From an uncultured Porphyromonadaceae bacterium (GTDB lineage Bacteria > Bacteroidota > Bacteroidia > Bacteroidales > Muribaculaceae), in NCBI GenBank assembly GCA_947177185.1, contig CAMWTJ010000020.1, positions 1 through 34,306 of the forward strand: DNA of 34,306 nt. The letters run 5' to 3'. A program made the position numbers and the translations under genes. How positions within the stretch are numbered: position 1 is the stretch's first letter; the number at the start of each line of letters is the position of its first letter. Below the pieces are notes generated by a model. That model ran no database searches. It was not told the origin of the DNA and was given only the letters and a program-made list of their open reading frames with translations. Positions 1-34,306 of the stretch are shown one piece after another.

Positions 1-22
1 TTAGATTTAAGGTTAAAGTTTT

Positions 23-56
23 TCGGTTGTCGTGAGACAGCCGATTTTCTTTTTTT
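23..56 (+). terminator. Intrinsic terminator of an off-window upstream gene
   Basis: A 9-bp stem (TCGGTTGTC at 23-31, GACAGCCGA at 36-44, one G-T pair) closes a GTGA tetraloop and is followed by TTTTCTTTTTTT. This is the classic stem plus U-tract layout on the + strand. No gene is visible in bases 1-22, so the terminated transcript must come from left of the window. The T-tract runs straight into the -7 element of the next promoter. Confidence 0.75.
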
Positions 57-57
57 A

Positions 58-65
58 TACCTTTG
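58..65 (+). promoter_or_regulatory. Bacteroidetes -7 promoter element for the MFS gene
   Basis: TACCTTTG matches the Bacteroidetes primary-sigma -7 consensus TAnnTTTG exactly. No TTTG is seen at the expected -33 spacing, so the upstream half is weak or absent. The predicted start of transcription, near base 72, leaves a leader of under 20 nt before the ATG at 89. Confidence 0.55.
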
Positions 66-88
66 CACTCCCAAACGGTACAGCAGGT

Positions 89-1249
89 ATGAACAAAGCA
101 TTGTTTGCCCTCGCGCTCGGCACTTTCGCCCTTGGCATAGCCGAGTTTGTAATGATGGGCATATTGGTGAACATAGCCGACAGTTTTTCTATCACGGTGA
201 GTGCGGCGGGCCATTTCATTTCGGCCTACGCCACAGGCGTGTGTGTGGGCGCTCTTGCGCTGTTGCGCGTGCGCCGCTTTCCGCTCAAGCGCATAATGCT
301 GCTGCTGGCGGCTCTGATAGCCGTCGGCAATCTGGCCGCGGCGGCCGCTCCCGGCACCTGGGCTCTGCTCGCCGCGCGCTTTATATCGGGCCTGCCTCAC
401 GGCGCCTACTTCGGCGTGGGAGCCATAGTGGCCCGCCGGCTCGCGGCTCCGGGCCGCGAGGTGCAGGCCGTGGCGCTGATGATAGCGGGCATGACCGTGG
501 CCAACCTCGTGGGCGTGCCCGCCGGCACATGGCTGGCCAACGCGCTGTCGTGGCGGCTGGCGTTTCTGTGCGCGGGCGTGGCGGGCGCGGCCACCTTCGT
601 GTGTCTGCGGCTGTGGCTGCCGTACATGGCTCCGCTGGCCGACACCGGCCTGCGCGGCCAGTTCCGCTTTCTGCGCACGCTGCCGCCGTGGCTCATATTC
701 GGCGGCGTGTTCATAGGCCAGAGCGGCATATATTGCTGGTACAGCTACATCGACCCGCTGCTGACACGCGTCAGCGGCTTTTCCGCCGCCGACCTCACAT
801 GGCTGATGCTGCTGGCCGGCACAGGCATGTTTGCCGGCAATCTGCTGGCCGGGCGCCTCTCGCTGCGCTACAAGCCGGCGCTTATAGCCGGAGGCATGCA
901 GGCCTCGGCACTGGTGTTTCTGCTGCTTATATTCTTTTTCGCCGATGTGAAATGGGCAGTGGTGCCGCTCACGTTTGTGTGCACCATGGCCATGTTCGGC
1001 TCGGGCAGTCCGCTGCAGTCGTCGATAGTGGTGTATTCGCGCGGCGGCGAGATGCTGGGTGCTGCTCTCATACAGATAGCCTACAACGCCGGCAACGCCA
1101 TAGCCGCCGCCGTGGGCGGCGCCGTGATACACGCCGGCTGCGGCTACCAGTATCCGGCACTCGCCGGCCTGCCTCTGGTGGCCGTGGGCACCGTGCTCAT
1201 ATTCATTCTTTATTTCCGCCGCGAGCGCCGCTCTCCCTCTCCGCTCTGA
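89..1249 (+). CDS. MFS drug/sugar efflux transporter, AraJ/YdhP-like
   Basis: Predicted 386-residue inner-membrane permease of the major facilitator superfamily (DHA1-type, 12 transmembrane helices), probably a proton-driven exporter of drugs or sugars. The N-terminus reads as TM1 with the family pattern LGTFALGIAEFVMMGIL, and the RFISGLPHGAYFG stretch in the first half is typical of the AraJ/YdhP group. Hydrophobic segments continue to a short basic tail (FRRERRS). I chose ATG 89 over the in-frame ATG at 32 because the extra 19 residues precede TM1, are not family-like, and would lie upstream of the predicted transcript start. Its 3' end overlaps the convergent TatD gene by 47 nt. The substrate is not readable from the sequence. 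Confidence 0.85.
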   Translation: MNKALFALALGTFALGIAEFVMMGILVNIADSFSITVSAAGHFISAYATGVCVGALALLRVRRFPLKRIMLLLAALIAVGNLAAAAAPGTWALLAARFISGLPHGAYFGVGAIVARRLAAPGREVQAVALMIAGMTVANLVGVPAGTWLANALSWRLAFLCAGVAGAATFVCLRLWLPYMAPLADTGLRGQFRFLRTLPPWLIFGGVFIGQSGIYCWYSYIDPLLTRVSGFSAADLTWLMLLAGTGMFAGNLLAGRLSLRYKPALIAGGMQASALVFLLLIFFFADVKWAVVPLTFVCTMAMFGSGSPLQSSIVVYSRGGEMLGAALIQIAYNAGNAIAAAVGGAVIHAGCGYQYPALAGLPLVAVGTVLIFILYFRRERRSPSPL

Positions 1250-1814
1250 CGGCTGCGCGGGCTGCGGCCACGGCTGCGGCTATTTCGGCCAGCGGGCGCT
1301 CGGAAGTGTCGGTTTCGATGTGCAGGCGCCCGGCGGGTATGATGGCCGCTGTGGCCGGATTGAAACGCTCGCCGAGCGATATGTGCATGCCTGCGTCGAG
1401 CAGCTGGCGGGCCAGCTGCGGCTTGCCGCGGAAGCCGTGCACCATCCAGGGCATGCGCGGGCGCGCGTGGCGGTGCAGCGCGAGCAGCTCGGCCCATGCG
1501 CCCACGCAGTGCACTATCAGGGGTTTGCCGAGCCTCTCGGCCAGGCGCACGTGGCGCAGAAACAGTTCTGTCTGCTCCGGCAGCGGCGCGCCGCGCCGGC
1601 GGTCGAGGCCGCACTCGCCTATGGCCACTATGCGGCTGTCGGCGGCCATGGCCTCCACTTTGGGCCACAGCTCGGCGGCCCGGGCGCTGCGCCACGGGTG
1701 CACGCCCGTGCTGAAGCGTCCGGCGGCGGGCAGTGCCTCGTCGGGCTCTATCTGCACCACGGCGTCGGGTGTGGCGCCGTCGCGCCGGTGTGTGTGGGCG
1801 TCGGTGAGCGTCAT
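1203..1814 (-). CDS. Short TatD-family metal-dependent hydrolase
   Basis: Predicted 203-residue amidohydrolase-fold protein of the TatD family (putative metal-dependent deoxyribonuclease). Metal-site residues are in order: HxH at H7/H9 in DAHTH, E67 in IGECGLD, H102 in IVHC, H126 in VHGFRG and D169 in IETDTSE. It is shorter than the usual 250-265 residues, as is typical of the TatD copy next to yidD in Bacteroidales. The start at 1814 is fixed by an ATGA overlap with the yidD stop and by DAHTH beginning five residues in; a longer in-frame start at 1880 would run deep into yidD. It is the last gene of the long minus-strand run. Its cellular substrate is unknown. Confidence 0.82.
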
Positions 1815-2056
1815 GGCACGGGGTCGTAGCCGCTGCCTCCCCAGGGGTGGCAGCGCAGCAGGCGGCGCAGCGTCAGCCACGAGCCGCGCAGGGGGCCGTG
1901 GCGGCGTAGTGCCTCAAGGGCGTAGGCGCTGCATGTGGGTGTGAAGCGGCAGCTGGGCGGGGTGAGCGGCGAGATGCACGCGCGGTAGAAATGCACGGGC
2001 AGCGAGAGCAGCCATGCGGCGGCGCGTGCGGCGGGAGAGAGCGGGCGCTGTGTCAT
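1811..2056 (-). CDS. yidD: Membrane protein insertion efficiency factor YidD
   Basis: Predicted 81-residue YidD (UPF0161), a small membrane-associated protein that assists YidC-dependent insertion of inner-membrane proteins. The signature is complete: [21 protein letters not shown] with its conserved cysteines, [16 protein letters not shown], and a [13 protein letters not shown] end. The start ATG at 2056 overlaps the rnpA stop by 4 nt (ATGA), and its own stop overlaps the TatD start the same way, so all three are probably translationally coupled. The rnpA-yidD order is widely conserved in bacteria, where the two normally sit beside yidC; no yidC is present here. Confidence 0.95.
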
Positions 2057-2469
2057 GGCTGTGCGGTGGCGGCCGATGCGGCTATGTTTTCGAGCAGGCG
2101 CAGCATGGCGCGTTCGACGGCGGCGTAGGTGGTGAGCCTGTCGGCCACGTAGACGAATCCCACGTCCATGCGCACGCCCTGCGGCATCGGAAACGCGTGC
2201 TGGTGCAGTCGGTAGGCCTCGCGTATGCGCCGCCGCATGGCCACGCGGTCCACGGCATGGCGCAGGCGCCTCTTGGGCACCACTATCACGAAGGCCAGCG
2301 GCGCGTCGCTGCGCCTGGCGGCGTCGGGGCGCCACACGGCCCGCAGCGGAAACGACAGCGCTCCGCGGCAGTCGGCCCCGCGGGCAAACAGCGCCTCTAT
2401 CGCCGTGGGCGAACAAAGGCGCTGTTTTTTGTATAACCGAAAGGATGTAGGTGTGTTATTCTTCTGCAT
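2053..2469 (-). CDS. rnpA: Ribonuclease P protein component
   Basis: Predicted 138-residue RnpA, the protein subunit that helps the RNase P RNA mature tRNA 5' ends. The N-terminal [15 protein letters not shown] (residues 17-31) matches the family opening (RLxxxxxfxxvfxxG), and the basic RNA-binding helix is at residues 66-87 ([22 protein letters not shown]). Oddly, the normally near-invariant asparagine of the RNR motif (AVxRN) is Val here (DRVAMRRR). The ATG at 2469 overlaps the end of the HemD-like gene by 14 nt, and the stop overlaps yidD by 4 nt. rpmH, the usual upstream partner in many phyla, is not adjacent. Confidence 0.93.
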
Positions 2470-3229
2470 CGTCGGTTTTGGGCGGTTGCACCTTGGCCAG
2501 ATAGTTTTCTATGGCCTGTGTCATGGACGGTGCTTCGGGCGAGGGGGCGGCCACGTCGACGCGCAGGCCTGCTTCCTCGGCGGCTTTGGCGGTGGTGGCG
2601 CCGAAGGTGGCTATGCATATGTCGCCCTGCTTGAAGTCGGGGAAGTTTTTCTGCAGCGACTGTATGCCCTGGGGGCTGAAAAATACGAGCATGTCGTAGT
2701 CGAAAGCCTCGTCGGGGGTGAAGTCGTTGCTGACGGTGCGGTACATGGCGGCGGGTGTGAAGGCCACCTTGTTGTCGGTGAGCAATTTGGAGTCTTTGCC
2801 GTTGTTGTGCACGTCGCTCACCACGAGCAGGTATTTTTCGCCTTTGTGCTTTACCATCTGGGGTATGATGCCGTCGAGGCGCCCGGTCTTGGATGCGAAA
2901 ATCTTGCGTTTGCGGTAGATGATGTATTTCTGCAGATAGTTTGCTATGCTCTCCGAGGAGCAGAAATATTTTTCGGTGTCGGGGATGCTGACGCGCGTTT
3001 CCTCACAGAGTCGGAAAAAATTGTCGATAGCGGTCTTGGCGGTAAATATCACTGCCGTGAAATCCGCTATGTTTATTTTCTGGGCCCTGAATTCTTTGGC
3101 CGACAGACCTTCCACTTTTATGAACGGTCGGAACACAATATCCACGCCATATTTTTCCGCAATATCGAAATAAGGAGATTTGTCGGATTCAGGCTTCGGT
3201 TGGGAAACTAAAATCTTTTTGATAATCAC
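2456..3229 (-). CDS. hemD: Uroporphyrinogen-III synthase-like protein (HemD family)
   Basis: Predicted 257-residue HEM4-family protein. Recognisable stretches are IKKILVSQPKPESDKSPYFDIAEKYG at the N-terminus, the FIKVEGLSAKEFR segment, and a second alpha/beta half with FFSPQGIQSL and CIATFGATTAKAAEEAGLRVDV. True HemD cyclises hydroxymethylbilane to uroporphyrinogen III; whether this copy does so is unproven, and no other haem gene is in the window. I chose a GTG start at 3229 because it gives MIIKKILVSQP, the opening seen in Bacteroides homologues. A longer frame from 3301 is possible but would overlap the previous gene. The frame is more A/T-rich than the flanking genes. The DUF4271-hemD-rnpA-yidD-tatD order is a known Bacteroidales arrangement. 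Confidence 0.8.
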   Translation of the reverse strand: MIIKKILVSQPKPESDKSPYFDIAEKYGVDIVFRPFIKVEGLSAKEFRAQKINIADFTAVIFTAKTAIDNFFRLCEETRVSIPDTEKYFCSSESIANYLQKYIIYRKRKIFASKTGRLDGIIPQMVKHKGEKYLLVVSDVHNNGKDSKLLTDNKVAFTPAAMYRTVSNDFTPDEAFDYDMLVFFSPQGIQSLQKNFPDFKQGDICIATFGATTAKAAEEAGLRVDVAAPSPEAPSMTQAIENYLAKVQPPKTDDAEE

Positions 3230-3263
3230 TATATTAACGCGTTTTGTAGGTGTTCTTTCCGCT

Positions 3264-4175
3264 CTACACCGCCGTGACCAGATTATGCGCAAGGGCCACA
3301 ACCGCGAGAACGGGTATTATTTCAAGGGTGCAAAGGTACAAAATAAAATAGACTAATGATGTAGGACCGGTGTAAAAAATTCTAAAACCTTTGCCTATAA
3401 ATATCAATCTGGCGGTCAGATACACCGTAGCGGCGGCAATGAGCATGCCGGATGCGGCGTCGGGGTAGAAAATGATTCCGAGCGTGGGAAGGGCCAGCAG
3501 CATGCCGGCTATGCCTTGCGAGGCGTTGAAACCGTCGATCCACTGGCGCGATTTGGCGCTGTCGGAGGCGAAGGCGTAGCCCACGGTGGCGTAGGCCGCG
3601 AGCTGAAACAGATAGTAGCCGGCGGCGAGCAGGGTCAGGCGCAGGGTGTCGGTCAGCGCGCGCGCCGCGTCGGTGCCGGGACCCGGACGCACGGCGGCAT
3701 AGAGCAGCACGCCGCAGTAGGCCGTGAACTGCAGCGCGAGCAGAAACTGCACGCGCCGGCGGCCGGGGCTGCTCTCGTCGAAGGCGTTCTGGCGCCGCCG
3801 CACGCTCCACAGGTCCTGCACGCTGGCCACCAGCGCGCGTCCGAAATGGCTGAACGCGAGCATGCAGGCCACAAACAGCATGGCCAGCACGCCGAGCACA
3901 GCCGAGTGGCTCGCCGGATGCACCGTGCGCGGCTCGGCGGCCTCGCCCGAGAGCCAGGCGGGCGGAGCCGAGGCTTCGGCCACGATGCTCTCGAAGGCCG
4001 ACATGTCGAGCTGCACGGGCTCTATGCCGGCGTCGAGAGCATGCTCGAGCGACGCGTCGAAGGCTTTCGGCACGGCGTGGCGGGGCATGCTCAGCACGGA
4101 GTCGGCGTGCGAGGGCGACGCGGCGCGGGCTGTGGCCGCAACGGTGTCGGATATGGCTTTCAGGGTGTCGGGCAT
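3264..4175 (-). CDS. DUF4271 integral membrane protein
   Basis: Predicted 303-residue membrane protein of unknown function. Residues 1-85 are a soluble, low-complexity Ala/Ser-rich segment without an obvious fold. Hydrophobic helices begin near residue 90 (SAVLGVLAMLFVACMLAF), and about six are visible in total. The C-terminal SLVYFILYLCTLEIIPVL is the hallmark of DUF4271, a Bacteroidetes family usually found next to a HemD-like gene, as here. The soluble N-terminus is long and divergent. It sits 35 nt after the sirtuin and 34 nt before the chosen hemD start, so it is probably cotranscribed with both. No catalytic motif was seen. Confidence 0.8.
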   Translation of the reverse strand: MPDTLKAISDTVAATARAASPSHADSVLSMPRHAVPKAFDASLEHALDAGIEPVQLDMSAFESIVAEASAPPAWLSGEAAEPRTVHPASHSAVLGVLAMLFVACMLAFSHFGRALVASVQDLWSVRRRQNAFDESSPGRRRVQFLLALQFTAYCGVLLYAAVRPGPGTDAARALTDTLRLTLLAAGYYLFQLAAYATVGYAFASDSAKSRQWIDGFNASQGIAGMLLALPTLGIIFYPDAASGMLIAAATVYLTARLIFIGKGFRIFYTGPTSLVYFILYLCTLEIIPVLAVVALAHNLVTAV

Positions 4176-4210
4176 CGGGGTGGGCTGACGGGGGTGTGTG
4201 GACGGGACGG

Positions 4211-4894
4211 CTATGCCTCGCCGAGCAGTATGCGTGTGAGCATGGCCACGCCTTCAGAGGCGCCGGCGCGTATCACATGCACGCCCTGAGGCACGCTGGC
4301 GGGGTTGGGGTCGATGTAGTAGACGGGCACTCCCGGACGCACATAGCGCAGCAGCGAGGCCGCGGGATATACGCTCAGGGTGGTGCCTATGATCACGAAC
4401 ACGTCGGCCTGCGCCACTATTTCCGTGGCGGGAGCGAACTCCGGCACCGCTTCCTGGAAAAACACGATGTGCGGCCGCACGGCGTGGCCGTCGATGCGGG
4501 TGGCAGGGGTGGTGCGCTGGCCGGGGCGCAGGGTGTAGACGAGGCTTTCGTCGTCGAGGGCGCGCACTTTGCGCAGCTCTCCGTGCAGATGGTGCACGGA
4601 GCTGCTGCCGGCGCGTTCGTGCAGGTCGTCGACGTTCTGAGTGATTATGTCCACCCTGAAATGCTTTTCAAGCTCGACGAGGCCGAGGTGGCCGGGGTTG
4701 GGGCTCACGGTGTCGAGCTGGTCGCGGCGCTCGTTGTAGAATTCGTGCACGAGCGCGGGGTCGGCGGCGAATCCGTCGGCGCTGCACACCTGCATCACGG
4801 GATATTTCTCCCACAGGCCGCCGGCGTCGCGGAAGGTGCTGATGCCGCTTTCGGCGCTCATGCCCGCGCCGGTGCTTATGACGAGGCGTTTCAT
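4211..4894 (-). CDS. NAD-dependent protein deacylase, Sir2 family (class III/CobB-like)
   Basis: Predicted 227-residue cytoplasmic sirtuin that would remove acyl groups from lysines using NAD+. The NAD site is clear: GAGMSAESGISTFR (residues 9-22), TQNVDDLH (85-92) and catalytic H104 in HLHGEL, with GTTLSVYPA and YYIDPNP further on. Y53 and R56 (FYNERR) match the Tyr-x-x-Arg pair that lets SIRT5/CobB-type enzymes accept negatively charged acyl groups such as succinyl, so desuccinylase activity is plausible. The small zinc-binding module (about residues 107-155) contains no cysteine, so the usual Cys4 zinc site is absent; Bacteroides homologues appear similar. The start codon overlaps the ftsZ stop (ATGA), predicting translational coupling. 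Confidence 0.92.
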   Translation of the reverse strand: MKRLVISTGAGMSAESGISTFRDAGGLWEKYPVMQVCSADGFAADPALVHEFYNERRDQLDTVSPNPGHLGLVELEKHFRVDIITQNVDDLHERAGSSSVHHLHGELRKVRALDDESLVYTLRPGQRTTPATRIDGHAVRPHIVFFQEAVPEFAPATEIVAQADVFVIIGTTLSVYPAASLLRYVRPGVPVYYIDPNPASVPQGVHVIRAGASEGVAMLTRILLGEA

Positions 4895-6237
4895 TCTTCG
4901 TCTATGAAGTTGATCTGGTTGGGGTCGGCGGGCGCGGAGGCTTTCGGAGCGGGAGTCTGCGCTGACACGGGGCGCTCGGCCGCGCGCAGGTTCTGGGCTT
5001 CGCGGCGGTCGCGGTTGTAGGCGGGAGTCTTTTCGAAGCGTTCTATCACCTGATCGTCGTCGAGGTTGTCGTCGTCGAATATGATGTAGCGCTGGCGGTC
5101 CTGCACGCGCATGGTTTCGCCTATCTTCTCGTCGCCGTACATTTTCGATATCTTGTCGGTGTCGATGGCGGCGGGCTCATTGTCGCGCGGTGCGCCGTGG
5201 TCGGCGGCGAGCACTATTTCGGGGTCGCCCTTGTCGTTTTCCTTGACGGTGATGTCGAAGCCGGCAGCGAGCACGGTGAGTTTCACTTTTTCGCCGAGGC
5301 TTTCGTCGTAGTGTATGCCCCATATCACCTCCACCTGCTGGTCGATTTTGCTCACGAATTTGTTGAATTCGCTTGCCTCGGCCGTCTTGAAGGAGTTTTG
5401 GGCCTTGCGCGAGTAGCAGAGGTTGAAGAGCAGGCGCTTGGATGTGAGCACGTCGGTGTTGTTGAGCAGTGGCGAGTTGAGCGCGTCCTCGATGGCTTTC
5501 GTTACGCGGTTCTCGCCCTCGCCGTAGCCTATGGATATGATGGCCGTGCCGCCGTCGCGCAGCGTGGTGTCGACGTCGTTGAAGTCGAGGTTGATGTAGC
5601 CGTCGTCGGTGATTATCTCCGAAATGGAGCGTGCGGCGGTGGCCAGGGTGTCGTCGGCTTTGGCGAAGGCCGTTTCGAACATCTCGTCGGGGTATATTTC
5701 CGTGAGCCTTTCGTTGTTGATTACCAGCAGCGCGTCCACGTATTTGCTCATTTCTTCGGCGCCGGTGAGTGCTTTGTTGATTTTTTTGAATCCCTCGAAG
5801 AGGAAGGGTATGGTGACGATGCCTATGGTGAGCAGTCCGCGCTCGCGGGCTATGCGTGCCACCACGGGTGCGGCGCCGGTGCCGGTGCCTCCGCCCATGC
5901 CTGCCGTGACGAACACCATGTCGATGTCGTCGGTGAAGAGGCCGTCGATTTCGGTGGCGCTTTCTTCGGCCGCCTTGCGAGCCACTTCGGGCTTGGCGCC
6001 GGCGCCGCGGCCTTTGGTGACTGACGGGCCGAGCAGCACCTTTGTGGGCACGGGCGAGAGTCCCAGCGCCTGACGGTCGGTATTGGCGACTACGAAGTTG
6101 ACACTCTTGATGTCCTGGCGGTACATGTAGTTGACGGCATTGTTGCCGCCGCCGCCGACGCCTATTACGACGATGCGGTTGGGCTCGTCGCTGTTACATT
6201 CGTATTTGTTGAGATATTGTGTGTCGTCGGGTGCCAT
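4891..6237 (-). CDS. ftsZ: Cell division GTPase FtsZ
   Basis: Predicted 448-residue tubulin homologue that polymerises into the Z ring. The glycine-rich loop GVGGGGNNAV starts at residue 26, the tubulin signature GMGGGTGTG is at 113-121, and the T7 synergy loop is NLDFNDVDTTL. After the C-terminal domain comes a disordered linker of about 100 residues rich in D, E, R, P and A, ending in QINFIDEE, a likely FtsA-docking tail. I chose ATG 6237 (MAPDDTQYL) over an in-frame TTG two codons upstream. It lies 54 nt downstream of ftsA, and its stop overlaps the sirtuin start by 4 nt. Confidence 0.97.
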   Translation of the reverse strand: MAPDDTQYLNKYECNSDEPNRIVVIGVGGGGNNAVNYMYRQDIKSVNFVVANTDRQALGLSPVPTKVLLGPSVTKGRGAGAKPEVARKAAEESATEIDGLFTDDIDMVFVTAGMGGGTGTGAAPVVARIARERGLLTIGIVTIPFLFEGFKKINKALTGAEEMSKYVDALLVINNERLTEIYPDEMFETAFAKADDTLATAARSISEIITDDGYINLDFNDVDTTLRDGGTAIISIGYGEGENRVTKAIEDALNSPLLNNTDVLTSKRLLFNLCYSRKAQNSFKTAEASEFNKFVSKIDQQVEVIWGIHYDESLGEKVKLTVLAAGFDITVKENDKGDPEIVLAADHGAPRDNEPAAIDTDKISKMYGDEKIGETMRVQDRQRYIIFDDDNLDDDQVIERFEKTPAYNRDRREAQNLRAAERPVSAQTPAPKASAPADPNQINFIDEE

Positions 6238-6291
6238 AATCAAACATTCAGAAATTGCAGGTTCAGTATTTTGTTGGGGGGTGGCGGGCTC

Positions 6292-7803
6292 TTAGTCGTC
6301 GATATCGTCGGGTCCTGTTTCTCCTATGAATCCGCGTCCGAGGCGGCTCACCAGGTTGCGCAGTCCCTCGAAGCGGCTCTTGCCTGTGGCCGTGTCCTTG
6401 CCGTCGTAGTCGGCGTCGTCGTCATCGTCCATGTCTTCGGTGGTTTCGGGCTCTTGGCGGCGTATTTTTTTCTTGTCGCGGCGGCGTGCGGGTGCGTTTT
6501 CCTCCTCGAAGTCGTCGGGGTCGTCGTCGAGCACGCTTTCGTCGTCGAGCTCGGCACCGCGGCGTGCGCGCGCCGATGCCGCCGCCCTGCGGGGGTCGTA
6601 GGGGTCGTAGTCGGCATCGTCGGCTGTGTCGTCGGCCACAGCGGCCGTGGCCGGCTCGGTGAGGTCGCTGTCGACACATCCGGCGGGCCATGCTGCGAGT
6701 GCCATGATGTCGATGTCGGCCACGGGTGTGGCGCCGGTGGCGCCGGGGCGCACGCTGTTGTCGGCGGTGGCCAGGCGCACCTTCATCTTGGTCTGCGCGG
6801 CAAAGAGGTCGGCCATGCGTCGCATCTGCGCTCCGCGGCCGGTGAGCACTATGCCTGCGCCGAGTTCCGAGAGCTTGAATCCGGCGCTCTCTATGCGGTG
6901 CAGCACGTTGGCTATGATTTCGCCGGCGCGCGCCTGCGTGTAGGCGTTGATTTCGCGTGCGTCGGGAGTGGTGGCGTTGCTGTCGGTGTCGGCCATGGCC
7001 GAAGCCTGCGCGCACTTGATGTATTCGGCCTGCTCCTCGGTCACGCCGAGTGCGGCGGCTATGTCGCGCGTGATGTTGCGGCTGCCCATGGGGAGTGTGA
7101 CGGCCACCAGCGCCGTGCCGTCCTTGTGTACGCTTACGGTGGTGGTTTCGGCGCCGAGGTCCACGAGCGCCACTCCGAGCTGCTGCTCCGAGGGCGTCAG
7201 TGCCATGCGCGCCAGGGCCAGCTGCCGGGGCACGTACACGCGCTCTACGCGTGCGGCTTCGGGGCGGCTCTCCACGGCGGTGGCCACGCGCTCGAGGTTG
7301 GTGCGGTTGTCGGGCGAGCACAGCAGCACGGTCATGTCGGCGTGGATGTTGCGTCCGAAGATTCCCACGGCGTTGCTCACGGCGGCCCCGTCGACGTTGA
7401 AGCCCCGCGGCAGCACTGCCATCACCTGCCTGTCGGCGGGCAGTCCCATCACGGCGTCGCGTTTGAGTCTTTCCACTATCTCGGCGGTGATTTCCACCTC
7501 GGCCGGCAGTGTGGCCTCGGCCTCGGCCGCCACACTGGCCATGGAGCGTCCGCCCAGGGCAATGCGCACGCGCCGCACGCGCCGCGGTGCCACTGCAGGG
7601 TCGTTTTCGAGGCGTCGGAGCACCTCGTCGACGCGCGAGGCCACTTCCTGCACGTTCTGCACGCGTCCGTGCCGCACGCAGTTGATGGTCTTGACTTCGT
7701 GTGTGGCCACGAGTGTGGCTCCGCCGTCGCTGTCCACGCGTGCCACGGCGCCTTTCACCTTGCTGCTGCCGATTTCGAGAACGGCTATGTATCGGGCATC
7801 CAT
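6292..7803 (-). CDS. ftsA: Cell division protein FtsA
   Basis: Predicted 503-residue actin-like ATPase that tethers FtsZ to the membrane. Actin-fold motifs are phosphate-1 IGSSKVK (11-17), phosphate-2 DLGAETTTVSV (215-225) and the adenosine loop VLTGRGAQM (319-327). The SHS2/1C region lies between, around residues 85-165. Residues about 378-475 form a strikingly acidic, low-complexity spacer with runs of Asp, followed by an amphipathic helix RFEGLRNLVSRLGRGF (477-492) that fits the membrane-targeting sequence. FtsA proteins are typically around 420 residues, so the spacer accounts for the extra length. It sits 22 nt after ftsQ. Confidence 0.95.
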   Translation of the reverse strand: MDARYIAVLEIGSSKVKGAVARVDSDGGATLVATHEVKTINCVRHGRVQNVQEVASRVDEVLRRLENDPAVAPRRVRRVRIALGGRSMASVAAEAEATLPAEVEITAEIVERLKRDAVMGLPADRQVMAVLPRGFNVDGAAVSNAVGIFGRNIHADMTVLLCSPDNRTNLERVATAVESRPEAARVERVYVPRQLALARMALTPSEQQLGVALVDLGAETTTVSVHKDGTALVAVTLPMGSRNITRDIAAALGVTEEQAEYIKCAQASAMADTDSNATTPDAREINAYTQARAGEIIANVLHRIESAGFKLSELGAGIVLTGRGAQMRRMADLFAAQTKMKVRLATADNSVRPGATGATPVADIDIMALAAWPAGCVDSDLTEPATAAVADDTADDADYDPYDPRRAAASARARRGAELDDESVLDDDPDDFEEENAPARRRDKKKIRRQEPETTEDMDDDDDADYDGKDTATGKSRFEGLRNLVSRLGRGFIGETGPDDIDD

Positions 7804-7825
7804 TGTGTATGTCTGGTTTTGAGTA

Positions 7826-8695
7826 TTAATTGCTGTAGGCGTCGTCGGGAACGATGCCGTTGTTGGGTGCGTTGGGGTCGACGCCCTGCACGGTTTCGAG
7901 GTCGGCGGCGTCGTTGTATTCTTCTTCGGCCACGGCCAGCTGCACGGGTGTGAGGCGTCCGTGGCGGCGTGTGGCCACCACCTGCCCGCGCCATTTGACG
8001 CTGACGGTGTCGTAGCTGTCCCATCCGCGCACGGCCGGCACGGAGGTGTAGAAGCGCCGCAGGCGGGCGAATTTGTCGGCCGTGTCGGTGGTGTCGCCGA
8101 AGTTTATCACATGGCCGCGCATGGCGGGCACGATGATGATGTCGCCGTCAGGCTCGCTGACCACGGTGCTCACCAGCGCGTCGAGCTCGGCGTGCGAGGC
8201 TATGTGGCGCAGCAGCGGCAGCAGCCGCGACGCGGGGTACGCTTCCGAAAACGCGCCGCACACCACGGGCACGTCGATGTGGAAGCGCGCTTCGGCGCCT
8301 ATGCTCTTGCCCTCAGCGTTGATGTAGTAGGAGCGTCCGGCGGCGCCGTCGAACACTCTGGCCACGGGCACCATGGGCACTACGTCGATGGCCAGCGAGC
8401 CGTCGTTGAGCAGGGCCACGTTGGCGCTTTCTATCTTGTCGGAGGCCAGGAGGGCGCGCTCCATGGCCGAGATGCTGACGGAGCAGCGCGGCGCGCCGGA
8501 GGCGGCTGCGGTGGCGAATTCGCGTGCGATGTCGTCGCGGGTGATGAAGCCCGTGTGCATGGAGTCGGCCACGGCTATGCGCACGCCGGCCACAGGGCTG
8601 CGTGAGGCGCTGCCGGCCGAGAGCGGCAGGGCGAAAGCCAGGTAGACTATCAGGACCACCGAACAGGCGCAGAGTATTACGGAGCGTTTCGACAT
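7826..8695 (-). CDS. ftsQ: Cell division protein FtsQ/DivIB
   Basis: Predicted 289-residue bitopic division protein. A short cytoplasmic stub (MSKR) precedes one transmembrane helix (about residues 5-24), then a periplasmic POTRA-like region (SMHTGFITRDDIAREF) and a beta domain ending in WRGQVVATRR. FtsQ bridges the Z-ring side of the divisome to FtsL/FtsB and the FtsWI synthase. The assignment rests on topology plus its position between murC and ftsA, because sequence conservation is low in Bacteroidetes FtsQ. The C-terminus carries an acidic, probably disordered tail (EEEYNDAADLE onward). It starts 39 nt after murC. Confidence 0.85.
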   Translation of the reverse strand: MSKRSVILCACSVVLIVYLAFALPLSAGSASRSPVAGVRIAVADSMHTGFITRDDIAREFATAAASGAPRCSVSISAMERALLASDKIESANVALLNDGSLAIDVVPMVPVARVFDGAAGRSYYINAEGKSIGAEARFHIDVPVVCGAFSEAYPASRLLPLLRHIASHAELDALVSTVVSEPDGDIIIVPAMRGHVINFGDTTDTADKFARLRRFYTSVPAVRGWDSYDTVSVKWRGQVVATRRHGRLTPVQLAVAEEEYNDAADLETVQGVDPNAPNNGIVPDDAYSN

Positions 8696-8734
8696 AGTGA
8701 TGTGCCGGCGGATGCGGGCTTGGGGATGAGGAGG

Positions 8735-10123
8735 TTAGACAGGTCGGCCGTTGATTTCTTCCACCAGCCGGGGCAGCAGCAGACTCATGTCGCCGGCGCC
8801 ACAGGCCAATAGAATGTCAAAGTTACGATTTTTCAGCCACTCTACCAAATCGGTCTTCGCCACGAGGTGTTTGTCGGGCGTGCGCACCTGCCGCAGTATC
8901 AGGCCGGAGTCCACGCCGTCGATGGGCAGCTCGCGCGCCGGATAGAGGTCGGTGAGCACCACGCGGTCGGCCTGGTCGAGGGCCGAGGCAAACTGTGCGG
9001 AGAAATCGCGCGTGCGTGTGTACAGGTGGGGCTGGAACGCCACGGTGAGGTGACGCCCGGGGTAGAGCGCGCGCACGGAGGCTATGCTGGTGCGCAGTTC
9101 GTCGGGGTGGTGGGCGTAGTCGTCGATCACCACGTGGCCGCCCTCGGGCTCCTTGAGCAGAAACTGGAAGCGCCGCTCGCTGCCCAGGTAGGAGGCCATG
9201 GCGCGGCGTGCGGCGTCGGGCTCGAGGGAGCCTGTGAGCCAGCATGCGGCCAGGGCGGCTATGGCGTTGTCGATGTTGATCTGCACGGGCACGCCGAGCT
9301 CTATGCCGTCGATGCGGCCGCCGGGGTGCACGAAGTCGAACACGATGGTGCCGTCGGCCACGCGTATGCGCTCGGCATGGAAATCGCCTTCGTGGCGCGA
9401 GTAGGAGTAAACGCTCACGCCCGGTGCGGTGCGCGGGCGCATCTTCAGCCCTGTGTGGGCCACCAGGGCGCCGCCGGGGCGTATCAGTTCGGTGAAGTGC
9501 GCGAAGCTCTCGAGGTAGGCCTTTTCGGTGCCGTATATGTCGAGATGGTCGGGGTCGGTGGCGGTGACCACGGCTATGTGCGGGTGCAGGTGGTGGAAGG
9601 AGCGGTCGTACTCGTCGGCCTCCACCACGGTCCAGGGCGAGGCGGGGGCGAGCAGCAGGTTGCTGTCGTAGTTGCGCAGTATGCCGCCGAGGAAGGCGTT
9701 GCAGCCGCACGCGCAGTTGTGCAGCACGTGGGCGGCCATGGACGATGTGGTGGTTTTGCCGTGCGTGCCGGCGAAGCACAGCGCGCGGCTGCCGCCGGTG
9801 ATGACGCCGAGAGCTTCGGCGCGTTTGACCACGCGGAATCCGCCTTCGCGGAAATAGCGCATCAGCGCCGAGTCCTGCGGCACGGCGGGCGTGTAGACCA
9901 CGAGTGTGGAGGCGGCGTCGCGGAAGGCCTGCGGCACGGCTTCGGCGGGCGAGTCGGTGTAGCTCATGGCCACGCCTTCGGCCGCCAGGCGCGCAGTGAG
10001 GTCAGACGGCGTGCGGTCGTAGGCCGCCACCTCTTTTCCCTGCGAGAGAAAATAGCGCTCGAGAGCGGCCATGCCTATGCCTCCGCCGCCCACGAAATAT
10101 ACTCGGTTGAATTCTTTTCCCAT
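8735..10123 (-). CDS. murC: UDP-N-acetylmuramate--L-alanine ligase
   Basis: Predicted 462-residue cytoplasmic Mur ligase adding L-Ala to UDP-MurNAc, the first amino acid of the peptidoglycan stem peptide. The N-terminal Rossmann motif VGGGGIGMAAL (11-21), the ATP P-loop GTHGKTTTS (119-127), the VVEADEYDRSF segment and the C-terminal DDYAHHPDE are all diagnostic for MurC. Length is normal. It lies 34 nt after murG and 39 nt before ftsQ in the dcw run. Confidence 0.96.
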   Translation of the reverse strand: MGKEFNRVYFVGGGGIGMAALERYFLSQGKEVAAYDRTPSDLTARLAAEGVAMSYTDSPAEAVPQAFRDAASTLVVYTPAVPQDSALMRYFREGGFRVVKRAEALGVITGGSRALCFAGTHGKTTTSSMAAHVLHNCACGCNAFLGGILRNYDSNLLLAPASPWTVVEADEYDRSFHHLHPHIAVVTATDPDHLDIYGTEKAYLESFAHFTELIRPGGALVAHTGLKMRPRTAPGVSVYSYSRHEGDFHAERIRVADGTIVFDFVHPGGRIDGIELGVPVQINIDNAIAALAACWLTGSLEPDAARRAMASYLGSERRFQFLLKEPEGGHVVIDDYAHHPDELRTSIASVRALYPGRHLTVAFQPHLYTRTRDFSAQFASALDQADRVVLTDLYPARELPIDGVDSGLILRQVRTPDKHLVAKTDLVEWLKNRNFDILLACGAGDMSLLLPRLVEEINGRPV

Positions 10124-10157
10124 ATGCTGAAAAAACTGACGTCTGAAGCGTGGCGCG

Positions 10158-11282
10158 TCAGGCGTCGCTGTGCTGTTTGGTGTTGAATATGATTTGTTCG
10201 GCTATGTCTACTATGCGGTCGGCGCTGTCGGGCAGTGCCATGGCGGCTATGGCGCGGCTCATGGCGCCGCGCCGTGCGTCGTCGGCGAGCAGTGCTGTCA
10301 CCGCCGGCACCAGCTGCGTGTCGGCGTCGGCGTCGTCCACCATCACGGCCGCGTCGCGTGCCACCAGTGCCATCGCGTTCTTGCGCTGGTGGTCTTCGGT
10401 GACGTTGGGCGAGGGCACGAGCACTGTCGCTTTTCCGAGCAGCTGCAGCTCGCTGATGGAGCCTGCGCCTGCGCGCGACACCACCAGGTCGGCGGCGCGG
10501 TAGGCCACGTCCATGTCGCTTATGAATTCCGTGGCGCGTGCGTTCGGGTTTCCGGCCGTGGCAGCGGCGGCGAGTTCCGTGTCGCGTCGGCCGGTCTGCC
10601 ACAGCAGCGATGCGCCGGCGCCGGTGATGGCGTCGACTCCGGCGGCTATGGCGCGGTTGACGGTGGTGGCGCCGAGGCTGCCGCCCACCACGAGCACGAG
10701 CGGCCTCTCGGGGTCGAAGCCGAGCCGGCTCCTGGCCTCGGCGGGTGTGAGCGCGCAGTCGAGCAGCGACGCGCGCACGGGGTTGCCCGTAAGGTGTATG
10801 CGGTCGGCCGGGAAGAAGCGCTCGGTGCCTTCGTAGGCCACGCATATGGCGCGTGCCTTTTTGCCCAGCAGCTTGTTTGTGACGCCGGGGTAGCCGTTCT
10901 GTTCCTGAATGAGAGTGGGCACTCCGAGGCGCTGCGCGGCCTTGAGCGTGGGTCCGCTGCAGTAGCCTCCCACGCCTATCGCTATCTGCGGGCGGAAGTC
11001 GCGCACGGTGCGCCGTGCCTTGCGCATGCTCTTGCAGAGCAGCCACAGGGTGCGGAAATTGCGCCACAGACGCTTGCGGTCGAATCCGGCCACGGGCAGG
11101 CCTACGATGGGGTAGCCTGCGGCAGGCACGCGCTGCATTTCCATACGGTCGTCGGCTCCGACGAAGAGTATGTCGACGTCGGGGTAGCGCCGGCGCAGCG
11201 CTCCCGCAATGCTCAGTGCGGGGAATATGTGGCCGCCGGTGCCGCCGCCGCTTATGATCACTCGTTCTATTTTCTGTTTCAT
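10158..11282 (-). CDS. murG: Lipid II synthase, undecaprenyl-PP-MurNAc-pentapeptide GlcNAc transferase
   Basis: Predicted 374-residue GT28 glycosyltransferase that transfers GlcNAc to lipid I on the cytoplasmic membrane face, making lipid II. The N-terminal loop SGGGTGGHIFPALSIA is the MurG signature, and IGVGGYCSGP, LIQEQNGYPGVTNK and GGSLGA follow in the expected order. The C-terminal domain carries SRAGAGSISELQLLGKATVLVPSP, the UDP-GlcNAc-binding region. Length is normal. It starts 44 nt after ftsW. Confidence 0.96.
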   Translation of the reverse strand: MKQKIERVIISGGGTGGHIFPALSIAGALRRRYPDVDILFVGADDRMEMQRVPAAGYPIVGLPVAGFDRKRLWRNFRTLWLLCKSMRKARRTVRDFRPQIAIGVGGYCSGPTLKAAQRLGVPTLIQEQNGYPGVTNKLLGKKARAICVAYEGTERFFPADRIHLTGNPVRASLLDCALTPAEARSRLGFDPERPLVLVVGGSLGATTVNRAIAAGVDAITGAGASLLWQTGRRDTELAAAATAGNPNARATEFISDMDVAYRAADLVVSRAGAGSISELQLLGKATVLVPSPNVTEDHQRKNAMALVARDAAVMVDDADADTQLVPAVTALLADDARRGAMSRAIAAMALPDSADRIVDIAEQIIFNTKQHSDA

Positions 11283-11326
11283 CGCTTTTTGAGGGGTCGG
11301 AAGTAGTGCGTCTGAGGGCTGTGCCG

Positions 11327-12652
11327 CTACAGCTGCGTGGGGTTTTCGTTTCGCAGATTTTCAGGCAGGCTCTGCAGCTCCAGTGTGGCGGCAGTGTCGT
11401 CGGCGGTGCCTGTGCGCGCCGCGTGGCGGCTTACGCTGAGCATCACGCCGAGCGCGATGCTCGTGGCCAGCACCGATGTGCCGCCCTTGCTTATGAGCGG
11501 CAGCGGCTGTCCCGACACGGGAAACACTCCGCTGACGATGGCCATGTGGAACAGCGCCTGTATGACTATATACACCCCGCAGCCTATTATAAGAAAACAA
11601 GCGGGAGTGCGTCTTAGTTGAGTGCCCACGTAGGCCGCTCGTCCGAGCAGCCACACATAGCACAGCAGCAGGAACACACTGAGCACGAGTCCGCACTCCT
11701 CCACTATGATGGCGAAAATGTAGTCGCTGAAGGCCAGCGGCAGGCGTGCGTTCTCGCGCGATTTGCCGGGACCAACGCCTGTGATGCCGCCGTGGGCCTG
11801 GGCTATGTAGCTGAGCTGCTCCTGCTTGTTGAGGTCGGTGATGGTGTCGAGATGCTTGTTGAGGCGGAAATGGCGCTCGATGCGTCCGCGCCATGTGCTG
11901 GAGCGGTCGTCGACGTTGCCCGCGCCCACCTCTTCTTTGTTGAGCATGGCTATCTCTCTCATCTCGGCCGAGGGCGCCGCGTTCTTGGCCATGAGCGACT
12001 TGCCTCCGATGGCCAGCAGCCCCACTATCACGTAGAAGCCCATCACGGCCCAGAACTTGCGGAAGCCCACGCCGCCTATGGCCATCATGGCGGCGCTCAT
12101 GGCCATGAGCAGAAGCGTGTTGGTGAGTCCCTGCGTGAACAGCAGGCCGGAGCTTACGAGCGTGAGCACCACGCACAGCACTATGCCGTGTGTGCTCACA
12201 TCGCGCCGCCCCTTGACCTGATAGCGGCTCATTATGAGGGCCACGCCCAGGGCCACGGCCAGTTTTATGAACTCGGCGGGCAGTATCACCATGCCCGCTA
12301 TGCGCATGCCGCGGCGCGCGCCGTTGATGGTGACGCCGGCCACGAGCACATACAGCATGGCTATGATGCTGCATGCTATGAGGTAGGGTATGAGCTTGAC
12401 CACGTAGCGGTAGTGGAAGTGCTGTATGACGAGCATCAGCCCGAAGCCTATCACGAGAAACTGCGCGTGACGCACCAGCGGACCGTAGATGTCGTCGACG
12501 CGCACTTCCTGGCTGGAAGCGCTGAAAAGCTCTATCACGGAGTATATGAGCAGCACTATGTAAATGCCCCAGATGTGGTGGTCGGTGCGCACGCGCGGGC
12601 GGATGGCTTCGGCTTCGGCCGCTACTGCGGAGGGATTGGGAGAGGGTTCCAT
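11327..12652 (-). CDS. ftsW: SEDS peptidoglycan glycosyltransferase FtsW
   Basis: Predicted 441-residue polytopic SEDS protein that polymerises septal peptidoglycan together with FtsI. About ten hydrophobic helices are visible from residue 25 on. SEDS marks include VAGVTINGARRGMRI in the first half, GGITGVGPGKSRENARLPLAFSDYIFA with its conserved acidic residues, and QPLPLISKGGTSVLATSIALG near the C-terminus. The cytoplasmic tail is 40-45 residues. It lies 31 nt after murD and 44 nt before murG; the C/A-rich leader has no Shine-Dalgarno sequence. Confidence 0.94.
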   Translation of the reverse strand: MEPSPNPSAVAAEAEAIRPRVRTDHHIWGIYIVLLIYSVIELFSASSQEVRVDDIYGPLVRHAQFLVIGFGLMLVIQHFHYRYVVKLIPYLIACSIIAMLYVLVAGVTINGARRGMRIAGMVILPAEFIKLAVALGVALIMSRYQVKGRRDVSTHGIVLCVVLTLVSSGLLFTQGLTNTLLLMAMSAAMMAIGGVGFRKFWAVMGFYVIVGLLAIGGKSLMAKNAAPSAEMREIAMLNKEEVGAGNVDDRSSTWRGRIERHFRLNKHLDTITDLNKQEQLSYIAQAHGGITGVGPGKSRENARLPLAFSDYIFAIIVEECGLVLSVFLLLCYVWLLGRAAYVGTQLRRTPACFLIIGCGVYIVIQALFHMAIVSGVFPVSGQPLPLISKGGTSVLATSIALGVMLSVSRHAARTGTADDTAATLELQSLPENLRNENPTQL

Positions 12653-12683
12653 GTGTGTGGCTATGGTTTGTGAGTGTGGGTGG

Positions 12684-14030
12684 TTACTTATGGTCGGCGA
12701 GCCGGGCCACGGCGTCCTTGAAGCGGCGTCCGCGGTCCTCGTAGCTCGAGAAGAGGTCGAAGCTGGCGCAGCAGGGCGACAGCAGCACGGTGTCGCCGGC
12801 GTCGGCCAGGCGTCGGCAGGCGGCCACGGCGTCGGCCAGCGACGCTGTGCTCTCCACGGCCACGTAGGGCGAGAAGAATTCGACTATTTTCTCGTTGTGC
12901 AGGCCCATGGCCACTATGGCCTTGACTTTTTCGCGCACGAGCGGCAGAATCTCGCTGTAGTCGTTGCCCTTGTCCTTGCCGCCGAGTATCAGCACGGTGG
13001 GTGTGGTCATGGCGCCCAGGGCGTAGAAGCACGAGTTGACGTTGGTGGCCTTGGAGTCGTTGATCCAGCGCACGCCGTCGACCGTGCCCGCGGGCTCCAG
13101 ACGGTGCTCCACGGGGGCGAACGTGCGCAGGCCGCGGCGTATGGCCTCGCGGTCGGCGCCCATGCTCTCGGCAGCCAGTGCTGCGGCCATGCTGTTGAGG
13201 CGGTTGTGCTCGCCGGCCAGCGAAAGCTCTTCAAGAGGCATGAGCTCGCTGCCGTGCAGCCACAGGCTGCGGCCGTCGGTGGCTGCGGCCAGCGCGGCGG
13301 GGTCGCCCTGGCCGAACATCTCGTCGCGCGGCACGAGTGCCTCCAGCTCGCTGCGCCGCATCACCACGGGGTCGTCGGCCCAGTGCACGAACGTGTCGCA
13401 GGGCCGCATGTTCTGGAGTATGCGCATCTTGGCGGCCACGTAGTTGTCCATCAGATGGTCGTAGCGGTCGAGGTGGTCGGGTGTGATGTTGGTGATCACG
13501 GCGGTGTCGGCCCTGAAATCGGTCATGTTGTCGAGCTGGAAGCTGCTCAGCTCCACCACGTACACCGCGTGCGGCTCTCTGGCCACCTGCAGCGCGAGCG
13601 AGCTGCCGATGTTGCCGGCTGTGGACGCGTCGATGCCCGCGCCGCGCAGTATGTGGCATGTGAGCATGGTGGTGGTGGTCTTGCCGTTGCTGCCGGTGAT
13701 GCACACCGTGCGCGTGCCTTCCGGCAGGTATCGTCCGGCCAGCTCTATCTCGCTTATCACGGGTATGCCGGCGCGCCGCGCGGCCTGCACTATCGGTGCC
13801 GTTTCGGGTATGCCGGGGCTTTTCACTATCTCGTGGGCCCGGAGTATGCGGTCGGTGGAGTGGCCGCCCTGCTCCCAGTCTATGCCTTCGGCGTCGAGCA
13901 TGGCGGCGTAGCGCGGTGCCACGGTGCCGTAGTCGCTGAGAAACACGTCCATGCCGCGGTCTTTGGCGAGTATGGCTGCGCCGGTGCCGCTCTCGCCCGC
14001 GCCGAGCACTACTATCTTTTTGCTGTTCAT
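12684..14030 (-). CDS. murD: UDP-N-acetylmuramoylalanine--D-glutamate ligase
   Basis: Predicted 448-residue Mur ligase that adds D-Glu to UDP-MurNAc-L-Ala. The N-terminal VVLGAGESGTGAA and VKSPGIPETAP are MurD-like, the P-loop GSNGKTTTT is at 113-121, and the central NITPDHLDRY and C-terminal WINDSKATNVNS motifs are diagnostic. The near-C-terminal LSPCCASFDLFSSYEDRG is also typical of MurD. Its ATG overlaps the mraY stop by 4 nt (ATGA at 14030-14027), predicting translational coupling. Confidence 0.96.
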   Translation of the reverse strand: MNSKKIVVLGAGESGTGAAILAKDRGMDVFLSDYGTVAPRYAAMLDAEGIDWEQGGHSTDRILRAHEIVKSPGIPETAPIVQAARRAGIPVISEIELAGRYLPEGTRTVCITGSNGKTTTTMLTCHILRGAGIDASTAGNIGSSLALQVAREPHAVYVVELSSFQLDNMTDFRADTAVITNITPDHLDRYDHLMDNYVAAKMRILQNMRPCDTFVHWADDPVVMRRSELEALVPRDEMFGQGDPAALAAATDGRSLWLHGSELMPLEELSLAGEHNRLNSMAAALAAESMGADREAIRRGLRTFAPVEHRLEPAGTVDGVRWINDSKATNVNSCFYALGAMTTPTVLILGGKDKGNDYSEILPLVREKVKAIVAMGLHNEKIVEFFSPYVAVESTASLADAVAACRRLADAGDTVLLSPCCASFDLFSSYEDRGRRFKDAVARLADHK

Positions 14031-15277
14031 CGTATTTTAAGCGTTACGAAAGTGATTACGGCGAGAATGATGCCCACAATCCAGAAGCGTGTCACGATTT
14101 TGGATTCGGGAATGGCCTGCCGGGGCCATTGTATGAGGGCCGGATAGGAGCCGTCGCCGGGTTTCTGGTAGTGGTGGTGTATGGGTGTCATCTTGAAGAT
14201 GCGCTTGCCGCCGGTACGTTTGAAATAGGCCACCTGAAGCACCACCGAGAGGTCCTCGAGGTAGAACAGCGCCACCAGTATGGGCAGCAGCAGCTCCTTG
14301 TGCACGAGAATGGCCGACACTGCTATCACGCCTCCGAGCGTGAGCGAGCCGGTGTCGCCCATGAACACCTGCGCCGGGCTGGCGTTGTACCACAGGAATC
14401 CCACCAGCGCGCCTATGAAGGCGGCCATGTAGACCACCAGCTCGCCGCTGTCGGGTATATACATTATATTAAGGTAGGCCGAATATATGAGGTGGCCTCC
14501 GAGATAGGCCATGATGGCCAGTGCCGCTCCGGCTATGGCGCTCAGTCCCGCGCAGAGGCCGTCGAGGCCGTCGTTGAGGTTGGCGCCGTTGCTGGTGGCG
14601 GTGACAATGAACATCACCACGAAGAAGAACACCACCCACGCTGCGGCCTCGGCATAGTCGCCGGCCCAGCCGGTGAACCATCCGTAGTTGAAGTTATTGT
14701 TCTTGACGAAGGGTATGGTGGTCTGCGGCGATTTCACTTCCTCGTCGGCGTACACCACCTCCTCCACGCGCTGTGTTTCGGTGCTTATCACCTCGCGGTT
14801 TTCCACAATCACCATGTGCGGGTTGAGATACATGGTGCCTGCCACTATCAGCGCCAGGCCCACCTGTCCGATTATCTTGTACTTGCCGCGTATGCCGTCC
14901 TTGTTGCGCTTCTTGAATTTCTTGTAGTCGTCGAGAAAACCTATGGCGCCGAGCCACAGCGTCGACACGAGCATGAGCAGCATGTAGGCGTTGGTGAGGT
15001 TGCCCACCAGCAGGCACGGCACGAGTATGCTGAGTATTATAATGATGCCACCCATGGTGGGCGTGCCTTTCTTTTTCTCCTGACCTTCGAGGTCGAGGTC
15101 GCGGATGATTTCGCCCACCTGCATGAGCTGCAGGCGGCGTATGATGGCTCTGCCCGCGAAAATGGCCATGAGCATGGCCAGCACGAAGGCTGCGCCCGAA
15201 CGGAATGTCAGATAGTCCATCAGCCGCGCTCCCGGCACGCCTGAGTCCTGAAGGGTTTGGAATAGGTGGTAAAACAC
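14027..15277 (-). CDS. mraY: Phospho-MurNAc-pentapeptide transferase
   Basis: Predicted 416-residue polytopic membrane enzyme that attaches phospho-MurNAc-pentapeptide to undecaprenyl phosphate (lipid I). Diagnostic motifs are GTPTMGGIIII, LDDYKKFKKRNKDG, the catalytic NLNDGLDGLCAG, FMGDTGSLTLGG and the metal/substrate motif TPIHHHYQKPG. Between the early helices and the NLNDGLDG motif lies an extra loop of about 50 residues (from MVIVENREV to FNYGWFTGW) absent from E. coli MraY (360 residues); a similar insertion is usual in Bacteroidetes MraY. It lies 55 nt downstream of murE. Confidence 0.96.
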   Translation of the reverse strand: MFYHLFQTLQDSGVPGARLMDYLTFRSGAAFVLAMLMAIFAGRAIIRRLQLMQVGEIIRDLDLEGQEKKKGTPTMGGIIIILSILVPCLLVGNLTNAYMLLMLVSTLWLGAIGFLDDYKKFKKRNKDGIRGKYKIIGQVGLALIVAGTMYLNPHMVIVENREVISTETQRVEEVVYADEEVKSPQTTIPFVKNNNFNYGWFTGWAGDYAEAAAWVVFFFVVMFIVTATSNGANLNDGLDGLCAGLSAIAGAALAIMAYLGGHLIYSAYLNIMYIPDSGELVVYMAAFIGALVGFLWYNASPAQVFMGDTGSLTLGGVIAVSAILVHKELLLPILVALFYLEDLSVVLQVAYFKRTGGKRIFKMTPIHHHYQKPGDGSYPALIQWPRQAIPESKIVTRFWIVGIILAVITFVTLKIR

Positions 15278-15332
15278 GTTTTAGAGCTTGTGGGGGTGTT
15301 TATGGTGGTGTGATGGTAGGTGGTGCGTTCGC

Positions 15333-16799
15333 TTACAGGGCGGCGAAGGCGGCCCTCAGTTCCTCGATGTCGGAGAAGTGGCGCTTTTCGGAGCCTGTGA
15401 TCTGATAGTCCTCATGGCCTTTGCCGGCCACGAGCACGACGCTGCCCGGCGCGGCGGCTTCCACGGCGCGGCGTATGGCCGCACGCCGGTCGAGCACCAC
15501 TTCGGTGCGCGCGCGTTCGTCGTCGCCGAGTCCGGCGAGCATGTCGGCGGCTATCGCCGCGGGGTCTTCGCTGCGCGGATTGTCGCTGGTGATGATCAGG
15601 TGCGACGAGCGCGCCGCCGCTTCGGCGGCCATGATGGGGCGCTTGCCGTGGTCGCGGTCGCCGCCGCAGCCGCACACGGTGATGACGCATGCGTCGCGGC
15701 CCGCGGCCTCGCGGATGGTGTCGAGCACATTGGCCAGCGCGTCGGGCGTGTGGGCGTAGTCCACGATGGCTGTGACGCCGCGGCTGCGCACGGTCTGGAA
15801 GCGTCCCGCCACGGGGTGCAGGGCGCTCAGGGCCGTGAGGGCCTCGGTCTTGCCGCAGCCGAGCAGGCGGCATGCGCCGTAGACGGCAAGCAGATTGGCG
15901 GCGTTGAAGCGTCCGGCAAACTGTGTGGCCACCTCTTCGCCGTCGATGCGCAGCAGCATGCCGTCGATGTGGTTTTCGGCCACGGCGGCGCGGTAGTCGG
16001 CGGCGGCGCGCAGCGAGTATGTGTGCACTGCGGCGCGTGTGTTCTGCACGAGTATGCGTGCGTGGCTGTCGTCGGCGTTGACCAGCGCCCAGGCTCCCTG
16101 CGGGAGTGCGTCGAAAAACATCTTCTTGGCTTCGAGGTAGGCCTGGAAGGTGTGGTGGTAGTCGAGATGGTCGCGCGTGAGGTTGGTGAAAATGCCTCCG
16201 GCGAAGGTGAGTCCCGCTATGCGCCGCTGCGCGCAGGCGTGGCTGCTCACTTCCATGGCGGCGAAGGTGCATCCGGCGTCGACCATGGCGGCCAGCAGGG
16301 CGTTGAGCTCGAGCGGGTCGGGGGTGGTGTGTGTGGATGCCACGGCGCGGGTGTCGATGCGGTTGACCACCGTGCTCAGCAGTCCGGCCTTCTCGCCGCG
16401 CATGCGCGCGCAGTCGTAGAGCAGGGTGGCCACGGTGGTCTTGCCGTTGGTGCCGGTCACGCCTACGAGCGTGAGCTTGCGCGAGGGGTGGCCGTGCCAT
16501 GCCGATGCCAGCCGTCCGAGGGCCTCGGCGGTGTCGGGCACGCGCACCAGTGTGCACGCGCCTGCCCCGGTGCCTTCGGGCAGGGTGTAGTCCTGGTGGC
16601 ACACCACGGCGGCGGCGCCTGCGGCTATCGCGCCCGGGATGAAGCGGTGGGCGTCGACGGCCGTGCCGCGCAGGGCCACGAACAGTGTGCCGGGGCCTGC
16701 CTGCCTGGAGTCGGCGGTGAGGGCCTCGATGGCCACATCGTCGCTGCCTTCGGTGGCGCAGGGGGCTATGTCTTTTATGAGGTCTTTAAGGAGTTTCAT
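15333..16799 (-). CDS. murE: UDP-MurNAc-tripeptide synthetase, meso-DAP adding
   Basis: Predicted 488-residue Mur ligase adding the third stem-peptide residue. The N-terminal TADSRQAGPGTLFVALRG, P-loop GTNGKTT (116-122), TTPDPLELNALLAAMVDAG, EVSSHA and C-terminal GKGHEDYQ all match MurE. DNPR at residues 406-409 is the meso-diaminopimelate specificity motif, so the peptidoglycan is predicted to be of the A1-gamma meso-DAP type. It lies 38 nt after ftsI, and the start is preceded by an unusually C/A-rich leader (CACACACATACACACC). Confidence 0.96.
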   Translation of the reverse strand: MKLLKDLIKDIAPCATEGSDDVAIEALTADSRQAGPGTLFVALRGTAVDAHRFIPGAIAAGAAAVVCHQDYTLPEGTGAGACTLVRVPDTAEALGRLASAWHGHPSRKLTLVGVTGTNGKTTVATLLYDCARMRGEKAGLLSTVVNRIDTRAVASTHTTPDPLELNALLAAMVDAGCTFAAMEVSSHACAQRRIAGLTFAGGIFTNLTRDHLDYHHTFQAYLEAKKMFFDALPQGAWALVNADDSHARILVQNTRAAVHTYSLRAAADYRAAVAENHIDGMLLRIDGEEVATQFAGRFNAANLLAVYGACRLLGCGKTEALTALSALHPVAGRFQTVRSRGVTAIVDYAHTPDALANVLDTIREAAGRDACVITVCGCGGDRDHGKRPIMAAEAAARSSHLIITSDNPRSEDPAAIAADMLAGLGDDERARTEVVLDRRAAIRRAVEAAAPGSVVLVAGKGHEDYQITGSEKRHFSDIEELRAAFAAL

Positions 16800-16837
16800 G
16801 TATGGGGGTGTGTATGTGTGTGGGGTGGTATGGTAGC

Positions 16838-19027
16838 TCAGAATTGCTGCAGCTGCAGGTGCACGCGGTGGCCTGCCGGAGCCTTTGTGCCGCCCGGCGG
16901 GTTCTGTGCCGTGACGTAGCCTATGCCGTCGAAGGCCACATTGTAGCCGGCCTCCTCGAGGCGCACCACGGCCTCGCGCACGCCGAGGCCCCGCACGTCG
17001 GGCACCAGTCCGGGAGCGGTGGCTCCGGGCTGCTCGATCACGGCGGCGCGGTCCATGTCGATGTAGCGGTGTATGTTGAGCGAGCGGTCTTTGCGGAATG
17101 TGGCGTAGAGGGTGGGGCGTCCGGGGTCGGCAGGCGCGTTCTCGCTGATGTCGGGATACTCGTCGAGGTATCCGCGCGCATAGAGCTTCAGGGCAGTGTT
17201 CTTGAGCACCGCTCCTGCCGTGACGGCCGGTCCGTGCAGCGGCGGCCGCGGGTCGCTGATTACCACTATGCAGGTGTATTTCGGTTTTTCGGCGGGGTAG
17301 AATCCGCAGAAGGCCACGCGGTAGTGTCCCTCGCGGTAGCCGAGGTTTTTCGGGCGCTTGCGTCCGTCGGCGCCCACCACGCTGTCGCGTTTCTCGCCGG
17401 GGCGCGCCTCGTTGGCTATCTTGGCCGTGCCCGTTTTTCCGGCTATGCGCACAGTCTTGTCGCGCAGGAATTTGGCGGTGCCTCCCTGTCCGTACACCAC
17501 CTGTGTGAGCATTTCGCGCAGCAGGCGTGCGTTGGCGGCGCTCATGATGCTGTCGCGCACGTAGCTTACGGGTATCACGCTGTCGCGTCCGTCGGCGCCG
17601 CGCAGCGCCTTCACCAGGCGCGGGCGCACGAAGCGTCCGTCGTTGGCCACGGCGTTGTACATGGCGCAGGTGTAGAGCGGGGGTATCATGGTGCTGTAGC
17701 CGAAGGTCATGCGCGAGAGCGCCACGTGGCCCTGGCGGTCGTTGGTGACGGTGGGCACGTAGGGTCGCCGCTCGCGTGCAATGCCGGTGTGGAAGCGTTC
17801 GAAGAAGCCTATGTCCTCCAGGCGCTTGCGGAAGCCGTTGGGATTGCCCTCGAAGTGTGCCGCTACGAGTTTGGTCATGCCTATGTTCGACGAGTATTCC
17901 AGAAAGCGGCTCACGGGCAGCGTGGCCGGCGAGTGGGTGTCGTGTATGGGCCGGTCGCCTTTGTAGGCGTAGCTGTGGCCTATGGGGAATGTCTTGTCGA
18001 CGGGCAGCGCGTAGCCGTCCTCGAGAGCTGTGATCATGGATATGGTCTTCATCACCGAGCCGGGCTCGTAGGCCAGTACGGCGCGGTTCATGGCCTCGAT
18101 GTATTGTCCCGGATGCAGCGAGTCGCGCTCGAGGTTGGAGATGGCCTTGATGTCGCCCGTCTTCACTTCCATTATCAAAGCCGTGCCCCAGTCGGCGTTG
18201 CTGGCCACGAGCATCTGTCCGAGCTCATGCTCGAGTATGTCCTGTATGGTGATGTCGATGGTGGTGGTGACGGTGTAGCCGTGGCGCGGCGCTTCTATGG
18301 GCCAGTTGGCCAGTCGGTTGGTGAACATCACTCGCTTGGCCTTGCCCGGCTTGCCGAACAGCAGAGTGTCGAGCGCCTGCTCGAGGCCCGAGATACCGTG
18401 TTGGGCGGGCTGTCCCGGTACCCATCCCACGCGGCCCACGCTGAGCTTGGCCATGTCGCCGTAGGGATACATGCGCCGCAGCACGGGCTCTATTTTCAGG
18501 CCCGTGCGGTTGGCGTTGCGCGTGCGCCGGAAGAAGGGAAACTGCTTGAAGCGCTGCGCCATGTCGAAGGGCACGTTGCGCGCCAGGCGGTAGGTGCCGC
18601 TGCGCTTGGAGCGCGGTTTGTCGAGCGGCGCTGCCAGATAGTCGTGCCATTGGGCGCGTGTGCGCGTGGGGAAATACAGGGCCAGGGTGTCGGCAAGCGA
18701 GTCGAGCGCCTGCTTGTACTGCCTTATCAGGAAGCGCTTCGGGCGGAAGTCGATGCTTACGTCGTAGTAGTTGAGGTTTGTGGCCAGTATGGAGCCGTCG
18801 CATGCCAGGATGTCGCCGCGCAGGGGCTGTATGGGGAGTATGGTGTCGAGCTGGCGCTCGCCTTTGGCGTTCCAGGCGTCGGCGTTGACCACTGTGGTGT
18901 TGACGAGCATGAACACTATGGCCGCGCTCATCAGCAGCACGCAGCCTGAGATAATGCCCACGTTGAGTATGATGCGTCCGCGGCGGTTGCTGTCTTTGCG
19001 GGCCGGGCGGGAAGGAGAGGGACTCAT
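16838..19027 (-). CDS. ftsI: Septal penicillin-binding protein (FtsI/PBP3) with PASTA domain
   Basis: Predicted 729-residue transpeptidase that cross-links septal peptidoglycan. It has a basic cytoplasmic N-terminus, one TM helix (about residues 19-42), a PBP dimerisation/pedestal domain starting at RGDILACDGSILA, and a transpeptidase domain with SVMK (nucleophile S324, K327), SSN (379-381) and KTG (531-533). A single PASTA domain follows at about 665-729 (VPDVRGLGVREAVVRLEEAGYNV). PASTA on a Gram-negative FtsI is common in Bacteroidetes and rare in Proteobacteria. The start overlaps the ftsL-like stop by 4 nt. Confidence 0.95.
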   Translation of the reverse strand: MSPSPSRPARKDSNRRGRIILNVGIISGCVLLMSAAIVFMLVNTTVVNADAWNAKGERQLDTILPIQPLRGDILACDGSILATNLNYYDVSIDFRPKRFLIRQYKQALDSLADTLALYFPTRTRAQWHDYLAAPLDKPRSKRSGTYRLARNVPFDMAQRFKQFPFFRRTRNANRTGLKIEPVLRRMYPYGDMAKLSVGRVGWVPGQPAQHGISGLEQALDTLLFGKPGKAKRVMFTNRLANWPIEAPRHGYTVTTTIDITIQDILEHELGQMLVASNADWGTALIMEVKTGDIKAISNLERDSLHPGQYIEAMNRAVLAYEPGSVMKTISMITALEDGYALPVDKTFPIGHSYAYKGDRPIHDTHSPATLPVSRFLEYSSNIGMTKLVAAHFEGNPNGFRKRLEDIGFFERFHTGIARERRPYVPTVTNDRQGHVALSRMTFGYSTMIPPLYTCAMYNAVANDGRFVRPRLVKALRGADGRDSVIPVSYVRDSIMSAANARLLREMLTQVVYGQGGTAKFLRDKTVRIAGKTGTAKIANEARPGEKRDSVVGADGRKRPKNLGYREGHYRVAFCGFYPAEKPKYTCIVVISDPRPPLHGPAVTAGAVLKNTALKLYARGYLDEYPDISENAPADPGRPTLYATFRKDRSLNIHRYIDMDRAAVIEQPGATAPGLVPDVRGLGVREAVVRLEEAGYNVAFDGIGYVTAQNPPGGTKAPAGHRVHLQLQQF

Positions 19028-19389
19028 TGCTGTGCCGGGAGTTTATAGGGTGGACGTTGGCGCACGGCCAGACCGAGGCCGAGCGAGTCGACGCGTGCCT
19101 GCATGGCCGATTCGCGTGTGGTGCTCATGTACTGCGAGCGCTCGCGCTGCAGCTCCGTGCGCACCACCTCGAGGCGTGTGCGCAGCGAGGCTATGGATTC
19201 CATGCCCGTGACGCAGTCGAAGCGCACGCTGATGCTCATCATCACCAGCGCCACCCCCAGCAGCACTGCGAAGAAATAGCGCTTGAAGAGGGTGCTGGTG
19301 ATAAAGCGTCCGTGCACCACGTGGTCCACCGTGGCGGCCATGCGGCGGCGGTCGGAGCCGGATATGCGTTGGCTGAGGTTGATTTTCAT
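19024..19389 (-). CDS. ftsL: FtsL-like division protein
   Basis: Predicted 121-residue bitopic protein. A basic cytoplasmic segment (about residues 1-37) precedes one TM helix (YFFAVLLGVALVMMSISV) and a short periplasmic coiled-coil-like stretch (SLRTRLEVVRTELQRERSQYMS). Direct similarity to E. coli FtsL is not recognisable; the call rests on topology and position between rsmH and ftsI, where Bacteroidetes encode a protein of this size (FtsL_2-type family). It would pair with a DivIC/FtsB partner and recruit FtsWI. It overlaps rsmH by 4 nt at the start and ftsI by 4 nt at the end. Confidence 0.82.
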   Translation of the reverse strand: MKINLSQRISGSDRRRMAATVDHVVHGRFITSTLFKRYFFAVLLGVALVMMSISVRFDCVTGMESIASLRTRLEVVRTELQRERSQYMSTTRESAMQARVDSLGLGLAVRQRPPYKLPAQQ

Positions 19390-20312
19390 AGGTCGGAGAG
19401 TTTTTCGGCCACGCGCAGTTTGGCGCTCCGGCTTCGGGGGTTTGTTTCTGTTTCCTCGGCGTCGGGCACTATGGGTTTGCCGGTGAGCAGGCGCAGCGGC
19501 GATGTGGAGCGGCCGAAGAAGTCTTTGGCCTCGGTGCCGTCGAGGTTGCCGGTGCGCATGAAATTCTTGACCAGGCGGTCTTCGAGCGAGTGGTATGTGA
19601 TAATGGCCAGGCGTCCGCCGGGTCGCAGCGTGCGCAGAGCCTGCGTGAGTAGCGCGCGCAGGGCGCCGAGTTCGTCGTTGACCTCGATGCGCAGCGCCTG
19701 AAACAGCTGTGCCATCTCTTTCTTGACGGCCCTGGGGTTGAGCATCGGCTCGACAATGGCGCGCAGGCGCTCCACTGTGTCGACCGGCGCTTCGGCTCTG
19801 GCGCGCACTATGGCCGCGGCCAGACGCGGCGCCTGGCGCAGCTCGCCGTAGAGGCGCAGCATGCGTGTGAGGCTCTCGGTGTCGGCCTCGGCCAGGAGGT
19901 CGGCGGCGCTGCGCCGCGCGTGGCGGTTCATGCGCATGTCGAGCGCGCCGTCCCAGCGAAACGAGAATCCGCGTTCGGGGTCGTCGAAATGGTGGAAGCT
20001 CACGCCCAGGTCGGCCAGCACGCCGTCTACTTTTCCGTCGGCGCCGTAGTAGTCCATGAAGTTGCGAAGGTATCGGAAATTGCTGTAGACCATGGTGAAG
20101 CGCGGGTCAGCCGCCGCCGGGGCGCGCCGCACGGCGTCCTCGTCCTGGTCGAAGCCGTACAGGTGCCCGTAGGGGCCGAGTGCGTCGAGTATGGCCGCCG
20201 AGTGGCCGCCGCCGCCGTAGGTGGCGTCGACGTAGATGCCGCCGGGCTTTATGTCGAGGGCGCCGACGGTCTGCGGCAGTAATGCAGGGATGTGATAAAC
20301 TTCTTGACTCAT
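19386..20312 (-). CDS. rsmH: 16S rRNA (cytosine-1402-N4)-methyltransferase
   Basis: Predicted 308-residue RsmH (MraW), which methylates N4 of C1402 in the 16S rRNA P-site region using SAM. The N-terminal YHIPALLPQTVGAL, SAM loop DATYGGGGHSAAIL (29-42), FDQDEDA, LADLGVSFHHFDDPERGFSFR, QALRIEVNDELGAL and ITYHSLEDRLVKNF are all diagnostic. It is the first gene of the minus-strand dcw run. mraZ, the repressor gene normally directly upstream, is absent: the next gene is divergent frc, 216 nt away. Confidence 0.96.
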   Translation of the reverse strand: MSQEVYHIPALLPQTVGALDIKPGGIYVDATYGGGGHSAAILDALGPYGHLYGFDQDEDAVRRAPAAADPRFTMVYSNFRYLRNFMDYYGADGKVDGVLADLGVSFHHFDDPERGFSFRWDGALDMRMNRHARRSAADLLAEADTESLTRMLRLYGELRQAPRLAAAIVRARAEAPVDTVERLRAIVEPMLNPRAVKKEMAQLFQALRIEVNDELGALRALLTQALRTLRPGGRLAIITYHSLEDRLVKNFMRTGNLDGTEAKDFFGRSTSPLRLLTGKPIVPDAEETETNPRSRSAKLRVAEKLSDL

Positions 20313-20355
20313 AGACGATTGTATCTACCGGTGCTTTTTGCGTGTTTTGGGCTCT

Positions 20356-20363
20356 CAAAGTTA
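20356..20363 (-). promoter_or_regulatory. -7 element of the rsmH/dcw promoter
   Basis: On the minus strand this reads TAACTTTG, an exact match to TAnnTTTG. The predicted transcript start near 20350 gives a leader of about 38 nt before the rsmH ATG (20312). No clean TTTG is present at the -33 position; that position is occupied by the inverted repeat at 20376-20387. Confidence 0.55.
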
Positions 20364-20375
20364 GTCAAAAATTAT

Positions 20376-20409
20376 GTAAAAATTTACGACTAAAAATAAA
20401 AAAATTTAC
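20376..20409. promoter_or_regulatory. Candidate operator: inverted repeat plus direct repeat in the divergent promoter region
   Basis: GTAAA-AA-TTTAC (20376-20387) is a perfect inverted repeat. Its core AAAAATTTAC (20378-20387) recurs exactly at 20400-20409, a repeat distance of 22 bp, or about two helical turns. The first copy overlaps the -33 position of the dcw promoter, and the second lies just upstream of the frc -33 element. A shared binding site for a regulator is an inference; the surrounding DNA is very A/T-rich, so chance is a real alternative. Confidence 0.35.
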
Positions 20410-20423
20410 AATTGCAAATATTT

Positions 20424-20453
20424 TTTGCTTTGCAGCTCCCGCCCCGAACTTTG
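20424..20453 (+). promoter_or_regulatory. Candidate promoter of the oxalate operon
   Basis: TTTG (20424-20427), an 18-nt spacer and GAACTTTG (20446-20453) fit the Bacteroidetes TTTG / TAnnTTTG promoter with one mismatch in the -7 box. Predicted transcription starts near 20460, giving a leader of about 70 nt before the frc ATG. The leader is A-rich near the start codon and has no Shine-Dalgarno sequence. Confidence 0.45.
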
Positions 20454-20528
20454 CCGCGGCCCGCGGCGTTTTAATTTATACTGAAAAAAGCATAGGAAAA
20501 CACCAAAATTCACTTAAAAATCCAGATT

Positions 20529-21848
20529 ATGAATACCGCTCCTCTCCAAGGTATCAAGGTGGTCGATTTCACGGAAGTGCAGTCCGGCCCCTCGTGCACG
20601 CAGATGCTGGCATGGCTCGGCGCCGAAGTTGTGAAAATCGAACGTCCCGGCGTGGGCGACGCCACGCGCGGCGAACTCCAGTTCGACCCCTCCCTGCCCA
20701 GCTACTACTATCTGCAGCTCAACAGCAACAAGAAATCGCTGACACTCGACGCCAAGACTCCCGACGGCAAGGAGATACTCACCCGGCTCATCAAGGACTG
20801 CGACATATTCGTGGAAAACCTTCACCCGGGTGCCATGGACAAGCTGGGATTCAGCTGGGAGGCCGTGCACGCACTCAATCCGCGCTGCATCTACGGCACT
20901 ATCAAGGGCTTCCCGCTCTCGTCGAAATACGCCGACCTCAAGGCCTACGAGCCCATAGCGCAGGTGACGGCCGCCGCCGCGTCCACCACGGGATGGTTCG
21001 ACGGCGACTACAACATACCCACGCAGAGCGGCGCCGCCCTGGGCGACTCCAACACGGGCATGCACCTGCTCATAGGTCTGCTCGCGGCGCTGCAGCAGCG
21101 CTCGCACACAGGCGAGGGTGTGTACGTGTACCAGTCGATGCACAACGCCTGTCTTAACCTCTGCCGCATCAAGACGCGCGACCAGCTCACGCTCGACAAA
21201 GTGGGCTATCTCACGCAGTTCCCGCAGTATCCCGACGGCAAGTTCGGCGACTGTGTGCCACGCTCGGGCAACACCGAAGGCGGAGGCGTGCTCGGATGGA
21301 CCTACAAGTGCAAGCCCGCAGGCGGCTACGACACCGAAGTGGACGCCAACAACTATGTCTACATCATACTGCAGCGCGGCGCCAAGGATTTCGAGGCCGC
21401 ATGCAAGGCCATGGGCTTCGAGGACTGGCTCACCAACCCCGACTTCAACACCGCCGACGCCCGCGACCGCCACAAACAGGACATCTACAAGCGCATCGGC
21501 GCATGGACGGCCGACAAGACCAAATTCGAGGTCACATCGATACTCGGCCCCGCCGGCGTGCCCGTAGGCCCCGTGCTCTCCACCAAGGAGGTGATGACCG
21601 ACGAGAGCCTCTACGACGGCAATACGCTCGTGCGCATCAACCAGGGCGGCAAGATAGGCGAGTACGTCACAGTGGGCTGCCCCTTCACCATGAGCAATTA
21701 TCAGCCCGCCTACGGTCCGGCTCCCGAACTCGGCGCCGACACGGCATCCGTGCTCACGGCACTCGGCTATACCTCCGAGCAACAGGCTGCCTTCGCAGCC
21801 AACGGCACCACGGCGCCCATGCCCAAGACCGCCGATACTAAAAAATAA
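20529..21848 (+). CDS. frc: Formyl-CoA:oxalate CoA-transferase
   Basis: Predicted 439-residue class III CoA-transferase that moves CoA from formyl-CoA to oxalate, giving oxalyl-CoA and formate. It is close to Oxalobacter Frc throughout: LQGIKVVDFTEVQSGPSCTQM at the N-terminus (Q18 matching active-site Gln17), KAYEPIAQ (Y140 matching Tyr139) and catalytic Asp D173 in SGAALGDSNTGMH. The active-site glycine loop reads SGNTEGGGVLG (247-257) where Oxalobacter and E. coli YfdW have GGGGQPG, so one loop Gly is Glu and QP is VL. Length is near normal. It heads the operon, 15 nt before oxc. Neighbour oxc makes this Frc rather than another class III transferase. Confidence 0.93.
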   Translation: MNTAPLQGIKVVDFTEVQSGPSCTQMLAWLGAEVVKIERPGVGDATRGELQFDPSLPSYYYLQLNSNKKSLTLDAKTPDGKEILTRLIKDCDIFVENLHPGAMDKLGFSWEAVHALNPRCIYGTIKGFPLSSKYADLKAYEPIAQVTAAAASTTGWFDGDYNIPTQSGAALGDSNTGMHLLIGLLAALQQRSHTGEGVYVYQSMHNACLNLCRIKTRDQLTLDKVGYLTQFPQYPDGKFGDCVPRSGNTEGGGVLGWTYKCKPAGGYDTEVDANNYVYIILQRGAKDFEAACKAMGFEDWLTNPDFNTADARDRHKQDIYKRIGAWTADKTKFEVTSILGPAGVPVGPVLSTKEVMTDESLYDGNTLVRINQGGKIGEYVTVGCPFTMSNYQPAYGPAPELGADTASVLTALGYTSEQQAAFAANGTTAPMPKTADTKK

Positions 21849-21863
21849 AAAACAAGACACACA

Positions 21864-23594
21864 ATGGCTACCGCAACTACAAACACCAAGCCTCAGTTTC
21901 CCGCGCAGGTCACGGGCATGTACATACTGGCACAGGCTCTGAAACGCCTCGGACTCAACGATGTGTACGGCCTCGTGGGCATCCCGGTCACCGAAGCTGC
22001 CTACGCGATACAGAAAATAGGCCTCAACTACTACGGCTTCCGCTTCGAGCAGCAGGCGGGCATGGCCGCCGCCACCCACGGCTTTCTCACCAAGAAGCCG
22101 GGCGTGCTGCTCACGGTGTCGTCGCTCGGTTTTCTGAATGGACTCACCGCCACGGCCAACGCTACGGTCAACTGCTACCCGATGATTCAGATATCCGGCG
22201 CCAGCGACCCGCATATGGTCGACATGGACATGGGCACCTACGAGCAGCTCGACCAGCTCAACACGGCTCGCCCGCTCGTAAAGGCGGCCTTCCGCTGCAG
22301 CCACGCCAAGGACATACCGCAGGCGCTGGCACGCGCATACCGCGCGGCCGTCAGCGGCCGTCCGGGCGGCGTGTATATTGACATGACCACCCCCGCCCTG
22401 GCCGAGATAATGGACGCCGACGAGGCCGAGAAACTGCTCTACGAACCCGTCGACGTGTACTCGCCCGTGGCCCCGAACGCCGAGGCCGTGGAACGCGCCG
22501 CCGCGCTCATAGCCGGCGCCCGGCGCCCGGCTGTGCTGCTCGGCAAGGGAGCTGCCTACGCGCAGGTCGACGACAAAATACGCACCCTCGTCGAGAAATA
22601 CAAGCTGCCCTATCTGTCCATGTCGATGGCCAAGGGCCTGCTGCCCGACGCAGGCCCGCTGAGCGCGCTGTCGTGCCGCAGCACCATCATGGAGCAGGCC
22701 GATGTGGTGGTGGTGATAGGCGCGCGCATCAACTGGATGCTGTCGTTCGGCCGCGGCAAGTGGAATCCGGCCGTGAAGTTCGTGCAGCTCGACGTGGAGC
22801 CGCGTGAGATGGACCGCAATGTGCCCGTGGCCGCACCCGTGGTGGGCGACATGGGCCTCGCGCTCGACGCGCTGCTGAGCGCGCTGGCCGGCCGCACCAT
22901 GGCGGCCGACCCCGCATGGCTCGCCTCGCTGCAGGCCGAGAGCAAGACCAAGAACGCACGCTTCGCCACACGCCTTGCCGACGCCGCCGGCGCGCAGCCC
23001 ATGAACCACTGGAGCGCCATCGGCGCCATCAAGCCCGTGCTGGAGGCCAACCCCGACGTGATACTCGTCAACGAAGGCGCCAACACGCTCGACGACACGC
23101 GCGACAGCGTGGACATGTCGCTGCCCCGGCACCGCGTGGACTGCGCGTCGTGGTCCATCATGGGCATGGGCATGGGCTCGGCCATAGGCGCAGCCGTGGC
23201 CACCGGCAAGAGCGTGGTGGCCGTGGAGGGCGACTCGGCCTTCGGCTTCTCGGGCATGGACTTCGCCACCATATGCCGCTACAAGCTGCCTTGCACGGTG
23301 GTGGTGTTCAACAACGGCGGCATCTACAACGGTGTGGGCCAGAACCCCTCCGGCGGCGATGCGCCCGCTCCCACCACGCTCGATATCGACGCCCGCTACG
23401 ACAAGCTCGGCGACGCTTTCGGCGCGCAGACCTTCTATGTCACCACTCCCGCCGAGCTCACGCAGACGCTGTCCGAGGCCATAGCCTCGCGCAAGCCGTG
23501 TCTGATTAACGTGCAGCTCGCCGCCGACTCGGGCGCCGAGAGCGGCCATATAGGCTACCTCAACCCGACGCCGCTTATCCAATACAAAGTATAA
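21864..23594 (+). CDS. oxc: Oxalyl-CoA decarboxylase
   Basis: Predicted 576-residue ThDP-dependent enzyme that decarboxylates oxalyl-CoA to formyl-CoA and CO2. The N-terminal domain has DVYGLVGIPVTEAAY and E62 in FRFEQQAG (ThDP-activating Glu). GTYEQLDQLN carries the Tyr-Glu pair seen in the Oxalobacter active site (GDYEEMDQ). Further on are AVSGRPGGVYIDM, LLGKGAAYAQ and AKGLLPD. The ThDP/Mg motif is VEGDSAFGFSGMDFATICRY through FNNGGIYNG, nearly identical to Oxalobacter Oxc, and the C-terminal AESGHIGYLN contains the active-site Ser region. Length matches the family (about 568). It follows frc after 15 nt; the C/A-rich gap CAAGACACACA lacks a Shine-Dalgarno sequence. Confidence 0.96.
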   Translation: MATATTNTKPQFPAQVTGMYILAQALKRLGLNDVYGLVGIPVTEAAYAIQKIGLNYYGFRFEQQAGMAAATHGFLTKKPGVLLTVSSLGFLNGLTATANATVNCYPMIQISGASDPHMVDMDMGTYEQLDQLNTARPLVKAAFRCSHAKDIPQALARAYRAAVSGRPGGVYIDMTTPALAEIMDADEAEKLLYEPVDVYSPVAPNAEAVERAAALIAGARRPAVLLGKGAAYAQVDDKIRTLVEKYKLPYLSMSMAKGLLPDAGPLSALSCRSTIMEQADVVVVIGARINWMLSFGRGKWNPAVKFVQLDVEPREMDRNVPVAAPVVGDMGLALDALLSALAGRTMAADPAWLASLQAESKTKNARFATRLADAAGAQPMNHWSAIGAIKPVLEANPDVILVNEGANTLDDTRDSVDMSLPRHRVDCASWSIMGMGMGSAIGAAVATGKSVVAVEGDSAFGFSGMDFATICRYKLPCTVVVFNNGGIYNGVGQNPSGGDAPAPTTLDIDARYDKLGDAFGAQTFYVTTPAELTQTLSEAIASRKPCLINVQLAADSGAESGHIGYLNPTPLIQYKV

Positions 23595-23597
23595 CCC

Positions 23598-23687
23598 GCG
23601 GTGGCGGACGGCGGCAGAAGCCGGGCCTAAGGCTGCCGCTGAGGAGCCATGGGTGTCCCACCCCTTCTGCCGTCCGCCCACCTCCGC
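23598..23687 (+). other. Structured intercistronic element between oxc and the AEC carrier
   Basis: A long imperfect inverted repeat fills the 107-nt gap. CAGAAG (23615-23620) pairs with CTTCTG (23664-23669), CGGACGG (23605-23611) with CCGTCCG (23670-23676), GTGG (23601-23604) with CCAC (23678-23681), and GCG (23598-23600) with CGC (23685-23687), with CGG and single-C bulges. Within the 43-nt loop, GGGT (23651-23654) and ACCC (23660-23663) can form a second hairpin. No T-tract follows (CAAAACTCTAAAAA), so it is not a canonical intrinsic terminator. It could set the oxc/carrier expression ratio, be an RNA-processing site, or be a dispersed palindromic repeat. Confidence 0.7.
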
Positions 23688-23701
23688 CAAAACTCTAAAA
23701 A

Positions 23702-24673
23702 ATGCTACACGTCATACTATACGCCATAGTCCCGATAGTGGTGGTGATGCTCGCGGGATTCATAGCCGGCAAAAAGGGAGCCTTCAGCGGCGACGACGCC
23801 AAGAAATTCAACAAAGTGGTGCTTGACTACGCACTGCCCGCGGCCCTGTTCGTATCCATCGTGCAGGCCAGCCGCGAGGACCTGGTCAAGGACCTCAAAC
23901 TCACCCTCGTATCGCTCATAGGCATCATGGGCTGCTTCATGCTTGTCTATTTTGTGTTCAGATACTGTTTTAAGAAAAACACCGGCGCCGACGCCGCCGT
24001 GTCGGCCCTGATCAGCGGCTCGCCCACCATAGGCTTCCTCGGATTCGCCGTGCTGGAGCCTATCTTCGGCACCACGCCCGCCGTGGCTCTCGTGGTGGCC
24101 ATCGTGGGCATCGTGGTCAACGCCGTGGGCATCCCCGTGGGCCTTTCGCTCATGAACGCCTCCCTGGAGGCGCAGACACCCGGCAGCGGCACGCGGGAGA
24201 GCGCCTGGAAACCCGTGCTGCACGCTCTCGAGCAGCCGGTGGCGTGGGCGCCCATCCTGGCCGTGGTGCTGGTGGTGTGCGGCCTGCGTTGGCCGGCTTG
24301 GGCATCGCCCTCGTTCGACCTCATAGCCAAGGCCAATGCCTCAATGGCCGTGTTCTCGGCCGGCATCACACTCAGCTCCATAAAGTTCACCTTCAACATG
24401 CAGGTGCTCTGGGGCGCCGTCATGAAGATGGTGCTCATGCCGCTGGTGGTGCTCGTGCTCGGACTGCTGTTCCATATGGACCCCCTGAACCTCAAGATGC
24501 TTGTCGTGGCCGCCTCGCTGCCGCCAGCCTTCTCCGGCATCATCATTGCCGACGAATACAACCAGTATGTGGCCACAGGCACCTCGTCGCTTACTCTCAG
24601 CGTGATTCTCTTCGTGGGCTTCTGCCCGCTGTGGATATGGCTCACCGACGTGGCCCTGCACAGCTTCGCCTGA
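23702..24673 (+). CDS. AEC-family carrier, probable oxalate and/or formate transporter
   Basis: Predicted 323-residue polytopic inner-membrane protein of the auxin efflux carrier (AEC) family, with about ten hydrophobic helices. Family marks are the first helix (ILYAIVPIVVVMLAGFIAGKKG), the YALPAALFVSIVQ segment, the glycine-rich SGSPTIGFLGFAVLEPIFG, and the last pair of helices with ASLPPAFSGIIIADEYN. Characterised AEC members include malonate and malate carriers, so a dicarboxylate fits. Its place as third gene of the frc-oxc operon, before the terminator, makes oxalate uptake, possibly coupled to formate export, the natural inference. It is unrelated to the MFS antiporter OxlT of Oxalobacter. 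No independent promoter was recognised. Confidence 0.85.
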   Translation: MLHVILYAIVPIVVVMLAGFIAGKKGAFSGDDAKKFNKVVLDYALPAALFVSIVQASREDLVKDLKLTLVSLIGIMGCFMLVYFVFRYCFKKNTGADAAVSALISGSPTIGFLGFAVLEPIFGTTPAVALVVAIVGIVVNAVGIPVGLSLMNASLEAQTPGSGTRESAWKPVLHALEQPVAWAPILAVVLVVCGLRWPAWASPSFDLIAKANASMAVFSAGITLSSIKFTFNMQVLWGAVMKMVLMPLVVLVLGLLFHMDPLNLKMLVVAASLPPAFSGIIIADEYNQYVATGTSSLTLSVILFVGFCPLWIWLTDVALHSFA

Positions 24674-24700
24674 CGGCCTGAACACACCCGCCTGAAAATG

Positions 24701-24740
24701 CAGGAAAGAGAGCGGCACATGCTCTCTTTCCTGTTTTTTT
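24701..24740 (+). terminator. Intrinsic terminator of the oxalate operon
   Basis: A perfect 13-bp stem (CAGGAAAGAGAGC at 24701-24713, GCTCTCTTTCCTG at 24721-24733) with a 7-nt loop GGCACAT is followed by seven T. This is a textbook intrinsic terminator 28 nt after the AEC carrier stop codon. Confidence 0.93.
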
Positions 24741-24742
24741 CG

Positions 24743-24750
24743 TACATTTG
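24743..24750 (+). promoter_or_regulatory. -7 promoter element for the TPR-like secreted protein
   Basis: TACATTTG matches TAnnTTTG exactly and begins two bases after the terminator T-tract. Predicted transcription starts near 24757, almost at the ATG (24760), so the mRNA would be leaderless or nearly so. No -33 TTTG is present because that position is occupied by the terminator stem. Confidence 0.5.
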
Positions 24751-24759
24751 CGTCTGTAT

Positions 24760-25479
24760 ATGAACACACCCACACGTATCCTGATATGCCTGGCGCTGAC
24801 GGCTTCGGCCATAGCTTCCGGCTCCGCCGCCGGTGCCGGCGGCCTCACACGCCTGCGCGCCGACCGCAGCTTCGGTTTCGGCGAGTGGGCGCAGGCCGGC
24901 GCGCTGTACGAGTTGCTGCTCGACAGCTGCCCGTCCGACGCCGCTGCCTACTCGCGCGCCATAGTGGCGGCAGGCATGCTCGGCGACTCACTGCGTCCGG
25001 CCGACCTGCTCTCGCGCGCCATGGCCCACGGCGTGGCCCTCGACTCCGTGGCTGCGGGCGTGAGGGAAGCCGCCATGGAAGCCGGCCACGCGGCCGCCTA
25101 CGAAGAGTTTCTCGTGCAGACACGCGCACACTTGCCCTACATGGCACGTGCCATCGACGTCCGTCTGCTGGCCTACTACGAGTTCCGCAACGACGGGCCC
25201 GGCATAGTGGCCCTGTCCGAAGCCATGCTGCGCGGTCTGCCCGACAGCGTGCGCTACCTGCGCTCCCTGGCCCGCGGCCACATGCTGCAGGGCCACACCG
25301 CGCAGGCCGAAGCCGCCTGGCGCCGCGTGCTCGAGCTGGACGCCGACAATGTGGACACCCTGCGCGACCTCGGCTGCATGCTCATGGCCGAAAACCGCGC
25401 CGACGAAGGGCGCAAGCTGCTGGCCCGCGCGCAGCAGCTCGCCCCCACGCCCTACGTGGAGTCACTGCTCGCCCGCTGA
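24760..25479 (+). CDS. Secreted/periplasmic tetratricopeptide-like protein
   Basis: Predicted 239-residue exported protein of unknown role. A hydrophobic signal peptide covers about residues 1-28 (RILICLALTASAIASGSAAGAGG). The rest is helical and Ala/Arg/Leu-rich, with TPR-like repeats clearest at the C-terminal end (YLRSLARGHMLQGHTAQAEAAWRRVLELDADNVDTLRDLG, then a second unit with ADEGRKLLARAQQLAP). TPR proteins act as protein-protein interaction scaffolds; no partner can be named. The ATG at 24760 is preferred over an in-frame TTG at 24748, which lies within the promoter. Its 3' end overlaps the convergent alkaline phosphatase gene by 18 nt. Confidence 0.75.
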   Translation: MNTPTRILICLALTASAIASGSAAGAGGLTRLRADRSFGFGEWAQAGALYELLLDSCPSDAAAYSRAIVAAGMLGDSLRPADLLSRAMAHGVALDSVAAGVREAAMEAGHAAAYEEFLVQTRAHLPYMARAIDVRLLAYYEFRNDGPGIVALSEAMLRGLPDSVRYLRSLARGHMLQGHTAQAEAAWRRVLELDADNVDTLRDLGCMLMAENRADEGRKLLARAQQLAPTPYVESLLAR

Positions 25480-26865
25480 CCCCGCCAGCCGAAGCATCAC
25501 CGGCGCTATCATATCGTTGTCGTACACGCCTTTGAACGCTTCCGCACCCGCGCCTATGGCGAACAGCGGCACAGGGTTGCCACTGTGTCCCGTGGTGGTG
25601 AAGCCTATGCCCGCAGAGTCGTTGATAAGGCGGAACACAGCCACCGTGAAGGCGTCGAAGCTGGCGTAGAGGGTCTTCTGGTCTTCGCTGTCGCGCAGTT
25701 CGAACGTGCGCACGAACATCTCGCGCAGTTCCTTTTCCTGCTTTTCGCTCACGCGTACGGCCGTAAACAGGCCGAAGTCGGCCGACAGTTTCTCGCGCAT
25801 GTCGCTCCAGCTGTAGCCGTGCCCGTCGCGCAGCATGTCCCGGCACTCTTCGCTGAAACGTTCTTTCGACTTGCGCTGGCTGTCGAACACGGCGAGATTC
25901 GACGCATAGGGTATGTAGTTGTTGCCCTGGACAAATCCGCCGGTGTCGTGGTCGGCGGTGACCACTATCAGCGTTTCGTCCGGGTGTTCGAGATAAAACC
26001 TGTAGGCCACCTCCAGCGCCCGGTCGAAGTTTATCACCTCTTTCATGGCCGTGCCGCCGTCGTTGGCGTGCAGGGCGTGGTCTATGTTGCCGCCTTCCAC
26101 CATCATGAAGAAACGGTCAGGCGAGTGCTTCTGAAGGTGTGCCAGGCATGTTTCGGCTATCAGAGGCAGCGTGAGATTGCCTTGCAGGGAGTCGATGGTA
26201 TAGCCTATGTCGCCCGTGCGCCCCTGCGGCGTGTTGAGCAGGCACACGCGCCGCGAGTTTATGTCTTTTATGCCGTCGGGTCCGTAGACCATCTGCACGC
26301 CGTTTTCGCGCATGCGCCGCAGTATGTCGTCGCGGCGGTCGCCGTTAAGGCCGCTGAGGCCGGCTCCGGCCAGGAACTCGTAGCCGCACTCGGCCGCCTG
26401 GCAGTCTATCTCATAGCTCATGCTGCGGTGCGGCACATGCGCGTAGAAGGCGCCGGGAGTGGCGTCGTCGGCAGCCACGGAGGTGGTGATGCCCACTCCC
26501 CAACCCGCGTCGTGCAGTGTGGCTGCCACGGACGTTACGGCCACGGTGTCGGGGTTCATGCCCAGCATGCCGTTGCGAGTCTTTATGCCGGTGGAGAGAG
26601 CCGTGCCCGCCGCCGAGGAATCCGTGGTGGTCGACGACACCGACCATGTCTGGCACCACGATGCGGTCGGAAACTGCATCATGAGCAGCGGCGTGTCGCT
26701 GCCGCGCACCACGCGCATGTAGGTCTGCGCCGCCATCACGGGGCCCATGCCCATGCCGTCGGCTATGTAGTAGAAAATGTAGCGGGGAGCCTGTGCGCCC
26801 GCCGTCGCGGCTGCCGCTGTGGCCAGCAGAGCCGCCGCCATCAGCTGTCGGAAGTTTTTCATCAT
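25462..26865 (-). CDS. Secreted alkaline phosphatase (PhoA superfamily)
   Basis: Predicted 467-residue exported phosphomonoesterase. A signal peptide covers about residues 1-24 (LMAAALLATAAAATAGAQA). The catalytic set is complete: metal Asp in ADGMGMG (D36), nucleophile Ser in TDSSAAGTALSTG (S83), Glu/Asp/His in EGGNIDHALHAND, Asp-His in TADHDTGG and the final His in TGHSGNPVPLFAIG. It would release phosphate from organic phosphates in the periplasm or at the cell surface. I chose the ATG-ATG at 26865 because it directly precedes the signal peptide. It lies 61 nt after fecR on the same strand, so cotranscription with the sigma/anti-sigma pair is possible. Confidence 0.92.
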   Translation of the reverse strand: MMKNFRQLMAAALLATAAAATAGAQAPRYIFYYIADGMGMGPVMAAQTYMRVVRGSDTPLLMMQFPTASWCQTWSVSSTTTDSSAAGTALSTGIKTRNGMLGMNPDTVAVTSVAATLHDAGWGVGITTSVAADDATPGAFYAHVPHRSMSYEIDCQAAECGYEFLAGAGLSGLNGDRRDDILRRMRENGVQMVYGPDGIKDINSRRVCLLNTPQGRTGDIGYTIDSLQGNLTLPLIAETCLAHLQKHSPDRFFMMVEGGNIDHALHANDGGTAMKEVINFDRALEVAYRFYLEHPDETLIVVTADHDTGGFVQGNNYIPYASNLAVFDSQRKSKERFSEECRDMLRDGHGYSWSDMREKLSADFGLFTAVRVSEKQEKELREMFVRTFELRDSEDQKTLYASFDAFTVAVFRLINDSAGIGFTTTGHSGNPVPLFAIGAGAEAFKGVYDNDMIAPVMLRLAGSAGEQ

Positions 26866-26926
26866 GATAGGGTTTTTGAAGGTTTGAGTCACGAAACTGA
26901 GCACACGGCGTGGAGGGCGCGGAATG

Positions 26927-27943
26927 TCATTTCGTGTCGCGTGCCGATATGGTGATGCGCTGTCGCTGCCGCCCGTCCGCCTTTTCGTCGCGTTCTTCGG
27001 TTTCGCATGCGAGCGAGGCGCTCATCTCCATCATGTGCATTATCTCGCTGATGCTTTCACCCTTGAGTATGATGTGGAAATTGACCGTTTCCACCGCCGG
27101 GTCGATTCGGAATTCCACATTGTGTATCTGTTCCAGGCGCGCGCATATGTCTTTCAGGCAGTCGTTGTCGAACAGCAGTATGCCGTCGCGCCAAGCGCAG
27201 TATTTGTCTATGTTGGCCTTGCGTGTGATTTCGGCTTTTCCTCCGCCGAGGGCCAGATGCTCGCCTGCGCGCATAGTGTAGGTGTGTCCTTCGGCCGACA
27301 CGTCGACCTTGCCTTCCACAAGTGTCACGTTTGATGTGGGCGATATTTCGTAGGCATTCACGTTGAACTGTGTGCCCGTGGCTGTCACTGTCATGTCCGG
27401 GGTGTGCACCCTGAAGGGGTGCTCCGCGTCGGCCTCTACACTGAAATACGCCTCGCCGGTGAGGGTCACGTCGCGTCCGGCGCCGCGGAATTCTGCCGGG
27501 TAGCGCAGCGTGCTGTTGGCGTTAAGCCACACGCCGGTGCCGTCGGGCAGCACGGTTTCCATGGTGTAGCCGTAGGCGGTGGCTATGGTGTATTCCGGCA
27601 CCGGCGCCGCCGGCATAGCGATGCGGGCGAGCACGGCCGCCATGGCCGTGGCAGCCAGCGCGCAGGCGGCCGCCACGCTTATCACTTTCCATCGCCGGCT
27701 CTTCCCTGGAGCTATGCCAGTGCGGGCGAGCACATTGCGGCGTGCGGCGTCGACGTCGATGTCTGTGGTGTCGAATGTCGGATGCAGCGCGTGCCAGATG
27801 TCTTTCTGCTCGAAAAAATCGCGGCGGTTGCTGTCCGACTCCTCTATCCATTGCAGCAGCAGGCCTGTTTCTTCTTCTGTGGCGTCGCCGGCGAGGTAGC
27901 GGGCTATGATTATGTCGATGTCTGATGCGGTGTTCGGATTCAT
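26927..27943 (-). CDS. FecR-family anti-sigma factor
   Basis: Predicted 338-residue membrane anti-sigma regulator. An N-terminal cytoplasmic sigma-binding part (residues 1-84, with YLAGDATEEETGLLLQWIEES) precedes one TM helix (about 86-107), a periplasmic FecR domain (about 120-215, with VLPDGTGVWLNANSTLRYPAEF and VTATGTQFNVNAY) and a C-terminal DUF4974 domain (about 256-330, FDNDCLKDICARLEQIHNVEF). In this family the periplasmic domain senses the substrate-loaded SusC protein through its STN domain and frees the sigma factor. Its start overlaps the sigma gene stop by 4 nt. Confidence 0.93.
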   Translation of the reverse strand: MNPNTASDIDIIIARYLAGDATEEETGLLLQWIEESDSNRRDFFEQKDIWHALHPTFDTTDIDVDAARRNVLARTGIAPGKSRRWKVISVAAACALAATAMAAVLARIAMPAAPVPEYTIATAYGYTMETVLPDGTGVWLNANSTLRYPAEFRGAGRDVTLTGEAYFSVEADAEHPFRVHTPDMTVTATGTQFNVNAYEISPTSNVTLVEGKVDVSAEGHTYTMRAGEHLALGGGKAEITRKANIDKYCAWRDGILLFDNDCLKDICARLEQIHNVEFRIDPAVETVNFHIILKGESISEIMHMMEMSASLACETEERDEKADGRQRQRITISARDTK

Positions 27944-28545
27944 AGGCCGATGGTGTTGAATATGTGTTCCAGAATGGGCACCGCAGCCAGCAGCGGCGTG
28001 CGGAAGTCTTTGAGCGATTCGCGTATGTGCTTCAGAGCCTTGCTCATGCGTGCCTCCACGGTGCGCACCGACACTCCCAGCGTTTTGGCTATCTGCGGGT
28101 ATGTCTGCCGCTCGTAGAGGTTGAGTCGCAGGGTTTCGCGCACCGGGGCGGCGAGTTTTTCGATGGCATGGTCGAGGGCTTCGCTGAGGTTGGAGTAGAA
28201 GAGATGTTCTTCGGGCGACAGCGACAGTATGCGTGCGTGGTTGCCTGTGGCGTAGTGCGCCTTCACTTTGTTGTGGCGCAGTTCGTCGAGCGCGCGGTTC
28301 TGCACCAGCGCCGTGAGATACGATTTCAGCGAGCGGCGTATTTCAAGTTGCCGGCGTTCGCCCCATATTTTCACGAACACGTCCTGCACTATGTCCTCGC
28401 AGCTGTCGCGGTCGTCGATGAACTGGCCGCAGAACGCTACAAGTCCCGTGTAGTAAAGACGGAATATTTCCACAAAAGCCTCGTGGCTGTCCATCTTCAG
28501 GGCAGCCATGAGCATTATGTCGGTCTGCGGGTGTTCTTTTGCCAT
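27940..28545 (-). CDS. ECF-type RNA polymerase sigma factor
   Basis: Predicted 201-residue sigma-70 family ECF factor. Region 2 spans EAFVEIFRLYYTGLVAFCGQFIDDRDSCEDIVQDVFVKIWGERR, and the region 4 helix-turn-helix is QTYPQIAKTLGVSVRTVEARMSKALKHI. It should direct RNA polymerase to the divergent susC-susD promoter when released by the FecR partner. The ATG at 28545 is preferred over an upstream in-frame TTG (28557). It is translationally coupled to fecR by a 4-nt overlap. Confidence 0.94.
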   Translation of the reverse strand: MAKEHPQTDIMLMAALKMDSHEAFVEIFRLYYTGLVAFCGQFIDDRDSCEDIVQDVFVKIWGERRQLEIRRSLKSYLTALVQNRALDELRHNKVKAHYATGNHARILSLSPEEHLFYSNLSEALDHAIEKLAAPVRETLRLNLYERQTYPQIAKTLGVSVRTVEARMSKALKHIRESLKDFRTPLLAAVPILEHIFNTIGL

Positions 28546-28573
28546 GGTATCGCGCAAAGCTGTTTTGCAACGG

Positions 28574-28605
28574 CGAAGATATGCAATAAAATATTTTAAT
28601 ACAAG
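28574..28605 (-). promoter_or_regulatory. Candidate promoter of the sigma/fecR genes
   Basis: On the minus strand CTTG (28605-28602), a 20-nt spacer and TATCTTCG (28581-28574) resemble TTTG / TAnnTTTG with one mismatch in each box. Transcription would start near 28567, about 22 nt before the sigma ATG. A second -7-like sequence, TATTTTTG, lies upstream at 28622-28615 but has no -33 partner. Confidence 0.4.
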
Positions 28606-28658
28606 CGATTATAACAAAAATATCGCTTAAACATAATTTAACACATTAAGGCTTCGGG

Positions 28659-28706
28659 TTTGCGGCCTTTCGGTCGTCATTAATGTTTTTTTGCATGCCG
28701 GCATGC
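28659..28706 (+). promoter_or_regulatory. Candidate susC promoter with a perfect palindrome at the predicted transcript start
   Basis: TTTG (28659-28662), an 18-nt spacer and TAATGTTT (28681-28688) form a partial primary-sigma promoter (exact -33 box, 6 of 8 in the -7 box). Directly after it lies the perfect 14-bp palindrome GCATGCCGGCATGC (28693-28706), covering the predicted start of transcription. It could be an operator or a 5' mRNA hairpin. The ECF sigma factor encoded next door may instead use a different, unrecognised promoter here. Confidence 0.4.
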
Positions 28707-28810
28707 CGTGTGATAAAAAAAGTGAAAAACAGGCATGTGGGAATTGCAGTCTTAAAACGTCATATGCATACACGAAAGAATACACACAGCGCTGGAGGGC
28801 GCCTGACACC

Positions 28811-31800
28811 ATGAAAACCAATCATTATCTATTTATGAACAGACTACGCCTACTGATGCCGTTCCTGCTCGTGCGGGCACGCACACTCATCGTTATGCTG
28901 GTCTGCGCGGTGTTGCCGGTTATGCCGGCCGCGGCGCAGGGCGGCACGGTAACCATCAACGCCCGAGAGGCCACGCTCGAGAGTGTTCTCGAATCAATCG
29001 AGCGTCAGACCGACTATCGCTTCTTCTACAGCCGCGATGTGGTCGATGTAAACACGCGTGTATCGCTTAAGGTTTCAGACATGGCTCTCCCGCAGGCTCT
29101 CGACGAGCTGTTTGCCGGAAGCGGCATAAAATATGTGATAGACAGAAAACAGGTGGTGCTGAGCCGGCCGGCGGCAGCGGCCTCCGAAACACCCGACCTG
29201 GTGACCGTGCGCGGCAACGTGCGCGGCTCCGACGGCGAGCCGCTGATCGGTGTATCGGTCACCCGTGCCGGCATGGCAGGCGGTGCCACCACAGATATTA
29301 ACGGCGACTATGAGATACGCGTGCCGGCCGGAACCACACTCATATTCTCATATGTAGGATGCGCGCCCGTAAGCCGGAAGATAGCCGGAAAAGGCACCGT
29401 GGACGTGACTCTCGCCGACGACAGCAATCTGCTCAACGAGGTGGTGGTCGTGGGCTATGGCGTGCAGAAAAAGCGTCTTGTCACGGGCGCCACGCTCAAC
29501 ATCAAGGGCGACGACATACAGCGACAGAACACTACCAGCGCACTCGGAGCGCTGTACAGCTCGGTGCCGGGTGTCAGCATAGTGCAGAACAACGGGCAGC
29601 CCGACGCCGGATTCAAGGTCAATATCCGAGGTATCGGTACCACCGGCAGCTCCGAACCGCTCTACGTGGTGGACGGCATTGCCGGAGCCGACATAAACTC
29701 CCTTAACCCAGCCGACATAGAGTCCGTCGACATACTCAAGGACGCCGCCTCGTGCGCCATCTACGGCTCGCGCGCGGCCAACGGCGTGGTGCTCGTGACC
29801 ACACGCCAGGGAGGCAAGGGACGCGTGCGCGTGTCGTACGACGGCTACTACTCCATACAGCGAGCCAATCTCAACGGCGTCAAATCCGTAAGCGCCGGCG
29901 AGTACATAGATCTGCTCAACAAGGCCTTCGTGTCGAAGGGTACCATAAGCGCCGGCGAGAGCATACACGACTGGTCGGTGCTCATGCCGAAGCAGTATGC
30001 ACTGCTGCAGAGCGGAGCATGGAACGGCACTGACTGGCTCGCCGAGTTTGTCAACAACAACGCACCGTCGTACAACAATGCGGTGACGGTCGACGGCGGC
30101 AACGACATGGCGCGTTTCTCTCTCGGATTCACCAACACCAGTACCGAGGGCACACTGGGCGTGCCCAAACCGCCCAAATACAACCGCACCACTGTGCGCC
30201 TCAACACCGATTTCACCATCTGGCGCCGCGGCGACCTTGAGATTGTGAAACTGGGCGAGAACATCACTTTCTCCACCTACAAGAGCAACAGCATTTCGCA
30301 GGGCAATATCTACGACAACAAACTCCACGACTTGCTCGTGCTGTCGCCGCTGCTGCCCGCCTACAAATCCGACGGCTCGCTCTACACCTACGCCGACCAA
30401 CTGGCCGACGGCATGCAGCTCCCATCCGGCGGCTACAATATGCTGGAAGACAACTCGCTCCGAAGCTACGACAACCGCCGTTTCCGCATACAGTCTAACT
30501 TCTGGCTCGAGGTGAATCCGCACAAGGACTGGCGCTTCCGCTCGGTCTACGGCTACAACTACTACAACCGCAACAACCGCACCTACACGCCCGCCTACGA
30601 ACTGTCGAGCAAGGACTACTCCGAGTACGACCGCGTGCAGCAGGAAGCCTCCACAAGCACCTTCTGGACTTGGGAAAACACTCTGCAGTGGCGCCGCGAT
30701 TTCGGCGCGCACCACGTCGACGCGCTCGTCGGAACCTCCATGGAGCAGCAGGGCTGGGGAGCGAGCGTCGGAGCATGGCGCAAGGACACCAAGTTCGGCA
30801 CTTGGGAGGCCGCCAACCTGAGCAACAGCGACAGTGCCATCGATCCCGAAATGGTGTCGGTGTGGGGCGACAACACCATACCGTACAAAAAGCTCATTTC
30901 GTTTTTCGGACGCGTCAACTACAACTACGACGAAAAATACCTGCTCACGTTCATACTCCGCCGCGACGGTTCTTCCAATTTCGCGCGCGGCCACCGCTAC
31001 GGCACCTTCCCCTCCATATCGGCCGGATGGATTCTTACAAACGAAAAATGGATGGAAAGCGTGCGCGGCACCATGGACTTCCTGAAAATACGCGGAAGCT
31101 GGGGGCGTAATGGCAACTGTCTGATAGACAACTTTCAGTATCTCTCCACTGTGTCGCTCGACGCACCCTACGACTTCACCACAGGCGGCACATCCATCAG
31201 CACCGGCGCCTATCCCGACATAATTCCCAACCCCGACCTTACGTGGGAGAAATCCGAGCAGCTCGATTTCGGCTTCGACGCACGTTTCTTCGGACAGCGG
31301 CTCGTGGCCACCTTCGACTGGTACCGCAAGACCACGCGCGACTGGCTCGTGAACGCGCCCACACTTGACTCGTACGGCACGGGCTCGCCGGTAATCAACG
31401 GCGGCTCCGTGCGCAACCAGGGCGTGGAACTCTCGCTCTCGTGGTACGACAACATAGGCGACTTCAACTACAGCGTGGGCATAAACATGGCCACCAACGC
31501 CAACAAAGTCACCGCCATCAACAACTCCGACGGCATAATACACGGCAACACCAACGTGATATCGCAGAACCTCGCGCAGTACAACACCTACGAGGCGCGC
31601 GTGGGCTTCCCGATAGGATATTTCACGGGTATCGCCAGCGAAGGTATATTCCAGAACCAGGAGCAGATAGACGCCTACCGCGACGCCGGCTACTCCTTCA
31701 TGGACGGCTACGACAAGGCCCGCCCCGGCGATGTGATATGGATAGACCAGGACGGCGACGGCTCTTACAACGACAACGACGTGGTGATGATAGGCAACCC

Positions 31801-32308
31801 GCATCCCGATGTGACACTCGGACTCAACATCTCCATGCGCTACAAGGGTTTCGACCTGGCCGTAAGCGGCAGCGGAGCCTTCGGACAGCAGGTGCTGCAG
31901 AGCTACCGCTCGTTTGCCAACAGCGACTACGACAATTATACCGACAACTTTGTGCGCCGCTGCTGGACAGGCGAAGGTTCCACCAACTCTTTCCCAAGAT
32001 TTACCGACGGCTCGCACAACAATTTCAAGTGCAACGGCTACGTGGGCGACGTGTGGGTGCAGAACGCCGACTATTTCAAGGTGCGCACCATCACACTGGG
32101 CTACGATTTCAAACACCTGTTCCCGGGCTTGCCCATGCAGCAGCTGCGAGTGTTCTTCACCGGACAAAACCTGCTCACATTCACCGGCTACGACGGTTTC
32201 GATCCCGAAGTGGGCTACGGCGGCGGCAACAGCTGGTCGTCGGGTATCGATATAGGCTACTATCCGAGCCCCAAAGCCTACACTTTCGGACTGAACGTCA
32301 AATTCTAA
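28811..32308 (+). CDS. SusC/RagA-family TonB-dependent outer-membrane transporter with STN domain
   Basis: Predicted 1165-residue outer-membrane importer. In order: signal peptide (about 1-43), STN signalling domain (about 46-118, VTINAREATLESVLESIERQ), carboxypeptidase-regulatory-like domain (about 133-203), a TonB-box-like NEVVVVGYG (209-217), plug domain (with NIRGIGTTGSSEPLYVVDGI), and a 22-strand-type barrel ending in SPKAYTFGLNVKF. It would import a ligand captured by SusD, powered by TonB/ExbBD. The STN domain matches the adjacent FecR/ECF sigma pair: it reports transport to FecR. I chose ATG 28811; ATG 28835 is a plausible alternative and gives a tighter signal peptide. The 40 upstream in-frame codons lack signal-peptide character. 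Confidence 0.95.
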   Translation: MKTNHYLFMNRLRLLMPFLLVRARTLIVMLVCAVLPVMPAAAQGGTVTINAREATLESVLESIERQTDYRFFYSRDVVDVNTRVSLKVSDMALPQALDELFAGSGIKYVIDRKQVVLSRPAAAASETPDLVTVRGNVRGSDGEPLIGVSVTRAGMAGGATTDINGDYEIRVPAGTTLIFSYVGCAPVSRKIAGKGTVDVTLADDSNLLNEVVVVGYGVQKKRLVTGATLNIKGDDIQRQNTTSALGALYSSVPGVSIVQNNGQPDAGFKVNIRGIGTTGSSEPLYVVDGIAGADINSLNPADIESVDILKDAASCAIYGSRAANGVVLVTTRQGGKGRVRVSYDGYYSIQRANLNGVKSVSAGEYIDLLNKAFVSKGTISAGESIHDWSVLMPKQYALLQSGAWNGTDWLAEFVNNNAPSYNNAVTVDGGNDMARFSLGFTNTSTEGTLGVPKPPKYNRTTVRLNTDFTIWRRGDLEIVKLGENITFSTYKSNSISQGNIYDNKLHDLLVLSPLLPAYKSDGSLYTYADQLADGMQLPSGGYNMLEDNSLRSYDNRRFRIQSNFWLEVNPHKDWRFRSVYGYNYYNRNNRTYTPAYELSSKDYSEYDRVQQEASTSTFWTWENTLQWRRDFGAHHVDALVGTSMEQQGWGASVGAWRKDTKFGTWEAANLSNSDSAIDPEMVSVWGDNTIPYKKLISFFGRVNYNYDEKYLLTFILRRDGSSNFARGHRYGTFPSISAGWILTNEKWMESVRGTMDFLKIRGSWGRNGNCLIDNFQYLSTVSLDAPYDFTTGGTSISTGAYPDIIPNPDLTWEKSEQLDFGFDARFFGQRLVATFDWYRKTTRDWLVNAPTLDSYGTGSPVINGGSVRNQGVELSLSWYDNIGDFNYSVGINMATNANKVTAINNSDGIIHGNTNVISQNLAQYNTYEARVGFPIGYFTGIASEGIFQNQEQIDAYRDAGYSFMDGYDKARPGDVIWIDQDGDGSYNDNDVVMIGNPHPDVTLGLNISMRYKGFDLAVSGSGAFGQQVLQSYRSFANSDYDNYTDNFVRRCWTGEGSTNSFPRFTDGSHNNFKCNGYVGDVWVQNADYFKVRTITLGYDFKHLFPGLPMQQLRVFFTGQNLLTFTGYDGFDPEVGYGGGNSWSSGIDIGYYPSPKAYTFGLNVKF

Positions 32309-32320
32309 GAACTCAGACAC

Positions 32321-34180
32321 ATGAAACACCAGATATACGCGCTGCTCATGGCCGGCGCATGCGCCCTCGCCGGATGCGACGACGCACTCGACACAGTCAA
32401 CTATTCCAAGTACGACACCTCGTCCTTCCCCACATCGCAGAAAGATGCCGAGCAGATAGTAACCAGCATCTACAACCGGCTCGGCGAGGTCTACAAGGCC
32501 CCGGAAGGCGCCACAATATTCATACACAACCTCGCCGGCGACGAAATGTTCGGTGGCGGCTCCACATCCAATTCCGGCGCGCAGGGCCTTGACCGACTCA
32601 TGTATTCGAGCCTCGACAACAGCACCGTGCAGGGCACCTGGAAAACGATGTACGAGATAGTGTTCCGCTCCAACTACGCCATTGAGCAGATTCCGCTCAT
32701 CCCTGACGCGGAATTCGCCGTCGCCGGATGGAAAGACTATCTTCTCGGGCAGGCATATTTCATGCGTGCGTGGGCCAACTGGGAGATGGCGAGCCTCTAC
32801 GAAACCTTCCCTCTGCTCACATCCACCGAAGTGGCCAACCTGCCACGCAGCGGCGTCGACGAAATATATACCGCCATAAAAGACGACCTGCTGCTGGCCA
32901 TCGACCTCATGCCCGCACGCTACGGATATTCGCGCGAGGACGGCATGGCCGGACGCGCCACACGCTACGCCGCCCAGGCCCTCCTCGGACGCGTATGGCT
33001 CTTTTACACGGGTTTCTACTCCAAGCCCGACCTTGCGGGACTGGGACGCGATAAGGTGGTGGCCATGCTCAAGGACTGCCGCGACAACTCCGGCTTCGGA
33101 CTCGAGGACGACCCGCGCGAGATATGGCCGTACACCAACGAGTTTTCTTCGGGATTCGCCTTCAACACAGATTTCGATACCTACGCGTCGCGAAACGGCC
33201 TGCACTGGGTGGGAAACCACTCCAAGGAAACCATTTGGGCCTGCCATTTCACTCTCATGCTCGGACACAGCAACACCAACTACAACCGCATGGGCGAATA
33301 CTTCGGACTGCGAAACCCGAAATCGGCTCCCAACGCCGAAAACTATCCCTACGGCATCGGCTACACCAACGGCACCGTCAACCCCCGGATGGTGGAGGAC
33401 TGGGCCACCGACCCGGACTATGGATTCGACGACAAGCGTCTGTGGGGCTCGGTGCTCTCGGTCGACAACGCTTCCGAGATTTACGGAGGCGGCAGCGGCG
33501 GCAGCTGGATGGCCGGACAGCCCACGGAGCTGCCACAGCACACAGGCAACGACCCTAAGGAGGTGGAAAAGACCCTTTTCCACAATAAAAAGTACATAGT
33601 GTCCACTTGCTACTCCGGCTCCGACGCATCCACCATCTACAAAAACTTTTTCTATGCCTATGGCGGAGGACTCGAAAACAGCAATCAGTACGACAACCGC
33701 AACGATGCCATCTACATACGCTACGCCGACGTGCTCCTTATGCTCGACGAGCTGGAGCAGACGTCGGCCGGCATGGACCGTCTGCGCGTGCGCGCCGGAC
33801 TCAAACCCTATGGAAGCTACACCTTCGAGCGCCTGCAGAAAGAGCGCCGCTACGAATTCGTGTTCGAAGGAGTGCGCTTCAACGACCTGCGCCGCTGGTA
33901 CCCCGCCACGGCAGGCGCTGTCATAAGCGACAATCAGCGCGGCGCGTACATACAGTACATGGGTGCGCGAGTGCCCGGCGGATATGCCGAAATAGCAGGC
34001 AACGGCCTTCAGAAGCGCTACGAGGAAACACGCGGTTTCATGCCCGTGCCTTCCAAGCAGATCATACTTACCGAGCAGGTGCTCACGCAGACCCCGGGCT
34101 GGGGCGACGGCTTCGACTGGCAGTTCTCCAACGGTAGCCTGCCTTATCCCGTGAGCTACGACGAGTCGCTAAAGGAATAG
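32321..34180 (+). CDS. SusD/RagB-family nutrient-binding lipoprotein
   Basis: Predicted 619-residue surface lipoprotein that captures substrate over its SusC partner. The lipobox LAGC puts the lipidated Cys at residue 19, followed by acidic DDA. TPR-like helices follow, with DAEQIVTSIYNRLGEVYKAP and FMRAWANWEMASLYETFPLL. The C-terminal part carries the family motif RLQKERRYEFVFEGVRFNDLRRW. It starts 12 nt after susC, so they are cotranscribed. Long variable loops rich in Asn, Tyr and Gly (about 280-460) probably form the ligand site, but the substrate cannot be read from the sequence. Confidence 0.95.
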   Translation: MKHQIYALLMAGACALAGCDDALDTVNYSKYDTSSFPTSQKDAEQIVTSIYNRLGEVYKAPEGATIFIHNLAGDEMFGGGSTSNSGAQGLDRLMYSSLDNSTVQGTWKTMYEIVFRSNYAIEQIPLIPDAEFAVAGWKDYLLGQAYFMRAWANWEMASLYETFPLLTSTEVANLPRSGVDEIYTAIKDDLLLAIDLMPARYGYSREDGMAGRATRYAAQALLGRVWLFYTGFYSKPDLAGLGRDKVVAMLKDCRDNSGFGLEDDPREIWPYTNEFSSGFAFNTDFDTYASRNGLHWVGNHSKETIWACHFTLMLGHSNTNYNRMGEYFGLRNPKSAPNAENYPYGIGYTNGTVNPRMVEDWATDPDYGFDDKRLWGSVLSVDNASEIYGGGSGGSWMAGQPTELPQHTGNDPKEVEKTLFHNKKYIVSTCYSGSDASTIYKNFFYAYGGGLENSNQYDNRNDAIYIRYADVLLMLDELEQTSAGMDRLRVRAGLKPYGSYTFERLQKERRYEFVFEGVRFNDLRRWYPATAGAVISDNQRGAYIQYMGARVPGGYAEIAGNGLQKRYEETRGFMPVPSKQIILTEQVLTQTPGWGDGFDWQFSNGSLPYPVSYDESLKE

Positions 34181-34306
34181 AGCTATAGCTCCGGCGGCAT
34201 CTCAGTCGCAGCGGCCGGAGATGTGTTTTCCCGATAGATTATAAAGGCGGCTGTAAGACCCCGTTCCCCATTGTTCACGCCGGGGCTGTCAAGCATCGGG
34301 GGGGGC
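34181..34306. other. Non-coding tail after susD, weak hairpin, no gene recognised
   Basis: No coding region is evident. A 7-bp inverted repeat (CTCCGGC at 34189-34195, GCCGGAG at 34214-34220) has an 18-nt loop and no T-tract, so it is a poor terminator candidate. GAGCTATAGCTC (34180-34191) is a short perfect palindrome spanning the stop codon. CCCCG and CGGGG near 34258-34285 could form another weak stem. The window ends in a run of eight G and a C. Confidence 0.4.

What the first reader, a model, noticed from the sequence alone, without database searches (positions are those of the whole stretch)
20529..24740. Complete oxalate-degradation operon with an AEC carrier in a Bacteroidales genome
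Frc and Oxc together convert oxalate to formate and CO2 with catalytic CoA, and their active-site residues are present (Frc D173; Oxc E62, Tyr-Glu pair, GDSAFGFSG). The third gene is an AEC-family carrier, not the MFS oxalate/formate antiporter OxlT known from Oxalobacter. If the AEC protein moves oxalate, it is a different transport solution, and whether it exchanges oxalate for formate (and so conserves energy) is open. Oxalate genes are known from genome surveys of some Muribaculaceae; the carrier's role and energetics are the less described part.
Basis: partly seen in the sequence, partly recalled or inferred. Interest (0 to 1): 0.72.

Follow-up and report, generated by a model that had tools for sequence, protein, structure and literature searches.

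The report
Gut bacterium's oxalate-eating operon with carrier
This gut bacterium carries a three-gene set that very likely imports oxalate and breaks it down to formate and carbon dioxide; the same set is already known from E. coli and from this bacterium's own family, but close relatives of its carrier also sit beside a quite different oxalate-destroying enzyme, which makes oxalate the carrier's likely cargo.

Summary
Confirmed: frc (20529-21848), oxc (21864-23594) and an AEC-family carrier (23702-24673), co-directional, followed by a strong terminator (24700-24734).

Not new: the order is that of E. coli K-12 frc-oxc-yfdV (52/51/50% identity), and Ormerod 2016 already reported a permease beside oxc in all 19 oxalate-degrading genomes of this family. 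In 397 family genomes, 216 of 218 with oxc have this carrier; one lacks it beside an intact oxc, the other is cut by a contig end.

What I add: of the 80 best carrier relatives in named genomes, 67 lie just 3' of oxc and 9 just 3' of OxdC, an unrelated, CoA-free oxalate decarboxylase. None of 20 distant AECs does. The clade has its own signature (SPT[IV]GFLG[FY]A, PPAFSG). Oxalate and formate are what the two enzyme systems share, so oxalate is the best-supported cargo.

Oxalate/formate exchange is plausible: no OxlT, FNT channel or pyruvate formate-lyase was found in the window's genome. It is unproven, as about half of the oxc genomes carry an FNT channel. Structure prediction never ran.

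Verdict: known operon type, with new enzyme-independent evidence for its carrier's substrate.

The parts
20529..21848 (+). frc, formyl-CoA:oxalate CoA-transferase, 439 aa, D173
   Evidence: TIGR03253 563 bits, cut-off 504; best solved relative 1pqy YfdW
21864..23594 (+). oxc, oxalyl-CoA decarboxylase (TPP enzyme), 576 aa
   Evidence: NF006721 775 bits, cut-off 557; TIGR03254 730.6, cut-off 739.4; best solved relative 2q27 oxalyl-CoA decarboxylase
23603..23678 (+). hairpin-forming spacer between oxc and the carrier, no T-run; role unknown
   Evidence: inverted repeat; -53.5 kcal/mol, z -4.2; one copy in the window
23702..24673 (+). AEC-family carrier, YfdV-type clade, 323 aa; proposed oxalate importer, possibly oxalate/formate exchanger
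   Evidence: PF03547; best NCBIfam model NF007384 YfdV at 329 bits, under its cut-off 404; clade and signature
24700..24734 (+). intrinsic terminator closing the operon
   Evidence: 15-pair stem and T-run; -29.2 kcal/mol for 24690-24745, z -7.2

Best explanation
A three-gene oxalate operon of the yfdW-yfdU-yfdV type. The AEC carrier brings oxalate in. Frc makes oxalyl-CoA from formyl-CoA and oxalate and frees formate. Oxc decarboxylates oxalyl-CoA to formyl-CoA and CO2, using up a proton. Most likely the same carrier also lets formate out in exchange, which would move charge as OxlT does, but on the unrelated AEC fold. Shown here: the genes, their order, co-occurrence, common clade and signature, and association with two unrelated oxalate-to-formate enzymes. 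Inferred: that the cargo is oxalate (about 0.85) and that formate is the counter-ion (about 0.45).
For: Frc and Oxc identified. Carrier present in 216 of 218 family genomes with oxc and absent from 166 of the 179 without a strong oxc match; directly 3' of oxc in 79 of 81 fetched loci that show oxc. Of 80 best relatives in named genomes 67 lie just 3' of oxc and 9 just 3' of OxdC, against 0 of 20 distant AECs near either. In 13 loci frc is inverted, distant or not in the locus while oxc and carrier stay together. One Klebsiella has both kinds of locus, each with its own carrier. Window's genome: one AEC, no OxlT-type, no FNT, no PFL.
Against: No transport was measured. The carrier is below the YfdV model's cut-off. 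G221 has intact frc-oxc and no carrier. L157 and L121 carry the carrier with neither enzyme found, and Acetobacter pomorum has frc-oxc-yfdE without a YfdV-type carrier beside it. Against exchange: FNT channels are commoner in oxc genomes, 115 of 218 against 43 of 179.
Confidence: 0.72

Rival explanations
1. The carrier imports oxalate by H+ or Na+ symport or as a uniporter, and formate leaves separately: through an FNT channel, as diffusing formic acid, or by being used in the cell.
For: A strong FNT match (E <= 1e-40, my limit) is in 115 of 218 oxc genomes against 43 of 179 others, and PFL, the usual source of formate, is rare, 16 of 397. Most AECs lack an established mechanism (recalled).
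Against: 103 of 216 oxc-plus-carrier genomes have no strong FNT and 71 have no FNT match at all; the window's own genome has none. Within its genus there is no association, 25 of 40 against 5 of 9.
Confidence: 0.38
2. The carrier only exports formate (or takes another small carboxylate) and oxalate enters by an unknown route.
For: Formate is the other compound that the Oxc and OxdC systems share. Other AECs lie in citrate lyase, malic enzyme and malonate decarboxylase loci, so the family's cargo varies.
Against: No other oxalate carrier of a known kind was found in the window's genome. Oxalate is a dianion at neutral pH and needs a carrier (established knowledge).
Confidence: 0.1
3. The operon serves acid tolerance rather than feeding: decarboxylation uses up protons.
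For: E. coli yfdW and yfdU are needed for oxalate-induced acid protection, with a secondary role for yfdV (PMC3720670, passages).
Against: Nothing measured here separates the two uses, and they can coexist. The single CoA-transferase of this family in the genome leaves no YfdE; YfdX was not searched for.
Confidence: 0.25

Closest known systems
E. coli K-12 frc-oxc-yfdV-yfdE (yfdXWUVE)
   Same: Same three genes in the same order and strand; 52, 51 and 50% identity; carriers share the signature
   Different: No YfdE-type second transferase in the window's genome; E. coli has yfdX, yfdE and EvgA control (PMC3720670)
Muribaculaceae (S24-7) oxalate genes of Ormerod 2016, PMC4936053
   Same: frc, oxc and a permease adjacent to oxc in all 19 of 30 genomes that have the pair (passages)
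   Different: The passages do not name the permease's family; no OxdC link is mentioned in them
OxdC-carrier pairs (L108-L112, L115, L127, L134, L140)
   Same: Same carrier clade and signature, gene just 3' of an oxalate-to-formate enzyme
   Different: The enzyme is a bicupin decarboxylase that needs no CoA (TIGR03404)
OxlT of Oxalobacter
   Same: Same proposed job: oxalate in, formate out
   Different: MFS family (recalled), not AEC; no TIGR04259 match in the window's genome
MdcF-type malonate carriers
   Same: AEC family, gene placed after a decarboxylase of a small dicarboxylate
   Different: About 29% identical; lacks SPT..A, PPAFSG, K38, R58 and N212

Membership tests
Frc/Oxc oxalate pathway | Frc above curated cut-off | tested here: met
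   TIGR03253 563.1 against 504.2
Frc/Oxc oxalate pathway | Oxc above curated cut-off | tested here: inconclusive
   NF006721 774.7 against 557 (met); TIGR03254 730.6 against 739.4 (not met); only 102 of 397 family genomes pass the latter
Frc/Oxc oxalate pathway | Oxalate turned into formate and CO2 | not testable with these tools
   needs enzyme assay
yfdXWUVE operon | Order frc-oxc-yfdV on one strand | tested here: met
yfdXWUVE operon | yfdE present | tested here: not met
   only one CoA_transf_3 gene, frc itself, found in the genome
yfdXWUVE operon | yfdX and EvgA control | not tested
   neighbours are MraW methylase and a TPR protein; no YfdX or EvgA search made
AEC family (PF03547) | Pfam gathering score | tested here: met
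   172 bits against 25.7
AEC family (PF03547) | Ten-helix crossover fold | not tested
YfdV equivalog (NF007384) | Score over curated cut-off | tested here: not met
   329.1 against 404; the two OxdC-linked carriers scanned pass, 450 and 444
YfdV-type clade as defined here | Falls with E. coli YfdV apart from other AECs and bears the signature | tested here: met
OxlT (TIGR04259) | MFS oxalate/formate antiporter gene in the genome | tested here: not met
   no match at E <= 0.001 in the own genome
Oxalate/formate exchanger (function) | Counterflow of oxalate and formate | not testable with these tools
   needs proteoliposomes

The most novel reading that the evidence does not exclude
The YfdV-type AEC clade is a dedicated oxalate/formate exchanger: a second, independently evolved OxlT on the AEC fold. 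It has been passed between two unrelated decarboxylase systems (CoA-dependent Oxc and cupin OxdC) because only the substrate/product pair matters to it, and it makes oxalate breakdown energy-yielding in many gut bacteria that lack OxlT.
Probability: 0.4. Interest if true: 0.72.

Novelty: new member of a known kind. Interest (0 to 1): 0.42.

Why it matters
Dietary oxalate adds to kidney-stone risk, and this bacterial family is common in animal guts. If the carrier is an oxalate/formate exchanger, oxalate breakdown would earn these bacteria energy, and one motif would mark oxalate transport in Bacteroidota, Enterobacterales, Alphaproteobacteria, Bifidobacterium and others. The pairing with OxdC gives a substrate argument that does not rest on Frc/Oxc and supplies extra test proteins for a carrier (YfdV) that has no assigned substrate.

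Tried and rejected
A different carrier elsewhere in the genome: no OxlT-type, no second AEC and no FNT found; the genome is 91% complete, so absence is not certain. FNT as obligatory formate exit: not supported, about half of the oxc genomes lack a strong one; but its family-wide enrichment is not explained by PFL, which is rare. A single switch to OxdC: the tree wants two (0 of 200 bootstrap trees has one), yet the AU test does not reject one (p 0.145), so I claim only at least one. The oxc-carrier hairpin as a repeated element: one copy in the window; the three nearest relatives have shorter, weaker spacers, though some others fold as strongly per base; set aside. Carrier and oxc inherited as one block within the family: only weakly (r 0.32). 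A fold comparison was never reached.

Limits of the counts: one search uses lists that I copied by hand (totals 296, 230 and 219 agree with the tallies). The oxc limit E < 1e-100 and the FNT limit E <= 1e-40 were set by me after seeing the scores; one weak carrier match (G152, 9.7e-4) was dropped. With weak FNT matches counted too, the figures are 147 of 218 against 72 of 179. Of the 13 carrier-only genomes I saw the place in 8: six have a partial oxc just 5' of the carrier and two end within 200 bases of it; for three of the six the contig end is inferred from the cut reading frame; the other 5 I did not see. The 83 genomes were chosen by me and include the 30 top-scoring oxc hits. The 80 named loci are the best 80 of 407, found through two motifs of the clade itself, so they are no random sample and the motif is partly built into them. 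The 167 rows include near-copies and some genomes twice. Trees used 91 and 31 rows; near-copies were left out by hand, and L096-L099 fell out of the 91-row tree through a slip in id formatting (L096, L098 and L099 are in the 31-row tree). The 20 controls come from one class. Of 68 plasmid records matched, 25 were listed and I looked at 8.

Full report
What is there. The window holds frc (20529-21848), oxc (21864-23594) and an AEC-family carrier (23702-24673), all on the + strand. Frc and Oxc match curated families; their best solved relatives are 1pqy (YfdW) and 2q27 (an oxalyl-CoA decarboxylase). Oxc misses one of two Oxc models, TIGR03254, by 9 bits; only 102 of 397 family genomes pass it. 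A 15-pair stem with a T-run follows the carrier, so the three genes read as one operon. The spacer before the carrier holds a stable predicted hairpin without a T-run. Upstream, in the opposite direction, lies a cell-wall cluster: MraW methylase, FtsL-like, a penicillin-binding protein, a Mur ligase and an MraY-like gene.

Organism. The window's genome is G000, 2.23 Mb in 82 contigs, 91% complete. Contigs of three genomes of its genus have the same length as named public contigs: G229:C2 and JAGATX010000002.1 (168,940) and G274:C72 and JAGANS010000040.1 (61,645), both titled Muribaculaceae bacterium; and G297:C13 and CAMWKV010000013.1 (27,470), titled uncultured Porphyromonadaceae bacterium. 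I take the family to be Muribaculaceae; this is inference.

It is a known arrangement. E. coli K-12 has frc-oxc-yfdV-yfdE in the same order, at 52, 51 and 50% identity to the three window proteins. The best curated model of the carrier is 'transporter YfdV', below its cut-off. For this bacterial family, Ormerod 2016 (PMC4936053, passages) found frc and oxc in 19 of 30 genomes and a permease beside oxc in all 19, not found in those lacking the pair, and proposed it as the oxalate importer. Lagkouvardos 2019 (PMC6381624, passages) lists oxc and frc among family-specific functions. E. coli YfdV has no known substrate: 'unassigned' in PMC3720670 (passages), 'uncharacterized' in a table of PMC10971958 (passage). 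A putative oxalate transporter of Bifidobacterium animalis rises with frc and oxc in stationary phase (PMC10057886, passages); I could not check that it is the same protein.

Conservation. In 397 family genomes, 216 have both oxc (E < 1e-100) and the carrier, 2 oxc only, 13 carrier only, 166 neither. Of the 2, G230's oxc runs off its contig at the carrier's side, while G221 (79% complete) has no carrier behind an intact oxc and no match elsewhere. Of the 13, the 8 whose place I saw have oxc cut or lost at a contig end (see limits). In loci fetched from 83 genomes, oxc is seen in 81, the carrier lies directly 3' of it on the same strand in 79, and all three genes stand in a row in 77; the exceptions are contig ends except G221.

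A second oxalate enzyme with the same carrier. A scan of named genomes with seven carriers found 407 relatives and kept the best 80. In 67 the carrier lies within about 340 bases 3' of oxc on the same strand. In 13 of these (Bifidobacterium, Eggerthellaceae, Sutterellaceae) frc is inverted, distant or not in the fetched stretch, yet oxc and carrier stay together. In 9 others the gene just 5' of the carrier is OxdC, a bicupin oxalate decarboxylase: four were scanned and score 506-518 bits against a cut-off of 254, and the other eight are 47-97% identical to that of L109. They come from Klebsiella, Cedecea, another enterobacterium, Brucella gallinifaecis, Xanthobacter, two Ancylobacter, Pseudochelatococcus and Ignatzschineria. 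Klebsiella sp. BIGb0407 has both an frc-oxc-carrier locus (L098) and an OxdC-carrier locus (L109). Oxc is a TPP enzyme and OxdC a manganese cupin (established knowledge); what they share is oxalate in, formate and CO2 out. The remaining 4: two Bacteroides genomes have a true oxc elsewhere, one of them with a second carrier beside it; in the genomes of L157 and L121 neither enzyme was found.

Controls. In 289 Alphaproteobacteria, apart from the query gene itself, every listed match is at most 30% identical (weaker matches not listed). Of 20 such AECs fetched with flanks of about 4-5 kb, 0 lie near oxc or OxdC; 2 lie within a few kb of a 29-30% CoA-transferase. In the tree of 91 rows the 71 oxalate-type rows stand apart from the 20 controls (SH-aLRT 99); the controls have long branches, so their inner placement is unsure. 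On plasmids, AECs about 25-33% identical to clade members sit in citrate lyase, malic enzyme and malonate decarboxylase loci. Against a universal rule: an Acetobacter pomorum plasmid has frc-oxc-yfdE with no YfdV-type carrier adjacent; the nearest AEC, 5 kb away, is about 31%.

Signature. Over 167 clade rows and 20 controls, T109 is in all and in 0 of 20 (19 have N); A116 in all and in 1 of 20 (19 have P); P275 and S278 in all and in 0 of 20; N212 in 99% and 0 of 20; K38 in 99% and 2 of 20; R58 in 95% and 1 of 20. K242 is in 91% and in 20 of 20, so AEC-wide. The OxdC-linked and orphan carriers that I aligned share the two motifs; the malonate-, malate- and citrate-linked AECs do not, though the citrate-linked one keeps R58. 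The clade's P108-T109 aligns with a Pro-Asn pair of plant PIN8; that this lies in the crossover substrate site is recalled, not shown here.

How it probably works. Oxalate enters through the carrier, Frc and Oxc turn it into formate and CO2 with catalytic CoA, and formate leaves. Whether one protein does both is open. For exchange: no OxlT-type gene, FNT channel or PFL was found in the window's genome, and 103 of 216 oxc-carrier genomes lack a strong FNT. Against: a strong FNT is commoner in oxc genomes, 115 of 218 against 43 of 179, though not within the window's genus, 25 of 40 against 5 of 9. These counts are not corrected for kinship.

Novelty. The operon is a new member of a known kind. 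The pairing of the same carrier clade with OxdC is what I did not find in print; the searches were in one open-access library, so subscription papers (for example Turroni 2010, not held) are not covered.

Noticed in passing
L070 (G284:C27), about 7328-10336: Two oxc copies in tandem, seemingly in one open frame of 1042 aa.
   Followed up: no
80 family loci with all three genes (some genomes twice): oxc type and carrier type track each other only weakly (r 0.32; all four combinations of two oxc and two carrier types occur: 31, 27, 17, 5), as if cassettes had exchanged parts.
   Followed up: partly
window 20313-20528: The operon stands head to head with the mraW-ftsL-PBP-Mur ligase-mraY cluster, without mraZ in between; mraW was found next to frc in no other fetched locus.
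   Followed up: no
window 23603-23678: Stable hairpin without T-run between oxc and the carrier; stability of the spacer varies among relatives.
   Followed up: partly
L200 (Klebsiella variicola plasmid NZ_CP103421) and L201 (Cetobacterium somerae plasmid NZ_CP092522): Whole oxalate cassettes on plasmids; the Klebsiella one is typed as conjugative and carries yfdX-frc-oxc-yfdV-yfdE next to evgA and a sensor-like gene.
   Followed up: partly
397 family genomes: FNT-type channels are common in the family (219 of 397 with any match) although PFL is rare (16 of 397); what they carry is unclear.
   Followed up: no
L157 (Parasutterella muris) and L121 (Desulfovibrionaceae MAG): Signature-bearing carriers in genomes where neither oxc nor OxdC was found.
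   Followed up: partly
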